Assembly: GCF_004104075.1 (NCBI RefSeq)
Contig: NZ_QOVK01000001.1
Location: 434,001-498,000, forward strand
DNA: 64,000 nucleotides
Direction: 5' to 3'
Origin: Leeuwenhoekiella polynyae
GTDB lineage: Bacteria > Bacteroidota > Bacteroidia > Flavobacteriales > Flavobacteriaceae
Of the stretch, positions 1 through 64,000 are shown in pieces; position 1 is the stretch's first letter; each line of letters starts with the position of its first letter. A program made the translations under genes and the position numbers. Below the pieces are notes generated by a model. That model was not told where the DNA came from, ran no database searches, and worked only from the letters and a program-made list of their open reading frames with translations.

Positions 1-488
1 TTTCTTGGCGCAATGAGATAACGAGATGAGGTTGATCCTGCACTAAAACCACCATTTCTTAGATCATAAATTGGCTGACCGGTCAATAAAGCTTCAACCT
101 GATCATAGTCTAATTCTGTGCCTAACAAATCACTCAGCAACTCAAAATCACCGTCAAAATAGGTGCCCTCTATCTTCTCATAAAACTGAACGCGATCTCT
201 GGTGATCATTGCTTTTGCAAGAGAAATTCCCAAAACAGAAGCACTCATCCAGATGGTTTCTCCTTTCTGCATACGCAAACTCACCGTCACACTTTGATTG
301 GTTTCCGGATCAGAATATTTAATCTTTAAACGTGCCGCAAGTGTTTCAAATTGCGGGTGTGTCTCATAATGCGTTGCAATTATTTTTGCAGAAGCAAGAT
401 CTTCTACTGAAGCGGTGTTTTTTGTAGACTTACAAGCTGCCAAACTTAAAAGAGTTGTAAGCACTAAAACTTTATGGAGTATTCGCAT
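1..488 (-). CDS. DUF4292 family lipoprotein (C-terminus cut by window edge)
   Basis: This partial minus-strand gene starts with the ATG at 488 and runs off the left edge after about 162 codons. The first 20 residues form a lipoprotein signal peptide with a lipobox ending LSLAAC, so the mature protein should be lipid-anchored at C19. The following sequence (MQKGETIWMSASVLGISLAKAM region, then the YEKIEGTYFDG region) matches what I know of DUF4292, an envelope lipoprotein family of Bacteroidota that resembles LolB/LolA-like half-barrels; that resemblance is family knowledge, not seen here. The start lies one base beyond the stop of the upstream TPR gene, so the two are probably translationally coupled. 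Its precise role is unknown. Confidence 0.85.
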   Translation of the reverse strand, partial: MRILHKVLVLTTLLSLAACKSTKNTASVEDLASAKIIATHYETHPQFETLAARLKIKYSDPETNQSVTVSLRMQKGETIWMSASVLGISLAKAMITRDRVQFYEKIEGTYFDGDFELLSDLLGTELDYDQVEALLTGQPIYDLRNGGFSAGSTSSRYLIAPR

Positions 489-489
489 A

Positions 490-1836
490 TTATTGTGTCA
501 AATTTGTAAGGCGTTTACGGTAATCTGCAGCTTTAGCCGCGTTACCTAATTTATCATAAGCGCGTGCCAGTTCACTATAAAAATCAGCTTGCATCTTTGG
601 GTTGTCAATGATGTAATCCAAACCCATTTCCAAATAATCTGCAGCTTCTTTTGTATTGCCTAGTCCATTTTGAGCAACACCGTATACTAAATAAAATAAA
701 GCCTGAGCCGGGTATAGCATAAGTGCCTCCTCGCTAAGTGCAGCAGCCTTATCAAACTGACTAGCCTGAAGTTGCAACATAATCAGATTACGCAAAACAT
801 TAATATCTGAAACATCTTTTTTGTAAGCAGCTTCGTAGTACGATAACGCCTTTGTGCTATCTTTATTTTTTAAATAGTAAGCACCCAGTTCTTCATTTAC
901 ATCGGTTTGTTCTTCCGAAGAAAATAAAGCGATCGCCTGTTCCAGTTCCGGTTCATACTCAGGGTTTCTATCCACATAGATCAGAAAATCGTTTAGAACG
1001 CTGTGTTTTGCTTTGGGTTCAATGCGGCTGCTTTTCATCACCTTCTCTAAAGAATTGAAGGCTTGCTGTACGTCACCATTCTCTAAATGGAATTTATAAA
1101 GCGCCAAATGCACAGCATCTGCTTTAGGATTTATCTTTAATAAACGCTGAGCGATTACATAAGCTTTATCAGTATTGCCTTGCTCGCTGTAAACATAAAT
1201 GAGATTGAGGTAATTTTGCTCATTCTCAGGGTCTGCATCAATCTCTTTTAGAAGCACACGCTCTTTAACATCACCTCCACTCAGTGCCAGCGCCTGCTCT
1301 CTTATCTGGCTGCGGTAGGCATCTTTACCCAAATTGTCATCCAACTCATCCAGAACAGTAAGTGCTTTTTCAAAAGCCCCTTTACGAACATAAATTCGTG
1401 CTAAATCTTCTTTATATCTGATATCAAATTTTACCAGATCCTGCACCAAATCTATCGCCTTATCAAAATCCTGACGTGCATAATAAACCTCATAAAGGCT
1501 TTCCATCATATCGCGTTGATTCGGTTTGAGCTGTAAGGCTTTTAGGTAATTATTTTCGGCTTCCTGAACATTACCCAGAGCTGCTTCGTTTTTTCCTTTT
1601 TCAAAATAGAGAATGGGTTCTTGCGGGCGTAAGGCTATGCATTTATCTAAAGCTGCAATCGCCCGGTCGTAATTCTCGATTCCTTTCTGCTTTAAAGCTT
1701 CAAAAAAAGACTCCTGAAAATCATCTGTAACATCTTCAAGATCATCCACATTTACATCTTGTAAAGGATTAGGCTCTTGCGCTTCCGCCAACGGCGAAAA
1801 CAACAAAGTGATCAACAAGATTATAAATGCTTTCAT
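490..1836 (-). CDS. Secreted tetratricopeptide-repeat protein
   Basis: This 448-residue protein has a signal peptide (residues 1-19, cleavage after AEA) and is then built almost entirely of TPR helix pairs from about residue 50 to the end. Examples are the YDRAIAALDKCIALRP and AENNYLKALQLKPNQ units, and the alanine-rich AKAADYRKRL end. TPR proteins are scaffolds for protein-protein contacts; this one should lie in the periplasm or at the outer membrane. It sits between a sugar nucleotidyltransferase (9 bases upstream) and the DUF4292 lipoprotein (downstream), consistent with an envelope-assembly operon. No enzymatic motif is visible and I cannot name a specific partner. Confidence 0.88.
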   Translation of the reverse strand: MKAFIILLITLLFSPLAEAQEPNPLQDVNVDDLEDVTDDFQESFFEALKQKGIENYDRAIAALDKCIALRPQEPILYFEKGKNEAALGNVQEAENNYLKALQLKPNQRDMMESLYEVYYARQDFDKAIDLVQDLVKFDIRYKEDLARIYVRKGAFEKALTVLDELDDNLGKDAYRSQIREQALALSGGDVKERVLLKEIDADPENEQNYLNLIYVYSEQGNTDKAYVIAQRLLKINPKADAVHLALYKFHLENGDVQQAFNSLEKVMKSSRIEPKAKHSVLNDFLIYVDRNPEYEPELEQAIALFSSEEQTDVNEELGAYYLKNKDSTKALSYYEAAYKKDVSDINVLRNLIMLQLQASQFDKAAALSEEALMLYPAQALFYLVYGVAQNGLGNTKEAADYLEMGLDYIIDNPKMQADFYSELARAYDKLGNAAKAADYRKRLTNLTQ

Positions 1837-1845
1837 CTTTATAAA

Positions 1846-2856
1846 TTAAATCAGCTCTGAATAATCTCCGATGCTGATTGCTGTAAAGTTACCATCGAAT
1901 TTAGCATAATTACCTATCATCGCGTTTTTTAACTGCGCGTTAGTAATTTCACTAAAAGTCTGAATTAAACTTTCTGATATTGTACTGTTCTCTATTACTG
2001 TTCCTTCACCTACCGAAACATTAGGGCCAATTGTTGAATCTTTTATCACCGCATCATCGCCAATAAAACAAGGTGGAATTACCGAAGCATTCTCTAATTT
2101 AGCCGAAGTTGAAACCATATGCTCCCCTTCCTTATGTAAAAACTGAAGCATTCTTCCGTTTGTTTCAACAGTAACATTTTTGTTTCCGCAGTCCATCCAC
2201 TCATCGATTTTGCCGGGTTTAAAGGTATAGCCTTTAACCTGCATTTGCTTGATACCGTCATTGATCTGGTATTCGCCACCGTGCATCAATTTAGCATCTA
2301 AAACAGCCTGCAATTCATTTTTAAGAATAGCGCCATCCTTAAAATAATAAATGCCAATAACCGCCAAGTCTGAAACAAAATCTATAGGTTTCTCAACAAG
2401 TCCTACAATATCGTTTTGCTCATTAAGTGAAACCACACCATAAGCCTCCGGGTTTTTAACCTGTTTAACCCAGATCACACTATCTGCTTCTTTATCTAAC
2501 GTAAAATCTGCTCTGAAGAGTGTGTCTGCATATGCAATAACACAAGGTCCGCTTAACGAATCCTGAGCACACATAATCGCGTGGCCGGTTCCCAAAGGTT
2601 TGTCCTGATAATAAATAGTTCCTTTAGCACCTAAACTTTGAGCGATTTGCTTGAGATTTTTTTCGGTTTCAGCGCCAAAGTCTTCTGCGATCACAAACGC
2701 GATTTCTTCAATGTTTTCTTCTAAAACGTGGGCAATATCTTCAACCAGTCGCTGAACAATAGGTTTACCCGCAATAGGAATCAAAGGTTTTGGGACGGTT
2801 AAGGTATGTGGACGTAGTCGCGAACCGCGACCTGCCATGGGGACAATGATTTTCAT
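1846..2856 (-). CDS. Sugar-phosphate nucleotidyltransferase with left-handed beta-helix tail
   Basis: This 336-residue NDP-sugar pyrophosphorylase-type enzyme transfers an NMP from an NTP to a sugar-1-phosphate, giving an activated sugar for envelope glycans. The N-terminal domain carries the nucleotide-binding signature AGRGSRLRP (8-16), the PKPLIPIAGKP substrate loop (22-32), the GTGHAI motif (89-94) and a metal-binding YAD (109-111). From about 250 onward hexapeptide-like repeats (the IGDDAVI, IGPNVSVGEGTVIEN and MIGNYAKF units) form a left-handed beta-helix, as in GlmU and GCD1-type enzymes. Whether it makes dTDP-glucose, GDP-mannose or another donor cannot be read from the sequence. It is 9 bases upstream of the TPR gene in the same direction. 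Confidence 0.88.
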   Translation of the reverse strand: MKIIVPMAGRGSRLRPHTLTVPKPLIPIAGKPIVQRLVEDIAHVLEENIEEIAFVIAEDFGAETEKNLKQIAQSLGAKGTIYYQDKPLGTGHAIMCAQDSLSGPCVIAYADTLFRADFTLDKEADSVIWVKQVKNPEAYGVVSLNEQNDIVGLVEKPIDFVSDLAVIGIYYFKDGAILKNELQAVLDAKLMHGGEYQINDGIKQMQVKGYTFKPGKIDEWMDCGNKNVTVETNGRMLQFLHKEGEHMVSTSAKLENASVIPPCFIGDDAVIKDSTIGPNVSVGEGTVIENSTISESLIQTFSEITNAQLKNAMIGNYAKFDGNFTAISIGDYSELI

Positions 2857-2967
2857 CTTTTGTTTCTGGTTTTTCCCTGTAAAAGGAAGGTTTATACAAA
2901 ACTCATCTGGTGAAAAAGTTTTGCTTGTTAGTTTTCCGCCTTAGCGAAAAAGAAAAATAGATATTTA

Positions 2968-3402
2968 TTATTTAGTACCAGTACTTCCAAAACCACCGGC
3001 TCCGCGTACCGTTTCGCTGAGTACTTCAACTTCATTCCAATCTGCTCGCTCATGTTTTGCGATAACTAACTGTGCGATACGCTCACCGCTTTCTACCGTA
3101 AAATCTTCATTAGAAAGGTTCACTAAGATCACTCCTATTTCACCGCGATAATCCGCATCAATGGTTCCCGGAGCATTAAGAACGGTGATTCCTTTTTTTG
3201 CTGCAAGACCACTACGCGGTCTTACCTGAGCTTCGATGCCTACCGGCAATTCGATAAACAAACCGGTTTTTATAATGGCTCGCTCCAAGGGTTTTAAAGT
3301 TACCGGAGCATCCAAAACTGCTCTGAGGTCCATTCCTGCTGAAGCTTCGGTCTCATAATGAGGTAAATCGTGACTCGATTTATTGATGATATTTATTTGC
3401 AT
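2968..3402 (-). CDS. dut: Deoxyuridine 5'-triphosphate nucleotidohydrolase (dUTPase)
   Basis: This 144-residue trimeric dUTPase hydrolyses dUTP to dUMP and pyrophosphate, which keeps uracil out of DNA and supplies the dTMP precursor. All five family motifs are present: AGMDLRA (22-28), RPRSGLA (61-67), [10 protein letters not shown] (79-88) with the catalytic Asp, GERIAQLV (106-113), and the flexible C-terminal [10 protein letters not shown] (133-142) that closes over the substrate. Length is normal for the family. It lies between the nucleotidyltransferase (111 bases downstream) and a flippase gene (23 bases upstream), all on one strand, so it is probably part of that operon. Confidence 0.97.
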
Positions 3403-3425
3403 ACTGTGCTTGATTTAAAGAGCTG

Positions 3426-4859
3426 CTATTTATTTCGGTTTAAAATGCTTTTCAATTCGGTCTTTTCTAAAAAGAAAATGAGACTTACAAAAGCCAGAAT
3501 CAACAGCGTGCTCACGATATAATTTACTCTAAATACGTAAAACGAAACTAATGCTCCGGCTGTCGCTACAAAAAGATACAGCCCGATGCGGGAAACGTTA
3601 TACGGAATATGATAATATTTTTGACCGTAAAAGTACGAAATCAACATCATCACGCCATAAGCCGCAACTGTAGCATATGCTGAAGCCATAAAACCAATAA
3701 TTGGTATAAAATACCAGTTTAACCCAATGGTAAGTGCTGCTCCCAATACTGAAAAGTACATTCCGTAATGTGTTCTGTCTGTTAGCTTGTACCACACCGC
3801 CAAATTGTGATAAATACCTAAAAAGAGATTTGCTAAAAGTATATACGGTACAATCTCTAAAGCTTTAAAGTAATCAGGATCGCCAATTAAAATATCTTTA
3901 AAAATATCTATAAAGCACACTATAATCAGCAAACCTCCAGCACCAACGATGACAAAGTATTTTAGAATAGTCGCATAGGTTACAGGAGCATTTTTATTTT
4001 TAGCATGATTGAAGAAAAACGGTTCTGCTCCCAATCTAAACGCCTGAATAAAAATGGTCATAAATACCGCCAGTTTATAGCACCCGGAATAAGCACCCAT
4101 AATGTCTTTGTCTAGCATATCACCCAGCATCAATTTATCTAAGTTCTCATTGACTACAAATGCAAGACCCGCAACAAGAACCGGCCAGCCGTACTGCCAG
4201 AGTTCACCAAAGAGTTTTCGGTCAAAAACCAGTTTGATTTTAAAGAAGTCTGGAGCGATCAATAAAAAAGTTACCGCACTTGCAGCAAGATTTGCGATAA
4301 AAACGTAGGTAAGTAATTCCCTTGAGTCGTACCAGCTGAAATTTAAATTAAAGTGTGGTATTGCCCAAAGCAAAACCACATTGAGCAAAACATATATTGC
4401 CAAATTGACCAATTTAATACCCGCAAACTTTAAGGCTTTGCCTTTTGCTCTCAGATAGGCAAAAGGAGCGACAACCAGCGCATCAAGTATTACAACCCCT
4501 ACTAGATATGCAAAATACGATGAAGGGAGCTCTAAAGCTTCTGTAATAGGTGCTCTCAACAACCAAAGAATTCCAAGAGCGAAAAGTGTAGTTGTGGTAA
4601 GTGCAATTAAAACCGTACTGTAAACACGTTGTTTATCTTCATAGTTTGAAAAGAACCGAAAAAATGCAGTTTCCATCCCATAGGTGAGCAATACGTTAAG
4701 AAAAGCAGCTCCAATATAAAAAGAAGTTATACCTGCATAACCGGTCGTGTCCACTTTATCGGTATGCAAATAAACCAGGAATATATTCATAATACGCGGC
4801 AGTATAGTTGCCAGACCATAGACCGCTGTATCTTTTACAAAACGTTTCAGTACACTCAA
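3426..4859 (-). CDS. Polysaccharide biosynthesis flippase (Wzx/MATE-like)
   Basis: This 477-residue integral membrane protein has about 12-14 hydrophobic helices spread over its length. It begins with the amphipathic MSVLKRFVKDTAVYGLATIL start typical of Wzx-type oligosaccharide flippases of the MOP superfamily. Such proteins move undecaprenyl-linked oligosaccharides or other lipid-linked precursors across the inner membrane. It is upstream of dut and the sugar nucleotidyltransferase, which fits an envelope-glycan role. It is separate from the second flippase gene at 33000-34310, and the two appear to serve different pathways. The lipid-linked substrate is not known. Confidence 0.87.
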   Translation of the reverse strand: MSVLKRFVKDTAVYGLATILPRIMNIFLVYLHTDKVDTTGYAGITSFYIGAAFLNVLLTYGMETAFFRFFSNYEDKQRVYSTVLIALTTTTLFALGILWLLRAPITEALELPSSYFAYLVGVVILDALVVAPFAYLRAKGKALKFAGIKLVNLAIYVLLNVVLLWAIPHFNLNFSWYDSRELLTYVFIANLAASAVTFLLIAPDFFKIKLVFDRKLFGELWQYGWPVLVAGLAFVVNENLDKLMLGDMLDKDIMGAYSGCYKLAVFMTIFIQAFRLGAEPFFFNHAKNKNAPVTYATILKYFVIVGAGGLLIIVCFIDIFKDILIGDPDYFKALEIVPYILLANLFLGIYHNLAVWYKLTDRTHYGMYFSVLGAALTIGLNWYFIPIIGFMASAYATVAAYGVMMLISYFYGQKYYHIPYNVSRIGLYLFVATAGALVSFYVFRVNYIVSTLLILAFVSLIFFLEKTELKSILNRNK

Positions 4860-4927
4860 AAAAAAGGGATTTAAATAGTTCTAAAAGGAGTTATATTAAT
4901 TCAGCAGAAGTTGTTTACACCTTACTG

Positions 4928-5356
4928 TTATGGGTTAAGCTCAAGTATGGTGAAAAAAGTTTTATCCTTTACTTGATAATTCAATAAGGCTTGATTTTCT
5001 GAAATTTTATAAGGTGGTTTAACAGGCACTTGAGGTAAGGGATTATTAGCTTCCTGTGCTCTATCAGCAGAAAGAACACGATCTTCTGAGTTTACTTTAG
5101 CATTTGAAAATGTAGCATAATAAGTAGCTCTACTATCCCAAAGAACGCGTGATTTTTTATTCTGAAAATATAGGTCTTTAAAAACTACATCAGCAGGTAA
5201 TTCTGAAACATCAAAAACAACCTGAACTTTATCAGGCTTCTCAGCTTTTGTTTGTGTTTTATCGACTTTAAATGGAGGGTTCTTCACTAATTCGCTACTA
5301 CCTCCACAAGAGATATTTAGAATCAAAAGAAGGAAAAAAGATGCTCTGTAAATCAT
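4928..5356 (-). CDS. Small lipoprotein of unknown function
   Basis: This 142-residue protein starts with a short hydrophobic signal peptide and a lipobox whose cysteine is C17 (LNISCGGS), so it should be lipid-anchored. The mature part is charged and contains repeated lysines, a proline-rich stretch (PLPQVPVKPP) and no motif I recognise. It lies between the flippase gene and the terminator of the ATP synthase operon, on the same strand. Transcription from its own promoter between 5357 and 5456 seems likely. I assign no function. Confidence 0.7.
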   Translation of the reverse strand: MIYRASFFLLLILNISCGGSSELVKNPPFKVDKTQTKAEKPDKVQVVFDVSELPADVVFKDLYFQNKKSRVLWDSRATYYATFSNAKVNSEDRVLSADRAQEANNPLPQVPVKPPYKISENQALLNYQVKDKTFFTILELNP

Positions 5357-5455
5357 ATATACTTTTATATAACAAACGCTTTATAGGGAATCCGATTGTA
5401 CGGGTTAATACTAAATAATCTTAGTTATGCAATATTGATAATCGAGTAAATCAAA

Positions 5456-5480
5456 AAAAGCCTTGCAATTGCAAGGCTTT
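5456..5480 (-). terminator. Intrinsic terminator after atpG
   Basis: On the minus strand AAAGCCTTGC, loop AATT, GCAAGGCTTT is followed by further U residues. The 10-base-pair stem is perfect and lies 23 bases beyond the atpG stop. It should close the long sprE-to-atpG transcription unit. Confidence 0.85.
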
Positions 5481-5502
5481 AAGATATGAAATAAAATAGT
5501 TT

Positions 5503-6378
5503 CTAATTATTTAATGCTTCTGCACCACCTACGATCTCAAGGATTTCATTGGTAATCGCAGCCTGACGTGCTTTGTTGTAAGTCAACTTAAGCTGATTTC
5601 TCAACTCGGTAGCATTATCAGTTGCTTTGTGCATAGCAGTCATACGCGCACCATGCTCACTAGCAACAGAATCTCTGATTCCTTTAAAAAATTGTGTTTT
5701 TAACGCTTTAGGAATAAGCTGCTTAACTATCTCTTCTTTAGAAGGCTCAAAAATATAGTCTGAAGTATTTTCAGGTGTTACATCTTCAAATTGCTCTTTT
5801 AAAGGAACAATAGGTAGAAATTGCTCACGAGTTACAATCTGTGTTGCTGCATTTTTAAATGAGTTGTAAAGCAATTCTACTTTATCGTAAGTACCTTCAA
5901 CAAAAAGGTTCATAACACGTTCTGCAATTTCCTCTACGTTTTCAAAAGTCAAATCATCAAAAATCACAGTGTCGTTAAAAACAACCGTATGTGTTTTTTT
6001 AAGAATATCATTTGCTTTTTTTCCCAAGGTTAGAAAGTGAACTTCTTTACCTGCATAGACATTAGCTGCAATGTTCTTAGCTTCTTTAACAATGTTAGAG
6101 TTAAAAGCTCCTGCAAGACCTCTGTTAGAAGAGATCGCTACTACAAGTACTTTTTCTACAGGTCGTTCTTCTGCAAAACGGCTCCCGCTATCCCCTTCCA
6201 TCGAAGCGCTAAGATTTTGAAGTAACTCGGTCAATTTATCAGAATACGGGCGCATAGCTGTAATAGCATCCTGAGCCTTCTTCAATTTTGCAGCAGACAC
6301 CATTTTCATAGCACTGGTGATCTGCATCGTAGAAGATACTGATGAAATTCGGTTACGTATTTCCTTTAAATTTGCCAT
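5503..6378 (-). CDS. atpG: ATP synthase F1 gamma subunit
   Basis: This 291-residue protein is the central rotor stalk of the F1 sector, linking the c-ring to the catalytic alpha3beta3 head. The N-terminal coiled-coil helix (NLKEIRNRISSVSSTMQIT and following) and the C-terminal helix ending TNEILEIVGGAEAL are the conserved rotor segments. Between them the Rossmann-like domain contains VLVVAISSNRGLAGAFN. It is the last gene of the operon and is separated from atpA by an inserted four-helix-bundle gene, whereas in most bacteria atpA, atpG and atpD are consecutive. The atpD and atpC genes are not in the window. Confidence 0.97.
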   Translation of the reverse strand: MANLKEIRNRISSVSSTMQITSAMKMVSAAKLKKAQDAITAMRPYSDKLTELLQNLSASMEGDSGSRFAEERPVEKVLVVAISSNRGLAGAFNSNIVKEAKNIAANVYAGKEVHFLTLGKKANDILKKTHTVVFNDTVIFDDLTFENVEEIAERVMNLFVEGTYDKVELLYNSFKNAATQIVTREQFLPIVPLKEQFEDVTPENTSDYIFEPSKEEIVKQLIPKALKTQFFKGIRDSVASEHGARMTAMHKATDNATELRNQLKLTYNKARQAAITNEILEIVGGAEALNN

Positions 6379-6385
6379 TTTTTTT

Positions 6386-6403
6386 AATTCAAAATGTTGA
6401 ATT
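6386..6403. repeat. Short hairpin between atpG and the four-helix-bundle gene
   Basis: AATTCAA, loop AATG, TTGAATT gives a perfect 7-base-pair hairpin just upstream of the atpG start codon. A similar AATTC-rich hairpin lies on the other side of the four-helix-bundle gene (6754-6777). Both are AT-rich and lack the U tract of a terminator. Confidence 0.6.
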
Positions 6404-6408
6404 TGGAA

Positions 6409-6753
6409 TTATGAATTTTTGATTATACTAACCAATAACTTTATTAACTCCTCACAATTTCCCGGAAGCTCTTGTGGAACACTAGCTATCCCGGTGTGTT
6501 CTATAATTTGCATCCAATATTGAGTTTCTTCTGCTTCTTTTAAAGCGATACCCAACTTATTTTTAAAATCTTTAGTGCTAACAGCTCTTTGAGATTCCCT
6601 TATATTAGCTCCAATACTTGTTCCTGATTTTAAAAGCTGACCTCCTATTTCATAGAATCCATTTGATTTCAACGATTGTGTATAAATAACTATATCACAA
6701 GCAAAATGAAATGACTTATCAACAATTGCATTATTTCGAGGAACATATGCCAT
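6409..6753 (-). CDS. Four-helix bundle protein (23S rRNA intervening-sequence family)
   Basis: This 114-residue protein carries the family core LLKSGTSIGANIRESQRA followed by DFKNKLGIALKEAEETQYWM, which forms a four-helix bundle. The family was first found encoded in intervening sequences of 23S rRNA genes and is also common as single genes in Bacteroidota; its molecular function is not established. Here it sits between atpA and atpG in the same direction, 26 bases after the atpA stop, with a small hairpin on each side. That arrangement looks like insertion of a small cassette that does not break the operon. It should be co-transcribed with the ATP synthase genes. Confidence 0.9.
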   Translation of the reverse strand: MAYVPRNNAIVDKSFHFACDIVIYTQSLKSNGFYEIGGQLLKSGTSIGANIRESQRAVSTKDFKNKLGIALKEAEETQYWMQIIEHTGIASVPQELPGNCEELIKLLVSIIKNS

Positions 6754-6777
6754 CTTAATTCTCCATTCAGAATTAAG
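6754..6777. repeat. Hairpin between atpA and the four-helix-bundle gene
   Basis: CTTAATTCT, loop CCATTC, AGAATTAAG is a perfect 9-base-pair inverted repeat filling nearly the whole 26-base gap between the atpA stop and the start of the four-helix gene. Its sequence is AATTC-based like the hairpin at 6386-6403, which suggests the two mark the ends of one inserted unit. Confidence 0.65.
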
Positions 6778-6779
6778 AA

Positions 6780-8360
6780 TTACTTCTTATATCGAGAAGC
6801 AAGGTCATTTGCAACAGTAGTCAGCGTATCGATAACTTCGTCTGTTAATTTACCTGCTTTTAAAGTATCTAAAACGTCTCTGTGCTTAGCATTCAAGAAT
6901 TCAAGATAGTCTGTCTCAAATGCTTTTACTTTATCGATAGGCACATTACGCAATAAGTTCTTTGAACCTGCATAAATAATAGCAATCTGATCTTCTACGG
7001 TGTATGGTGTATTCTCAGCTTGCTTTAAGATCTCTACGTTACGTTTCCCTTTTTCAATTACGCTTAAAGTAGCAGCATCAAGGTCTGAACCAAACTTAGC
7101 AAAAGCTTCTAATTCTCGGAAAGCAGCCTGGTCTAATTTAAGAGTACCAGAAACTTTCTTCATAGATTTAATCTGTGCTGATCCACCTACACGTGATACC
7201 GAAATACCTACATTAATCGCGGGACGTACACCTGAGTTAAACAAGTCACCATCTAAGAAAATCTGACCATCAGTAATCGAAATTACGTTAGTAGGGATAT
7301 ACGCAGAAACGTCACCTGCTTGTGTCTCAATGATAGGAAGTGCAGTTAATGAACCACCACCTTTTACGATAGGTTTTAAACTATCAGGAAGATCATTCAT
7401 GTTTTTTGCAATATCATCATCTGCAATAACTTTTGCAGCACGCTCTAATAAACGAGAGTGTAAGAAGAAAACATCACCAGGATATGCTTCACGACCGGGT
7501 GGACGACGTAATAAAAGTGATACCTCACGATATGCAACCGCTTGCTTAGATAAATCATCATAGATGATCAAAGCAGGACGACCTGTATCTCTAAAGTACT
7601 CACCAATTGCAGCACCTGCAAAAGGAGCATATACCTGCATAGGAGCAGGATCTGATGCATTTGCAGCTACAATAGTAGTATATGCTAAAGCTCCCTTTTC
7701 TTCAAGAACGTTAGCAATACCTGCAACGGTAGAAGCTTTCTGACCTACAGCAACATAGATACAGTAAACAGGCTCACCTGCATCATAAAATTCTTTTTGA
7801 TTTAAAATGGTATCGATACAAACGGTAGTCTTACCAGTCTGACGGTCACCAATAACTAGCTCACGCTGACCACGACCTACCGGGATCATTGCATCAATAG
7901 ATTTGATACCTGTTTGAAGCGGCTCATTTACCGGCTGACGATAGATTACACCAGGGGCTTTACGCTCTAATGGCATCTCATATGTCTCTCCTTGTATAGC
8001 ACCTTTACCGTCTATAGGCTGACCTAGCGTGTTTACTACACGACCTACAATACCTTCACCTACATTAATAGAAGCAATACGTTGTGTACGTTTTACTGTA
8101 GCACCTTCTTTTACTTCTTTAGAAGGACCTAAGAGTACAACCCCTACGTTATCTTCTTCTAAGTTCAATACAATACCTTCAAGACCTCCGTCAAATGATA
8201 CGAGTTCTCCGTATTGTGCGTTAGAAAGACCATAAACACGGGCAATACCATCACCTACGGTGAGTACTGTTCCTACCTCATCTAATGAAGCTGATGCTTC
8301 AAAGCCTGAAAGTTGTTTCTTTAAAATTGTTGAAACTTCAGCTGGTTTTACTTCTGCCAT
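6780..8360 (-). CDS. atpA: ATP synthase F1 alpha subunit
   Basis: This 526-residue protein provides the non-catalytic nucleotide sites of the F1 head and contributes the arginine finger to the catalytic sites on beta. The Walker A motif GDRQTGKT is at 171-178, and the [10 protein letters not shown] segment holds the conserved arginine finger. The beta-barrel domain (residues 25-95) and C-terminal helical domain are complete and the length is normal. It follows atpH by 51 bases and is followed by the inserted four-helix gene. Its partner atpD is absent from this window, so the F1 genes are split in this genome. Confidence 0.98.
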
Positions 8361-8410
8361 TTTGTTTGATATCTAAGTAAGCTTTGATACAACTCAAAGC
8401 TAAGTTGTAA

Positions 8411-8950
8411 TTATAAACGTTTACTAAATTCTTTTTGTACGCTTGCCAGTTGATTATCTATACTTGCATCGTACTGTACATCTCCTACACGAAGAATAAA
8501 CCCACCTATAATGCTGGAATCTATGTGATGTTCTAAGGTTACTTCGGTACTGTTTGTAAGCTCTTTTACTTTAGCCAAAACTTTAGATTCTAAACTAGAA
8601 TCAAGTTCTACAGCTGTTGTAACGTGAGCTACTATAATTCCTTTAGACGCATTGTAAAGGTCTAAATAACTTTTTGCTACCTGACCTAAAAGAGAGGTAC
8701 GCTTTTTATCTACTAAAAGTTCGATTAAGCCTAAAGTGCTGGGATCATATCCTGCAAAAATAGCGTTTAGAGAAGCTCTTTTATCTTCAGCTTTAATAAC
8801 CGGACTCTTAAGCACACTGCGTAATTCTTTACTAGCACTTAGTGTCGCATCAATAGATTTCATATTACCAAAAACAACTTCTTCAGTACCTTTATCTTTG
8901 GCCTGATCTAGAATTGCTTTTGCATAACGTATTGCTGCTCTTGAAGACAT
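8411..8950 (-). CDS. atpH: ATP synthase F1 delta subunit
   Basis: This 179-residue protein (OSCP-like) sits on top of the F1 head and joins it to the peripheral stalk. The sequence has the N-terminal six-helix domain (RAAIRYAKAILDQAKDKG) and the C-terminal strand segment SIIGGFILRVGDVQYDASI that is the best conserved part of the family. Length is normal. It follows atpF by 15 bases and is 50 bases upstream of atpA. Confidence 0.96.
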   Translation of the reverse strand: MSSRAAIRYAKAILDQAKDKGTEEVVFGNMKSIDATLSASKELRSVLKSPVIKAEDKRASLNAIFAGYDPSTLGLIELLVDKKRTSLLGQVAKSYLDLYNASKGIIVAHVTTAVELDSSLESKVLAKVKELTNSTEVTLEHHIDSSIIGGFILRVGDVQYDASIDNQLASVQKEFSKRL

Positions 8951-8965
8951 GAACTGCTGGTTTTA

Positions 8966-9466
8966 TTAGTTAAGGGTAGCGTCTTGCAGCATTTTTTCTA
9001 CATACTGCATTTGTTTTTTCTTATCAGAAAGTTCGTCTTTAACCACTTTTTCAGCAATCTCTAAAGACAATTCTGCTACCTGACTTTTAAGTTCTGCCAC
9101 AGCTGCACGTTTTTCTGCAGCGATAGCTTCCTGAGCCTGAGTAATGATTTTATCAGCTTGTGATTTTGCATCATCTTCAGCTTCTGAGATCATCTTTGTT
9201 CTGATCTCACGAGCTTCTTTTAACATAGCATCACGCTCAATACGTGCTTCTTGCAAAGCTTTCTCGTTATCTGCCTGAAGATTTTTCATCTCCAAACGCG
9301 CTTTTTCTGCAGCTTCTAATGCTCCTTGAATACCTTGCTCACGCTCATCAAGTGAGTTTAAAATAGGTTTCCAGGCGAACTTCTTCATCAATAAGATGAG
9401 GATTAATAAAATAACAGCTTGCATAACAAACAAGCCCGGAGAAAAATCATTTAATAATTGATCCAT
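8966..9466 (-). CDS. atpF: ATP synthase F0 subunit b
   Basis: This 166-residue peripheral stalk protein has one N-terminal membrane helix (residues 10-27, the LFVMQAVILLILILLM part) followed by a long charged, alanine-rich coiled coil that dimerises and reaches the delta subunit. Length and layout match the b subunit. It lies 76 bases downstream of atpE and 15 bases upstream of atpH. Only one b-type gene is seen, so the stalk is probably a homodimer. Confidence 0.96.
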   Translation of the reverse strand: MDQLLNDFSPGLFVMQAVILLILILLMKKFAWKPILNSLDEREQGIQGALEAAEKARLEMKNLQADNEKALQEARIERDAMLKEAREIRTKMISEAEDDAKSQADKIITQAQEAIAAEKRAAVAELKSQVAELSLEIAEKVVKDELSDKKKQMQYVEKMLQDATLN

Positions 9467-9542
9467 CTTTAATTTAATGTTTTAAATAAAACAACTCCTG
9501 TAACCAACCGTTACAGGAATTGCTTAGTTGTTTAAGCTATGA

Positions 9543-10936
<1,394 letters not shown>

Positions 10937-10976
10937 TATAGTTTTTTAAAAAATCAGGCTTGCTAAAATTTGGTGC

Positions 10977-10984
10977 AAAACTAA
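10977..10984 (-). promoter_or_regulatory. Candidate -7 promoter box upstream of atpB
   Basis: On the minus strand TAGTTTTG fits the Bacteroidota TAnnTTTG box and would place transcription start about 35-40 bases before the atpB ATG. No clear -33 TTG at the usual 17-21 base spacing is seen, so this rests on the box and its position alone. Confidence 0.4.
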
Positions 10985-11026
10985 ACATTTTATTCACAAA
11001 TGCACCTTTTTTATCAAGAAATAGAC

Positions 11027-11425
11027 TTAAGAATGTTTTTTTAAGATTTTAACAATTACCAAGACCTCATAAATTAAGAATATAAATATGGGTATCAGCA
11101 TACTAAGGCGTTCCATTCTCGTAAAAACTGTATCTGAAAAAAGTAGATTCTTAAAAATTAACGCCAGTAAAAAGAGTTTTGCAAAAATGGAAAACAAAAA
11201 CATAAATCCCAGCTTATCGTGAAGCTCCGGAAGCAACTCAGGAAGCGTTATAAATGTTAGGCATATGATTAAACTACTAATCGCTCCAAAAAGATAAAAG
11301 TTGAGCAAATTATAAGGCAATTCTATATCAAGCAGGTCTAAAACACCCAGATGTAAAAAATAAAAAACAACACCTAAAGCCACGATAATCAAGGCAGCTG
11401 TTGTTAATGGTTTTGTAAGATTCAT
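11027..11425 (-). CDS. DUF6168 family membrane protein of the atp operon
   Basis: This 132-residue protein has four hydrophobic helices with short loops and ends in a lysine-rich tail. It occupies the position between the AtpZ-like gene and atpB, where many bacteria carry an AtpI-type helper. Its start overlaps the stop of atpZ by four bases (ATGA), so the two are translationally coupled. I recognise it as the small DUF6168 family found at this site in flavobacteria. A role in F0 assembly or ion uptake is inferred from position only. Confidence 0.8.
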   Translation of the reverse strand: MNLTKPLTTAALIIVALGVVFYFLHLGVLDLLDIELPYNLLNFYLFGAISSLIICLTFITLPELLPELHDKLGFMFLFSIFAKLFLLALIFKNLLFSDTVFTRMERLSMLIPIFIFLIYEVLVIVKILKKHS

Positions 11426-11637
11426 GAATTAAGGCTTTTTACGGCACGTATGATGACATACATAGACAAGAAAACAGCTATTAGTGACACGACAGGCTCT
11501 AAAAATGTGGTTTCAAATTTACGGTCTAACCAGGCTCCAAAAAGATTACCCAGATAAATGGTTACACCCATCTGTATAGCTATGGTCGAAAATTTTGCCC
11601 AGCTCTTAAGCGGACTTTCCGGCTTCTTTTCTGACAT
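11422..11637 (-). CDS. atpZ: AtpZ/AtpI family membrane protein
   Basis: This 71-residue protein has two membrane helices, the first containing the family-typical QMGVTIYLGNLFGAWLDRKF and the second SLIAVFLSMYVIIRAV. AtpZ/AtpI proteins are thought to assist c-ring assembly or to handle Mg2+/Ca2+ for the ATP synthase. The start overlaps the end of the bactofilin gene by 32 bases and the stop overlaps the DUF6168 gene by four bases. It therefore links the sprE-bactofilin pair to the ATP synthase genes. Confidence 0.88.
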   Translation of the reverse strand: MSEKKPESPLKSWAKFSTIAIQMGVTIYLGNLFGAWLDRKFETTFLEPVVSLIAVFLSMYVIIRAVKSLNS

Positions 11638-12013
11638 CGTTGTTGCTTAGATTTTTTACGCCGTTACCCATATTACAGCTCGCATTAAAGTCGGCACCCG
11701 GCTCTATCGCTAACCTACCCGTAGCAACATCACCTTTTACTACAGCAGATGCTCTCAAATTTAATAAACCCTCGACATTGAGGTTGCCATCTACAGTACC
11801 TTCAAGATCAGCTTCTTTACAAATCAATGTTCCCTTCAGGAGACCATTTTTACCAATTACTACTTTGCCGGTACTTTCAATTTTTCCTTCGAGTTTGCCG
11901 TCTATTCTAAAGTCACCTTCAGATTTAATTTCACCTACAATAGACGTCCCTTCACTGATTCTGTTTTGTTTGTTTCCTCCTTCCGGAAGTTTTGCAGATC
12001 TGTCTTTTCTCAT
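11606..12013 (-). CDS. Bactofilin (polymer-forming cytoskeletal protein)
   Basis: This 135-residue protein has the bactofilin fold signature: the GTSIVGEIKSEGDFRIDGKLEG start and repeated beta-helix rungs ending near residue 115. Bactofilins polymerise without nucleotides into filaments that scaffold cell shape or polar structures. The four-base ATGA overlap with the upstream sprE gene points to coupled translation. The pairing with a T9SS component and with atpZ suggests an envelope-linked role, which is inference. The start used is the ATG at 12013. Confidence 0.92.
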   Translation of the reverse strand: MRKDRSAKLPEGGNKQNRISEGTSIVGEIKSEGDFRIDGKLEGKIESTGKVVIGKNGLLKGTLICKEADLEGTVDGNLNVEGLLNLRASAVVKGDVATGRLAIEPGADFNASCNMGNGVKNLSNNDVRKEAGKSA

Positions 12014-14562
12014 TGTTCTGATTCTAAATTTTGATATGCATCTATATTTTTATGCAGCTGTATAATTCTGTAGTTTGCAGAACTTATCACAACCGGCTCT
12101 TGCTCTTCTTTTCGCGCTAGCAATTTTGCTTCTATCAACCGTTCCTTAAAATATAAGGCTTCGACTTTAGACTTAAAACCGTGAATGGTCAGAAAACTAA
12201 TCTCACTGTTGTAAACATCTTGAGAAACGCTTATATCACCTAGATTATTTTTTGTTAAATAACTACTTATAGAATCGCGTGTTTTACCAATTGAATCGCG
12301 CTGATTGGCTTTAAACTCATACAATAACTTGTAGTTTTTAGCTTCGGTATCAGCTACAAAATTTTTGCTCTTCAATTGAGGTAAAGCTTTATCTAAAAGC
12401 TCTTTTGCTTTTTTACCTTCTTCTTGATTGGGGTAATTGAGTGCTACATAATTTAAAGCATCCTCATAAGCCTCATAACCTTGATAACGGCCTATCGCAG
12501 TTGCTTTTAGCAGCTCAAATTTTGGAATAAAAGCATCTCCTGCAAACTCATCTATATAGCTGTCTGCCTTTGATATCACATCAGCGTACTGCTGATTTTC
12601 AAAACTCTGGTACAATTTGTTATACAACACTTCAGGACTATCTTCATCCTGACTTAAAGCCTCATTAGGATTTCTAATTATACTGGCATAACGTGTATCT
12701 GCATAATTCTGAAGGATATCAAACTTGTATTTATCACTGTTGAAAGCATCTCCCTGCGCTTCATAAAGTTGATACAAATTGTATTTAGCCGGAAGCACTA
12801 AACGCTCTTCAGGGTCATTAAGTAATAAACGCTCTAAACGATCTATTGCTAAAATAGGTTCTCTCAATTTTTCTTTATAAATCAAACCAAGCTGATAATA
12901 AGCAAAATTACGCTCCGTACTAATACTGTCTATTATAGGTTTTTCTGAAGGAATTTTACTAATATAATTGTCTGCATTATACAAACCGTTCTCTGCTGTC
13001 TCAAGCAAATCTTCTTCTCCGGCAATCTCATTTTGCTCCAATGCGCTTGCCTGCTTATCAGAAAATCTCCAGTTGTCTTCGTTAGGGCGGTTTCCCCAGC
13101 GGGTTTTAAAATCAAGTTTACCCTGAGCTATTTGCACCGGACTATAAAAATAAAATCCGCTTGCAGATGGTGGACTGTTATTGTTATCTGCCACAAAAAA
13201 TTCGTTGTTAGCCAAAGTAGCTTCAGCAACCTCAGCTGCGATAGAATCTTTTGCTTTTTGCTCTTTTAACTTTGCTATATAACCTTCAAAATAGGCTAAA
13301 CGATCAGCATCATTCATCTTAACAAGATTTAAAATACTGTCGTTGCGGGTAGCGAGACCTTCATAGAGAATCACGTCGCTAAGATTTTCACGCTTTTTAT
13401 TGATACTGCGATATTCACGCGTTTTTTCAGGTACAAAAGCAAGCGTACTATCGTAGTAAGCTCCTGCTGTAATATATTCTGAATTATTAAAATTAAGATC
13501 TCCCAGACTTAAATAATTACGTGACGTGAGGTATTTGTCTTCGCCTTGAGAAGCGATCGATTTGTTGTAATACGCAACTGCGGAATCTTCACGCCCTACA
13601 TTGCGGTAAAATTCTGCAAATTGATTCTGAATGATATCTAAATAGGGGCGGTTCTCGCGGTTTTCTTCTAAAGCTGTAAGCAATTCAAAAAGTTGTTCCT
13701 GATCCTGAGTTTCGTAGTCAAAATTCCGGATTTTATTGATGTAGGCATTAATCATATACCGGCGTGGTGAACGACGGTTCAAATCGATTACTTTATCATA
13801 ATTTGCATTGGCCAATTGGTTCTGACCTATCACGTCATACAATTGCCCTTTTATAAAATAATATCTACCTTTTTCTTCACTCTTACGGGTAAGATAAGCG
13901 GCTTTTTCAATATAAACCAATGCGCTATCCAGGCGATCTTCATAAATATACCCTTGTGCCAACATCGCTGAAGCATCAGCAAAATCCTGACGATCTAACG
14001 CGTCTTCTTCTTCAAGAAGTTTGTGCAAGCTTTCTATTGCAATTTTGGTTTTCTCTAAACGTAAATTGGTTTTTGCCTTCCAAATTTTGGCTTGTGCAAT
14101 AGTGTTACTCGCAGGATAATACGCTAAGATATAGTTGAAAGCTTCCAGAGCGCGCACAAAGCGCAAATCGTAATAACGGGATTTACCAAGTAGCATAAAA
14201 GCCTCATCTATTTGAGGATTCCGCTCGGTGCCGTTAATTTCCATACTGTGTTTTTGTATGGCTTTAATAGCTTTTTCTTCAGAACGTTCAAAACTGGGAT
14301 CTTTAGCTTCTCCCGGTAGAGGAATAAAATCTGGTGAATCTAAACGCTCAATGGGTAAAATAGCCCAGAAATTATCTTGATAACCATTAATAAGTGCATC
14401 ACGACCTTCCTCAAAGGCTTGCCGCCCGTTAAAAAGTATGTTATACTCAGCCGTTATCGCGTGAAAATTACGCGACAAAAACTTGTCTTTCTTGCGGGAG
14501 CACCCCACAAGAACAGCCAGTATCATTAGAAAAACGAGTAATTTTTGTACCAGAGTTTGCAA
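12010..14562 (-). CDS. sprE: SprE/PorW-like type IX secretion and gliding lipoprotein
   Basis: This 850-residue TPR lipoprotein begins with a signal peptide and lipobox ending at C21 (LAVLVGCS). It continues with the characteristic FHAITAEYNILFNGRQAFEEG segment of SprE of Flavobacterium johnsoniae and PorW of Porphyromonas. In those organisms the protein is needed for type IX secretion and gliding, apparently by linking the outer-membrane translocon to the inner-membrane motor. TPR-like helical repeats cover most of the length, and the C-terminal ~60 residues form an SPOR-like end (SFLTIHGFKSKVEALYFKERL). It heads the run leading into the ATP synthase genes. Confidence 0.93.
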   Translation of the reverse strand: MQTLVQKLLVFLMILAVLVGCSRKKDKFLSRNFHAITAEYNILFNGRQAFEEGRDALINGYQDNFWAILPIERLDSPDFIPLPGEAKDPSFERSEEKAIKAIQKHSMEINGTERNPQIDEAFMLLGKSRYYDLRFVRALEAFNYILAYYPASNTIAQAKIWKAKTNLRLEKTKIAIESLHKLLEEEDALDRQDFADASAMLAQGYIYEDRLDSALVYIEKAAYLTRKSEEKGRYYFIKGQLYDVIGQNQLANANYDKVIDLNRRSPRRYMINAYINKIRNFDYETQDQEQLFELLTALEENRENRPYLDIIQNQFAEFYRNVGREDSAVAYYNKSIASQGEDKYLTSRNYLSLGDLNFNNSEYITAGAYYDSTLAFVPEKTREYRSINKKRENLSDVILYEGLATRNDSILNLVKMNDADRLAYFEGYIAKLKEQKAKDSIAAEVAEATLANNEFFVADNNNSPPSASGFYFYSPVQIAQGKLDFKTRWGNRPNEDNWRFSDKQASALEQNEIAGEEDLLETAENGLYNADNYISKIPSEKPIIDSISTERNFAYYQLGLIYKEKLREPILAIDRLERLLLNDPEERLVLPAKYNLYQLYEAQGDAFNSDKYKFDILQNYADTRYASIIRNPNEALSQDEDSPEVLYNKLYQSFENQQYADVISKADSYIDEFAGDAFIPKFELLKATAIGRYQGYEAYEDALNYVALNYPNQEEGKKAKELLDKALPQLKSKNFVADTEAKNYKLLYEFKANQRDSIGKTRDSISSYLTKNNLGDISVSQDVYNSEISFLTIHGFKSKVEALYFKERLIEAKLLARKEEQEPVVISSANYRIIQLHKNIDAYQNLESEQ

Positions 14563-14598
14563 ATCGTTTTAGAGTATATAGCAATAACTGCAAAGTAG

Positions 14599-14606
14599 CA
14601 AAATTA
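14599..14606 (-). promoter_or_regulatory. Candidate -7 promoter box upstream of sprE
   Basis: The minus-strand sequence TAATTTTG matches TAnnTTTG and lies 37 bases before the sprE ATG, giving an expected leader of about 33 bases. No convincing -33 TTG is found. Confidence 0.42.
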
Positions 14607-14670
14607 GTATGAAGGGGTTAAAAAGACGTTAAAATAATTCATTTCATTTTAATCGTTTTTGCTAATCATA

Positions 14671-14702
14671 AAAAAAGCCCGGCATTAAATACCAGACTTT
14701 TT
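14671..14702 (-). terminator. Intrinsic terminator after the OmpW-like gene
   Basis: On the minus strand AAGTCTGG pairs with CCGGGCTT (two G-U pairs) around a nine-base loop and is followed by a U run. It lies 21 bases past the stop of the OmpW-like gene and separates it from sprE. Confidence 0.78.
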
Positions 14703-14722
14703 GAAATAATTGAATCTTTTGC

Positions 14723-15373
14723 TTATAATTTAATTCCGACACCAACACCTATTAACCAGGGGTTTATGTCTACATCAGCATTTACAGTAGCATTTAATGC
14801 AGTTGTTGCATTTACTGTAGCATCTGTTTGTAAAAAGAGCTTTTTGACATCGAGGTTGATAAACCATTTATCACTAATCATATAATCAATACCTACCTGA
14901 GCCGCATAACCTAAACTATTATCATAATCTACGTCATCAATTACAGAACCAGACTTTGAACTGTAAAAAATAGTGTAGTTAAGACCTGCACCTACATAAG
15001 GTTTAAAATTACCCAACTCGGTAACGTGGTATTGAAATGTTAATGTAGGCGGTAATAACCATACACTGCCTAAATCAACATCACCCGCTGCTGTATGTAC
15101 CGCTTTGACATCGTGCTTTGTAGTTCCTAAAATCAATTCTAAAGACCAGTTCTTTGTGAAATAATACGAAATATCTAATTCTGGAATAAAGGAAGTGGAA
15201 ATATCTGTACCACCACCAATTACTTCTATTGAAGCGCTCTCATCTGGAGCAACTAAAACACCCCGTACTCTAAACTGCCATGGATTGTCTAAACCATCTG
15301 CTTTTGTCTCTTGAGCTTGAATTCCTAACACACCAAATAGTGCGGTAAGACCTGTTAAAATTATTTTTTTCAT
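14723..15373 (-). CDS. OmpW family outer membrane beta-barrel protein
   Basis: This 216-residue protein has a cleavable signal peptide (1-20, ending GIQAQ) and alternating hydrophobic strands typical of an eight-stranded barrel. Motifs seen are ELDISYYFTKNWSLELILGTTKH, LPPTLTFQYHV, FKPYVGAGLNYT and a barrel-type C-terminus. OmpW proteins form narrow channels for hydrophobic molecules. The gene is monocistronic: it has a terminator downstream and a TAATTTTG box (15399-15406, minus strand) 26 bases upstream. Confidence 0.92.
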   Translation of the reverse strand: MKKIILTGLTALFGVLGIQAQETKADGLDNPWQFRVRGVLVAPDESASIEVIGGGTDISTSFIPELDISYYFTKNWSLELILGTTKHDVKAVHTAAGDVDLGSVWLLPPTLTFQYHVTELGNFKPYVGAGLNYTIFYSSKSGSVIDDVDYDNSLGYAAQVGIDYMISDKWFINLDVKKLFLQTDATVNATTALNATVNADVDINPWLIGVGVGIKL

Positions 15374-15398
15374 CTGTTTTTATGTTTAAAAGTTGCCC

Positions 15399-15406
15399 AA
15401 AATTAT
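15399..15406 (-). promoter_or_regulatory. Candidate -7 promoter box of the OmpW-like gene
   Basis: TAATTTTG on the minus strand, ending 26 bases before the ATG at 15373, matches TAnnTTTG. No clear -33 TTG is present. Confidence 0.42.
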
Positions 15407-15456
15407 TGAGAACATTTAACCTAAAAACTGATAAAAATCAGTTGAAAAATCAGCTT

Positions 15457-16176
15457 TTATATTTCATTGACACCTAAACTCTCCTTACTAAAATAAGCTT
15501 CCAGCTCTTTAAGTGTAGCCTCAGAAGTTTTGATGTCGTTTACCACGCTTCCTTTTTCAAGTACTACGATGCGCTCGCAGACATCTGTAACGTGCATCAG
15601 GTCATGACTAGAAACCAAAACCGTAACTCCGGTTTCTGATGCTAGTTTTTTGATGATTCCTTTTAAACGAATTTGTGTGGTAGGATCCAAATTTGCAAAA
15701 GGTTCGTCTAGAATCACAACTTCCGGATTCCCGATTAGTGTTGCTACGATACCCACTTTCTTCATATTTCCTTTAGAAAGATCGCGTAGGTATTTGCGTT
15801 TTCCTAAAATCTCATCATTAAAGAAATCTTCAAAACCAGCAAGTAGTTTGTCTACGTCAGCTTTATTTTGACCGCGTAGTTCACCAATAAAATAAAAATA
15901 TTCTTCCGCAGTGAGATAGCCTATTAAGAAGCTTTCATCAATAAAAGATGCCGTGTGCGATTTCCAGGCTTCGCTTTCATTCACTTTAGCTTCTCCGTTT
16001 TGAATATATCCGGTAGTAGGTTGGATCAAATCGAGCAAAGCACTAAACAATGTGGTTTTACCTGCACCATTATTTCCTACCAAGCCAAAGGATTCTCCTT
16101 TAGGAATATGAAGTTCGTCTATTTTTAAAACGGTCACACCGTTGTAGGTTTTTGATAAGTCGTGTATATGTATCAT
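15457..16176 (-). CDS. ABC transporter ATP-binding protein
   Basis: This 239-residue ATPase has Walker A GNNGAGKT (34-41), a Walker B ILDEP (155-159) with the switch region, and the H-loop in VSSHDL. The signature motif is LSKGN (133-137) in place of LSGGQ, which is common among exporter-type ATPases paired with DUF5687-like permeases. It lies downstream of the DUF5687 gene, 52 bases away, and the two should form one transporter. The exported substrate is unknown. Confidence 0.95.
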   Translation of the reverse strand: MIHIHDLSKTYNGVTVLKIDELHIPKGESFGLVGNNGAGKTTLFSALLDLIQPTTGYIQNGEAKVNESEAWKSHTASFIDESFLIGYLTAEEYFYFIGELRGQNKADVDKLLAGFEDFFNDEILGKRKYLRDLSKGNMKKVGIVATLIGNPEVVILDEPFANLDPTTQIRLKGIIKKLASETGVTVLVSSHDLMHVTDVCERIVVLEKGSVVNDIKTSEATLKELEAYFSKESLGVNEI

Positions 16177-16195
16177 AATTTTAGTTTTTATAGTT

Positions 16196-16214
16196 CCCTT
16201 CCCTTGGGGAAGGG
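16196..16214. repeat. C/G-rich hairpin of the dispersed flavobacterial intergenic type
   Basis: CCCTTCCC pairs with GGGAAGGG around a three-base loop and is followed by GTTAGGGATGGG. It lies in the gap between the permease and ATPase genes. It resembles the hairpin at 18861-18881 (CCCC-AAA-GGGG core with a TTAGGG flank on one strand), so both look like copies of one small palindromic repeat family. Confidence 0.6.
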
Positions 16215-16228
16215 TTAGGGATGGGACA

Positions 16229-17698
16229 TTAGTTTTTCTGTTTGTAAGCGGCTATGGTTTTATACTTTTCGGCTTTATAAATACCAATGATTTTTTTGAA
16301 CATAAAATCTCTAAATGCAAAACCGGCAACTCCGGCTAAAGCTACTAATGCATAACCAAATACAGGTCCTAGTGTAAAATGCCCAATCGCGTACAAAGCT
16401 ATTGGCAACAACAGCTTAGGCATCGTGATCAATAACGTTTTTACATTGAAAGACGAACTATCACCAAAGGCTTTTTTATTACTCGTTAGATCAATTGGAG
16501 TTTTAATATACGCACCACCCCAAAGCACCACGTGACCGTTAACACCCATATTGTAAATTCCGCCAACGAATACCGCGGCGTAAGCTTCCCAACCAAAATA
16601 CAAATAGCCCAAACCTAAAATGGTAGAAATCCCAGCAGCAATAACAACCAGCATCCATTTTGACTTTAAATATTCTTCATAACTGATGTTTTGAGTCATC
16701 ATTAGCGGGTAGTAAGAACTGTCCCAGCTGGGAACAAACTGCCCAAAACTGAATAAGAAACCACCGGTGACAAATATCCCGGCAAAAATCTTCATAAACG
16801 GATTATCGTAGCTTTCTATTCCGCCGGTAAAAAAGAGCAATCCGTAGAATAAGAACACAACACTCATAATCACTGTGGTTTTAGAGCGTTTATTGCGTTT
16901 AATCAGCTTGATATCATTTTTAAGAAAAAGCGCAGTTTTTCCGAAGCGGTCTAACCAATCTAAATTTTCTGTAGTTGCTTCTTTTGCTTTAGCAGACAAG
17001 CCTTGGTCAAGATATAGGCGTTTTAAGAAATACGCGTGTGCTACTTTATACAATACAAGCGCAAGCACAACAGGAATGGCAAACATCCATAACTGCTCAA
17101 ATAAACCTTGAAAATAAGCTCCTGTATAAGGTGTAACGTCAAAAATACCGTAATACTGCAAAGCGCCAATTCCAATAATTACTGATGCCAGACCAATAAC
17201 AAGCGGCATCGCATCATTGAGAAAAACGTTGATAAAATTATTGATGTAGATCATTGCCAGCATTCCCAGATGCCAAGTAATTACATGAACAGGGTCATAG
17301 CCTTGACCAATTAAAACCACACTAAAAGGAATAAAGAAAAATGCGTGTACGATATTAAAAAACGAGAGCATGGTTTTGCCCAAAGCAAAATCAACAATTT
17401 TAGCCTTTTTAAAAGGCAACAACAGCAAGGGCTTGATGTTGACAACCGGCATTTTTTGAAGCATATATTTTATCACAAGATCCAGAACCACATAATAGAT
17501 CATAAATCGGTTTATGGTTTCTAGTGGTTCAAGTCCGGCTTTTTCCAGTCCAAAATAAGCACCTACTCCGGCAAGCGTAAAAATCCCTATAAAATAAAGC
17601 GCACCCAGCGCCATAAAGATTTTTAAAACCAGATTGGTTTGAAAAGCAGCAGACCTAAAAAAGCTCTTCCATTCCAGATTGATAAAGTGTTTAATCAT
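16229..17698 (-). CDS. DUF5687 family ABC permease
   Basis: This 489-residue membrane protein has about 12 hydrophobic helices and begins with a cytoplasmic MIKHFINLEWKSFFRSAAF segment. It belongs to the DUF5687 family of flavobacterial permeases, normally found next to an ABC ATPase as here. A soluble stretch around residues 235-265 (LDQGLSAKAKEATTENLDWL) could be the contact with the ATPase. The pair probably exports an envelope compound or peptide; the substrate cannot be deduced. Confidence 0.88.
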   Translation of the reverse strand: MIKHFINLEWKSFFRSAAFQTNLVLKIFMALGALYFIGIFTLAGVGAYFGLEKAGLEPLETINRFMIYYVVLDLVIKYMLQKMPVVNIKPLLLLPFKKAKIVDFALGKTMLSFFNIVHAFFFIPFSVVLIGQGYDPVHVITWHLGMLAMIYINNFINVFLNDAMPLVIGLASVIIGIGALQYYGIFDVTPYTGAYFQGLFEQLWMFAIPVVLALVLYKVAHAYFLKRLYLDQGLSAKAKEATTENLDWLDRFGKTALFLKNDIKLIKRNKRSKTTVIMSVVFLFYGLLFFTGGIESYDNPFMKIFAGIFVTGGFLFSFGQFVPSWDSSYYPLMMTQNISYEEYLKSKWMLVVIAAGISTILGLGYLYFGWEAYAAVFVGGIYNMGVNGHVVLWGGAYIKTPIDLTSNKKAFGDSSSFNVKTLLITMPKLLLPIALYAIGHFTLGPVFGYALVALAGVAGFAFRDFMFKKIIGIYKAEKYKTIAAYKQKN

Positions 17699-17781
17699 CT
17701 ATTTTGTTTTTTTAGGATTTTTAGTTAATGCATTAGTGCATAAATTATAAAAATGTTACGCCTCAAAACCGTCTTGCTTTG

Positions 17782-17789
17782 TATTTTTG
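17782..17789 (+). promoter_or_regulatory. Candidate -7 promoter box of the ferredoxin reductase gene
   Basis: TATTTTTG matches TAnnTTTG and lies 17 bases before the ATG at 17806, implying a leader of only about a dozen bases. The -33 element is not obvious. Confidence 0.4.
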
Positions 17790-17805
17790 CCAAAATTTTT
17801 AAGCA

Positions 17806-18858
17806 ATGAGCGATTTTCACGCACTTACTATACAAGATATTACACGCGAGACCGAGCAAGCCGTAAGCATTACTTTTGGTGTTCCAGACGCGTTAAAAAA
17901 AACCTATTCGTTTAAAGCCGGTCAATACATCACGATAAAAACAACTATTGACGGCAAAGAAGTTCGTCGTGCTTATTCCTTATGTTCTACTCCGCAAAGC
18001 GGAAATTTAAAAGTAGCCGTAAAAGAAGTTGAAGGCGGAACCTTTTCTGTACTCGCAAACAACAAATTAACCGTAGGTCAATCTCTAGAAGTGCATCCAC
18101 CAGAAGGAAAATTTATTGTTGAGCCTAACGGTAAGAATGCTAAAGATTATGCTGCATTTGCTGCAGGAAGCGGTATTACTCCGGTACTTTCAATAGTAAA
18201 AACAATTTTAGAAGAAGAACCTAAAAGTAGATTTGTTCTCGCTTACGGAAACCGTACAGTTGAAGAAACCATCTTTCACAAAGAACTTCTGGAGTTGCAA
18301 TTACAATATCCCGATCGCTTGTTTATTGAGTTTATCTACAGCCGTAAACAAGAGACTGATGCGCACTTTGGAAGAATAGAAAAAGCAACGGTTAATTTTA
18401 TATTGAAGAATAAATTTAAATCTCACGATTTTGACCAGTTCTTTTTATGCGGACCAGAAGAAATGATAAATGGAGTTCGTGGAGTTCTACAAGAAAATGA
18501 GATTCCTAAAGAAAATGTGAAGTTTGAACTTTTTACCTCTTCTGATGATGGTGAAGAGATCGCCGAAGCTTTAGACGGTCAAACGAATTTAAAAATCATT
18601 TGTGACGATGAAGAGTTTGAGTTGGTTATTCCACAGAATAAAATAATTTTAGACGCCGCTCTTGATAATGATATTGATGCGCCACACTCGTGCCAGGGAG
18701 GTATTTGCAGCAGCTGTATTGCTCGCGTTACCGAAGGAACAGCCGTGATGCGTAAAAATCAGATTCTAACTGATGATGAAGTTGAAGAAGGATTGATTTT
18801 AACTTGCCAGGCACTGGCTACCTCAACAAATCTGGTTGTTGACTTTGATGATATTTAA
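17806..18858 (+). CDS. FAD/NAD(P)H reductase with C-terminal 2Fe-2S ferredoxin domain
   Basis: This 350-residue flavoprotein resembles PaaE/HCP reductase-type electron-transfer proteins. The N-terminal FAD domain has RAYS (55-58), followed by an NAD(P)-binding domain with AAGSGITPVLS. The plant-type 2Fe-2S domain at the C-terminus has cysteines C296, C301, C304 and C334 (CX4CX2CX29C). It passes electrons from NAD(P)H through FAD and the cluster to an unknown acceptor oxygenase or reductase. No paaABCD genes are near, so a role in phenylacetate oxidation is not supported here; flavobacteria often carry such a gene alone. Confidence 0.9.
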   Translation: MSDFHALTIQDITRETEQAVSITFGVPDALKKTYSFKAGQYITIKTTIDGKEVRRAYSLCSTPQSGNLKVAVKEVEGGTFSVLANNKLTVGQSLEVHPPEGKFIVEPNGKNAKDYAAFAAGSGITPVLSIVKTILEEEPKSRFVLAYGNRTVEETIFHKELLELQLQYPDRLFIEFIYSRKQETDAHFGRIEKATVNFILKNKFKSHDFDQFFLCGPEEMINGVRGVLQENEIPKENVKFELFTSSDDGEEIAEALDGQTNLKIICDDEEFELVIPQNKIILDAALDNDIDAPHSCQGGICSSCIARVTEGTAVMRKNQILTDDEVEEGLILTCQALATSTNLVVDFDDI

Positions 18859-18860
18859 AG

Positions 18861-18881
18861 CCCCCTAATCCCCAAAGGGGG
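18861..18881. repeat. CCCCC/GGGGG hairpin repeat
   Basis: CCCCC (18861-18865) and GGGGG (18877-18881) enclose a nested CCCC-AAA-GGGG. This short palindrome is of the type scattered through flavobacterial intergenic regions, and the element at 16196-16214 is a relative. Confidence 0.6.
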
Positions 18882-18888
18882 AATTTGA

Positions 18889-18924
18889 AAAAGACCTCAA
18901 AAGTTTAAACTTTTGAGGTCTTTT
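18889..18924. terminator. Bidirectional terminator, perfect 36-base palindrome
   Basis: Two 18-base arms (ending in GTTT and starting AAAC at the centre, with GACCTC/GAGGTC in the stem) form a perfect palindrome with A and T runs outside. It serves the plus-strand reductase gene and the minus-strand genes that end near 18938. Confidence 0.85.
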
Positions 18925-18937
18925 ACTTAGTTAGAAC

Positions 18938-19078
18938 TTATCCGCTATATTTTACCATCACCTTGCTTATGGGAGTAAACTCAAGTTCTCCTCCTTCTAA
19001 TTTTAGAAGCATATCGTTCATCATTGATTTATAGTTTTCCGAAAACTCGAATCTATTTTTGGAATTTTTATCAGACAT
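18938..19078 (-). CDS. Possible small protein, 46 residues
   Basis: An ORF from ATG at 19078 to TAA at 18938 encodes 46 residues (MSDKNSKNRFEFSENY start, VMVKYSG end). It sits 11 bases downstream of the nitronate monooxygenase-like stop, in the same direction, and the terminator at 18889-18924 follows directly. I recognise no family. The AG-rich Shine-Dalgarno is absent, but Bacteroidota often lack one. The placement before a terminator and the amphipathic composition favour a real gene, without proof. Confidence 0.38.
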   Translation of the reverse strand: MSDKNSKNRFEFSENYKSMMNDMLLKLEGGELEFTPISKVMVKYSG

Positions 19079-19089
19079 AATTTGAGAAT

Positions 19090-20034
19090 TTAAACAAACC
19101 GTTTAATAATTTTTATCACTGGTTCTATAGCTTTACTATGCTCTATGGTGGGACCGGCAACCCAAACGGTTTTATAGGTAGCTTCGGTAGCGGCTTTAGT
19201 CACCATATTGGTTCCTTTTAAAAAACGCAGCATTTTCACGTATTTCTTGAGCCATTTATTTTTATTCAAAAGCTTTTCTAGCCATGTTTGCTCGGTGCCT
19301 ATTTCTTGCACATAAGGTGTATTAATAACCGTACACGGCGTTCCGCTAATCTTTTGGGTTAGTACGATATCATTAGCTCCATACTGCACACAGGCCTCCT
19401 TATATTCATTAGAAACACCTGCTTCTTCTGAAGCAATAAACGGACTCCCAATACTCACGCCAACTGCACCAAATTTTAGCTTCTCTTCCAGCTCTGCTTT
19501 AGTCCCCACACCACCTGCAGAAATCACCGGTATACTAAGAGCTTGATTCAATTCTTCAATTAAATTTTGAGGTGAAAGGCTTCCGCGATGACCGCCGGCC
19601 TCATTGTTAACAGCAATCACTGCATCACAACCTAAGCTTTCTACTTTTTTTGCCTGCTCTAAATTTACCACATCACAAAACACAAGAATTCCTTTTTTGT
19701 GTGCCTCTTCAATCACTTGTTTTGGGTTTCCTAAGGAAGTAATAAAAAAGTCACAACCCAACTCACAGCAAACAGCGAGTTGCTCTGGAAACTTAAGGTT
19801 TGATTTATTTACAATAAGATTAAAACCAAACGCACCGTTCTCCGTTTTTGAAGTCTTTAAGTCTATTATTGCCTCTTGTAATTCAGGTATTGTGCGGTAA
19901 TTTAAAGCTGGGATACAGCCGGCAATCCCGGCATACATGGCGGCTTTTACCATCGCTACATTAGAAACCAAAAACATAGGTGCCATAATGATGGGATGCT
20001 CAATTTGTAAGAGTTGCGTAAGCGGAGTTTTCAT
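19090..20034 (-). CDS. NAD(P)H-dependent flavin oxidoreductase (nitronate monooxygenase family)
   Basis: This 314-residue TIM-barrel FMN protein has the family start HPIIMAPMFLVSN and the EAGGHRGS loop that binds FMN and contributes the conserved histidine; VISAGGVGTKAELEE is the phosphate-binding segment. Members oxidise alkyl nitronates such as propionate-3-nitronate or act as FMN-dependent enoyl reductases. The true substrate is uncertain. It lies between the small ORF and the GT9 gene with a 71-base gap upstream, so it probably has its own promoter. Confidence 0.87.
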   Translation of the reverse strand: MKTPLTQLLQIEHPIIMAPMFLVSNVAMVKAAMYAGIAGCIPALNYRTIPELQEAIIDLKTSKTENGAFGFNLIVNKSNLKFPEQLAVCCELGCDFFITSLGNPKQVIEEAHKKGILVFCDVVNLEQAKKVESLGCDAVIAVNNEAGGHRGSLSPQNLIEELNQALSIPVISAGGVGTKAELEEKLKFGAVGVSIGSPFIASEEAGVSNEYKEACVQYGANDIVLTQKISGTPCTVINTPYVQEIGTEQTWLEKLLNKNKWLKKYVKMLRFLKGTNMVTKAATEATYKTVWVAGPTIEHSKAIEPVIKIIKRFV

Positions 20035-20105
20035 AACACAAAAATTAGAAAAGGAAGATACCTAAACTTTTTTGTGTTTCTGGCACTATTAACAGTGGTA
20101 AAAGT

Positions 20106-21146
20106 CTAATCTAAAATTTGAATGAGGCGGTTGAAAATGGTTTTAGGCTTAATACTTTGCATTACTTTATCATAACCTTCCGGGACTTTATTTCCATAGG
20201 CTGAAGTAGGAATCGCAGGATATTCTTCACGATCTGCTTTAAGCTGATTTTCTTCTGGTTGCATATACGGCGCAAAACCTAAATAAGGGTGTGTCACGCC
20301 CCAAAGTGTTACCGTAGGAACACCAAAAAGTGCTGCCATATGACCATTGCCACTATCCATAGCCAGCATAGCATCTAAATGTGAAATGAGCGCAAGTTCT
20401 TCTGCAAATGAAAACTTACCGGCTACATTAACCACATTCTTATATTTCGACTCAAAAGCATTCAGCAATTGCTGCTCTTTGGCTCCACCGCCAAAAAGAA
20501 TGATCTTATACTTTTTAGAAGCCAGATCAGCCAGTAAGACATCTAATAATTCCAGCGGATATTTTTTACCATCGTGTGCTGCAAAAGGAGCTATTCCCAG
20601 CCATTTAAAGGGTTCGTTTCCCAATGCCTGAGAAACAGTATTGCTTAATTTTTGCTTCGGTAACACCTCTTCTCCTTTGAGATCAACAGGGAAACCCAAT
20701 TCTTCAAAAACATCTGCATAACGCTGATGTGTACTTTTAAGAGGCTTAAAGACTTTATTAGTTTCTTGAGTTAGCGCTTTCTTTTCAGCTCTGCCCTTAT
20801 CTATCTGCGCATTTTTAGTTCCGCGTAAGCGAAAAAAAGATAGCAACACATTAGACCGAAGCACATTATGCAGGTCTGCAACTGCTGTAAACTGTTTTGG
20901 TTTTAAAGTTTTATAGAGTTTAAAAAGTCCGCAAACACCTTTATACTCTTCTTTAACGTCAGCGCCGTAAAAAGTGACATTCTGAATTCCGTTAAAAAAA
21001 GGTGCAAAAAATGGTTTAGATAAAACCGTTATTTTAAGTTCTGGATACTGGCGGGTAAGTGCCAGCAACACCGGAACTGTCATCGCCACATCTCCCATTG
21101 CCGAAAACCGGATGCATAGAATATGTGGCGCTTTTGGAGAAGGCAT
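20106..21146 (-). CDS. Glycosyltransferase family 9 (heptosyltransferase-like)
   Basis: This 346-residue GT-B enzyme has the GT9 N-terminal pattern LCIRFSAMGDVAMTVPVLLAL and the C-terminal donor-site DSGNGHMAALFGVPTVTLWG. GT9 enzymes add heptose or a related sugar to lipopolysaccharide core. It is followed by a gene-free 71 bases and preceded by the DUF4254 gene, 3 bases away in the same direction. DUF4254 genes beside GT9 genes are usual in Bacteroidota. The acceptor is probably the LPS core. Confidence 0.92.
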   Translation of the reverse strand: MPSPKAPHILCIRFSAMGDVAMTVPVLLALTRQYPELKITVLSKPFFAPFFNGIQNVTFYGADVKEEYKGVCGLFKLYKTLKPKQFTAVADLHNVLRSNVLLSFFRLRGTKNAQIDKGRAEKKALTQETNKVFKPLKSTHQRYADVFEELGFPVDLKGEEVLPKQKLSNTVSQALGNEPFKWLGIAPFAAHDGKKYPLELLDVLLADLASKKYKIILFGGGAKEQQLLNAFESKYKNVVNVAGKFSFAEELALISHLDAMLAMDSGNGHMAALFGVPTVTLWGVTHPYLGFAPYMQPEENQLKADREEYPAIPTSAYGNKVPEGYDKVMQSIKPKTIFNRLIQILD

Positions 21147-21149
21147 AAC

Positions 21150-21764
21150 CTACTTTTTATTTTGCCCGCGCAATACAGGGTTGAGCTCGTCGTCGTTATA
21201 CATTTTCATCTGTTTGTAGACTTTCATGTATTTATCGCCATTGCGAATATCTTTAACCAAGGTGTCTATCGCGGTACACAAATCTACACGCTGCTCTAGT
21301 AAAATATCTAGTTTTTGCTGGCAGGACAATCTATGGTCTTCAGAGGCATCTTCACGACTTGCTTCTTCTTCCATATGATAAATCTTTAAAGTAAGAATGG
21401 ATAAGCGATCTAATGCCCAAGCCGGACTTTCGGTATTTATAGTAGCAGATTTGTTAGGCTCAACATCTTTATATTCATCTAAAAAATAGCTGTCAATATA
21501 CTCTACCATATCCGTTCGCTCTTGGTTAGAAGCATCTATCTGACGCTTTAATTTTAAAGCAGCAACAGGATCAATTTGTGGGTCTCTAATGATGTCTTCA
21601 TAATGCCATTGCACGGTATCTATCCATGCCTTACGGTATAATAAATGCTCTAAAAAATCAACATCTGTGTCATACGGATTACTGAATGGCTGATCAACGC
21701 GATCTTTAATGTGGTAATCATCTACGGCTTTCTCAAAGATGCGTTTTGCAGTATGTGTAATCAT
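21150..21764 (-). CDS. DUF4254 family protein
   Basis: This 204-residue predicted cytosolic protein is mainly alpha-helical with no signal peptide. The central region (VEYIDSYFLDEYKDVEP, then LSILTLKIYHMEEEASREDA) and the C-terminal LVKDIRNGDKYMKVYKQMKMYND are the conserved parts of DUF4254. Genes of this family sit beside GT9 enzymes, as here (3-base gap), and may assist heptose transfer in LPS assembly. That role is an inference from neighbourhood. The adenine methylase lies 6 bases upstream on the same strand. Confidence 0.87.
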   Translation of the reverse strand: MITHTAKRIFEKAVDDYHIKDRVDQPFSNPYDTDVDFLEHLLYRKAWIDTVQWHYEDIIRDPQIDPVAALKLKRQIDASNQERTDMVEYIDSYFLDEYKDVEPNKSATINTESPAWALDRLSILTLKIYHMEEEASREDASEDHRLSCQQKLDILLEQRVDLCTAIDTLVKDIRNGDKYMKVYKQMKMYNDDELNPVLRGQNKK

Positions 21765-21770
21765 AATATT

Positions 21771-22766
21771 TTATTTTTCTAATACGTGTAAATATTCGGT
21801 TGTTGCGGTTGCTTTATGGTTTCTGCTTTCAGTCTTATCTGCTTTAAAACGCTGATATTCTTTAGTGACTAAATCATATTTACCATAACGCTGCATAATA
21901 CTTTTTACGGTTTCTGCAGGCATCAACCCCTCGTTGTTATAACTCAAAAAAATCGTTTTAAACTGCGCAGTTTCAATCAACTTTTCAAAGCTTTCTGCAA
22001 CTTTAACTTTACTGCAAAAAGCACTTTTTGAATAGGTACGCAAACCAGTTTTTCCTTTAGGTACAAAGGTATCTTTTTTTGCGATAGTATTGAGCACATG
22101 ATAATTGGCGCCATATTGTCGTGCATTGTAGGGCGGATCTAGATATAAAATATCGCCCTCAATATCAGCTATTAAGGAATTACTATCCTGATTATAAACC
22201 GAATGCTCATCGGCAGTTATTTTAAAATTTGCAGGCTGAATTTTTAATTCTTTTTGAGCCGATTTTTTAAGCTTTTTTAAATAAGCACCATAAACCGAAG
22301 CAGTATTGGCAACCTTATCAGCGCTTTCTAAAAGACTTGCTAAAAGGAAAAAATAAAGATCTTCGTTAATTTTTTTCTTTGTAAACCACTGTTCAATCTG
22401 TGCTCTAATGGCATCTATTTTTTTACCATTATCTGAGGAAAAATACAAGCGGTTAGAGCTGCCGTTCTCGCTGTAATTATTAAAAATAAAGCCTTCTATT
22501 GCGGTAAGTGTGTTCAGTTTTTCAATATAAAAATCAGCTTCGAGAGCCGTGTTGTTCCCAATATAATTTCGGTTTAAAACATAGCTGTAATACTCTAAAT
22601 CGTTGGCGATAACATGTTTCACTAGTGGTTTAAATATTTTGCCCACGCTACCTGTACCTGCAAACAAATCACAAAAAATCTGATCAGAAAGGTCGTCACC
22701 AGAAACCGCTTTTATGTTGCTAAGCAGCCACTCTGAAAGTTTATGTTTTGAGCCTATATAATTCAT
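21771..22766 (-). CDS. D12 class N6-adenine DNA methyltransferase
   Basis: This 331-residue enzyme carries the SAM-binding motif LFAGTGS (34-40), the MNYIGSKHKL start typical of the D12/Dam-like class, and the catalytic DPPY (210-213), so it should methylate adenine N6 in a specific DNA sequence. The final ATGA overlaps by four bases the upstream gene, which has a PD-(D/E)XK-like core; together they look like a type II restriction-modification pair. A solitary Dam-like regulator would be the alternative. The target recognition region is between about 80 and 190 and its specificity is unknown. Confidence 0.9.
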   Translation of the reverse strand: MNYIGSKHKLSEWLLSNIKAVSGDDLSDQIFCDLFAGTGSVGKIFKPLVKHVIANDLEYYSYVLNRNYIGNNTALEADFYIEKLNTLTAIEGFIFNNYSENGSSNRLYFSSDNGKKIDAIRAQIEQWFTKKKINEDLYFFLLASLLESADKVANTASVYGAYLKKLKKSAQKELKIQPANFKITADEHSVYNQDSNSLIADIEGDILYLDPPYNARQYGANYHVLNTIAKKDTFVPKGKTGLRTYSKSAFCSKVKVAESFEKLIETAQFKTIFLSYNNEGLMPAETVKSIMQRYGKYDLVTKEYQRFKADKTESRNHKATATTEYLHVLEK

Positions 22767-23443
22767 CGTATTGCCCAGATTATATCAGAATATGCCGGTT
22801 TTGTCTCATCAATATGTGGCCTCTTCAATTGCTCAGGATTAAACTGAGCCACATAATTTTCAACCACCGTACGTAACCAGGCAATTTCGGCTTTCAGTTT
22901 ATAATGATACCCATCACTACTATACACGATTAAAAACAGTCTATTTTCGGTATGAAATCTTCTACCCATGCTTTGATTTAAATACAACCACTTGATGAGT
23001 TTTTGTTCATGACTCTGAGCATATTTTAGATTCCATCCAAAACCTCTGGGAAACTTTGTGGTTTTTAAATCAAATTTTACGCGCTGAATACTAAAATCTA
23101 CCAGGCGATCTTTTTTATTTTCTGCAGCTATAACGCCCTCAAGCCCGGTGAATATTTGCTCTACAGCTCGAGAGCTCCAGTAATTATACCAGCGGTTGAC
23201 GGTATAATAGAAAAAGTGCTTTTTATTTAAATCAAATTTCTTTACAGTAAATTCTATACGTTCAATAAGGTTTTCAAATTCCTGAGTATGATAAATAAAA
23301 TTGCTGTGATTATCCCAAAGATCATTCTGCTTTCTAAACCAGAGATCCCGGTAAGGCCAGCGCTTTTTAAGCTCGGTCTCTAATGCTACTAAATCTAACT
23401 CTTTCAAAATAATATCGCTATAGGTAAAAGGAGTGCTAACCAC
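22763..23443 (-). CDS. Candidate type II restriction endonuclease (PD-(D/E)XK-like)
   Basis: This 226-residue protein is not one I can name. A core resembling PD-(D/E)XK nucleases is visible: helix residues around E95-E102, D116 on a strand (LVDFSIQRVKF), then D125-L-K127 (FDLKTT) and a further strand RLFLIVYSS. The family-like phrase FDLKTTKFPRGF is typical of such folds. It overlaps the downstream adenine methylase by four bases, as expected for a restriction partner. The ORF also overlaps the end of DUF6427 by 40 bases; a TTG about 12 codons inside would remove this overlap. Nuclease activity is inferred, not shown. Confidence 0.6.
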   Translation of the reverse strand: MVSTPFTYSDIILKELDLVALETELKKRWPYRDLWFRKQNDLWDNHSNFIYHTQEFENLIERIEFTVKKFDLNKKHFFYYTVNRWYNYWSSRAVEQIFTGLEGVIAAENKKDRLVDFSIQRVKFDLKTTKFPRGFGWNLKYAQSHEQKLIKWLYLNQSMGRRFHTENRLFLIVYSSDGYHYKLKAEIAWLRTVVENYVAQFNPEQLKRPHIDETKPAYSDIIWAIR

Positions 23444-24327
23444 AAAATCATTTCTTTAAACCAAAAACTTTTACTAGTCTCTATGTAGCTGGCCGTTATA
23501 ATTGCCAGCGGACCAAAGAAAAAATACAATTCGCTCCCATCGTGTAAAGGAGCTAAAAATATAGCAATGGTTAATGCTACCAGCGAACTTATTAAAATAA
23601 GAATGTATGAAGCTTTTAGATTTTGAGGTGCATCAGAAATCTGAGCTAAATATCGCAGTCCACACCAAACATAGAGTGCTAAAAAGAATGATGCCGGTAT
23701 GAGTAATTTTATAGTGCTGTAATTTGTAAAATCTAACGTTGGCAGTTCTACATAATTGAGTGTAAACTCCAGCACGCCTTCATAGTATAAACTGAAAGTA
23801 AAAGTTAATATAGCTACTACAAAAATTCCCCCTAGAGGCATCAGCCAGTTTCGATATTCTCCTCTGCCATAAAAGAGTATTGCAAAGTATAATACGATTA
23901 AAAATAGAATACTCCAGAAGAAAAAAAGCGATGCAATCGCTATCCAAAAAGCCGCGTCAAATATTTTTTTACTGAAATCAGTAACAGACTTTAAACTGAT
24001 GATTCTACGTAAGGCTAAAAAAACAAATACCCCAGAAAGTATCACTCCGGTATTGAAAAAGCTCACCGGCACAGCAAACGTAAAACACACAAATAAATAC
24101 AAAATATAGGTGTTGCGCTTGGTAAGCGTATTGCGTTTTACCACAAAATTGAGTACTCCTAAAGAAAAAAGATAGACTAAAAGAACCATAAACTGACTCA
24201 ATATCCCATAAGCTGTTAGCTCATAACGATCTGAAACAATGTAAAATCCGGTAAAGTATACGACAACTGCTAAAACAATCATCGCAAAACTTATAGGTTT
24301 TGAAACGCCAAAAAAGCTTGTAAGCAT
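23404..24327 (-). CDS. DUF6427 family membrane protein
   Basis: This 307-residue integral membrane protein has about eight hydrophobic helices from residue 1 to 300 and no soluble domain. It is the DUF6427 family, conserved in flavobacteria next to the divergent DUF6341 gene and purD, as here. Function is unknown. The gene has its promoter region shared with the divergent DUF6341 gene, where a TAnnTTTG box lies on the other strand. Its C-terminus overlaps the candidate nuclease ORF. Confidence 0.8.
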   Translation of the reverse strand: MLTSFFGVSKPISFAMIVLAVVVYFTGFYIVSDRYELTAYGILSQFMVLLVYLFSLGVLNFVVKRNTLTKRNTYILYLFVCFTFAVPVSFFNTGVILSGVFVFLALRRIISLKSVTDFSKKIFDAAFWIAIASLFFFWSILFLIVLYFAILFYGRGEYRNWLMPLGGIFVVAILTFTFSLYYEGVLEFTLNYVELPTLDFTNYSTIKLLIPASFFLALYVWCGLRYLAQISDAPQNLKASYILILISSLVALTIAIFLAPLHDGSELYFFFGPLAIITASYIETSKSFWFKEMILWLALLLPIAILF

Positions 24328-24347
24328 TCTAGTTTTTTCTATTTTTG
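24318..24347 (+). promoter_or_regulatory. Promoter of the DUF6341 gene
   Basis: TTG at 24318-24320, a 19-base spacer and TATTTTTG at 24340-24347 make a textbook Bacteroidota promoter (TTG - N17-21 - TAnnTTTG). The start codon follows at 24409, leaving a leader of about 55 bases. Confidence 0.6.
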
Positions 24348-24408
24348 CATTGCACGAATTAAAATAAAATGTGCAAGTGTGGTAATCACGTTGTAAAAGT
24401 ATACAATT

Positions 24409-24624
24409 ATGGAATTGAAAGATTTATTTTACGGAATTCAAGATTTTTTTGTCAACGTAGCGTTTGCACCTCTAGATGCAATCCGTAGTTTACAAGACAG
24501 CAGCTGGTTTGCCGCAAACTTATTAAACTTTGTTTTTATCATTATAGCTGCGTGTGCATTTACATACTGGTGTCTACAATTAAACAAATTTGATAAAGAC
24601 GAACATCACAACATTCACGGTTAG
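24409..24624 (+). CDS. DUF6341 family small membrane protein
   Basis: This 71-residue protein has one clear membrane helix (residues 38-57, NLLNFVFIIIAACAFTYWC) with a short soluble front and an acidic/His tail (DKDEHHNIHG). It is the DUF6341 family, which older annotation sometimes mislabels as uracil phosphoribosyltransferase. Nothing in it suggests that activity. It is divergent from DUF6427 and convergent on purD, with a shared terminator between. Function unknown. Confidence 0.85.
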   Translation: MELKDLFYGIQDFFVNVAFAPLDAIRSLQDSSWFAANLLNFVFIIIAACAFTYWCLQLNKFDKDEHHNIHG

Positions 24625-24649
24625 AATAATCTTGAATACAACATATTAG

Positions 24650-24677
24650 AAAAAGCCTGCTGATAGCAGGCTTTTTT
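24650..24677. terminator. Bidirectional terminator between DUF6341 and purD
   Basis: AAAAAGCCTGC, loop TGATA, GCAGGCTTTTT is a perfect 11-base-pair stem with A and T runs, usable on both strands by the convergent genes. Confidence 0.85.
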
Positions 24678-24697
24678 AAAGCTATCTTTTTTTAATC

Positions 24698-25969
24698 TTA
24701 TAGATCAAAACCTATATCTGTACGGTAATTCATTTGATCAAATCTGATCTTCTTAATATTAGTATAAGAAGTTTTAAGTGCTTCTCTAAAATCATCATTT
24801 AATGAAGTTACAGCCATTACCCGTCCACCAGCCGTAACAACATCACCATCTTTTAAGCTTGTACCTGCGTGAAAAACCAAAGAATCTTCAACATCTTCAC
24901 TGCCGGTAAGTACTTTGCCTTTTTGATAAGCTTCAGGATACCCACCACTTACAAGCATTACAGTCGCAGCAGATCGCGGATCCAGATCAAGCTCAACCTC
25001 ATCTAATTTTTGAGCAGCCACTTTTTCAAAGACTGATACCAGATCATTTTTAATTCTAGGAAGTACAACTTCTGTTTCTGGGTCGCCCATACGCACGTTA
25101 TATTCAATCACTTTAGGCTCATCTCCTACTTTGATCAAACCAATAAAAATAAAACCTTTGTATTCTATCTCTTCAGTTTTTAAACCTTCTACCGTAGGCT
25201 TGATGATTCTATTTTCTATTTTTTCCATTAAGGAAGCGTCTGCAAAAGGTACCGGAGAGATTGCTCCCATTCCGCCGGTATTTAAACCTTTATCACCTTC
25301 ACCAATACGCTTATAATCTTTTGCCGTAGGTAGCGTGATGTAATTTTTACCATCGGTAAGTACAAAAACACTCAACTCTATACCATCTAAAAACTCTTCA
25401 ATCACAACCGTTTCACTTGCTGCACCAAATTTTTTATTGGTCAGCATGTCGGTTAATTCAGCTTTTGCCTCATCGAGATCATTCAGAATTACAACACCTT
25501 TTCCGGCTGCTAATCCGTCTGCTTTTAGTACATACGGAGGCTTCAATTCTTCTAAAAATGCTTTACCCGCTTCCAGGCTTTCGGCTTTAAAACTTTCGTA
25601 AGCTGCTGTCGGGATATTGTACATCGCCATAAATTCTTTAGCGCGCTCTTTACTTCCTTCTAGCAAGGCTCCGCGTTTTGACGGACCAATTACAGCAATC
25701 TCACTAAGTGCTGCATCGTTCTTAAAAAAGTCATATACCCCGTGTACCAGCGGATCTTCTGGTCCTACAACTACCATCGTGATGTTCTCATCAAGCACTA
25801 GTTTTTTAATGGCTTCAAAATCGGTCACACCAATTTCTACATTTGTGGCTAATGCAGCAGTACCGGCATTCCCGGGAGCTACAAAAAGACGATCACATTT
25901 AGAACTCTGTGCAATTTTATAGGCAAAGGTGTGTTCACGACCACCAGCACCAAGAATGAGAATATTCAT
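24698..25969 (-). CDS. purD: Phosphoribosylamine-glycine ligase (GAR synthetase)
   Basis: This 423-residue ATP-grasp enzyme joins glycine to phosphoribosylamine with ATP, the second step of de novo purine synthesis. The start has GAGGREH (7-13), followed by the ATP-grasp segments around VLKADGLAAGKGVVI and the EYNVRMGDPETEVVLPRI metal-binding loop. Length is normal for the family. No other purine genes are adjacent, which is common in Bacteroidota. The upstream 70 bases separate it from the divergent adenylate-enzyme gene. Confidence 0.97.
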   Translation of the reverse strand: MNILILGAGGREHTFAYKIAQSSKCDRLFVAPGNAGTAALATNVEIGVTDFEAIKKLVLDENITMVVVGPEDPLVHGVYDFFKNDAALSEIAVIGPSKRGALLEGSKERAKEFMAMYNIPTAAYESFKAESLEAGKAFLEELKPPYVLKADGLAAGKGVVILNDLDEAKAELTDMLTNKKFGAASETVVIEEFLDGIELSVFVLTDGKNYITLPTAKDYKRIGEGDKGLNTGGMGAISPVPFADASLMEKIENRIIKPTVEGLKTEEIEYKGFIFIGLIKVGDEPKVIEYNVRMGDPETEVVLPRIKNDLVSVFEKVAAQKLDEVELDLDPRSAATVMLVSGGYPEAYQKGKVLTGSEDVEDSLVFHAGTSLKDGDVVTAGGRVMAVTSLNDDFREALKTSYTNIKKIRFDQMNYRTDIGFDL

Positions 25970-26039
25970 CGTAATAGCTTAAGATTTGTTTAAGCGTCAA
26001 AAATAAATGTTTGTAAATTGACCTACTAATTTTAGTCTT

Positions 26040-27338
26040 GTGAATTTAACCAACCTCAGTTTACAGCTTACCGGATATGATATCGCTGCCGCGAAAAAAG
26101 AACTGGAGGAGTATAATAAGCACATAACTGAAGATTATGAGGGGTATATTGAAGAAAAAAAGACCGAAATTTTAAAGTTTCATCTTAAAAACAATCTGTT
26201 TTATTCAACTTTAGTGCAAGATAAACCTCAAAATTGGGAAGATTTACCGGTTTTGACCAAACGAGACTTACAGCAACCCTTGCTAAATCGGTTGTCAAAA
26301 GGATTTTCTGCAAAAAATATACACATTCATAAAACATCTGGTTCTTCAGGGCATCCGTTTATTTTTGCCAAAGATAAATTTGCACACGCGCTCACCTGGG
26401 CTTCTATTAGCGATTTATATAAGTTAAACAACTTAGACCTCAACAGCTCATACGAAGCACGATTTTATGGCATCCCAAATCACGGATTACCACATTATAA
26501 AGAGCGGTTAAAAGATTTGCTGAGTAACCGCTATCGGTTTTCAATATTTAATACTACTTCAGAAAATTTTGATCAGTTTATTACGCGTTTTCAATCTAAG
26601 AAATTTGGGCATCTCAACGGCTATACCAGTGTATTGGTACTTTTTGCAAAGTATTTGGGAGAAAAAAAGCTGATTTTAAAAGACCTCTGCCCTAGCCTAA
26701 CGCATTGTATTGTAACTGCAGAAATGCTTTTTAAGGAGGATTTAGAATTATTAAAAAAGCAATTTGGTGTACAAATTCTTAATGAATACGGTTCTTCTGA
26801 AACTGGGATTCTCGCTTTTGGTCCTGCAGAAAATGCTCTAAAAATTGATAGCAGATTGCAATATGTTGAAATTTTAGACGAGCAAAATAAACCGGTTCCT
26901 AAAGGAACCTCTGGGAAAATAGTTGTGACTTCTCTTTTCAACAATGCACATCCTTTTATTCGTTATGAAATAGGAGATTTAGGGACGCTCGATTTTGTAA
27001 ATAATCAACTCGTTCTGACAAAATTAGAAGGAAGAACAGGTGATTTTGCGCTGCTTCCAGACGGAAAAAAAATTCCTGCACTTTCTTTTTATTATGTGAC
27101 TAAAGAAATAATTAAAGACACTGCAAACGTAAAAGAGTTTGTGATCGTCCAAAATCAGCCCGATACTTTTACGATAGATTATGTTGCTGGTATAGCGTTT
27201 TCAAATGCTGAAATTGAAAAAATAAAAAGAGCGATAGGCGTTCATTTAGGCGGAAATATTCAGATTAACATCAATAAAAAATCATCTTTAGACCGAAGCA
27301 ACCGCGGTAAATTGAAACAGTTTAGACGCGCGTTTTAA
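26040..27338 (+). CDS. CapK/PaaK-like phenylacetate-CoA ligase family protein
   Basis: This 432-residue AMP-forming adenylate enzyme has the TSGSSG phosphate loop (99-104) and the EYGSSETGILAFG motif that positions acyl-adenylate. Members called CapK occur in capsule loci rather than in phenylacetate breakdown, and this gene lies at the edge of a polysaccharide locus. Translation must begin at GTG (26040). It may activate an acid to decorate the glycan; the substrate is unknown. It overlaps the convergent GT2 gene by four bases at the 3' end. Confidence 0.82.
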   Translation: MNLTNLSLQLTGYDIAAAKKELEEYNKHITEDYEGYIEEKKTEILKFHLKNNLFYSTLVQDKPQNWEDLPVLTKRDLQQPLLNRLSKGFSAKNIHIHKTSGSSGHPFIFAKDKFAHALTWASISDLYKLNNLDLNSSYEARFYGIPNHGLPHYKERLKDLLSNRYRFSIFNTTSENFDQFITRFQSKKFGHLNGYTSVLVLFAKYLGEKKLILKDLCPSLTHCIVTAEMLFKEDLELLKKQFGVQILNEYGSSETGILAFGPAENALKIDSRLQYVEILDEQNKPVPKGTSGKIVVTSLFNNAHPFIRYEIGDLGTLDFVNNQLVLTKLEGRTGDFALLPDGKKIPALSFYYVTKEIIKDTANVKEFVIVQNQPDTFTIDYVAGIAFSNAEIEKIKRAIGVHLGGNIQININKKSSLDRSNRGKLKQFRRAF

Positions 27339-28105
27339 TTTTGGTATTTGATAAAGCCTTTATACGCCCAGCAGATCATATAATAGGCAGATTCTACAAC
27401 TGATAAATCTGCAACTTCCCGGTAAAATTTCCATTGATATTTGAGTAGGCTTTTTTTATTTCTGGAGAGCGAATTTCTTCTGATTCTATAAATCGCCAAA
27501 GGCTTTTGAATGCCGTAAGCAATATCTATTTCTTTTAAATATTGTAACCACAACCCCATATCCTGGCGTTTTTTAATAAGCGGCATATATTTTTTGCCCA
27601 ACTTATCAATATCTAAAAAAGCCGTCAAACAACTGATGGAATTACTTTTTAAAATATCTGTGTAATTCACCTTTTTAGGCACGATAAAATCTGATAAATA
27701 AGGGTTCAGATTTTCATCTAAGCGTTGGTAGGAGGCAAAAACAAAATGGTGCTTTTTTGCTTCAGCAATGCTGGTTTCTAAAAACTCAGAAAACCAAATA
27801 TCATCTGCATCTAGAAAAGTCAGGTATTTTCCCTGAGCATTTTTGATTCCTAAATTTCTAGCGTTAGCTGGACCTTTATTTTCAGTTAAGGGAAAACATT
27901 TTATCCGGACATCTTCAGTTTTTAATTTATTTATGTGCGTAACCGTATCATCTGACGAAGCATCATCAACAATGAGCAGTTCCCAGTCTGTGATCGTCTG
28001 ATTTTGAACAGACGCAATGGTTTCAGCAATAAACTTTTCAGAATTAAAACTGGGTGTCACAATGGAAACCAACGGTGGGTCGCTAATAGGCTTTTTTATC
28101 GCCAT
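27335..28105 (-). CDS. Glycosyltransferase family 2
   Basis: This 256-residue GT-A enzyme has the family start PLVSIVTPSFNSEKFIAETIASV, the first acidic pair VDDAS and the metal-binding FLDADD (DXD-type). It should add a sugar from an NDP donor to a lipid-linked oligosaccharide at the cytosolic face. It overlaps the upstream WcaJ-type gene by 23 bases, so the two are translated together. The sugar and linkage are not predictable by eye. Confidence 0.93.
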   Translation of the reverse strand: MAIKKPISDPPLVSIVTPSFNSEKFIAETIASVQNQTITDWELLIVDDASSDDTVTHINKLKTEDVRIKCFPLTENKGPANARNLGIKNAQGKYLTFLDADDIWFSEFLETSIAEAKKHHFVFASYQRLDENLNPYLSDFIVPKKVNYTDILKSNSISCLTAFLDIDKLGKKYMPLIKKRQDMGLWLQYLKEIDIAYGIQKPLAIYRIRRNSLSRNKKSLLKYQWKFYREVADLSVVESAYYMICWAYKGFIKYQN

Positions 28106-29435
28106 AAATCACTTGGAAAAATGTTTTGGCTATAATACGCAGATCCATTAGAATAGACCAGTTTTCCACATAAAATATGTCAAAACGCACCCTGTTTTTA
28201 ATATCTAGCTTGGTTTCTATTCCGCCGCGATAGCCGCTTACTTGTGCTAAGCCAGTAATTCCTGGTTTAACCAAATGACGCACCATAAACTTGTCTACCT
28301 GATTTTTAAAGGAATGTGTGTGACTTACCATATGCGGTCGTGGACCTACCACAGACATATCGCCTAGAAAAACATTGTAAAACTGGGGTAACTCATCAAT
28401 ACTGGTTCGTCTCAAAAATTTACCCAGTTTAGTGGTTCGCATATCATTTTTACAAGCCTGTAGATTATTAGCCTCTTTATTCACGGTCATAGACCGGAAT
28501 TTATAACAGTAAAATTCTGTTCCGTCTATACCGTTACGCTTCTGCCTGAAGAAGAGTGGGCCTTTTGAAGTTGAAGGAATGATAATAGCCAACAACGGTG
28601 TAAGCCAAGATAGAATAAACACAATGACAAGAGATGAAACAACAATGTCCAAAAGACGTTTTAGAAATAAATTAATAGGCGTATCGATGGGCAAAGTTCT
28701 CAAGGCCAGTATGGGTGTGATTCCATAGTATTGGAAATCCATCTTTTTAGTAAAAATATCTTTGTTATCCGGTAGGAATTTTAATGCGACTAGATTGTTA
28801 TCAGCAAACTGAATCAGTTTTTTTATTTCTTTATTCTTTAACTCTGCGACAGAACAATAGATCTGATGAACTGAATTCTTTACCGTAAAATTGATCACAT
28901 CATCAACACTTACTTCTTTGCTTCTCAAATCAAAATTCTCAACAAACTGAAACCCGTATGCGGGGTTGTATCTGAAAAAGTTTTTGAGTTGTTCCGTTTT
29001 TGAGTTCTTGCCTAGAATAATTACCCGTATCGTATCTCTTCCTAATTGCTTTCGGTATTTCTTCCGCAGGTTAAATATTGAAATTTTTAGTAGTGTAATT
29101 ATTCCCAGTGCTAAACACGCATATTCTAATACTGCTGAAGCAGCTATATCGATTTCGTTAAAGATGCCAAAAAAAGTAAACAGGCATAAAATCAATAGTA
29201 AAAATTGTCTAAAAAGCTTAGCAAGAATTTTTACTAAAGGTGTAAAGCGATATACTTTGTAAAAACCAAAACCCACCGTTGTGATCAGCCAAGCAAAAGT
29301 TATATATACCGCAAAAAGTTTATAATTAGCAGTAGAAAAGTCAAATAAAAGACTTAAAATGAGAAGGGTAACTATATCTATAAAACATACAACAGGTTGT
29401 AATAGATAATTATGCTTAGTTCCTTTTACGTTCAT
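28083..29435 (-). CDS. Polyprenyl glycosylphosphotransferase (WcaJ-type initiating enzyme)
   Basis: This 450-residue protein starts exopolysaccharide assembly by transferring a hexose-1-phosphate to undecaprenyl phosphate. It has four N-terminal membrane helices, a soluble Rossmann-like middle, a further helix near residue 270, and a C-terminal catalytic domain with KFRSMTVN, RRTSIDELPQFYNVFLGDMSVVGPRP (residues about 370-395) and GITGLAQVSGYRG. Layout and length match WcaJ/PssZ. It is followed by the GT2 gene and fits the first step of the locus. Confidence 0.95.
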   Translation of the reverse strand: MNVKGTKHNYLLQPVVCFIDIVTLLILSLLFDFSTANYKLFAVYITFAWLITTVGFGFYKVYRFTPLVKILAKLFRQFLLLILCLFTFFGIFNEIDIAASAVLEYACLALGIITLLKISIFNLRKKYRKQLGRDTIRVIILGKNSKTEQLKNFFRYNPAYGFQFVENFDLRSKEVSVDDVINFTVKNSVHQIYCSVAELKNKEIKKLIQFADNNLVALKFLPDNKDIFTKKMDFQYYGITPILALRTLPIDTPINLFLKRLLDIVVSSLVIVFILSWLTPLLAIIIPSTSKGPLFFRQKRNGIDGTEFYCYKFRSMTVNKEANNLQACKNDMRTTKLGKFLRRTSIDELPQFYNVFLGDMSVVGPRPHMVSHTHSFKNQVDKFMVRHLVKPGITGLAQVSGYRGGIETKLDIKNRVRFDIFYVENWSILMDLRIIAKTFFQVIYGDKKAY

Positions 29436-29623
29436 AAGCGGGCAGCTTGGAGCAAATTGGATTTGGTTAAACGAGTCAAATTTAATAAAAGAAATAGGTT
29501 TGTAAAGCTAATATTTGTCAATAGATAAAAAACGAAAGTTATCTATACTTATTTATTACTTGATTCTCTAGCAATCTTGTATGTTTACAGCAATAGAAAC
29601 CCCAAAGATCTACCCTGTTTTAC

Positions 29624-30703
29624 ATGAATAAATTGAAAGTAGTTCATATTGTAGAAGCCTTAGGTGGTGGTGTTTACAGTTACTTTATCAATCTGACGCA
29701 TGTACTGTGTAAAGATCCAAACCTTGAGGTTACGGTAATTTATAGCGATCAGCGTAAAGAAGTTAATCTCAAACAAATTGTGAAAGATTTTCATCCTGAT
29801 ACGCGATTAATCTGTTTGCCGATGCAACGCGAAATTAGTCTGAAAAAAGACTGGAATGCCTTTAAAGGTATCAGACAAGTCCTTCTTAAAATCAACCCAG
29901 ATGTGTTGCACTTACATTCTTCTAAAGCGGGAATTCTTGGTAGATTTGCTCATATTTTTTTACCTTCAGTAAAGGCAAAATTATTTTATACACCACACGG
30001 ATTTTCATTCTTGCGAAAAGATATTGGTGCTTTAAAAAGATCTGCTTTTTATCTCATCGAATTTTTGAGTCAAAAGTTAAGTGGCGGTACGCTCATCGCT
30101 TGTGGTGATACCGAATTAACTCATGCTAAAAAAATAGGATCTACGCTGCTGGTAAGAAATGGAATTAAGAACGATCCTGAACTCAGAAAGAATTTAAAGG
30201 TAAACACTGAAATTAAAACGATAGGTATTTTAGGCCGAATCACCTATGCCCGCAATCCTGATTTATTCAATCAAATTGCGCTTGCCTATCCCGATATTAA
30301 ATTTATCTGGATAGGCGATGGCGAACTTAGAAAACGCTTAACTGCACCCAATATTAAAATCACAGGATGGTTTAACAAGCAAGCTGAAGGTTTACACAAA
30401 TTGGAAAAGCTAGATCTGTATTTACAAACTTCCTTGTGGGAAGGTTTGCCCTTTGCGTTGCTTGAAGCTTCGGCACGTAAGATCCCTATTCTTGCAACAA
30501 ATATTATTGGGAACAAAGACATTGTAGCTTCGGGGAAAACAGGATTTTTATTTGAAAATTTGGAGGAGTTTGATGAAGCTCTAAAGCTTCTAAAACCATT
30601 AGAAATACGAGAAAAAATGGGCAAAGCTGCGGCAAAGCGAACAAAACTTTTATTCAACAGCTGTATAAATTTTAAAAAGCTTATTTCAATTTATCAAGCT
30701 TAA
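29624..30703 (+). CDS. Glycosyltransferase family 4
   Basis: This 359-residue GT-B enzyme begins KVVHIVEALGGGVYSYFINLTHVL, the acceptor-side glycine loop of GT4, and has LHSSKAGILGRFAH and a C-terminal SLWEGLPFALLEASARK, the EX7E-type donor site. It is the only plus-strand gene in the middle of this locus and overlaps the convergent ligase gene by 23 bases. It should add one sugar of the repeating unit. The upstream gap 29436-29623 carries possible promoters for both strands. Confidence 0.93.
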   Translation: MNKLKVVHIVEALGGGVYSYFINLTHVLCKDPNLEVTVIYSDQRKEVNLKQIVKDFHPDTRLICLPMQREISLKKDWNAFKGIRQVLLKINPDVLHLHSSKAGILGRFAHIFLPSVKAKLFYTPHGFSFLRKDIGALKRSAFYLIEFLSQKLSGGTLIACGDTELTHAKKIGSTLLVRNGIKNDPELRKNLKVNTEIKTIGILGRITYARNPDLFNQIALAYPDIKFIWIGDGELRKRLTAPNIKITGWFNKQAEGLHKLEKLDLYLQTSLWEGLPFALLEASARKIPILATNIIGNKDIVASGKTGFLFENLEEFDEALKLLKPLEIREKMGKAAAKRTKLLFNSCINFKKLISIYQA

Positions 30704-31976
30704 TATCTAAAGCATTTTTAGTGAAAATCGAAAGCCAGATTCCACTAAAAACAATACCGTCAAAACGAATTAAAAAATCATCTACAAAATTTGCGCTGGC
30801 AAAAAGTATAAAGAAGAATACACATAAAACCTGTCGCGAAGCAATACCTATGTACAAAAACAAGAACACATAAAGCAGGGAAACCGCAAGCCCGAGAATA
30901 CCGAATTTTATCCAAAAATCAAGATACTGATTGTGAACAGGAAACTCATATTTTGCCAAAAACTGCTGGTTTGTATCTTTAAAATAGGCAACCACTTCCT
31001 GTTTCCCATCTGCTGCCCCTACTCCAATCACCGGATTTTTTAACGCAACTTCTAAACTGGATTTCCAAATGCTCAATCGGGTTACTAAGCCATTAAATGC
31101 TTCGGCTTCGGGATTTTCTAGCTGATCTAGTTTCCCCACCTTATCGAGATGTGCAAACGTAACATCAGAGAATTTTTGAATATTGTACGGAAAGAGTTTT
31201 ACAAAACCGATTCCCAAAACTATAAAAACCGCTAAACCAACTGCTAGTTTTTTTAACGATTTAGCTGAAAAAACAGTTTTATTTCCGAAGAAACTGACTA
31301 AAATAATTCCGAAAAAAGCATTTACAATTGCCAGTCTAGTGTTAATATAAAACAACACGATTAATGAAAATAGAAAAAACACAAAACGCCAAACTATATG
31401 TGTTTTTCGAATCTGCCCCAGAGCTTCTTTAAAAAAGTAGAAGTTAATAACCATTACAAATGCCACGTGCATATTGAGTGCCGGCGCGTGCATATTTATC
31501 GATCTAGCAAATTCGTAGCCCATTTCCCAAAGGTCGATTCCGTTAAGGTATTTATTGAATAATTCCGGAGAAATTATCGCAAACCTAATCAGGCAAAAAC
31601 TTAGAATTGCCGTAGTTGCCAAAGCGTAATAGCGTAAGATTAAAATTGTGTTGAGTCGGTGATTTTGGCTTAAAATAAATAATGGCAGAAGTAAGAGACT
31701 CACGCGCTTTTCGGCGTGCTTTATACCTTCAGTAAAGACCTCATTATTCCAAAAAAACAGGAGATCTAACAAAAACGGACTCGCAATCAGCAGCATAAAA
31801 AAGAGGCGTTTTCTGGTAAATTTCAGTCTCTTAAAAAACACAAGATTGTACACGATAAAAAGAATCAACAGTATCGTTGCCGGAACTCTAAAAATCAGAG
31901 AAACCGCAAGAATAGTAAGCCACGCATTGTAACTAAACCGGTATGTCCTTTCTGAAACTATCATAGTACAATGCAA
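30681..31976 (-). CDS. O-antigen ligase/polymerase family membrane protein
   Basis: This 431-residue protein has about ten membrane helices and, between residues 280 and 340, a soluble loop with VTRLSIWKSSLEVALKNPVIGVGAADGKQ, the Wzy_C/WaaL family signature. It joins finished glycan to an acceptor or polymerises repeats. The loop ends PVHNQYLDFWIKFGILG, also family-typical. The start may be the internal ATG four codons in (MIVSERTYRF). It overlaps the next gene by 44 bases. Which of this and the neighbour is the polymerase cannot be told by eye. Confidence 0.85.
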   Translation of the reverse strand: MHCTMIVSERTYRFSYNAWLTILAVSLIFRVPATILLILFIVYNLVFFKRLKFTRKRLFFMLLIASPFLLDLLFFWNNEVFTEGIKHAEKRVSLLLLPLFILSQNHRLNTILILRYYALATTAILSFCLIRFAIISPELFNKYLNGIDLWEMGYEFARSINMHAPALNMHVAFVMVINFYFFKEALGQIRKTHIVWRFVFFLFSLIVLFYINTRLAIVNAFFGIILVSFFGNKTVFSAKSLKKLAVGLAVFIVLGIGFVKLFPYNIQKFSDVTFAHLDKVGKLDQLENPEAEAFNGLVTRLSIWKSSLEVALKNPVIGVGAADGKQEVVAYFKDTNQQFLAKYEFPVHNQYLDFWIKFGILGLAVSLLYVFLFLYIGIASRQVLCVFFFILFASANFVDDFLIRFDGIVFSGIWLSIFTKNALDIKLDKLK

Positions 31977-33003
31977 AATAAAGCAACGGCAATATGCCTA
32001 TTTTATGTTTAACTGCAGAACCTAAGTCGGGCTCAAAAATCCCTTGAATGATAAAATAAGCGAAAACAAGATAAAAAGCCCATATTTCATAGGAATAGCG
32101 TTTCCGCTTTGCAAGGCAATTTCGGTATAAAAACATCAGATACAGTGTAAGAATCAATTGCCAAAAAACAAACAACACGATTTGCGGCTCAAAAAGGTGT
32201 TTAAAACCATTTACAGGTACATTTACAGACACAAAACCATAAACGACACCGTAGGTCTCCCCATACCAGGTATCAGTCTTTAGCGGCGATGTAATTGCAG
32301 AATTTGTAGCTTCTTCTCCCAGACGTTCTTCATTAAGCGTTTCGCGAGTACTTTGAGACAAATATTCACCCTTTACAAGTCCGTATGACAGACTTAAAAA
32401 AATTGCGATTAACAATCCCGAAAAAATACCGGTAAGCACTTTTCGTTTAAAATTGATCAAACTCGTCACATAAATAACTCCTGCAATAATGGGTATCAAA
32501 ACATAATACGGGCGATACCAAAAACCAAAAACAAACAGGCTCAAAAAAATTAAAATTATGGTTTTTGAAAAGCTGAAATACTGCTGTTTAAGAAGAAAAG
32601 GAACAAGCGCAATAAAGATAAATGTGATGAACTCTTTAGAAGGCATTGATACAAAAAAAGCCAGCATCAGTATCAAAGAATAGGCTAAAACATTACGTAC
32701 AGTTAGCTTTGCAAAACGCTCAGGGATGCCCAATTTGTAAATGATTAACAACAACACCGGAAGCTGTAGCAATGCAACTAATGAAAAAGATAAACTACCC
32801 AACCCCGTAATATCGTAAAAGAGCATCGTCACCGGGTAACTGCGCCAAAAACCTTTCTCATTATAAAAATCTTCGGCAATAACTATTGCGTCATAAAAAA
32901 AGCGTTCGGGTAAATAAAAAGGTGCTAAAATACCAAGCATCAAAACCACTAGCCCTAAAAGCCAATAAACCAATTTTGATCTGGAAATTAAAAGCCTCAT
33001 CAA
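31933..33003 (-). CDS. Polymerase-like membrane protein (EpsG/Wzy type, uncertain)
   Basis: This 356-residue protein has nine or ten membrane helices and a larger exported loop around residues 210-260 (TRETLNEERLGEEATNSAI). The layout is that of EpsG/Wzy-type polymerases, but no exact motif is recognised. The position between a flippase and an O-antigen ligase gene supports a glycan polymerase role. It overlaps the flippase gene by four bases and the ligase gene by 44, so the three are translated as one unit. Confidence 0.6.
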   Translation of the reverse strand: MMRLLISRSKLVYWLLGLVVLMLGILAPFYLPERFFYDAIVIAEDFYNEKGFWRSYPVTMLFYDITGLGSLSFSLVALLQLPVLLLIIYKLGIPERFAKLTVRNVLAYSLILMLAFFVSMPSKEFITFIFIALVPFLLKQQYFSFSKTIILIFLSLFVFGFWYRPYYVLIPIIAGVIYVTSLINFKRKVLTGIFSGLLIAIFLSLSYGLVKGEYLSQSTRETLNEERLGEEATNSAITSPLKTDTWYGETYGVVYGFVSVNVPVNGFKHLFEPQIVLFVFWQLILTLYLMFLYRNCLAKRKRYSYEIWAFYLVFAYFIIQGIFEPDLGSAVKHKIGILPLLYFALYYDSFRKDIPV

Positions 33004-34310
33004 TGTAGAAAAAGTTTGATATTATCTTTTTTGTAAACCCAAAATGCCGCGAGTAAATTCCAAAAAATCACACTTAAAGCTGAAGCGATAGCAGCCCCTT
33101 CCATCCCATATTCTGATATCAATAAAAAATTTAAAAGCGCATTGAGCAACACAGCAAAAATTAAAATATACTGTAACGCTACTTGCTTCTTAGTCATATT
33201 GAGATACACCTGAGTTATACCAAATAAACTACTTAAAAAATGCCCAAAAATTAAAATTAATAAAGCACTATTGGCTTGTTCATAAGCATTCCCGAAAATG
33301 TGTAAAATAGGCTTTGAAAAAAGCATCAAAAAAACTGAAAGTACAGTTGTTAAAATCACAATAACACGTACTCCATTCTTTACCAATGCTTGTAATTTTT
33401 GCCTGTCTATCGCATACAAATTTGCAATTTTGACCGCGATAAACGAGCTGATCGTATTGACCACCGTAGAAATTAAAAAGATGATTTTTATAGAAGTCCC
33501 GTAATATGCAAGGGTTTCAAAATCTGTGTAGTGTTTCAAGAAAAAAACATCAATACTGATCAATAAATAAAAGCCCAGCGCACTTATTGCAATGGGAATC
33601 GTGGCTTTTAAAACGGTTTTAATAGGTATTTGTAAATTCTGAACGTGACGCTGAACACGTTTTTTATATTGAAAAAACACCTCTATCGAAGATATAATTG
33701 CCAGCACAAAATAACTGAGTAAAAACACCTCAACCACATACTGCTGCTCCCGAAGCAAAAATAGAATGAGTAAGCCAAGCCCAAATGGGAGTTGTTTAAA
33801 AATTCCGCGGTATAATTCTGATTTTTGATGCAATGCAAAACCCCTGAAAAATTCTGTATTCAACAGGGTGATGGCATAAAAAAACAAACACGCCGCTGCT
33901 TTAAGAATCAACGTGCCTGAAGTTTCATCATTAAAAATAGATTCATAAACTGAATCAGGAATATTCCAGGCTAAAATTAAAAGGACGATAGAACCTGCCA
34001 ATAGCAGTAAAACCATTTTAAAATAAACCTTGAATAATGCGCCTAACTGTTCCTTTTTAGAAAACCTTCCGGAAAAAAATAAAATGGATTGATCTGTGCC
34101 AAGAATGGTAAAACCACCGATTAGGAAAAGTGCAGAACGTGTAAACTCATATGCTCCTACTTCTTCCGCAGGATAAAAATTGGTAAGAAAAACGGTAATC
34201 CCAAAAAGAAAAAGAACACCACAAACGCGTAATATCAACACTTCAAAACCACCCCGTAGAACCGAAAGACCTCCTAATTTGCTGAGCTGATTTTTGAATC
34301 CATTTCTCAT
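33000..34310 (-). CDS. Polysaccharide flippase (Wzx-type)
   Basis: This 436-residue protein has about 12-14 membrane helices and the MOP-superfamily layout (FLTNFYPAEEVGAYEFTRSALFL near the N-terminus, AIASALSVIFWNLLAAFWVYKK near the end). It should flip the undecaprenyl-linked repeating unit across the inner membrane. It is the locus-specific flippase, distinct from the one at 3426-4859. It follows the Wzz-like gene by 42 bases and is coupled to the polymerase-like gene. Confidence 0.9.
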   Translation of the reverse strand: MRNGFKNQLSKLGGLSVLRGGFEVLILRVCGVLFLFGITVFLTNFYPAEEVGAYEFTRSALFLIGGFTILGTDQSILFFSGRFSKKEQLGALFKVYFKMVLLLLAGSIVLLILAWNIPDSVYESIFNDETSGTLILKAAACLFFYAITLLNTEFFRGFALHQKSELYRGIFKQLPFGLGLLILFLLREQQYVVEVFLLSYFVLAIISSIEVFFQYKKRVQRHVQNLQIPIKTVLKATIPIAISALGFYLLISIDVFFLKHYTDFETLAYYGTSIKIIFLISTVVNTISSFIAVKIANLYAIDRQKLQALVKNGVRVIVILTTVLSVFLMLFSKPILHIFGNAYEQANSALLILIFGHFLSSLFGITQVYLNMTKKQVALQYILIFAVLLNALLNFLLISEYGMEGAAIASALSVIFWNLLAAFWVYKKDNIKLFLH

Positions 34311-34352
34311 AAAGTCTCATCAAATTATAAAAAGGTTTGGGGTTAGAATCTT

Positions 34353-35300
34353 TTACAATTCGTTTTTGAATCGCTTTTTAAATCGAATCAATAGGTGATA
34401 GCAAACAAACAAAAAAACCAGTAAAACCGGAATAATTAAAACTAATACACTTCTCAATGATGTCTTTTCAACCCAAGCCGATTTGGAATAAACCTTAAAA
34501 ACAGCATCCAATTCGGGTATTTTTTGCTCTAAAATTCTATTCTCCAAAAGTAATTCTGTCTTAGAGTTGAGAATCGCACTTGTTGCAGAATTCTCATTTT
34601 TTGTTAAAACATTGAGGGATGTATTTCCTTGTTTTAAAGCTACTGACACATTGATAAGTACACTGTCTATCTGACGAATGGAAAAAGTATTGGCTTCAAT
34701 TTTCTTTTTAATAGCTGCTAATGCTGCTGTTCTTTTTTGCTGTAAAAACGTATTGGACTCAAGATAGGCTGTTATTGCATCCAGGTCCATTAAAGAATCT
34801 GAAGCCACCACCACAATGCGATGAAGGTCATAAGCTGGTGCATATAAAGGCTTGTCATAAAATGCAGATTCATCTGAATAATTCTCAGAAATTCTGGGAA
34901 TTATATCCTGCGGAAAGTCTTCAAGATTCTTTAAAACGCTCGTAATATCTTCAACGGGTTCAACCGAAATTTTCTTTAGATTCTCAGTTGAAAAATCAGC
35001 GGTTAGCTTGTAACCTTTATTTTTTAAGCTTTGATTGATTTGCTCAACTTTTCCGTAGAGATAAGCGGTGCTTTCTACGTTAGGAGCAACAAGGATTTCT
35101 GCAGTTTGTAAAGGTTTGATAAGCTTTGATAAGCCATACCCCACAACTACTCCCAGAACGAGCAGACCAATAATAATTAGTACATTTCTAACAATAAACC
35201 GACCAAAACGATAGGCATAAATCAAGCACTTTTTAAACAGATTGCGCATGCCTCTAAAAAGATCAAAAAGATCTATATCTTGGTTTGTGTCTTGGCTCAT
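34353..35300 (-). CDS. Wzz/PCP-like chain-length regulator (divergent)
   Basis: This 315-residue protein has two membrane helices, one at about residues 37-60 (VLIIIGLLVLGVVVGYGL) and one near 283-303 (VLVLIIPVLLVFLFVCYHLLI), with a soluble 220-residue exported domain between. That is the layout of Wzz-type chain-length regulators; the sequence itself is poorly conserved. No tyrosine-kinase domain follows. Its ATG directly abuts the stop of DUF6909 (35301). The identity is inferred from topology and neighbours. Confidence 0.6.
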   Translation of the reverse strand: MSQDTNQDIDLFDLFRGMRNLFKKCLIYAYRFGRFIVRNVLIIIGLLVLGVVVGYGLSKLIKPLQTAEILVAPNVESTAYLYGKVEQINQSLKNKGYKLTADFSTENLKKISVEPVEDITSVLKNLEDFPQDIIPRISENYSDESAFYDKPLYAPAYDLHRIVVVASDSLMDLDAITAYLESNTFLQQKRTAALAAIKKKIEANTFSIRQIDSVLINVSVALKQGNTSLNVLTKNENSATSAILNSKTELLLENRILEQKIPELDAVFKVYSKSAWVEKTSLRSVLVLIIPVLLVFLFVCYHLLIRFKKRFKNEL

Positions 35301-36992
35301 TTAGTCTTTAAATATCTGTTCTAGAATTTGCTCAGTGATCAAATAAGTGGGTTTTACACCCGTCGTTCCTAATCCGCCTGAAGCCAAAGTGCTACCGGTT
35401 TCTAACGGATTATCTGAAGCATAATACGCATAACGCACTTTAACCTCATCGCTGATGCTTCCGCGTAGTTTTGCAGCTGCCTGAATCGCTTTTTGATAAT
35501 GCGCACCTTCCATCTCCAGACCTATAACATTCCATGTGCTTTCATAAAAGAAGCGTAAAATATCTCTGTTTTGAAGCGAAGTTCCCAGTACAGTTATCAT
35601 GGCACCATCAAAAACCGAAATTCCATGACCTTCTAAGTCTTCTTTTTTCAGTTGGTTTTCAAATGGATAATTATCTGCCGTACCTTCAAATAAATGCGCA
35701 GAAGGAATCATAATATCGCCTTTCCCGCCTTCTAAAATTCCTGCTTTACCCATTATAGAAACCGACTTTACATCTAGATGTACCGTTTTACGTTTGTCTT
35801 CGTATGGTTTCAGCAACTCCTCCATAGTCTCATACGCCTGCTCGCCAAAAGCATAATCCATCACGATAATAACCGGCTCTTTTCCTTTAGGATATTCGGT
35901 TTTTGAACAGAAATTATTTTGATCTAAATCTAGCTTTGCCGTATCAAAAATCTGCACATCAATGTTGGTCCCACTCTGATCTGGAATGAAGATCATCCCA
36001 TTTTGTTGAGCGGTTTTTTCTACACGAGAACGTAATTTACCACTACCGGCATTACTCAAGGTCTCGTAAATCTCCAGATTGTTCTTCTTAGCCATTTCTT
36101 TAGCTAATGCAACCGGAGCAAAAAGCGTATTCATCACACTGTGCATATTGGCACTTATGATGTGAATAGGTCTTCTTAAAAGATCTTTGCTTTCTAATTC
36201 TTTTTTGATGTTATCAGCCCAAACTTCACCGTGAATATGATGCCCTAAACGCTCCCTTAAAACCGGTGAAAACGTTACCAAACGCTTTTCATTCTCCACT
36301 ATTTCTTCAATAGCACGTTTACCTAACCAATACACTAATTTTAAAAAGCGCTTTTCATTACTAGGTGCCGAAAATTTGCTGTAAATCGTAGAAACCTCGT
36401 GAAAGGTTCGGCCTAAAATATTTGCGGTATGGGTTAATGCAATCTCGCGGTCTTGCTGAGAAAGTGATTCTTCTGCAAGAACGGCTTTCTCGAGTTTTTG
36501 CCAATCGCGGGTGGTATGCCCTTCCTCATTGATCACCACCCTTTTCATAATCTTATGTGACTCTACAAAAAGAAACGTAAGGTGGGTCAAAATATCATAA
36601 ATCTCAGAGCGTCCTCTGGTTATCTCTATATTCATCTGCTCATCGTCTATACGATAGCAATTGCGACGACGCTTAGGTGGAACAATAGGCTTAAAATGTG
36701 AATTTTTATAGCCTTCATCACTCGTGAGGTTGATGTACCTGCACTCTTCAATCCCTTCCGGAAGGCGGTCTATTACGTATAATAACCCATTCAATTCTAC
36801 TTTTTCTTCGGCAATGGTGCCGTAGATCTCAGGACGCAGAATTAAAAGTGCTTCCCTTAAGGTTTCACCCGAAACACCCATAGGTTTATAAAAACCTCTG
36901 TTGAACAAATGCCGCATGGTAATGTACATACGCTCAATCGCAGCAGAGCTTTCTTGAGAACGGGTTCTATCTTGTTGTTTTATTAAACTCAT
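35301..36992 (-). CDS. DUF6909 family protein with nucleoside-phosphorylase-like C-half
   Basis: This 563-residue cytosolic protein is of the DUF6909 family, with no signal peptide or membrane helix. The C-terminal half contains GKAGIL (415-420), GDIMIP (425-430), LEMEGA (492-497) and SDNP (526-529), which resemble the GTAGGL, GDVVIP, EMEGA and SD motifs of the nucleoside phosphorylase/MTAN fold. A nucleoside- or nucleotide-processing activity is therefore possible but untested. The N-terminal ~250 residues are helical with no known motif. Its stop abuts the Wzz-like gene. Confidence 0.75.
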   Translation of the reverse strand: MSLIKQQDRTRSQESSAAIERMYITMRHLFNRGFYKPMGVSGETLREALLILRPEIYGTIAEEKVELNGLLYVIDRLPEGIEECRYINLTSDEGYKNSHFKPIVPPKRRRNCYRIDDEQMNIEITRGRSEIYDILTHLTFLFVESHKIMKRVVINEEGHTTRDWQKLEKAVLAEESLSQQDREIALTHTANILGRTFHEVSTIYSKFSAPSNEKRFLKLVYWLGKRAIEEIVENEKRLVTFSPVLRERLGHHIHGEVWADNIKKELESKDLLRRPIHIISANMHSVMNTLFAPVALAKEMAKKNNLEIYETLSNAGSGKLRSRVEKTAQQNGMIFIPDQSGTNIDVQIFDTAKLDLDQNNFCSKTEYPKGKEPVIIVMDYAFGEQAYETMEELLKPYEDKRKTVHLDVKSVSIMGKAGILEGGKGDIMIPSAHLFEGTADNYPFENQLKKEDLEGHGISVFDGAMITVLGTSLQNRDILRFFYESTWNVIGLEMEGAHYQKAIQAAAKLRGSISDEVKVRYAYYASDNPLETGSTLASGGLGTTGVKPTYLITEQILEQIFKD

Positions 36993-37010
36993 TAAATCAA
37001 ATATACTTTT

Positions 37011-38504
37011 TTAAAAATCAAGTTTGTTTAGGGCATCTGCAATACTGCGATCATTGGATAATCTAGGCAGTTTATTTTGACCGCCTAATTTTCCTTTTGA
37101 CTTCATATACGCATTAAAGCCGCCCTGCGGAATTACTTTGATTTCTAATGTTTTTAAAATTTTTCCTGTTATTAAATCTTTATAATAACTGTTTTGTTTC
37201 TGAAGCTCTTTGTCAATCGCATTCGCGAATGCTTCTAAATTCTCTGGCTGTGAATCAAATTCTATAAACCACTCGTGATACGGTAAACCAGTTTCTGGGT
37301 TAATTTGTGGTGCTACGGTAAATTCACTCACCTGAGCCTTAAATTGACTCGCTGTGCTCGCCAGAGCTTCTTCTACCTCCTTGCCTATCACGTGCTCTCC
37401 AAAAGCCGAAATAAAGTGCTTTATACGCCCTGTAACTACAACTCTATGTGGTTTTATTGAAGTAAACATCACCGTGTCTCCTACATTGTAAGCCCATAAA
37501 CCTGCTGTAGTAGAAATGATCATTACATAGTTTACACCAGTTTTGACTTCGCCAATGGTTAAACGCTGCGGATTCTCATTAAAAAATTCGTCTGCTTTTA
37601 TAAACTCATAGAAAATACCCGAATTTAACAACAGCAACATTCCTTTTTCACGCTGTGAATCCTGAAAGGCAAAAAACCCTTCACTTGCTGGATACAGTTC
37701 AATACTGTCTACTTTGCGACCTATGAGGTTTTCAAACTTTTTACGGTATGGCTCGTAGTTCACACCGCCGTAAATAAACAGATTGAAATTAGGGAAAATG
37801 TCTCCTATTTCTTTTTCAGTTTTTGCCTGAAGTTTTTCAAAATACATTTGTACCCAAGGGGGAATACCGCTGATGACACTCATGTCTTCCGGTAGGGTTT
37901 CTGCTACAATCGCGTCAACTTTAGACTCCCAATCTTCAATACAATTGGTTTCCCAACTGGGCAGGCGGTTTTTCTGAAGATAACTCGGTACATAATGCGC
38001 CACAATCCCAGATAATCTTCCGGTTTTGATGCCGTTTTTTACCTGAAGTTTCGGACTTCCCTGTAAGAAAATCATCTTACCGTCTACAAATTTGCTGTTT
38101 CCGCTTTCTGCGATATAATGCAAAATTGCATCACGTGCTGCGTTAACATGCATCGGCATTGATTCACTCGTAATAGGAATATATTTTGCTCCGGAAGTAG
38201 TCCCCGAAGTTTTAGCAAAATACTCCGGTAATCCCGGCCATAAAACATCCCGTTTACCATTAACTACTTCTTCTACATAGTTTTTTAGAGCCTCATAATC
38301 CCTTAAAGGAACATGCTTTGCAAAATCTGAATAAGATTTTATTTTATCAAATTTATGGTCTTTTCCAAAGCTTGTATTTTTAGCATTTTTAATCAAATAT
38401 TTAAAAACCTTCAGCTGGGTTTCTTTAGGATTTGCACTCCATTTTCGTGTCTGCTTAGCAATGTATTTAGCAAATATTTTTGCCGAAAAAGATTTAATAG
38501 ACAT
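37011..38504 (-). CDS. GH3 auxin-responsive promoter family protein
   Basis: This 497-residue protein of the bacterial GH3 family is related to acyl-adenylate enzymes that join carboxylic acids to amines. It has the N-terminal AKYIAKQTRKW start, the phosphate loop AKTSGTTSGAKYIPIT, then LYPASEGFFAF and the C-terminal VTGRIKHFISAFGEHVIGKEVEEAL. The substrates in bacteria are unknown. The ATG overlaps the stop of the M23 peptidase gene by one base, and DUF6909 follows 18 bases downstream. Confidence 0.92.
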   Translation of the reverse strand: MSIKSFSAKIFAKYIAKQTRKWSANPKETQLKVFKYLIKNAKNTSFGKDHKFDKIKSYSDFAKHVPLRDYEALKNYVEEVVNGKRDVLWPGLPEYFAKTSGTTSGAKYIPITSESMPMHVNAARDAILHYIAESGNSKFVDGKMIFLQGSPKLQVKNGIKTGRLSGIVAHYVPSYLQKNRLPSWETNCIEDWESKVDAIVAETLPEDMSVISGIPPWVQMYFEKLQAKTEKEIGDIFPNFNLFIYGGVNYEPYRKKFENLIGRKVDSIELYPASEGFFAFQDSQREKGMLLLLNSGIFYEFIKADEFFNENPQRLTIGEVKTGVNYVMIISTTAGLWAYNVGDTVMFTSIKPHRVVVTGRIKHFISAFGEHVIGKEVEEALASTASQFKAQVSEFTVAPQINPETGLPYHEWFIEFDSQPENLEAFANAIDKELQKQNSYYKDLITGKILKTLEIKVIPQGGFNAYMKSKGKLGGQNKLPRLSNDRSIADALNKLDF

Positions 38505-39370
38505 TATTCAAATGAAATATAATTAGTAGGATCTACCGGGTACCCATTGTTCCAGAGTTCAAAATGCAGATGTGGCCCTGTAGATAATTTTCCGGTTGAG
38601 CCGGCAGTTGCGATTACCTCTCCAGCTTTTACCAAGTCGCCCTGATCTTTTGTGAGTGAAGCGTTGTGTTTATAAACCGAAATCAAATTATTACCGTGAT
38701 CTAAAATAATCACATAACCGGTTTCTGCTGTCCATTCAGAAAAAATAACCGTTCCGTCTGCGGCTGCCTTTACTGCTTCATTCTTCGGTACAACTACGTC
38801 AACTCCATAATGCTTTTCTTCTGCATCATAACCTTCAGTAATATTTCCTTTTACCGGTGGAAATAATGAAAAGCTAACCGTTGAAGAGGCTGGTTCAAAA
38901 AGATTATAACGGTCTTCATTAGCAACCTGCTCTCGTAATAAACTATCTTCTTTAGAAATCTGCATATTGAGACCACCGGTATCTCTGGGTTCAATAAGTA
39001 AAATAGAATCTTTATTAAAATCAACCTCGTCTACATCACCGGTAAGAACCTTTTTTATACTCGCATAATATTGCTCGTTAATATCTAACTGGCGTTTTAA
39101 AGAATCGGTTTCAAACATCAATTCTGTCGCCTGGCGCTTCAGTTTTACAGAAGAATAACCGGGTATGTATTCGCGAAGTGGCGTATATGCAATCAAAATG
39201 GTGGTTAATGCAATAAGAATTATAATCGAAAAACCAACAACTATAAAAACATTGAGGCGCGTAAGTTTAAATGAAACACGTTCTTCAAACGTATCTTCAT
39301 TAAGAATCAGCAACCTGTATTTGTGTAAGAGGCGCTTTTTAAACTTCTTTCTTTCTTTAGGTTTTGCCAT
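38504..39370 (-). CDS. M23 family peptidoglycan metallopeptidase
   Basis: This protein has a cytosolic basic start, one membrane helix (LNVFIVVGFSIIILIALTTIL), a coiled-coil middle and a LytM/M23 domain at the C-terminus. The zinc motifs are HYGVDVVV (H and D) and GPHLHFEL (HxH). M23 enzymes cut peptide cross-links in the wall. I place the start at the second in-frame ATG (39370, MAKPKERKKF) rather than 39379, because it matches the usual start in relatives. It overlaps the GH3 gene by one base, so the pair are coupled. Confidence 0.93.
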   Translation of the reverse strand: MAKPKERKKFKKRLLHKYRLLILNEDTFEERVSFKLTRLNVFIVVGFSIIILIALTTILIAYTPLREYIPGYSSVKLKRQATELMFETDSLKRQLDINEQYYASIKKVLTGDVDEVDFNKDSILLIEPRDTGGLNMQISKEDSLLREQVANEDRYNLFEPASSTVSFSLFPPVKGNITEGYDAEEKHYGVDVVVPKNEAVKAAADGTVIFSEWTAETGYVIILDHGNNLISVYKHNASLTKDQGDLVKAGEVIATAGSTGKLSTGPHLHFELWNNGYPVDPTNYISFE

Positions 39371-39489
39371 AAAAATCAATAGTTAAGCAAATATAAAATT
39401 TAAAAGGCGTAACCCGACTGCTAAAGTTTTCAAAGGAAATGTCTATTCTTATGATTTCTTGTTATATTTACCATCTAAATTATCATGAT

Positions 39490-39696
39490 ATGAATGCATT
39501 AGCAATATTTTTAGGAATGATAGGGCCTTGGCAGATAGGACTTATCGTGGTTGTAATACTTTTACTTTTTGGAGGTAAGAAAATACCTGAGATGATGAGG
39601 GGATTAGGAAGCGGGATTAAAGAGTTTAAAGATGCTTCTAAAGATGACGATGCTCCACATAAATCTGACGAAACAATCGAAGAGAAAAAGTCTTAA
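39490..39696 (+). CDS. tatA: Twin-arginine translocase subunit TatA/TatE
   Basis: This 68-residue protein has an N-terminal membrane helix (IGPWQIGLIVVVILLLFGGKKIPE region) followed by the amphipathic helix and an acidic tail. TatA/E forms the pore of the Tat pathway for folded proteins. I start at the ATG at 39490, which matches family length, instead of the in-frame ATG at 39439 that would add 17 unlikely residues. The phrase FGGKKIPEMMRGLG is the signature. It is a single gene here, with no tatC alongside. Confidence 0.93.
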   Translation: MNALAIFLGMIGPWQIGLIVVVILLLFGGKKIPEMMRGLGSGIKEFKDASKDDDAPHKSDETIEEKKS

Positions 39697-39718
39697 CCCT
39701 CACCAAGGTAAGAGTATA

Positions 39719-39755
39719 AAAAAAGTCCTTTAACTAAAACTTAAAGGACTTTTTT
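39719..39755. terminator. Bidirectional terminator between tatA and DUF4837
   Basis: AAAAAAGTCCTTTAA, loop CTAAAAC, TTAAAGGACTTTTTT is a perfect 15-base-pair stem. It lies between convergent genes and works on either strand. Confidence 0.85.
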
Positions 39756-39773
39756 ATTGTTTTCTATTTTAGG

Positions 39774-40742
39774 TTAGTCTACAAATTTTACTGAGCGTAA
39801 AATAGATTCTAATTCAAAAATATTATCTCTTTTATTTGCTGAAGGTTTAAACACAAAACCTTCTAAAACCAAATACCTGTCGTTCTCTTTATCATCAACA
39901 GTAAAGTTTACAAAAGGCCCTGCCATAAAGCGACCTTTTACTTCCCACATACCTTTCATTTGGTAAGCCGGTTTTCCGTCTATTGTAGTTTCGCTTAGAT
40001 AAGGTGCAAAAGCTTCTTCTGTAATAAAACGCATTCCTTCGCTCACTGTAATGTTATCACCACCTATAGAATCACGCATTTTAATTAGTGAACCTATTGT
40101 ATTAGAGTCCTTATCGATTAAGTTATAAGGCACTTCGTAAACCGTTATATTCATATCTCCGTTAGGAATATCTTTTCTAATCCAGTAGAAATTTGGATCT
40201 TCTTTTGCATAACGATACGCCGACGGAAACTTCATAGTAATCCCAAAAGCTTCAGTTAGAGGTTTATCATCTTTTAGCGATAAACTTATACGTCTGATTT
40301 TTTCTGTGAACTCTGTATCTTTATAGGTATCTACAATCTTCGCACTATCTTTTTTGATGAGATTTATAATGTCTTCTTCGGTAGGTCCTTTAAGAATAAT
40401 ACCCGTTTGAGGACGTGCATATTCATCGTGAACAATTTCTAATGATGCAGTATCTGCCTGCTCTACTTTTAAAAATGTACGTTGTTTTCGCATAAAACCA
40501 GAAAATGCCTCATTAGGCATCTGATTGATCTCAAACATAGGTTCTACCTGAGGCAACCCATTTACAGGACCTGCTAGTTTTTCTCTGATATTCTCCCCTA
40601 CCTGCCCAGACCATAAATCATTAGGCATTACAACTGTAAGATTATTCAATCCACCAGAAGAAGCCGATAAAATCTTGCCTTGAGGTTTGTCATTACAAGC
40701 TACGAGAGCAAAAAGAAAGAAGGCTAAAAGTAATTTTTGCAT
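39774..40742 (-). CDS. DUF4837 family lipoprotein
   Basis: This 322-residue protein has a lipobox ending at C16 (FALVACND), so it should be lipid-anchored. The DUF4837 family occurs in Bacteroidota and has no known activity; the conserved parts here are VVMPNDLWSGQVG near the N-terminus, and YWIRKDIPNGDMNITVYEVPY in the middle. It is 18 bases downstream of the LysM transglycosylase gene, on the same strand. A role in envelope maintenance is likely, inferred from its position and anchor. Confidence 0.85.
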   Translation of the reverse strand: MQKLLLAFFLFALVACNDKPQGKILSASSGGLNNLTVVMPNDLWSGQVGENIREKLAGPVNGLPQVEPMFEINQMPNEAFSGFMRKQRTFLKVEQADTASLEIVHDEYARPQTGIILKGPTEEDIINLIKKDSAKIVDTYKDTEFTEKIRRISLSLKDDKPLTEAFGITMKFPSAYRYAKEDPNFYWIRKDIPNGDMNITVYEVPYNLIDKDSNTIGSLIKMRDSIGGDNITVSEGMRFITEEAFAPYLSETTIDGKPAYQMKGMWEVKGRFMAGPFVNFTVDDKENDRYLVLEGFVFKPSANKRDNIFELESILRSVKFVD

Positions 40743-40760
40743 AATAAAAATCTATTGTAG

Positions 40761-42371
40761 TTAGTTAGCTATAACCAAGGTCATTCCCGGTTTTAGTTTA
40801 GTACCACTAATATCGTTCCAAACTTTAAGATTTTCTGCACTTACACCTGGAAATTTACGGGCGATCTTCCACAAGCTATCACCACGCTGTACTACATATT
40901 TCTTTTCTCCACTACTTGTTACAGATTTTGAACTCCCTTTAGAAGAGCTTGTAGCAACCGGTTTATTTGGGTATAAGCTTAATCGCTGCCCTATTCTTAA
41001 ATTATTAGATCTAAGATTGTTCCATCGTTTTATCTGCGAAACACCTACACCATAACGAGAAGCTATTTTTCCTAAATAATCACCGCTACGTACACGATAG
41101 GTAACGCTTGATGGAACTTCTAAATACTGCGGAAGTGTTTTCTCATCACGCTCAAGCTCTTTTTTGGCGGTATTGTAAATGTTTTCTTCATTAGCTACAA
41201 AAGGTCCAATTGCAGTAATAGGCAAGCGTAAATAATACTCTTTATCTTCAAGATAAGGAATCACATCTAACTTATAAGCCGGGTTTAAAAACTGAATTTC
41301 ATCTAACGAAACTCCGGTATACGCTGAAACTTGTTGTAAAGTAATAGTTTCTTTAACCCGTATGGTATCAGTCTCAAAATAATTTACATCTGGTTGAGCC
41401 GGGTGATATCCATGCTCATCAGCGTATTCAAATATGTACATCGTGGCTAAAAATGCCGGAATATAACCTGCTGTTTCACGTGGTAAATGATGTCTAATAT
41501 TCCAATAATTGGTGCGTCCACCACTACGACGTATCGCTTTACTCACATTACCAGGACCTGAGTTGTAAGAGGCTAATGCTAAATCCCAATCATCAAAAAT
41601 CTCATAAAGCTTAGATAAATATTGTGCTGCAGCTTCAGTAGAAAGAATAGGGTCCATACGCTCATCAACATAAGAGCTAACATCTAAACCGTATAATTTA
41701 CCGGTATTGAACATAAATTGCCACATACCTGTAGCTCCAACTCGAGATTTTGCGCGAGGTCTTAACGCAGATTCTACAATAGCCAAGTATTTTAATTCTA
41801 GTGGCATATTGTGCTTATCAAGCGTTTCTTCGAAACCCGGGAAATAGAATTGAGATAATCCCATTAAGCGCTCTAATGTGGGTTTATGGCGCTTTAAATA
41901 GCCTTTAATAACGTTTTCAAGAGAAGGATTGTACTCTACATTAAAAGGAGTACGTGCATCAAGCTCCGCTAAGCGTTCTTTAAGCACTTTAGTCGTGAGT
42001 TCTGGATAATCTACATCCTCATACTCCGTATCATCTACGAGAGCGGTGATAGAATCGTATAAGCTACCGTTTGTAAGCTCTTCCATCCAGAGTCTATCAA
42101 TCTTTGCGGCGTATTTTCGATCATTCAGGTTTTGAAGGGTACTATCCCACTCCACTTCTTTATATAAAAAAGGCTGCTTTTTCCGGGCAGTATTGCTTCT
42201 CGCAATTTCCTGTTCCCTCAAAAGCAGCTTCTCTTTTAATTCTATAGTATCAACAACAGGAAGTGTTCTAGACACTTCATATGTTTCAAGATTTGACGAT
42301 TTTTTCTGAGCATTTAAGCTCACTGCGGTCATGAGCATAAGTGCACAACCTAGACGATAACGTTTTTTCAT
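40761..42371 (-). CDS. MltD-like lytic transglycosylase with two LysM domains
   Basis: This 536-residue protein has a signal peptide (1-22), an SLT domain with catalytic Glu E200 (YLAIVESALRPRAKS) and the later ALASYNSGPGNV motif. LysM domains follow at about 430-475 and 492-535. The SLT domain cleaves the MurNAc-GlcNAc bond in peptidoglycan with 1,6-anhydro formation, and LysM binds the wall. It precedes the DUF4837 gene in the operon and should act in the periplasm. Layout matches MltD closely. Confidence 0.95.
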   Translation of the reverse strand: MKKRYRLGCALMLMTAVSLNAQKKSSNLETYEVSRTLPVVDTIELKEKLLLREQEIARSNTARKKQPFLYKEVEWDSTLQNLNDRKYAAKIDRLWMEELTNGSLYDSITALVDDTEYEDVDYPELTTKVLKERLAELDARTPFNVEYNPSLENVIKGYLKRHKPTLERLMGLSQFYFPGFEETLDKHNMPLELKYLAIVESALRPRAKSRVGATGMWQFMFNTGKLYGLDVSSYVDERMDPILSTEAAAQYLSKLYEIFDDWDLALASYNSGPGNVSKAIRRSGGRTNYWNIRHHLPRETAGYIPAFLATMYIFEYADEHGYHPAQPDVNYFETDTIRVKETITLQQVSAYTGVSLDEIQFLNPAYKLDVIPYLEDKEYYLRLPITAIGPFVANEENIYNTAKKELERDEKTLPQYLEVPSSVTYRVRSGDYLGKIASRYGVGVSQIKRWNNLRSNNLRIGQRLSLYPNKPVATSSSKGSSKSVTSSGEKKYVVQRGDSLWKIARKFPGVSAENLKVWNDISGTKLKPGMTLVIAN

Positions 42372-42456
42372 ACCTCTTTACAACGATAAAAACGCTAAAG
42401 TCGTATTTTTTAATCGAATTCTAAAACGCCAAATTTATTCTGTATGCTTATACTAA

Positions 42457-43644
42457 TTAATCGCGTATAGCAGCAATACCCGGAAGCTCTTTACCTTCAA
42501 GCATTTCTAGCATTGCTCCACCACCTGTAGACACATAACTTACTTTATCTTCAAAGCCAAATTGTTTTACAGCAGCAACACTATCACCACCACCTACAAG
42601 AGAAAACGTTCCGTTTTTAGTAGCATCTGCAATTGCATTTCCTAAAGCGATTGTTCCTTTTGCAAAAGGTTCCATCTCAAAAACACCCAAAGGACCATTC
42701 CAAAGAATTGTTTTGCTGTTTGCAACAATCTGAGCAAAATTCTCTAAAGATTTTGGCCCAGCATCAAGACCTTGCCACCCGTCAGGAATGCTGTCTATAG
42801 GTTCTACTTTTGTGTTTGCGAATTCAGAAAAACTGTCTGCTGCAAGAACATCTACAGGCAAATGAACATTTACATTTTTCTCTTTTGCTTTTTTAAGAAT
42901 TTCAAGAGCTAATTCTTGTTTATCATCTTCACAGATAGAACTTCCTATCTTTCCTCCTTGCGCTTTGATAAACGTATAAGCCATACCTCCACCTAAAATC
43001 AGGTCATCAACTTTATCCAGTACATTTTCAATAACTGTGATTTTAGAAGAAACTTTAGCTCCACCTAAAATAGCCAAAACCGGCTTTTCATTATCGTTAA
43101 GCACCTTATCTATACTCTCAATTTCTTTAGCTAAAAGATAGCCGAAACATTTATTTTCTGGAAAAAACTGAGCGATTATGGTTGTAGAAGCGTGTGCTCG
43201 GTGGGCTGTACCAAAGGCATCATTCACATAAATATCTCCTAATTTTGAAAGTTGTTCAGCAAAACCTTTATCTCCTTTTGTCTCTTCCTCGTGGTAACGC
43301 AGGTTTTCTAAAAGAAGAATCTCTCCCGGTTCTAATTCAGCAGCTGCTTTTTCAGCTGTTGCGCCTACACAGTTTTCAGCAAATTTAACCTGAACACCAA
43401 TGATCTCAGAAACCTTAGCAGCGATATGCTTTAAAGAGAATTCTGGTTCGTTATCCTTCGGTCTACCTAAGTGAGACATTAAAATAGCAGAACCACCATC
43501 TTCTAAAACTTTTAAAATTGTAGGTTTTGCAGCTTCAATACGAGTAGCGTCTGTCACTTGGTGATTTTCATCTAAAGGAACATTAAAGTCTACACGTATT
43601 AGTGCTTTTTTATTTTCAAAATTAAAATCTTCGATGGTTTTCAT
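42457..43644 (-). CDS. pgk: Phosphoglycerate kinase
   Basis: This 395-residue glycolytic enzyme transfers phosphate from 1,3-bisphosphoglycerate to ADP. The N-terminal domain contains [12 protein letters not shown] and MSHLGRPKD; the C-terminal ATP domain contains [13 protein letters not shown] and [12 protein letters not shown]. Length is typical of bacterial Pgk. It is divergent from the DNA polymerase III delta' gene. The -7 box TATATTTG (43728-43735, minus strand) gives a leader of about 80 bases, and this box lies in one arm of a 13-base inverted repeat shared with the divergent gene. Confidence 0.98.
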
Positions 43645-43727
43645 GAATTCGTTATTTGTGATTTCAGTAATTAACTAGTTGTTTATCTTTATGGGAAAAC
43701 ACGGCATTAAGCACGTGATGTAGCTAA

Positions 43728-43777
43728 CAAATATAACAGATAGGTTCAAAAAATACGTTACATTTCTGTTATATTTG
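43728..43777. promoter_or_regulatory. Divergent pgk / delta' promoter region with 13-base inverted repeat
   Basis: CAAATATAACAGA (43728-43740) and its exact reverse complement TCTGTTATATTTG (43765-43777) are 24 bases apart. Each arm holds a TATATTTG box (TAnnTTTG type) pointing outward, one for pgk on the minus strand and one for the delta' gene on the plus strand. The identity beyond the eight-base boxes is five extra bases per arm, so a shared regulator or strong promoter context is possible. Confidence 0.6.
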
Positions 43778-43782
43778 AGCCC

Positions 43783-44931
43783 ATGTTATTTCAATCTATA
43801 CTCGGTCAGAATTTTATAAAAAAACACCTCACCACTAGTGTTGACCGCAAACGCGTGGCTCACGCCCAATTATTTATAGGTTCCAGCGGTAGCGGCGTCT
43901 TGCTCTGCGCCATCGCTTATGCTCAATATTTAATTTGTAGCAATACCAAAGGTGAGAATACCGGTGGCTCTACTTCGTGCAATTTAAAGTTTGACCATCT
44001 GGCACATCCTGATTTGCATTTTGCCTATCCTGTGGCAACCACAGATAGCATAAAATCTCATCCTGTCTCTGATAATTTTGCAAAAGAATGGCGCAGTTTT
44101 ACAGAGCAAAACCCATACGGAAGCCTGTATGACTGGCATCAGCATATAGGTATTGAGAAAAAACAAGGAAAAATAGGTGTAGATGAAGCGCATGATATCG
44201 TAAAAAAACTTTCTTTAAAATCGTATGAAGGCGGTTTTAAAGTGATGATCATCTGGATGGCTGATAAGATGAATAGCGCTGCATCTAATAAATTGCTAAA
44301 GCTTATTGAAGAACCACCACAAAAAACAGTTTTTATACTCATTGCTGAAAATGAAGACCTCATATTAGACACGATAAAATCTCGCTGTCAAGTGCTACGA
44401 TTTCCTCCTTTAGCTGCAGAAGCTTTAGAAGCAGCACTTATAAATGAGCACAATTGTAATGCTGCTGAAGCAAAAAAATTGGCAATAAAAGCACACGGAG
44501 ACTACAACCTGGCAATGCATTTGCTAGATCACAGCAGTGATAAAGAAGAGTTTGAAACCTGGTTCGTAAGTTGGGTGCGTACCGCATTTAAAGCTCGCGG
44601 AAACAAGAAGTCTATAATTGATCTTATCTCCTGGAGTGAAAGCATTGCCTCAAAAGGAAGAGAAACTCAAAAGAACTTTTTAGGATACTGTGAAGATTTT
44701 TTTAGGCAAGCGATGTTATTGAATTATGGTGCTAAAGATCTCGTGTATTTACAACCGGTAACCCAGTTTGAACTTGCTAAATTTGCTCCATTTATTCATG
44801 GAAATAATATAGAATCACTTATTGAAGAACTGCAAACTGCTGCGTATCATATAGAACGCAATGGGAATGCTAAAATCATTCTTACCGATCTCTCGATAAA
44901 GCTTACTCGTTTATTGCATACTAAAGCATAA
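43783..44931 (+). CDS. holB: DNA polymerase III subunit delta'
   Basis: This 382-residue clamp-loader subunit has the AAA+ layout with a degenerate P-loop (FIGSSGSG, lacking the Lys of Walker A), as expected for delta', and the SRC motif in IKSRCQVLRF. The EEPPQKTVFILIAEN segment is family-typical. The zinc module seems reduced: C72-type cysteines appear only as YLICSNTK and SCNLKF. It loads the sliding clamp at replication. The -7 box ends just 5 bases before the ATG, so the message is nearly leaderless. Confidence 0.92.
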   Translation: MLFQSILGQNFIKKHLTTSVDRKRVAHAQLFIGSSGSGVLLCAIAYAQYLICSNTKGENTGGSTSCNLKFDHLAHPDLHFAYPVATTDSIKSHPVSDNFAKEWRSFTEQNPYGSLYDWHQHIGIEKKQGKIGVDEAHDIVKKLSLKSYEGGFKVMIIWMADKMNSAASNKLLKLIEEPPQKTVFILIAENEDLILDTIKSRCQVLRFPPLAAEALEAALINEHNCNAAEAKKLAIKAHGDYNLAMHLLDHSSDKEEFETWFVSWVRTAFKARGNKKSIIDLISWSESIASKGRETQKNFLGYCEDFFRQAMLLNYGAKDLVYLQPVTQFELAKFAPFIHGNNIESLIEELQTAAYHIERNGNAKIILTDLSIKLTRLLHTKA

Positions 44932-44958
44932 AAAAAGCAGCCAGTTGGCTGCTTTTTT
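44931..44958. terminator. Bidirectional terminator between holB and the OmpH-like gene
   Basis: AAAAAAGCAGCC, loop AGTT, GGCTGCTTTTTT is a perfect 12-base-pair stem between convergent genes, overlapping the last base of the holB stop. Confidence 0.85.
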
Positions 44959-44979
44959 AGTTATCTATTCTAAAACAAA

Positions 44980-45543
44980 TTACTCTGCAGCTGTTGTATC
45001 TGCTGGAGATTCTGTTTTAACAGGTTCTGTTGATCCTGAAGAATATTCTTTATTTAAAGCTTCTAAAACTTTGTCTGTAATATCTAATTCAGATTTGCCA
45101 TAAAGTACATTACCACTTTCATTTTTACCGTAAATAAAATCGTAACCGTTTTCTTCACCATAGGTATCAATAAACTTTCTCACTTTACTGATTACTGAAT
45201 CTACAGCTGCCTGACTTTCTTGCTGAATCTGCCCACCACGATTTTGCTGCATTTGTTGAATTTCTTGTTGAAGTGCTCCAAGTTCCTGCTCCTTAGTCTG
45301 GCGTTCTGCCATACTCATAGATTGTGCATTTTTCTGATACAAATCTACTTTGATTTGAAATGCCTGAATTTTAGGTTGTAAATCAGCACGCACATCATCA
45401 GTAAGTTTTGTGTACTTATCTTGAACTTCTGTCATTTCTGTATAGTCCTCAAATAATTTTTGAGTATCAACAAAAGCTGATTTTGATTTTGAACAACCGA
45501 TAAGGGTTAATGCAATTAATAAAATGCTAAATGTAGTTTTCAT
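44980..45543 (-). CDS. OmpH/Skp-like periplasmic lipoprotein
   Basis: This 187-residue protein resembles Skp/OmpH chaperones, which hold unfolded outer-membrane proteins in the periplasm. It has a lipobox (LTLIGCSK), a long coiled-coil stretch rich in Gln and Glu (about residues 50-110), the QLGALQQEIQQMQQ-type helix and a Thr/Pro/Ala tail. I choose the ATG at 45543 rather than the upstream 45585, because the signal peptide then begins MKTTFSILLIALTLIGC directly. No bamA neighbour is present. The gene is probably monocistronic. Confidence 0.85.
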   Translation of the reverse strand: MKTTFSILLIALTLIGCSKSKSAFVDTQKLFEDYTEMTEVQDKYTKLTDDVRADLQPKIQAFQIKVDLYQKNAQSMSMAERQTKEQELGALQQEIQQMQQNRGGQIQQESQAAVDSVISKVRKFIDTYGEENGYDFIYGKNESGNVLYGKSELDITDKVLEALNKEYSSGSTEPVKTESPADTTAAE

Positions 45544-45754
45544 AAGTTTTCTAAAATTTGGCGTAAAAGTAATTAGTTGATTCAAATAAGAACGGAATTC
45601 TTCAGAAATAATAAATATTTATAAAATCTATAGTAATTAAATACTAAATAATAAATTTCTATTAAAAATAAATTCTTCAGCGCTTATTTAAGGGTCTTTT
45701 GAAATTTTCTAAACAAACGACAAGACTTAAACTTTAAAACGTCCTTAAATAGGC

Positions 45755-46597
45755 TTATTTAGCGAAATCGGTTCTTTTCAGTATATAAATTAAGGAAGAA
45801 TACTCTCCAGAACTATTAGCCTTTAAATTGGAACGCAACCCATTAATAAATGCTGAAATAAATTTAAATTGAGATCCTTTATATTTTTCTGAAAGCAAGC
45901 TCACGTAAAATGAATCAAAGATTAAAGGTTTTTGATCTATCACTTCAAATCCATTTTTACTAAAAAGTGTTTTTATACTTTTTGCTGAAAGGTGATGCAA
46001 ATGTCTAGGCACATCCCAGGCTGCCCAAAATTCTTTATACATTTTAGCGTCACAAGAATTAAAATTAGGAACTGCTATTATTAGTGTCCCATTTTTGTCA
46101 AGGTGCTCAGCTAACCAATTTATTTGTTTTTGAAGATTGGGTACATGTTCTAATACATGCCACATGGTAATCACATCAAAAGTTTGCTCCCCTACTCCAC
46201 CTTCATCTGCATATAACAAAAGTTCTTTTGTCTCAGCATGAGTTCTTGCAATTTCGCTGGGTTCAATTCCTTCAACATCCCAACCTTTATTTTTTGCAAC
46301 TTTTAAAAAATCACCGGTACCGGCACCAATATCTAAAAGCGATCCTGTTGCTGAATAATCAGAAACTAGTTTCAACTTTTTCTTCAGCATATAACTTTTT
46401 ACTAGCTGATATAATTTTTCAACAATGCCCTTTTTAGAGTCTGTGTGAGAAATATAGTTTTCGCTTAAATAATACTTTTCTAAATTCTGAGGAATTGGAT
46501 CTGTACTATACATATCTAATTCTTCATTATAAATAAGATCAAAATTCTCTTTAGTTACAGAGTGATCTTTGATATTGATTTTAGATTTTTTACTCAA
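45755..46597 (-). CDS. Class I SAM-dependent methyltransferase
   Basis: This 280-residue enzyme has motif I LLDIGAGTGDFLKVA for SAM binding, an acidic loop after strand 2 (WDVEGIEPSE), and the MWHVLEHVPNLQKQINWL post-motif region. Its relatives methylate small molecules, lipids or sugars. There is no target clue. It lies downstream of mnmG with a parS-like site between, on the same strand. The 210 bases downstream of it are AT-rich with no gene. Confidence 0.88.
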   Translation of the reverse strand: MSKKSKINIKDHSVTKENFDLIYNEELDMYSTDPIPQNLEKYYLSENYISHTDSKKGIVEKLYQLVKSYMLKKKLKLVSDYSATGSLLDIGAGTGDFLKVAKNKGWDVEGIEPSEIARTHAETKELLLYADEGGVGEQTFDVITMWHVLEHVPNLQKQINWLAEHLDKNGTLIIAVPNFNSCDAKMYKEFWAAWDVPRHLHHLSAKSIKTLFSKNGFEVIDQKPLIFDSFYVSLLSEKYKGSQFKFISAFINGLRSNLKANSSGEYSSLIYILKRTDFAK

Positions 46598-46630
46598 GGA
46601 AGGCTTACTTTTTCTGAAATTTAATTTGAT

Positions 46631-46646
46631 TGTTTCACGTGGAACT
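46631..46646. promoter_or_regulatory. parS-like site downstream of mnmG
   Basis: TGTTTCACGTGGAACT matches the general bacterial parS consensus TGTTTCACGTGAAACA at 14 of 16 positions. It lies seven bases from the mnmG stop codon. ParB, if present in the genome, should bind it. Confidence 0.7.
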
Positions 46647-46652
46647 ATAAAA

Positions 46653-48530
46653 TTACCGCCCCATATAAACCAACATTACCGAAATATCGCTGGGTGAAAC
46701 TCCACTAACCCGTGAAGCTTGTGAAATGGTTGTAGGTTGAATTTTGGTTAATTTTTCACGCGCTTCGTAAGACAATGATTTCAACTTAGTATAATCAAAA
46801 TTATCAGGAATCTTTATATTCTCTAAGCGTTGCAATTTATCTGCGTTTGCTTTTTCTTTTGCGATATAACCAGAATATTTAATTCTGATTTCTGCTTGTT
46901 CCAAAACTTCAGTATCTAAATTATGTTCTGCAACATAATCTTGAACTTCATTAAAAGATAACATATCATCAAGATCAATCTGAGGGCGACTGAAGATTTT
47001 TACCATCTTATCAGATTGTTTCATTGGCGTTGTACCTTTTTCTGCTAAAACAGGATTTGCTTCTTCTGGAGTTATACTCGTGTTATTAAAGAAGTCAACA
47101 AGATTTTGAGCTTCGCTTTCTTTTTTATCCAATGCACGCATACGATCTTCACCTGCAAAACCTATAGCATAAGATAGAGGAGTTAATCTACTATCTGCAT
47201 TATCTTGACGCAAAAGCGTTCTATATTCTGCCCGAGAAGTAAACATTCTATAGGGTTCTTTAGTTCCTTTAGTGATTAAATCATCAACTAAAACACCAAT
47301 ATAAGCTTCGTCTCTTTTTAAAATAAAAGGATCCTTTTCCTGAACTTTTAAACTAGCATTTACACCTGCAACTAATCCTTGAGAAGCTGCTTCTTCATAA
47401 CCGGTGGTTCCGTTAATCTGACCTGCAAAATATAATCCTGAAACCAATTTTGTTTCTAAAGTATGACGCAATTGTGTAGGTGGAAAATAATCGTATTCTA
47501 TTGCATAACCTGGTCTAAAAAACTTCACATTTTCAAAACCTGCAACTTGACGCAATGCTTTAAATTGAACTTCTTCAGGTAAGGAAGTAGAGAAACCATT
47601 TACATAATATTCAATCGTATTCCATCCTTCAGGTTCAACAAAAAGCTGGTGACGATCTTTATCTGCAAACCGATTAATTTTATCTTCGATCGAAGGACAA
47701 TATCGAGGGCCTGTACTTTGAATTCTTCCGTTAAACATTGGAGACCGATCAAAGCCTTCACGAAGTAAATCATGAACTTCAGGACTTGTATAACTCATTT
47801 GACAAGAGCGTTGATTAGTGAGCGATTTAGTCACATTACTGAAACTAAACTTCTGTGGATTTTCATCCCCAGGTTGCTCAATCATTTTAGAAAAATCTAA
47901 ACTTCTACCATCAACTCTCGGTGGTGTACCTGTCTTCATTCTACCAGAATCAAAGCCTAAATTAATAAGTTGTTCAGTAATTCCAGTTGAATTTCGTTCC
48001 CCTGCTCTTCCGCCTCCAAATTGCTTATCACCTATATGAATAAGTCCATTTAAAAAAGTACCATTAGTAAGAATAACGGACTTAGCTTTAATTTCAATTC
48101 CTAAAGAAGTACGAACACCAGTTACACGATCTCCTATAACTAAAAGACCATTTACCATCTCCTGATAAAAGTCAAGATTAGGTGTATTTTCTAACATCAA
48201 ACGCCACTCTTCTGCAAAGCGCATACGATCACTTTGCACTCGAGGACTCCACATTGCGGGTCCTTTACTTTTATTGAGCATTTTAAATTGTATGGCCGTA
48301 CGGTCTGAAACGATACCACTATAACCACCCATTGCATCGATCTCGCGTACAATTTGTCCCTTTGCGATACCTCCCATAGCAGGATTACAAGACATTTGTG
48401 CGATGTTTTGCAAATTCATAGTAACTAATAAGGTGCTGCTTCCAGTGTTTGCTGCGGCAGCTGCGGCTTCACAACCAGCGTGTCCCCCTCCTACTACAAT
48501 AACGTCATATGTCTGATCAAAAAAACTCAT
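46653..48530 (-). CDS. mnmG: tRNA uridine-5-carboxymethylaminomethyl modification enzyme MnmG (GidA)
   Basis: This 625-residue FAD protein works with MnmE to modify U34 of certain tRNAs. The N-terminal dinucleotide motif is GGGHAGC (14-20), followed by NPAMGGIAKG, and the C-terminal region has the RVSGVSPSDISVML motif. Length is normal. parS-like 16-mers lie at both ends of the gene; one touches the start codon. It follows ybeY, 80 bases downstream, on the same strand, and the methyltransferase is next. Confidence 0.97.
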   Translation of the reverse strand: MSFFDQTYDVIVVGGGHAGCEAAAAAANTGSSTLLVTMNLQNIAQMSCNPAMGGIAKGQIVREIDAMGGYSGIVSDRTAIQFKMLNKSKGPAMWSPRVQSDRMRFAEEWRLMLENTPNLDFYQEMVNGLLVIGDRVTGVRTSLGIEIKAKSVILTNGTFLNGLIHIGDKQFGGGRAGERNSTGITEQLINLGFDSGRMKTGTPPRVDGRSLDFSKMIEQPGDENPQKFSFSNVTKSLTNQRSCQMSYTSPEVHDLLREGFDRSPMFNGRIQSTGPRYCPSIEDKINRFADKDRHQLFVEPEGWNTIEYYVNGFSTSLPEEVQFKALRQVAGFENVKFFRPGYAIEYDYFPPTQLRHTLETKLVSGLYFAGQINGTTGYEEAASQGLVAGVNASLKVQEKDPFILKRDEAYIGVLVDDLITKGTKEPYRMFTSRAEYRTLLRQDNADSRLTPLSYAIGFAGEDRMRALDKKESEAQNLVDFFNNTSITPEEANPVLAEKGTTPMKQSDKMVKIFSRPQIDLDDMLSFNEVQDYVAEHNLDTEVLEQAEIRIKYSGYIAKEKANADKLQRLENIKIPDNFDYTKLKSLSYEAREKLTKIQPTTISQASRVSGVSPSDISVMLVYMGR

Positions 48531-48546
48531 TGTTCCACGTGAAACA
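48531..48546. promoter_or_regulatory. parS-like site abutting the mnmG start codon
   Basis: TGTTCCACGTGAAACA matches the parS consensus at 15 of 16 positions and is nearly palindromic. It occupies the bases directly before the mnmG ATG (48530, minus strand), where a ribosome-binding site would be. Together with the site at 46631-46646 it brackets mnmG. Confidence 0.75.
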
Positions 48547-48609
48547 TTTAATTATACTTCCTTTAAAAATGGGCGCAAAGATACTTAAAATAAAGGCGCT
48601 AGCAATAAG

Positions 48610-49023
48610 CTAAGCATTCCAAAGAATAAGACACTCATCTTCCTTAGCACGCATCGTCTTCTTTTCTTCATCTGTTTTATCACCATAGCCACACATATGC
48701 AACAATCCGTGAGAGATTACACGTAATAATTCAGTATTAAATGATACTTTAAATTGCTCAGCGTTATCAGCTACACGATCTGTACTTATATAAATCTCAC
48801 CATTTAAAATCTTGTCTTCTGTATAGTCAAAAGTCACTATATCGGTAAGTGTATCATGATCTAAAAACCGTTTATTAATGTCTAATAAGAAATCATCAGA
48901 ACAAAAAATATAACCTAACGAATCGATACCATAAGACTCTTTAAGGGCGATCCCTTTTAACCATTTCTCGACGCGATCTTCATTATCAAGAACAAAATCA
49001 TTTTGACTACTAAATTCAATCAT
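48610..49023 (-). CDS. ybeY: Endoribonuclease YbeY (rRNA maturation factor)
   Basis: This 137-residue metalloprotein is needed for 16S rRNA 3'-end maturation and ribosome quality control in many bacteria. The zinc motif reads HGLLHMCGYGDKT, in which the third His of the usual HGxLHLxGYDH is replaced, as in other Bacteroidota. The DIVTFDYTED segment is also family-typical. It overlaps the upstream DUF4175 gene by eight bases and lies upstream of mnmG. Confidence 0.94.
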   Translation of the reverse strand: MIEFSSQNDFVLDNEDRVEKWLKGIALKESYGIDSLGYIFCSDDFLLDINKRFLDHDTLTDIVTFDYTEDKILNGEIYISTDRVADNAEQFKVSFNTELLRVISHGLLHMCGYGDKTDEEKKTMRAKEDECLILWNA

Positions 49024-52000
49024 TGCTTTCTTTAAAATATTCTTTTACTCTAAGTTTATAATATGGATCTAAAGGCAATTTATCACGGTTTAATATCTCT
49101 TGAGAATTGAAATAATTTTTCATTTCAGGAAGTTCATTATCCGTATTATTTTGAAATGATGACGTATTAGAATTAGACTCTCTTTGATTGTTTTTGTCCT
49201 TTTCATTTTCAGCATCGTTAAGTTTTAAAAATTGCTGAATAACATCACCCATACGTTTCTTTGCATTCTGAGAATTGCCCGATAAAAGATCTTCTTGAAT
49301 CTGATCTAATTGTTCTAATGCCTTTTTTGCTTCTTCTCCTAAACCGTTCTTTTCAATCAAATCTTGTAATTGATTACGTATAGCTTCTTGCTGTTTATAT
49401 ACCTCATATTGTCTTGCTAATTCAGCTTCAGAAATACCATTTTCTCCTTCACCACCAGTACCATTTTGACCTCCCAATTTTTTTCCATTACTACCTTCCA
49501 CTCCACTTCCATTGTCTCCAGAACTTCTTTTTTTTCCTTGTTCTTTACCGTCACCTTTTTTATTACCAGAGTCACTTTCTCCAAGTTTTTCTTGAAGCTC
49601 TTCTTGAGACATAATAATATCTGAAAGTTGTTTTCCTGCACCACCACCTTGTGGAAATGGCATAGGCATACCACTAGAACCAGAACCCATAGCTAGTGAT
49701 AATTGCTGGTTCATATTATCTAAAATATCAGATAACATATCTGCTAATTTATTCGCGCCGGCAAAAACATACTGCTGACTAGAAACTCCTTTAACGACAT
49801 CATTATCTGCTAATCGCTCTAAGGTGTGATCAAGATTATAAGTTATTGAAATCAATTCTTTATTGATATCTTCTTCTAGCATTGGGTTACGCAAAGAAAG
49901 TATAAACAAGCTATCATCTATATGCTTAAAATTCTCTTTCAACGTATTCTGACGAACCAGATATTTTGAGAATGCCGGATTTGAATTATTGATGTTTTGA
50001 AACTTATCTTTCAGATCTTCCTGATCAAAAGAGAACACCATAAGGTTATCTAATATTTGCCGAAGCATTTCAACATCTTCTTCTAATTGTTGAGCGCCTC
50101 CACCTCCAGCACTCATCTGTTGCATCATTTGCTCACCCATTTTTTGCATCTTCTTACCCGCATTTTTCTGGTTTGATTTTGCATCCTTTTGATCTTGTGA
50201 TTGAGTATTCTTGGGATCAGACTCTAGTTTATCTAAAGCTTCCTGTTGTTCCTTTTCAATATCCTTTTTCTGATTTTCATTTTCAGGAAGCTTCATAGGT
50301 TGTTTCAACTCTTTATTTTCTGTATCAAGACTATTAAGTTCATCCTTTAAATCTTGAAATTCTTTATTTAATTCTTTTTGCTTTTCAGAAGAAGAAGCTT
50401 CTTTATTAAGACCTTCTTTAACTTGCTCTTCTCCTAATTTTTTAAGCTGTCTTCCTATACGATCAGCTTTAGTTTGAATAAAAAATCGCTTGGTTAATTC
50501 AAGTAATTGCTCCATACTTCTGCTGGAGTTTTTACTGTTCTTACTCATTTTATCAAGACGTTCTTTAAGCTCTTCGTTATCCATCATGTCTTGTAATTTA
50601 TCGAGCTCTTCAAGTAATTTTTCTTGCTCTTCTAACTGCTTCTCATTATTCTCAATTCTCTTTTTTAAAAGTTGACTTGCAGGTGATTTTTCTTCACTTA
50701 GCTTATCAAGTTCGCTAAGACTATTCTTTAATTTCTCAGAATAGCTTTTCATTAAATCTTCCTGAGTTTTTTGTCGCTGTAAAAAAGACTTTAATTTGCG
50801 TTTATCATTAAAATCAAGACTGTTTTTTTCTTTTTGTAAATTTTGTAATTCCTTCAGATCGCGCTCCTGTTCCTGCATTTTAGAAACAGATTTATCTAAA
50901 CCTTTAATACTGTTTTCCTGAAGTTCTAATTGTTTTTCTAGTGCTTCATCTTGAGACAAAGAAGCGTATGTTTGTACTTCTGAACGTGTAGCTTTATAAC
51001 CGTGTGGTGCATCATTATCACGAACTTCAAAGTAATAACTATAGCTAACTCCTTTATCCAATTCTAAATTCCCAGGAAATGCAGCGTAAAATTGATCAAC
51101 TGTACTTGGATTAATTGAAATAAGATTCGTTTTCTTACTATCTAATTGATTATCAATATAATAAACCATTTTCAAGTCTTTCAAGCCATAATCATCAGAC
51201 ACTATTCCTCTAAAATAGGTTTGAGTGTCATTAACACTATCTTTTTTTATAGTTAACTCCAACTCTGGATACGCATCTCTTATAACGTCAATTTTATAAT
51301 TCAATTCTTCATAGCGCTGTAAGTTAGCATTGCTTGTTGCTATACTGTAAGTTGAATTATTGAAAAAACGTTTTGCAAAACCAAATGTTTCCTTTTGCTG
51401 ATCAAACAAATAAATAGAATCACTAATCCATTCTAGCTTGTCAGCGTTACGTGTATAAATATTCCAAGAAATTTTAGTGCCTTCTGGTATCGTAACCGAA
51501 CCTGTATTTTGAATAGTTTCTGAAATTCGATTTAAATAAGCCGGATAATCCAACTGCATTTTAAAATCTGAGATCAAAGGTGTTTTTACTACCGACAAAT
51601 TAAAGGTAGAAGAATTAAAACCGTTACCAGAAAACTGAAAACTCAAATCTTCAGTAGCCTGTTCTACGGTATAAGCAAAACGACCTCCTCCTCTATTTTT
51701 CATTAAATACGTTATGCCATTAAGATCAAGACTTACCTCTTCAGGAATTTTATCGCCTTCAACTTTAGCGAGAATTTCAACAAACTTTCCTTCTATCACA
51801 TTTCGTTCTTCATTCAATAACACAAATTGAAAAGGTGCCGGCGGAATATATTCGGTTTTATAATCCAGAACACGTTCTGCGCTTTCGCTAAAAAAAGAAG
51901 TGCCTTTGCTCAAACTGATCGCAACAAAAACCAAAACTGGAATCAGCGCATATTTAATATACTTTGCATTCTTTTTATAATTGATCGCAAGCGAAAAAGG

Positions 52001-52405
52001 AACGGGTTCAAGCTCTTTACTTTTTTGTAAAATGCTCGCCTCAATCAAATCTGAATCGCCAGATGTATTTTTAAGCTGTAAGGTATTTAATAATTTATCA
52101 CGAACTTCAGGAAAATGATTTCCTATAAGTTTTGAAGCACTGTTGTAATCAATTCCTTTAGAAAGTTTGAATAATCTAAATAACGGAATTAAGATCAATC
52201 TAAAAATGAGAAGCAGTTCTACCCCAACAAAGGACCAAAACAAAAAGGCTCTTCCCCAAGTACTCAACCATAAAAAATATTCAATACCTACAACCAGTAA
52301 AACGTAAGTAAGCCCAATCGCAATAAAAAACAGCAAACCTCTAAGAATCTCATTCTTATAATATTTATTAATAAACTGTTCTAATTTTTGCTCTAAAGCT
52401 TCCAT
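49016..52405 (-). CDS. Giant DUF4175 family membrane-anchored protein
   Basis: This 1129-residue protein has two or three N-terminal membrane helices (residues 20-40, 45-75 and about 150-165), an exported region with Ig-like beta segments (170-490), then a very long charged coiled coil with Lys/Glu/Gln repeats. Gly/Ser-rich low-complexity patches such as GSGSSGMPMPFPQGGGAG and a second helical part follow. DUF4175 proteins occur in many Gram-negatives with no settled function. The coiled coil implies a mechanical or tethering role. It overlaps ybeY by eight bases. Confidence 0.87.
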   Translation of the reverse strand: MEALEQKLEQFINKYYKNEILRGLLFFIAIGLTYVLLVVGIEYFLWLSTWGRAFLFWSFVGVELLLIFRLILIPLFRLFKLSKGIDYNSASKLIGNHFPEVRDKLLNTLQLKNTSGDSDLIEASILQKSKELEPVPFSLAINYKKNAKYIKYALIPVLVFVAISLSKGTSFFSESAERVLDYKTEYIPPAPFQFVLLNEERNVIEGKFVEILAKVEGDKIPEEVSLDLNGITYLMKNRGGGRFAYTVEQATEDLSFQFSGNGFNSSTFNLSVVKTPLISDFKMQLDYPAYLNRISETIQNTGSVTIPEGTKISWNIYTRNADKLEWISDSIYLFDQQKETFGFAKRFFNNSTYSIATSNANLQRYEELNYKIDVIRDAYPELELTIKKDSVNDTQTYFRGIVSDDYGLKDLKMVYYIDNQLDSKKTNLISINPSTVDQFYAAFPGNLELDKGVSYSYYFEVRDNDAPHGYKATRSEVQTYASLSQDEALEKQLELQENSIKGLDKSVSKMQEQERDLKELQNLQKEKNSLDFNDKRKLKSFLQRQKTQEDLMKSYSEKLKNSLSELDKLSEEKSPASQLLKKRIENNEKQLEEQEKLLEELDKLQDMMDNEELKERLDKMSKNSKNSSRSMEQLLELTKRFFIQTKADRIGRQLKKLGEEQVKEGLNKEASSSEKQKELNKEFQDLKDELNSLDTENKELKQPMKLPENENQKKDIEKEQQEALDKLESDPKNTQSQDQKDAKSNQKNAGKKMQKMGEQMMQQMSAGGGGAQQLEEDVEMLRQILDNLMVFSFDQEDLKDKFQNINNSNPAFSKYLVRQNTLKENFKHIDDSLFILSLRNPMLEEDINKELISITYNLDHTLERLADNDVVKGVSSQQYVFAGANKLADMLSDILDNMNQQLSLAMGSGSSGMPMPFPQGGGAGKQLSDIIMSQEELQEKLGESDSGNKKGDGKEQGKKRSSGDNGSGVEGSNGKKLGGQNGTGGEGENGISEAELARQYEVYKQQEAIRNQLQDLIEKNGLGEEAKKALEQLDQIQEDLLSGNSQNAKKRMGDVIQQFLKLNDAENEKDKNNQRESNSNTSSFQNNTDNELPEMKNYFNSQEILNRDKLPLDPYYKLRVKEYFKESND

Positions 52406-52458
52406 AAACCTCTTGGTTTTTATGCTTCGTTTATTTAATAACTAAAACTACAATTTTA

Positions 52459-52478
52459 TAGTATAGCGAGTTATACTA
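52459..52478. promoter_or_regulatory. Small inverted repeat between DUF4175 and gltX
   Basis: TAGTATA, spacer GCGAGT, TATACTA forms a perfect 7-base dyad 54 bases upstream of the DUF4175 start. It could be an operator for the DUF4175-ybeY-mnmG unit or chance in AT-rich DNA. The rest of the 213-base gap (52406-52618) holds only the gltX promoter box. Confidence 0.35.
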
Positions 52479-52593
52479 AAAGTTACAAGATATTATTGCA
52501 TAAAATGACTATAAAACATCCTTCCCTTTTTATAAATCTTGATTATCGTGCAAAACAGAAACGTTCTAGTGTGTGTCAATTAGGCTTATTAAG

Positions 52594-52601
52594 TACCTTT
52601 G
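52594..52601 (+). promoter_or_regulatory. Candidate -7 promoter box of gltX
   Basis: TACCTTTG matches TAnnTTTG and lies 17 bases before the gltX ATG (52619). The -33 element is not clear. Confidence 0.42.
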
Positions 52602-52618
52602 CAGCCTAAAATTTTACT

Positions 52619-54133
52619 ATGTCTCAAAATGTACGTGTGCGTTTTGCACCCAGTCCTACCGGTCCTTTGCATATAGGCGGTGTACGAACAGCTTTATATA
52701 ATTATCTTTTTGCTAAAAAACACGGGGGAACCTTTGTTTTAAGAATAGAAGATACAGACCAGAACCGTTATGTTGAAGGTGCTGAAAATTATATCATTGA
52801 AGCTTTAAACTGGTGCGGAATTCCTTTTGAAGAAGGTCCTAGTAAAGAAGGTGGTTTTGGGCCATACAGACAGAGTGAACGTAAGGATAAATATTTCGCA
52901 TTCGCGGAAAAATTAATCGCTTCTGGTGATGCATATTATGCATTTGATACTGCCGATGCCCTTGATGCGCATCGTAAAGAGCATGAAGAAAATGGTAAAA
53001 CATTTATCTACAACTGGCATAACCGTAACAAATTAGATAATTCGCTTACGATTTCTGCTGAAGAAACACAGCAACGTATTGATGCAGGCGAAGACTATGT
53101 TATTCGTTTTAAATCTCCAGAAAATGAGATCTTAGAGTTAGAAGATATCATTAGAGGTTCTGTTGAAGTAGATACCAATCTTCTGGATGACAAAGTGCTT
53201 TTTAAAGCAGATGGGATGCCAACCTATCATCTGGCAAATATTGTAGATGACCATTTAATGGAAATCTCACACGTAATTCGTGGGGAAGAATGGTTACCCT
53301 CACTAGCCTTACATGTGATGTTATATCGTGCTTTTGGCTGGGAAGCGCCTCAATTTGCACACTTACCGTTAATAATGAAGCCGGTAGGAAAAGGAAAATT
53401 GAGTAAAAGAGATGGTGATAAAATGGGATTCCCTGTTTTTCCTTTAGAATGGAAAGATCCTAAAACAGGAGATACAGCTGCAGGCTACCGTGAAGATGGC
53501 TATTTACCGGAAGCGATGGTAAATATGCTGGCATTCTTAGGTTGGAATCCGGGAACTGAAAAGGAAATCTATACCCTTGAAGAACTGGTAAACGATTTTG
53601 ATCTGGAACGTGTACATAAATCAGGAGCTAAATTTGATCCAGAAAAGACAAAATGGTTTCAACAGCAGCATTTGCATATAGCAACAGATGAATCTTTAGT
53701 TTCTGGTTTACAAGCTATTTTAACAGAAAAGCAAATAAGTTGTGATGATGCGTATGTACAACACGTTATTCATCTGGTAAAAGAGCGAGCAATTTTCATT
53801 GCAGATCTTTGGGAACAAGGTAGTTTCTTTTTTGAGAGACCTACATCTTATGATGAAAAAGCAGCTAAAAAAGCCTGGAAAGAAGATACCGGAATCATTA
53901 TGACTTCCTTATCAAAAATCGTCGCAGAAACCGAAGATTTTACAGCAGAAAATCTATCTGCAAATGTAAAAGAATGGATTCAATCAGAAGGTCTTGGCTT
54001 TGGTAAAGTCATGCAACCGCTAAGACTGAGTCTTGTAGGATCTATGTCTGGACCAGATGTATTTGAGATTGCTTCAACTATAGGTCAAGAAAAGACCTTA
54101 GAACGCATCAGATTTGCAATAGAAACTTTATAG
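52619..54133 (+). CDS. gltX: Glutamyl-tRNA synthetase
   Basis: This 504-residue class I synthetase charges tRNA-Glu. The HIGH-type motif is HIGG (18-21) and the KMSKS-type motif is KLSKR (260-264); the APSPTGPLHIGG signature is intact. The sequence reads as complete, with a normal C-terminal anticodon-binding part. It overlaps by six bases the convergent outer-membrane protein gene. Glutaminyl-tRNA synthetase is also present in the window, so tRNA-Gln need not be made by mischarging and amidation. Confidence 0.97.
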   Translation: MSQNVRVRFAPSPTGPLHIGGVRTALYNYLFAKKHGGTFVLRIEDTDQNRYVEGAENYIIEALNWCGIPFEEGPSKEGGFGPYRQSERKDKYFAFAEKLIASGDAYYAFDTADALDAHRKEHEENGKTFIYNWHNRNKLDNSLTISAEETQQRIDAGEDYVIRFKSPENEILELEDIIRGSVEVDTNLLDDKVLFKADGMPTYHLANIVDDHLMEISHVIRGEEWLPSLALHVMLYRAFGWEAPQFAHLPLIMKPVGKGKLSKRDGDKMGFPVFPLEWKDPKTGDTAAGYREDGYLPEAMVNMLAFLGWNPGTEKEIYTLEELVNDFDLERVHKSGAKFDPEKTKWFQQQHLHIATDESLVSGLQAILTEKQISCDDAYVQHVIHLVKERAIFIADLWEQGSFFFERPTSYDEKAAKKAWKEDTGIIMTSLSKIVAETEDFTAENLSANVKEWIQSEGLGFGKVMQPLRLSLVGSMSGPDVFEIASTIGQEKTLERIRFAIETL

Positions 54134-54859
54134 ATACAAAACGATTCCTGCAGTTATAAGCCCTAGATTTCCTTTGAAGTTTGTTGCTGCAGGATCTTTT
54201 AATTGTAAATCCTGATCATTCAGTTTGTTCAATGCATTTGTAAATCCGTATTGATAATTTGCTGTCAAACGTACATGCGTAAATCCTACGCTTATACCAG
54301 CCATAACAATACCACTTACCCGAGACCATTCTTGTATATCTTCAGCTTGTAAGTTGGTATATCCCTTCACAATCAGATCGCTTTGGTCTGCATTGTCTAA
54401 TTTCATTTTACTGTTTACCTGTAAAACATGTCCTGCTTCTATGCTTAAGTAATCTCCAGCAATCAAATAACTCAATATTAATTTTACCTGTGCCCCACTC
54501 CAAGTATATTCTACTTGTTCAATCGCTGTGGTATTTTCAGCATTCACAGCAATTGAAGTCTGCATAAAATCGACTCCAAAGATCAAATCAAAGTTGTTGT
54601 AAAAAGCAGAACGCTTAGATAAACCAACTAAAAATCCAGATTCTTGAATGGTTTCAAAATTAGACGTATTCAAGTCTAATAGAGCATATTGTCCTTGTAA
54701 ACCTATTCTATTAGAAGAGTAATCTTTACGTTGAGCTTGAATTGAAATTGAACAGAAAATCAGTAGAAAAAAGAAAAATTGCTTCAAAGCGTTACATATT
54801 TTTAAAAAGGGCGACAAATGTATTGTATTATTGATAATTCTATTCTTTAATTTTTTCAA
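54128..54859 (-). CDS. Outer-membrane beta-barrel-like protein of unknown function
   Basis: This 243-residue ORF as bounded here has a signal peptide ending ISIQAQ (about residue 43) and barrel-like strands through to the C-terminal GLITAGIVLYL. The signal peptide is too long for its type when started at the ATG (54859). A TTG at about 54784 would give MKQFFFFLLIFCSISIQAQ, and a TACATTTG box (54815-54822, minus strand) sits inside the extra 25 codons, so the true start is probably the TTG. No specific family is recognised. It converges with gltX and diverges from the SPFH gene. Confidence 0.7.
   Translation of the reverse strand: MKKLKNRIINNTIHLSPFLKICNALKQFFFFLLIFCSISIQAQRKDYSSNRIGLQGQYALLDLNTSNFETIQESGFLVGLSKRSAFYNNFDLIFGVDFMQTSIAVNAENTTAIEQVEYTWSGAQVKLILSYLIAGDYLSIEAGHVLQVNSKMKLDNADQSDLIVKGYTNLQAEDIQEWSRVSGIVMAGISVGFTHVRLTANYQYGFTNALNKLNDQDLQLKDPAATNFKGNLGLITAGIVLYL
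54815..54822 (-). promoter_or_regulatory. Candidate -7 promoter box inside the annotated 5' end of the barrel protein ORF
   Basis: TACATTTG on the minus strand fits TAnnTTTG. It would initiate transcription about 27 bases before the TTG at 54784, supporting that start over the ATG at 54859. Confidence 0.4.
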
Positions 54860-54877
54860 TTAATTAAAACTTAAAAT

Positions 54878-55897
54878 ATGTCACCTACTTTTATCTTACC
54901 CATTATTCTCTTTTTTGGGTTAATCATTTTGATTTCAGCAGTATTCATTGTCAAGCAACAAACAGCTGCTATTATAGAGCGCTTCGGAAAATTTACCAGT
55001 GTACGTAATTCTGGTATTCAGTTAAAAATTCCTGTTATAGACAAAGTTGCCGGTCGTGTAAATTTGCGTATTCAGCAATTAGATGTGATCGTTGAAACCA
55101 AAACTAAAGATGACGTTTTTGTAAGACTGAAAATTTCGGTGCAATTTCAGGTGGTAAAATCTAATGTTTATGATGCTTTCTATAAACTTGAAGATCCTCA
55201 AAATCAGATAACATCTTATGTATTTGATGTGGTGCGTTCTGAGGTACCTAAAATGAAATTAGATGACGTTTTTGAACGCAAAGATGATATCGCAATTGCT
55301 GTAAAAAGTGAATTAAACCAGTCTATGACAGACTATGGTTACGACATCATTAAAACACTTGTTACCGATATTGATCCTGATCAACAAGTTAAAATCGCTA
55401 TGAACCGTATTAATGCTTCTGAGCGGGAGAAAGTAGCTGCAGAGTATGAAGCGGAAGCAGAACGTATTAAAATAGTTGCTAAGGCGCGTGCAGAGGCCGA
55501 AAGTAAGCGTTTACAAGGTCAAGGGATAGCAGACCAACGTAGAGAGATTGCACGCGGTCTTGAAGAGTCTGTAGAGGTTTTAAACAATGTTGGTATCAAT
55601 TCTCAAGAAGCTTCGGCTTTAATTGTAGTTACTCAGCATTATGATACGTTACAGTCTGTGGGAGAAAACACCAATTCTAATCTTATTTTAATGCCTAATT
55701 CTCCGCAAGCCGGTAGTGATATGCTCAACAATATGATCGCGAGTTTTGTCGCTTCTAACAAAATAGGAGAAGAAATGAAAAAGCGCAATGATGAATTAGG
55801 AATTAAAGCTAAAGCAAAAAAGAAATCTGAACCAAAACCACAATCGGGTTATGATGATGACTATACCGATCTAAATGATGATCTTTCAAGTCTATAG
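54878..55897 (+). CDS. SPFH domain (stomatin/slipin-like) protein
   Basis: This 339-residue protein has an N-terminal membrane helix (residues 5-24) followed by the SPFH domain with IIERFGKFTSVRNSGIQLKIP and the VNLRIQQLDVIVETKTKDDV segment. A coiled coil comes next (AEYEAEAERIKIVAKARAEAE), and the charged tail is Lys/Pro-rich. Such proteins form large membrane-associated oligomeric rings and act in membrane organisation or protease control. No NfeD-type partner gene is next to it. A strong terminator follows. Confidence 0.94.
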   Translation: MSPTFILPIILFFGLIILISAVFIVKQQTAAIIERFGKFTSVRNSGIQLKIPVIDKVAGRVNLRIQQLDVIVETKTKDDVFVRLKISVQFQVVKSNVYDAFYKLEDPQNQITSYVFDVVRSEVPKMKLDDVFERKDDIAIAVKSELNQSMTDYGYDIIKTLVTDIDPDQQVKIAMNRINASEREKVAAEYEAEAERIKIVAKARAEAESKRLQGQGIADQRREIARGLEESVEVLNNVGINSQEASALIVVTQHYDTLQSVGENTNSNLILMPNSPQAGSDMLNNMIASFVASNKIGEEMKKRNDELGIKAKAKKKSEPKPQSGYDDDYTDLNDDLSSL

Positions 55898-55913
55898 ATT
55901 GATAAATATCCAT

Positions 55914-55945
55914 AAAAAAACCGAGGCTTTCACCTCGGTTTTTTT
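55914..55945. terminator. Terminator between the SPFH gene and the small-protein cassette
   Basis: AAAAAACCGAGG, loop CTTTCA, CCTCGGTTTTTT is a perfect stem with T and A runs, so it can serve both convergent transcripts. Confidence 0.85.
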
Positions 55946-55969
55946 ATTTTTCTATTTTCAATAACAATT

Positions 55970-56212
55970 TTACTTATTCTCATCGATATTTTTGACCTTA
56001 ACTTTTTTGATACCCAATATCTTATTTACTGCCTTTAAAACCACTGCTTTTTGAACAATAGCTCCTAATGAGCCTGCTACCAGACTTACAGGTGAGAAAG
56101 CATTTTTAGTATCATTTATACTCAGCTTCAGTTGCTCTTCATCAATCTGCTGTTGCAACTTTAGAATTTTAAGATCATTATCAATCTGATCAAATGATTT
56201 ATATTCTTTCAT
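55970..56212 (-). CDS. DUF6327 family small protein
   Basis: This 80-residue protein has a charged N-terminal helix (DNDLKILKLQQQIDEEQLKLS), a short hydrophobic Gly/Ala/Val segment near residues 42-65 (VSLVAGSLGAIVQKAVVLKAV) and a basic end. It is the third gene of a three-gene set with the holin-like and YtxH genes, separated by two bases from its neighbour. I recognise the DUF6327 family. A membrane-associated role is likely; the function is unknown. Confidence 0.75.
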   Translation of the reverse strand: MKEYKSFDQIDNDLKILKLQQQIDEEQLKLSINDTKNAFSPVSLVAGSLGAIVQKAVVLKAVNKILGIKKVKVKNIDENK

Positions 56213-56214
56213 AC

Positions 56215-56613
56215 CTATTCTTTTAAGTGTTTAAATTCTTCATCTAAAACCTCTTCCTGAGTAGATTCATTAAAAAAGACTTTAGAGTATTTTCTTAAAA
56301 CAATTTCTGTAATAAAAGATTTTCCAAAAAGTTTATAGAGTAGAAATATCAGTAGATATATTCCTGCAACAATAAAATAACCGTAGCTTAAACTTCCTAA
56401 TGATTCCCCTATTGTGATTGCAACTCCAACAGAAATAAAAAGTATAAAAATAATAAATATACTACCGCTAACCATTAGGTTTACTAATGATACAGCACCA
56501 TCCATCATTTTTTTAAAACTATCTAATTTGTAATATTCTAAACTACTATTTAGATATTTTTTTGCATCGTCTGATACTTTATTTATGTGTTCTGAAATAT
56601 TGAATATAGACAT
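56215..56613 (-). CDS. Holin-superfamily-like small membrane protein
   Basis: This 132-residue protein has two hydrophobic helices (about residues 43-69 and 79-97) after a charged N-terminal part, and ends with an acidic tail (EEVLDEEFKHLKE). That resembles the phage holin family III (Holin-X) seen in many bacterial stress cassettes with YtxH. It lies two bases upstream of the DUF6327 gene and 6 bases downstream of the YtxH gene. A phage origin is not implied. Function is unknown. Confidence 0.72.
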   Translation of the reverse strand: MSIFNISEHINKVSDDAKKYLNSSLEYYKLDSFKKMMDGAVSLVNLMVSGSIFIIFILFISVGVAITIGESLGSLSYGYFIVAGIYLLIFLLYKLFGKSFITEIVLRKYSKVFFNESTQEEVLDEEFKHLKE

Positions 56614-56619
56614 GCACGC

Positions 56620-56994
56620 TTATGCTTTTGCAGTTGGTACGTCGATATCTTTTACTTCTTCAACAACCTCATCAGTTGCTTTAGCATTTTTCTTTCTCAA
56701 TTCTTCTAATTTCCTTTCCATAGAAACTAAAATATTGTCTGCTTTAGAGCTTGCAGTCTTCAAAGTATCTTCTAATTTAGCATCAAAAGATTTTTTTGCA
56801 TCTTTTGCAGAAGCAGACAAATGCTCAGAAGTTTCCTGAATTTGCTTTTCTAATTTCTTTTTAGCATCCTTAGCATTTTTAGAGATTTTTTTTCTTGTTT
56901 TATCTCCACTCTCTGGTGCATATAAAAGACCTAAACCTGCTCCGATTGCTGCTCCAGTTACTAATGCTAAAATGGTATTACTTGTTTTTGACAT
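56620..56994 (-). CDS. YtxH domain protein
   Basis: This 124-residue protein has an N-terminal single helix with the YtxH signature LALVTGAAIGAGLGLLYAPESGDKTR, then a highly charged Lys/Asp/Glu/Ala helical tail. YtxH-domain proteins are general-stress-type membrane-associated proteins in several phyla. It is the first gene of the three-gene cassette. The upstream gap 56995-57171 holds the glnS terminator. Confidence 0.92.
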   Translation of the reverse strand: MSKTSNTILALVTGAAIGAGLGLLYAPESGDKTRKKISKNAKDAKKKLEKQIQETSEHLSASAKDAKKSFDAKLEDTLKTASSKADNILVSMERKLEELRKKNAKATDEVVEEVKDIDVPTAKA

Positions 56995-57090
56995 GGTGAT
57001 TATTTTTTGTGATGACCAAAAGTAAGAATGTTAAAATCTAATCTCCGTTAATAACCGGTTAATAAATTGACTATTAACCTTAAAGGTATG

Positions 57091-57121
57091 CTAAAAAAGA
57101 GTCGTTATAGCTCTTTTTTAG
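57091..57121 (-). terminator. Weak terminator after glnS
   Basis: CTAAAAAAGAG, loop TCGTTATAG, CTCTTTTTTAG is an 11-base-pair stem, mostly A-U, followed on the minus strand by few extra U residues. It lies 51 bases past the glnS stop. Confidence 0.6.
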
Positions 57122-57171
57122 TTGATACGATGATTTATAAGTAAAACTTAATGAAAATACTCTTAAGTTTA

Positions 57172-59202
57172 TTAAAGCTGATTTAAAGATTCTAAGAGTA
57201 ATTCATTATCAGACGTTTTCATTTCTTCTAAATAAGCTGCTACTTCTGATTCATTAGCATCTACTCTTTCTAATTTTATAAGTACAATCAATGTTTCTAA
57301 AACAGCTAAACGGGTACCTATCTTTTTTGCTGAAGTATTGAACAAGTCTTTTAATTCTTCAAAATCTACATCCTTTGCCAATTCTCTAATCCGAGTAATT
57401 GCTTTTACACGTTTTTCATCAGGAAGCTGAGCTAGTTTTTTACCTACTTTTTTTATTTCATTTAAAGCCGGTATCTGAGGAATATGCTTCTTTGGAGCTG
57501 CTTTTTGTTGATTTTGAGTAGTTGTCTTTGATTCGACCTTTGCCCAAGTATCCCGCAAACCTACCGTTCTGTTGAAAACTATATGATCTGTTGTACTATC
57601 CTTATCAACATTAAAATATCCTAAACGCTGAAATTGAAAAATATCACCCGGTTCTACATCACTTAAACTAGGCTCTACATAACCCGTAATCGTTTCTAGT
57701 GAATTAGGATTGAGATGTTGCATAAAATCAACATCTTTATCCCCATCTGGAGACTCGTGATTAAATAAACGGTCGTATAAACGTACTTCAGCTTTTACAG
57801 CTTGTTCGACAGAAACCCAATGCAACGTTCCTTTTACTTTGCGCAGGCTAGCTTCTGTACCGCTTCCACTTTGTGAATCAGGATCATAAGAACAATGTAT
57901 TTCTGTGATCTTTCCTGCATCATCTTTAACTACAGATTCACCTTTTATGATATAAGCGTTTTTAAGACGAACTTCTTTACCTAAAGTAAGTCTAAAGTAT
58001 TTGCTGTTTGCAGATTCCTTAAAGTCGTCTTTTTCTATATACAGTTCTTTAGAAAAAGGCACTTTTCTGTAACCTGCACGTTCATCTTCCTGATTATTTT
58101 CGGCATCTAACCATTCTACCTGATTTTCAGGATAATTATCTATAATCAGTTTTACAGGATCTAAAACCGCCATCACACGTGGAGCAGTCTTGTTTAGATC
58201 TTCGCGTACATTGAATTCTAGAAGCGAAACATCAATTACATTATCACGCTTTGCAACTCCTACGGTATCTATGAAATTACGTATTGCTGCCGGGGTATAA
58301 CCCCGTCTGCGTATTCCCGAAATAGTAGGCATTCTAGGATCGTCCCAGCCGCTAACAATTCTCTCTTGTACGAGCTTAAGCAATTTACGCTTACTCATAA
58401 TCGTATAGCTGAGATTTAAGCGCGCAAATTCACGTTGTTTAGGTTTTACCCCTTTTGTAAAAACATTGTCTACAAACCATTCATAAAGCGGTCTGTGCGG
58501 CTTAAATTCTAAGGAACATAAACTATGAGAAACTTGCTCAACATAATCACTTTCTCCATGAGCCCAATCATACATTGGGTAGATATTCCAGGTATTTCCG
58601 GTGCGGTGGTGTGCTTTGTTAATAACCCGATACATTATAGGATCACGTAAGAGCATATTAGGCGATTCCATATCTATTTTAGCACGTAAGACATGTACAC
58701 CCTCAGCAAACTCACCTTTTGCCATTTTCTCAAACAACTCCAGATTTTCTGAAACAGAACGATCCCGGTACGGACTATTCTTACCCGGTTCTGTAGGAGT
58801 TCCTTTTTGTTCGGCCATCGCTTCACTAGATTGTGAGTCTATGTAGGCCTTCTTCTCTTTTATAAGCTGAATAGCCCAATCATATAATTGCTGAAAATAG
58901 TCTGAAGAATAACAAACTTTGTCCCATTTATAGCCTAGCCATTTAATATCTTCTTGAATAGCATCTACGTATTCTTGCTCTTCTTTTGAAGGATTAGTAT
59001 CATCAAACCGAAGATTTACAGGAGCATTATATTTCTCACCAAGTCTAAAGCTTATACAAATCGCTTTACAATGGCCTAAATGTAAATAGCCGTTTGGCTC
59101 AGGAGGAAATCTAAATCGTAAATCAGACTTAGGAAAACCGTTGTTTATATCTTCTTCTACTATTTGCTCTAAAAAATTGAGCGCTACATATTCTTCTGCC
59201 AT
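57172..59202 (-). CDS. glnS: Glutaminyl-tRNA synthetase with C-terminal extension
   Basis: This 676-residue class I synthetase charges tRNA-Gln. The HIGH-type motif is HLGH (41-44), and the MSKR motif appears later in the catalytic core. The GlnS core ends near residue 555 (GLRDTWAKVE at 548-557); beyond it is an added charged helical segment (about 556-676, with KHIPQIPALNEIKKVGKKL). In some bacteria a YqeY domain is fused here, but I cannot confirm that identity. The extension may bind tRNA. The gene is flanked by a repeat copy on its upstream side. Confidence 0.95.
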   Translation of the reverse strand: MAEEYVALNFLEQIVEEDINNGFPKSDLRFRFPPEPNGYLHLGHCKAICISFRLGEKYNAPVNLRFDDTNPSKEEQEYVDAIQEDIKWLGYKWDKVCYSSDYFQQLYDWAIQLIKEKKAYIDSQSSEAMAEQKGTPTEPGKNSPYRDRSVSENLELFEKMAKGEFAEGVHVLRAKIDMESPNMLLRDPIMYRVINKAHHRTGNTWNIYPMYDWAHGESDYVEQVSHSLCSLEFKPHRPLYEWFVDNVFTKGVKPKQREFARLNLSYTIMSKRKLLKLVQERIVSGWDDPRMPTISGIRRRGYTPAAIRNFIDTVGVAKRDNVIDVSLLEFNVREDLNKTAPRVMAVLDPVKLIIDNYPENQVEWLDAENNQEDERAGYRKVPFSKELYIEKDDFKESANSKYFRLTLGKEVRLKNAYIIKGESVVKDDAGKITEIHCSYDPDSQSGSGTEASLRKVKGTLHWVSVEQAVKAEVRLYDRLFNHESPDGDKDVDFMQHLNPNSLETITGYVEPSLSDVEPGDIFQFQRLGYFNVDKDSTTDHIVFNRTVGLRDTWAKVESKTTTQNQQKAAPKKHIPQIPALNEIKKVGKKLAQLPDEKRVKAITRIRELAKDVDFEELKDLFNTSAKKIGTRLAVLETLIVLIKLERVDANESEVAAYLEEMKTSDNELLLESLNQL

Positions 59203-59243
59203 AGTTGTGTTGTGCTATACTTGAGCCCTTCTTAATTTTATTA

Positions 59244-59338
59244 AACTACCTCGGATCAAGCCCACGAAGCATCCCTTAAAAACAAATTTTCAATTTCAAG
59301 ACAAGCCCCGGAGTATTAAACCCTTTGGCGGTGCCAAT
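59244..59338. repeat. Dispersed 95-base repeat, copy A (beside glnS)
   Basis: The block running from AACTACCTCG to TTTGGCGGTGCCAAT is about 79% identical (75 of 95 aligned positions, one gap) to copy B at 61542-61635. The core AAAAACAAATTTTCAATTT and the end AAACCCTTTGGCGGTGCC are exact in both. It is not coding in any long frame and lies in the glnS-folB gap. Confidence 0.8.
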
Positions 59339-59479
59339 AAATTACAGACTCATTAAATGTGTAAAATTACTAAAAAATACACGTGTTTGCGGCTTTTAAA
59401 AAGGCTATTTAAAGCCATTCATTCTCTAATTTCTGTGATTAGAAATAATATCTTTACAGTCTTAAAGTGCTTAATAATT

Positions 59480-59836
59480 ATGGGAACTATAAAACTAAAC
59501 CGGGTAAAAGTATACGCCTATCACGGCTGTCTTATTGAAGAAGGACAGATAGGATCTGATTATCTGGTAGATTTAAAGATAAAAGCAGACCTTACTAAAC
59601 CTGCCGTAACAGACAATTTAAGTGATACCGTAGATTATGTGCATCTCAATAAAATAATTAAAGAAGAAATGGCACAGCGCTCTAAACTTCTTGAACAGGT
59701 ATGTGAAAGAATTCTAAATCGTTCATTATCAGAAATATTAGAAATAACTAAAGCTAAGGTTACGGTACGTAAAATAAACCCGCCTATAGGTGGAGATGTG
59801 GCTTCGGTAGGAGTTACTATGACTAAAAAACGTTAA
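59480..59836 (+). CDS. folB: Dihydroneopterin aldolase
   Basis: This 118-residue enzyme cleaves 7,8-dihydroneopterin to 6-hydroxymethyl-7,8-dihydropterin and glycolaldehyde in folate synthesis. The sequence has the family start IKLNRVKVYAYHGCLIEEGQIGS, the DTVDYVHLNKII segment and the C-terminal KVTVRKINPPIGGDVASVGV. I start at the ATG at 59480 rather than at 59357, because that gives the normal length (about 120). No other folate genes are in the window. Confidence 0.93.
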   Translation: MGTIKLNRVKVYAYHGCLIEEGQIGSDYLVDLKIKADLTKPAVTDNLSDTVDYVHLNKIIKEEMAQRSKLLEQVCERILNRSLSEILEITKAKVTVRKINPPIGGDVASVGVTMTKKR

Positions 59837-59862
59837 TAGCTTTTATATCTAAAGAAAAACCT

Positions 59863-59870
59863 TAAATTTG
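59863..59870 (+). promoter_or_regulatory. Candidate -7 promoter box of tRNA-Cys
   Basis: TAAATTTG matches TAnnTTTG and lies 17 bases before the first base of tRNA-Cys. No -33 TTG is evident. Confidence 0.45.
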
Positions 59871-59886
59871 CAGTCCTAATAAAAAG

Positions 59887-59957
59887 GGTGTCGTGGCCGA
59901 GTGGCTAGGCAGTGGTCTGCAACACCATCTACAGCGGTTCGAATCCGCTCGACACCT
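59887..59957 (+). tRNA. tRNA-Cys (anticodon GCA)
   Basis: GGTGTCG pairs with CGACACC as the 7-base-pair acceptor stem, and the discriminator is U, as expected for Cys. The anticodon loop is CTGCAAC (anticodon GCA), and GGTTCGAATCC gives the T arm. The CCA end is not encoded. A hairpin terminator follows five bases later. Confidence 0.96.
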
Positions 59958-59961
59958 CAAC

Positions 59962-59993
59962 AAAGACTCTTCATTACTGAAGGGTCTTTTTTT
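59962..59993 (+). terminator. Terminator of tRNA-Cys
   Basis: AAAGACTCTTCA, loop TTAC, TGAAGGGTCTTT with a following T run (one G-U pair) closes the tRNA transcript. The convergent LysE gene may also use it. Confidence 0.8.
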
Positions 59994-60014
59994 ATTTAAT
60001 AAAGTTATAAATAT

Positions 60015-60731
60015 TTAAAGCGTGATTGAATCAGTATCCAAATTAAACTGATTTTCTGGAGCAATCTCTTCAATACGCTTTTCTATCTCATGTATTTTAG
60101 AAGGAAACAAACCCTTTGAGATTAGTAACAATCCAAAAAGAAACATCAAAACACTGATAATTTTCTTGATCAATGCAATACGAGTAGGCGTTAATTTACT
60201 TCTCAACTTCTTAGCTAAAAGAATTTTAATGATATCTATAAATAGATAAGTAGCTAAAATTCCACCAAAAAATATAAGTAAGCGATCAGAATTCATATCG
60301 AGCTGTGGCCCGGCAGATATAAGGATAACCAGCCAAAATCCCAGAACTCCTATATTTATAAAATTCAATAGAAAACCTTTTACAAAAAGGCCTAAGTAAT
60401 TGCGTTTACTCATTACAACGGTAGGATGCTCATCATCATCAAGTTTGTTTTTACGCACTCTTAAAAAGGAAATAACACCGTATACTGTTAGCAACATTCC
60501 TCCAAAAATGAACAAAGCCGGATCATCTTTGAGTTTATCAAGCAACTGATTGGTACTAAAATAGGCAATGAGAATAAAGATAGTATCTGCAGTTACAACA
60601 CCTATATCAAATATAAAAGCTGCTCTAAAACCTTTTAAAGCAGCTGTTTCTAATAGTACAAAAAACACAGGTCCTACAAGAAATGCGAGTAGAAAACCCA
60701 GTGGTATTGCAGTTGATAAGTCTTGTAACAT
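60015..60731 (-). CDS. LysE family amino acid exporter
   Basis: This 238-residue membrane protein has six helices. The first has the LysE/RhtB motif PLGFLLAFLVGPVFFVLLETAALKGF, with a basic stretch near residues 104-115 and the KKLRSKL loop, then the last helix ISVLMFLFGLLLISKGLFP. It exports amino acids or related small compounds; the substrate is unknown. The C-terminal 25 residues form an acidic tail. A tRNA-Cys is convergent on it. Confidence 0.87.
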   Translation of the reverse strand: MLQDLSTAIPLGFLLAFLVGPVFFVLLETAALKGFRAAFIFDIGVVTADTIFILIAYFSTNQLLDKLKDDPALFIFGGMLLTVYGVISFLRVRKNKLDDDEHPTVVMSKRNYLGLFVKGFLLNFINIGVLGFWLVILISAGPQLDMNSDRLLIFFGGILATYLFIDIIKILLAKKLRSKLTPTRIALIKKIISVLMFLFGLLLISKGLFPSKIHEIEKRIEEIAPENQFNLDTDSITL

Positions 60732-60854
60732 TTAGGAGTATGAAATCTTTTACCTGATTAGAGGTTAAAAGTATTCTAAGAATAATTCAGTTAAGATTCT
60801 CACTTCAGATAAACCTGAAGCCTATACTCACAAAAGTAACTAAATTGAATTAAA

Positions 60855-61523
60855 TCACTTCATAACGGTCACACGACCTCCAATAAATTTATCTTTTATA
60901 AGCTCTGTAGGATTACCATAAACGTGTACATCACCACCGGCTCTGATCTTTACTTCTGCAGTTCTTCTAGCAAAAATATCTGCCTCTCCCCCTGCCTGAA
61001 TACGTAAATAAGTATCTGTAGTCTCTAAAGATTTGCCTTCATAAATACCACCGGTATTCACTTCTACATTTTGATTTTTAGCAGTTCCACTAGCATTTAT
61101 AATTCCGCCGGTTACAGCACGCATTTCGGCATTTTCTACTTCAAGACCAGCTTTTACTTGTGCTCCTTCCTGCACACGTATTTCTATTTTAGGTTGCTCT
61201 ATAAGTTCGTTTACAACGATTTCTGCTCCTTCATTACCATCAATAACTCTTAAATTGTTATAATGTACTTCTACAAAAGTCTCATTACCATCAAATATTT
61301 TATCAATATCCATACGAATCTTGAGAACTCCGTCTTTGTTTACGAGTTCGATATCTTCAGTATCTTTTCCTTTTAAGATAACTTTATTCTCTAAAGATTT
61401 GATGAGATTTACACGCATACGGTCAAAAACTTTAACCTCGGTAAAATCTCCTACAGCCTTAGTTTCTTGTGCATAAGTAGCGGTTGTAGCAACCAGTAGT
61501 AATGCAATGATTAGTTTTTTCAT
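60855..61523 (-). CDS. DUF2807 head GIN domain protein
   Basis: This 222-residue exported protein has a signal peptide (1-18, ending TATYAQ) and then repeating short beta-strand rungs (KSLETTDTYLRIQAGGEADIF and similar) of a right-handed beta-helix. That is the head GIN/DUF2807 family, common in Bacteroidota. A cell-surface or periplasmic binding role is inferred from the fold. It is a single gene with repeat copy B upstream. Confidence 0.9.
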   Translation of the reverse strand: MKKLIIALLLVATTATYAQETKAVGDFTEVKVFDRMRVNLIKSLENKVILKGKDTEDIELVNKDGVLKIRMDIDKIFDGNETFVEVHYNNLRVIDGNEGAEIVVNELIEQPKIEIRVQEGAQVKAGLEVENAEMRAVTGGIINASGTAKNQNVEVNTGGIYEGKSLETTDTYLRIQAGGEADIFARRTAEVKIRAGGDVHVYGNPTELIKDKFIGGRVTVMK

Positions 61524-61541
61524 AAGATTTTAATTTTAGTC

Positions 61542-61635
61542 AACTACCTCGAGGCAAGCCTACGAGACTTTGGTTAAAAACAAATTTTCAATTTTAAGGA
61601 AAGCCAAGGGAGCTAAACCCTTTGGCGGTGCCAAT
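61542..61635. repeat. Dispersed repeat, copy B (between DUF2807 and rnr)
   Basis: This 94-base copy aligns with copy A at 59244-59338 in the same orientation. It includes the same ends AACTACCTCG and GCGGTGCCAAT. It fills most of the 148-base gap between DUF2807 and rnr. Confidence 0.8.
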
Positions 61636-61671
61636 AGAGAGACAATACAAAACTCAATTTGTTACAGTTGC

Positions 61672-63876
61672 CTAAGCTTCTATTGCGCTCTTTACCTCTA
61701 CTAACGTAAAATCTAAATGTTTCTTGACTAAATCTGCCTCTTTAACTTTCACTAACACTTCATCGCCTAACGTGATTACTTGTTTGGTCTTTCGACCTAC
61801 TATTGCATATTGCTCCTGGTCAAAGTCAAAATGATCGCCTTTAATATCACGCAAGCGAATCATACCCTCACATTTATTATCTATGATCTCAACATAAATA
61901 CCCCATTCTGTAACACCAGAAATAACCCCTAGGAAGGTTTCATCTTTGTGGTCTTGCATAAATTTGACCTGCATATACTTGATAGAATCACGCTCTGCAC
62001 TAGTAGCTAGATATTCCATATCGCTGCTGTGCTTACATTTTTCTTCGTATTCTTCTTCATTTGCAGATTTTCCCTGATCCAGATAATGCTGTAATAATCT
62101 ATGAACCATTACATCTGGATAACGACGTATGGGAGAAGTAAAGTGAGAATAATAATCAAAAGCCAAACCATAATGGCCAATATTATCTGTGCTGTACACC
62201 GCTTTACTCATCGTACGTATTGCAAGTGTATCTATTAAATTTTGTTCTTTTTTACCGGCAACATCAGTCAATAAATTATTTAAAGATGCTGTTGTGCTTT
62301 TTCGGTCTTTAAGATTCATTTTATAACCAAAACGACCTGCAATGGTTTGTAAAGCTGCAAGCTTTTCATCATTGGGTTCGTCGTGTATTCTATATACAAA
62401 TGTTTTCTTAGGACTTTGCTTTCCTATAAATTCTGCTACTTTCTTATTGGCCAAAAGCATAAACTCTTCAATCAGTTTATTGGCATCTTTAGAAGTTTTA
62501 AAGAAAACTCCAACGGGATCATTTTCCTGATCCAATTCAAATTTAACTTCAACTTTATCAAAAGAAATAGCTCCATTTTTCATACGCTGTCTGCGCATAA
62601 TTTTTGCTAATCTGTCTAATTCTAGAGTAGCATTAACAATAGCAGGATCTACGTTATATGATTTTCCGGTAAGGGAAATTTCTGCAGGAATGGTTGCTTC
62701 TCGAGTTTCTATAATTTGTTGCGCTTCTTCATAAGCAAAACGCGCATCGCTATACGTTACTGTACGACCAAACCACTGTTCTTTTACTTTACCTGAAGAT
62801 TTATCTAATTCAAAAACTGCTGAAAATGTGTATTTTTCTTCATGAGGTCTCAACGAACACGCATTATTAGACAAAATCTCCGGAAGCATTGGAACCACAC
62901 GATCTACCAGGTAAACCGAAGTAGCACGTTCATAAGCCTCATCATCTAAAATCGTTCCGGGAATTACGTAATGCGATACATCTGCAATGTGAATACCTAC
63001 CTCATAATTTCCATTCTCTAAAACCTGAAAACTCAAAGCATCATCAAAATCTTTTGCATCCTTTGGGTCAATCGTAAAGGTGAGCACATCACGCATATCA
63101 CGGCGTTTTGCAATCTCATCTGCTTTAATACTGGTATCTATATTATTAGCATATTCTTCTACCTCATTTGGGAAATCATGCGGTAAACCATACTGAGCTA
63201 AAATAGAGTGAATCTCTGTATTGTGCTCACCAGGCATCCCTAAAACCTTAATGACTTTGCCAAAGGGTGAATCTGCTTTCTCTGGCCAGTCTTCAATCTT
63301 TACTAAAACTTTCTCACCATCTTCAGCGCCATTCAATTTATTCTTCGGAACAAAAACATCAGTACGCATTTTTCCTTCTGCAGAAGTATTTACAAAGGCA
63401 AAGTTTTTTTGCATTTGAACTACACCTACAAATTCATCAGTCTTGCGTTCTACTATTTCTACAATCTCTCCTTCATGTTTCTTGCTTCTGCGTTGTTTGT
63501 AAACGTAAACTTTTACAATGTCACCGTTTAAGGCTTTATTCATGTTATTTTTAGGAATGTAAATATCATTTTCCATTCCTTCAACAATTACATAACCATC
63601 ACCTTTACTGGTACAATCTAATTTACCAGTGTGATAATGAGATTCTGCGCTAAATACATATTTACCGCGTTCTTTCTCTTCGATATGTTTTTTTGCTGTA
63701 AGCTGTGCTAATTCTCTAACGATCTCATTGCGGCTGTTAGGATCGTCTACTTGAAGTTTTGCCGCAATCTGTTTATGGTTGAATAATTTACCGGGTTCCC
63801 GTTTTAAAATAGAGATAATTTTCTGAGTAAGGTTACCGATTTTTGTATTGGATCTTCGTCTTTTTTTATTTGGCAT
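61672..63876 (-). CDS. rnr: Ribonuclease R
   Basis: This 734-residue 3'-to-5' exoribonuclease degrades structured RNA. N-terminal winged-helix and cold-shock domains (residues about 15-220) are followed by the RNB catalytic domain with DPKDAKDFDDALSF, the metal-binding aspartates, then the GLAFDYYSHFTSPIRRYPDVMVHRLL signature and a C-terminal S1 domain (about 645-725). The Lys-rich MPNKKRRRSNTK start is typical. The TAATTTTG box at 63900-63907 (minus strand) gives a leader of about 20 bases. Confidence 0.97.
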   Translation of the reverse strand: MPNKKRRRSNTKIGNLTQKIISILKREPGKLFNHKQIAAKLQVDDPNSRNEIVRELAQLTAKKHIEEKERGKYVFSAESHYHTGKLDCTSKGDGYVIVEGMENDIYIPKNNMNKALNGDIVKVYVYKQRRSKKHEGEIVEIVERKTDEFVGVVQMQKNFAFVNTSAEGKMRTDVFVPKNKLNGAEDGEKVLVKIEDWPEKADSPFGKVIKVLGMPGEHNTEIHSILAQYGLPHDFPNEVEEYANNIDTSIKADEIAKRRDMRDVLTFTIDPKDAKDFDDALSFQVLENGNYEVGIHIADVSHYVIPGTILDDEAYERATSVYLVDRVVPMLPEILSNNACSLRPHEEKYTFSAVFELDKSSGKVKEQWFGRTVTYSDARFAYEEAQQIIETREATIPAEISLTGKSYNVDPAIVNATLELDRLAKIMRRQRMKNGAISFDKVEVKFELDQENDPVGVFFKTSKDANKLIEEFMLLANKKVAEFIGKQSPKKTFVYRIHDEPNDEKLAALQTIAGRFGYKMNLKDRKSTTASLNNLLTDVAGKKEQNLIDTLAIRTMSKAVYSTDNIGHYGLAFDYYSHFTSPIRRYPDVMVHRLLQHYLDQGKSANEEEYEEKCKHSSDMEYLATSAERDSIKYMQVKFMQDHKDETFLGVISGVTEWGIYVEIIDNKCEGMIRLRDIKGDHFDFDQEQYAIVGRKTKQVITLGDEVLVKVKEADLVKKHLDFTLVEVKSAIEA

Positions 63877-63899
63877 TCAATGCTTTGTATTAATTAGTG

Positions 63900-63907
63900 C
63901 AAAATTA
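63900..63907 (-). promoter_or_regulatory. Candidate -7 promoter box of rnr
   Basis: TAATTTTG on the minus strand matches TAnnTTTG and lies 23 bases before the rnr ATG. The rest of 63877-64000 has no gene and no other structure I can support. Confidence 0.42.
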
Positions 63908-64000
63908 GCTTTAAAAGCTGAAAAACTTAGATGTATTACGTGAACTTTAAGTTAATCTTAGTCCTTAAAAATCAAATAAATACAGATTTAACTGTTATAT

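What the first reader, a model, noticed from the sequence alone, without database searches (positions are those of the whole stretch)
21771..23443. Candidate type II restriction-modification pair
A D12 adenine methylase (LFAGTGS at 34-40, DPPY at 210-213) overlaps by four bases an unnamed 226-residue protein. That protein has D116, then D125-L-K127 and a following strand, as in PD-(D/E)XK nucleases. The overlap and order fit a restriction enzyme with its methylase. The nuclease-like gene does not match any family I can name, and the pair sits in an otherwise conserved block between DUF6427 and DUF4254, so it may be an acquired module with a new specificity.
Basis: partly seen in the sequence, partly recalled or inferred. 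Interest (0 to 1): 0.7.

Follow-up and report, generated by a model that had tools for sequence, protein, structure and literature searches.

The report
Resident CATG restriction-modification gene pair
Two overlapping genes of a marine bacterium most likely make an enzyme that cuts DNA at CATG and a partner that marks the cell's own CATG sites; the target is a known one, but the cutting enzyme matched no family in the libraries searched, and a relative of it sits on a huge Priestia plasmid in whose sampled parts no CATG was found.

Summary
21771-22766 (-) is a D12 N6-adenine methylase; 22763-23443 (-), overlapping it by ATGA, is a 226-aa protein with E95, D116, D125, K127. Across 34 sequences (its own included) E95, D116 and D125 are conserved 34/34, K127 33/34. 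AlphaFold (pLDDT 86, pTM 0.84) gives the element order of PD-(D/E)XK nucleases; Foldseek finds nothing significant. Both genes occur in the same 15 of 99 genomes; 30 of 34 nucleases have a DNA methylase within 1.2 kb (22 D12, 8 N6_N4 type).

The specificity is probably not new. CATG is the most depleted of 256 tetramers in the window's genome. Observed/expected is 0.24-0.54 in 10 of 10 carriers sampled at 100 kb or more and 0.73-0.90 in 4 of 4 non-carriers. A 65%-identical methylase in a relative follows a Pfam ICEA (NlaIII-type, CATG) enzyme. The window's nuclease is not ICEA-like: an unrelated isoschizomer. The pair occupies the same site in three other genera: resident, not a recent import.

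Surprise: Priestia plasmid pFDU301A (1.08 Mb) encodes homologues of both nucleases; 656 kb of it hold 0 CATG, 1529 expected.

The parts
22763..23443 (-). R: 226-aa PD-(D/E)XK-type restriction endonuclease, GTG start, first gene of the pair; predicted to cut unmethylated CATG
   Evidence: ORF; conservation in 34 sequences; AlphaFold models; no family match over cut-off in Pfam/NCBIfam/PADLOC
21771..22766 (-). M: 331-aa D12-class DNA N6-adenine methyltransferase, predicted to methylate CATG
   Evidence: PF02086 3.1e-54, PDLC03257 443 bits; same-family methylase beside an ICEA enzyme in G043
22763..22766 (-). ATGA overlap of R stop and M start (translational coupling, inferred)
23159..23161 (-). 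R Glu95 codon, in the long helix 74-99
   Evidence: 34 of 34
23096..23098 (-). R Asp116 codon (the D of 'PD')
   Evidence: 34 of 34
23063..23071 (-). R Asp125-Leu126-Lys127 codons ((D/E)XK motif, strand 122-130)
   Evidence: D125 34 of 34, K127 33 of 34
22647..22667 (-). M motif LFAGTGS, residues 34-40 (SAM binding)
   Evidence: F35, A36, G37, T38, G39 invariant in 15 sequences
22128..22139 (-). M catalytic motif DPPY, residues 210-213
   Evidence: invariant in 15 sequences
23404..24327 (-). upstream flank, DUF6427 gene (3' end overlaps R by 40 bases)
   Evidence: PF19992 5.9e-9
21150..21764 (-). downstream flank, DUF4254 gene
   Evidence: PF14063 1.8e-64

Best explanation
A two-gene orthodox Type II restriction-modification system with target CATG. 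M (D12 class) puts N6-methyl on the adenine of CATG on both strands. R, a small PD-(D/E)XK nuclease using E95, D116, D125 and K127 with divalent metal, cuts entering DNA at unmethylated CATG. R comes first in the operon from a GTG start inside the end of the preceding gene, and M is translationally coupled through ATGA. Shown here: anatomy, residue conservation, linkage, site avoidance, an NlaIII-type partner of the same methylase family. Inferred: enzymatic activity, target, metal use, coupling and protection. Not known: cut position within CATG. The system is probably an old resident of this chromosomal site in Flavobacteriaceae.
For: (1) E95/D116/D125 34 of 34 and K127 33 of 34; the exception, G342, has no methylase beside R and no D12 methylase in its genome (it has one partial N6_N4 match). 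(2) AlphaFold order helix 74-99, strands 104-106, 117-119, 122-130, helices, strand 168-174. (3) R and M in the same 15 of 99 relatives, adjacent; 30 of 34 R sequences have a DNA methylase within 1.2 kb, of two unrelated classes: 22 D12, 8 N6_N4-type. (4) CATG obs/exp 0.43 in G000, 0.31-0.51 in 5 other carriers of R with M, 0.24-0.54 in 4 genomes with the other methylase class; 0.73, 0.89, 0.88, 0.90 in 4 non-carriers; lowest of 256 tetramers in G000 and G011. (5) G000 has one D12 and no N6_N4 or C5 methylase match. (6) In G043 a second methylase, 65% identical to M and hitting the same PDLC03257 model, follows an ICEA protein, 1.5e-66; iceA1 is an NlaIII isoschizomer per a passage of PMC2816704. 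(7) pFDU301A carries homologues of both R and ICEA and has 0 CATG in 656 kb, 1529 expected.
Against: No significant structural match: best PDB row E 0.09, EcoO109I E 0.10 with TM about 0.2; best viral model E 0.012. No biochemical or methylome data. The CATG statistic rests on 60-464 kb samples of related organisms, so points are not independent; 2 of 3 non-carrying congeners were sampled, and G008 is itself fourth lowest of 256 tetramers for CATG (0.74). Smaller samples of R carriers overlap the gap: viral L060, which has R with a D12 M, 0.62; viral L059 0.68; G342 with the K127E R 0.66 (12.6-20 kb each). In G730, G589 and G704 GGCC, and in G704 also CTAG, is more depleted than CATG; G730 also carries a longer-class relative. 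Type I and other methylase families of G000 were not searched.
Confidence: 0.85

Rival explanations
1. Restriction-modification pair with a target other than CATG (for example a longer site); CATG avoidance reflects something else.
For: Avoidance is indirect; CATG is mildly low also in non-carriers (0.73-0.90) and only 0.62 in the viral contig L060 that has R with M. The lowest 6-base palindrome in G000, GGATCC, is at 0.52.
Against: Carriers and non-carriers sampled at 60 kb or more separate completely (10 v 4); the methylase family pairs with ICEA; the Priestia replicon without CATG carries both R and ICEA homologues.
Confidence: 0.08
2. M works alone (regulatory or housekeeping methylase) and R is a decaying or silenced relic.
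For: GTG start within another gene suggests low expression; 3 congeners lack the pair; R diverges faster than M (59% v 79% identity in G010).
Against: Catalytic residues are intact in 33 of 34; none of the 15 carriers kept M in this arrangement without R; fast divergence with a constant active site is usual for restriction enzymes (general knowledge).
Confidence: 0.06
3. Not exclusive of the best explanation: R is simply the FatI (/CATG) or CviAII (C/ATG) family, already characterised biochemically; then nothing about it is new except its distribution.
For: FatI cuts /CATG (passage of PMC6449724). That FatI comes from Flavobacterium aquatile, a member of the same family of bacteria, and that CviAII cuts C/ATG are recalled, not from a call.
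Against: None direct: no sequence of either enzyme was reachable; a search for FatI with Flavobacterium aquatile found 0 papers.
Confidence: 0.45

Closest known systems
iceA1-hpyIM / NlaIII restriction-modification systems (Pfam PF05315 ICEA nuclease; partner methylase name hpyIM recalled; CATG)
   Same: Same presumed target; methylase of the same family (G043 has one 65% identical to M directly after an ICEA gene)
   Different: R shows no similarity to ICEA (no PF05315 hit; best local match E 0.30). The ICEA proteins seen carry an HNH-like EVDHK-GR motif (sequences; HNH reading recalled), R the PD-(D/E)XK residues
FatI and CviAII (CATG endonucleases)
   Same: Same presumed target; possibly the same family as R
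PD-(D/E)XK restriction enzymes such as EcoO109I
   Same: Order of secondary structure and E...D-X8-DXK residues; EcoO109I is the best-ranked restriction enzyme in both PDB Foldseek runs
   Different: Not significant (E 0.35 and 0.10); no significant sequence match to any solved chain
366-378-aa relatives of R in other genomes of the class and phylum (L025-L031, L073-L077)
   Same: Same catalytic block E...D...FD-K and C-terminal half
   Different: About 60-70 extra residues inserted after the DXK strand plus an N-terminal extension; a 20-kb sample of G178 shows CATG 52 observed v 61 expected but GATC 0 v 29 and GGCC 0 v 48, so the target is probably different

Membership tests
Orthodox Type II restriction-modification system | Adjacent genes for a DNA methylase and a separate endonuclease | tested here: met
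   (endonuclease identity inferred from residues)
Orthodox Type II restriction-modification system | Avoidance of the recognition site in long-term carriers (about half of 1774 cases, PMC4687349 abstract) | tested here: met
   CATG 0.24-0.54 in 10 of 10 carriers sampled at 100 kb or more, 0.73-0.90 in 4 of 4 non-carriers; 0.62-0.68 in three small samples
Orthodox Type II restriction-modification system | Cleavage of the site and protection by methylation | not testable with these tools
   needs biochemistry or methylome data
PD-(D/E)XK nuclease superfamily | Conserved D and (D/E)XK, with upstream E | tested here: met
   E95, D116, D125 34/34, K127 33/34
PD-(D/E)XK nuclease superfamily | alpha-beta-beta-beta-alpha-beta core | tested here: inconclusive
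   Predicted element order fits; Foldseek not significant; I did not examine coordinates to see whether the residues cluster
D12-class N6-adenine methyltransferases (PF02086) | Profile match over cut-off, FxGxG and DPPY | tested here: met
   184.8 bits v cut-off 22
ICEA / NlaIII endonuclease family (PF05315) | Profile match | tested here: not met
   no hit for R with E limit 1 or 10
FatI / CviAII endonucleases | Sequence homology | not testable with these tools
   no sequence reachable; one search found no paper

The most novel reading that the evidence does not exclude
R is a CATG nuclease unrelated to NlaIII that can work without CATG methylation when its genome has removed the site. The 1.08-Mb Priestia megaterium replicon pFDU301A carries a homologue of R (33% identical, active-site residues kept) and a homologue of the unrelated ICEA/NlaIII nuclease, and is, as far as sampled (656,449 of 1,081,311 bp), devoid of CATG: 0 seen, 1529 expected, the only one of 256 tetramers missing, while 50-kb samples of plasmids B and C of the same strain have normal CATG (168/172 and 165/187). 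It would tell self from non-self by genome-wide site elimination instead of methylation and could destroy competing or host DNA. Caveat: it carries several DNA methylases of unknown target.
Probability: 0.37. Interest if true: 0.82.

Novelty: new member of a known kind. Interest (0 to 1): 0.5.

Why it matters
If R is not FatI or CviAII, it is another independent invention of CATG cutting, and a family without a model in Pfam, NCBIfam or the PADLOC copy searched. Its methylase partners come from two unrelated classes (D12 and N6_N4) while CATG stays depleted, which lets one ask how a restriction enzyme changes protector without killing the cell. The pair looks like a long-resident restriction system at a fixed chromosomal site, so vertical evolution of R against M can be followed. 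The Priestia replicon with no CATG found and two unrelated CATG-nuclease homologues is a direct test case for methylation-free self recognition. In practice, transformation of Leeuwenhoekiella may need CATG-methylated or CATG-free DNA.

Tried and rejected
Sequence routes to the nuclease fold: phmmer and profile search of PDB chains gave nothing relevant (none; five dihydrofolate reductases, E 0.24-0.62). Foldseek v PDB and v viral models (first model only) gave no hit under E 0.01. Phages: no R homologue in 50,697 records at E 0.01. Viral contigs: none from the single protein, three from the alignment.

Rejected: 'new specificity' and 'recent acquisition' (see above). Rejected as evidence of decay: the single TAA in the G043 and G059 rows; the profile matches from residue 16 or 12 on lie in one open frame, so the stop is probably upstream of the start. 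Rows dropped before the 34-row count: L032 and L033 (weak rows at E about 7.5e-4; L033 is an alpha-rhamnosidase by Pfam), L079 and L080 (broken or fragmentary), the 366-378-aa class and its fusion L078, and G772 (L072, 281-aa frame, E 3.9e-23). G772 sits beside an N6_N4 methylase and keeps E95, D116, D125 and K127 but not D44, Y51, F117 or S158, so it looks closer to the longer class. Several loci of one genome were counted once. The Atu_ph07 phage neighbour of an M homologue does not match the R profile. The roughly 730-base insert at the same site in G029 and G048 is a uracil phosphoribosyltransferase gene. A Bacteroidetes-type promoter scan (consensus recalled) found one place, inside DUF6427, not informative. 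In the DUF4254 tree my pattern found only 7 of 21 sequences, so vertical inheritance rests on synteny and on the similar R and M trees, not on a flank tree.

Full report
WHAT IS THERE. On the - strand, in order of transcription: DUF6427 (23404-24327), R (22763-23443, GTG start, 226 aa, overlapping DUF6427 by 40 bases), M (21771-22766, 331 aa, overlapping R by ATGA), DUF4254 (21150-21764) and a glycosyltransferase family 9 gene. GC of M (34.5%) and R (36.1%) is close to that of DUF6427 (34.7%), DUF4254 (38.0%) and the window (36.1%). M is a D12 methylase (PF02086 3.1e-54; PADLOC PDLC03257 443 bits). R has no match over cut-off in Pfam, NCBIfam or PADLOC and none among solved chains. The nearest named genome is Leeuwenhoekiella aestuarii (98% R identity).

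RELATIVES. R was found in 15 of 99 related genomes including its own and in 12 of 395 of the class sample including its own (2 others of the 226-aa class, 7 with a longer 366-377-aa relative, 2 weak). With an 18-row alignment it was found in 20 of 395 of the phylum sample including its own (11 of the 226-aa class). M at E <= 1e-20 was found in the same 15 of 99. Further relatives: 7 loci from genome contigs (three have the contig lengths of G003, G006 and G002 and were counted once), 3 viral contigs, one plasmid record of 72,556, no phage of 50,697. I put one sequence per genome or record of the 226-aa class in one alignment (34 rows). D44, Y51, W85, N87, E95, D116, F117, F124, D125, P132, L149, W152, Y154 and S158 are identical in 34 of 34; K127 in 33 of 34. 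The exception, G342, has Glu at 127, no methylase found beside R, no D12 methylase in its genome and one partial N6_N4 match: a nuclease that seems to have lost its protector and its activity. G160 also has R without a methylase found beside it, but its active site is intact; a D12 methylase and two N6_N4 matches lie elsewhere in its genome.

FOLD. AlphaFold2 with 8 sequences (pLDDT 83.2, pTM 0.82; the five models ranged from 44 to 83) and with 11 (86.2, 0.84; all five over 82) gives a long helix 74-99 holding E95, strands 104-106, 117-119 and 122-130 (D116 just before the second strand, D125 and K127 in the third), helices 139-155 and strand 168-174. That is the PD-(D/E)XK order. Foldseek did not confirm it: EcoO109I is second in the PDB at E 0.35 and 0.10 with TM near 0.2, the first rows being a maltodextrin phosphorylase and a CdiA-CT; the viral library's best is E 0.012. 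The Priestia homologue has a sub-threshold match of residues 95-137 to RE_MjaI (E 0.046). The fold call therefore rests on residues and element order.

LINKAGE. Of the 34 R sequences, 22 have a D12 M-like gene within 65 bases. Eight have an N6_N4-type methylase: seven by a profile built from four such neighbours, those four confirmed as PF01555, and the viral L059 by PF01555 4.5e-38. Gaps for the seven: -30 to 4 bases in four, 174, 433, and 1199 (G589, partial at the locus edge). Four have none found in the DNA held: G160, G342, Priestia, L061. In L078 (G719) a D12 methylase and an R-like domain of the longer class form one 739-aa frame.

SITE AND AGE. Between DUF4254 and DUF6427 the pair is present in 10 of 13 genomes of the genus (in G011 only the first 76 residues of DUF4254 matched) and in G054, G039 and G053 of other genera. 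In G059 only the DUF4254 side is kept close; in G043 the pair is elsewhere. In G007, G008, G012 and in G013 of another genus the two flanking genes are 68-147 bases apart without it. R and M trees (quick method) show the same small groups within the genus but differ in how these join; R evolves faster (59% v 79% identity between G000 and G010). This fits an old resident with losses; repeated insertion at one site is not excluded.

TARGET. Observed over expected (from tri- and dinucleotide counts) for CATG: carriers with M: G000 0.43, G011 0.31, G001 0.32, G002 0.37, G054 0.51, G039 0.42; R homologue with an N6_N4-type methylase: G730 0.38, G678 0.24, G589 0.32, G704 0.54; non-carriers: G008 0.73, G007 0.89, G013 0.88, G014 0.90 (60-464 kb each; G008's small contig C1 gave 0.89). 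Smaller samples (6.5-20 kb): L001 0.29, L002 0.32, L003 0.38, L004 0.50, L005 0.20, L006 0.23, L007 0.45; against the pattern, viral L059 0.68, viral L060 (R with M) 0.62 and G342 0.66; viral L061 0.00. Longer-class genomes G178 and G719 gave 0.85 and 0.62. In G000 and G011 CATG is the lowest of all 256 tetramers (0.44, 0.31); in G008 it is fourth (0.74), in G007 not among the five lowest. In G730, G589 and G704 GGCC is lower than CATG, and in G704 CTAG too. G000 has one D12, no N6_N4 and no C5 methylase match. In G043 a second M-like methylase (65% identical) follows a 209-aa protein that is Pfam ICEA at 1.5e-66. A passage of PMC2816704 (passages seen) says iceA1 is a functional isoschizomer of NlaIII, and its reference list gives a title calling iceA1 CATG-recognizing; that paper was not held. 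Some phage annotators call M homologues 'ulcer associated' methylase, the same lead. PMC4687349 (abstract and section list seen) reports that only orthodox Type II systems cause site avoidance and that it grows with residence time.

HOW IT WORKS (inferred). M methylates CATG adenines; R cuts unmethylated CATG of incoming DNA. R is read first and probably weakly (GTG within a gene), M by coupling; no controller gene lies between. Cut position unknown.

THE PRIESTIA REPLICON. The one plasmid hit, pFDU301A (1,081,311 bp, one feature in its gene table), holds an R homologue at 33% identity with E, D, D, K kept, beside a dCMP deaminase (PF00383 9.1e-25) and a probable nucleotide kinase (AAA_18, below cut-off). 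The ICEA protein of G043, searched against the plasmid collection, hits only this same record (41.5%, E 1e-29). CATG is 0 of 1529 expected in 14 stretches totalling 656,449 bp spread over the record; in the 13 larger stretches no other tetramer is missing, the next rarest having 181. First 50 kb of plasmids B and C of the same strain are normal (168/172, 165/187). Methylases on it: one D12 unlike M (best match to M E 0.035 over 17 residues), a weak N6_N4, a C5 methylase (HaeIII-like, 1.2e-22) about 1.3 kb from the ICEA homologue, and, among 55 ORFs scanned (of 119 of 330 aa or more in nine stretches), two members each of the PHROGs methylase families phrog_116 (best 1.2e-76) and phrog_363. Their targets are unknown, so 'methylase-free' is not proven. 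The 25 PHROGs families shown of 105 include topoisomerase, tail-like and endolysin families and no terminase or capsid; whether it is a plasmid or a giant phage is open. A search for pFDU301A found 0 papers; the four papers found for FDU301 were seen in the listing only.

VERDICT. A real, ordinary-in-kind Type II system with a predicted known target and a nuclease family that the libraries searched do not name. The family-level novelty depends on a comparison with FatI and CviAII that could not be made. The side finding on pFDU301A is the most surprising item. On checking, the confidence was lowered from 0.86 to 0.85 for the three small samples that overlap the gap, and the odds of the novel case from 0.40 to 0.37 for the further methylases on pFDU301A.

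Noticed in passing
Priestia megaterium pFDU301A NZ_CP045273.1; L057:3935-4657 (R homologue), L270 about 4001-4447 (ICEA homologue): 1.08-Mb replicon with 0 CATG in the 656 kb sampled (1529 expected) that carries homologues of two unrelated CATG nucleases; 50-kb samples of sister plasmids B and C have normal CATG.
   Followed up: partly
L055:824-2505 and L021 (G043): One genome holds both presumed CATG systems: R with M on contig C21 and ICEA with a 65%-identical M on C12.
   Followed up: partly
L063, L064, L065, L066, L068, L070, L059: R homologues near N6_N4-type methylases instead of D12: apparent exchange of the protecting methylase, with CATG still depleted in the genomes sampled at 100 kb (G730, G678, G704) though 0.68 in viral L059.
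   Followed up: partly
L078:1024-3240 (G719): 739-aa single frame fusing a D12 methylase and an R-like nuclease domain of the longer class.
   Followed up: no
L025-L031, L073-L077: 366-378-aa relatives of R with an insert after the DXK strand, most of them next to other methylases; a sample suggests another target (GATC 0/29 and GGCC 0/48 in 20 kb of G178).
   Followed up: partly
L024:1426-2148 (G342): R homologue without a methylase beside it, with Lys127 replaced by Glu: a likely dead nuclease.
   Followed up: partly
L061 (viral contig, 12.6 kb held): Viral contig with an R homologue, no D12 M or N6_N4 gene found beside it, and no CATG, GATC, AGCT or CCGG in 12.6 kb (0 seen; 28, 20, 20, 9 expected).
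   Followed up: no
L145:772-1554, L144:2176-2835 (G029, G048): A uracil phosphoribosyltransferase gene occupies the same DUF6427-DUF4254 gap in two other genera.
   Followed up: yes
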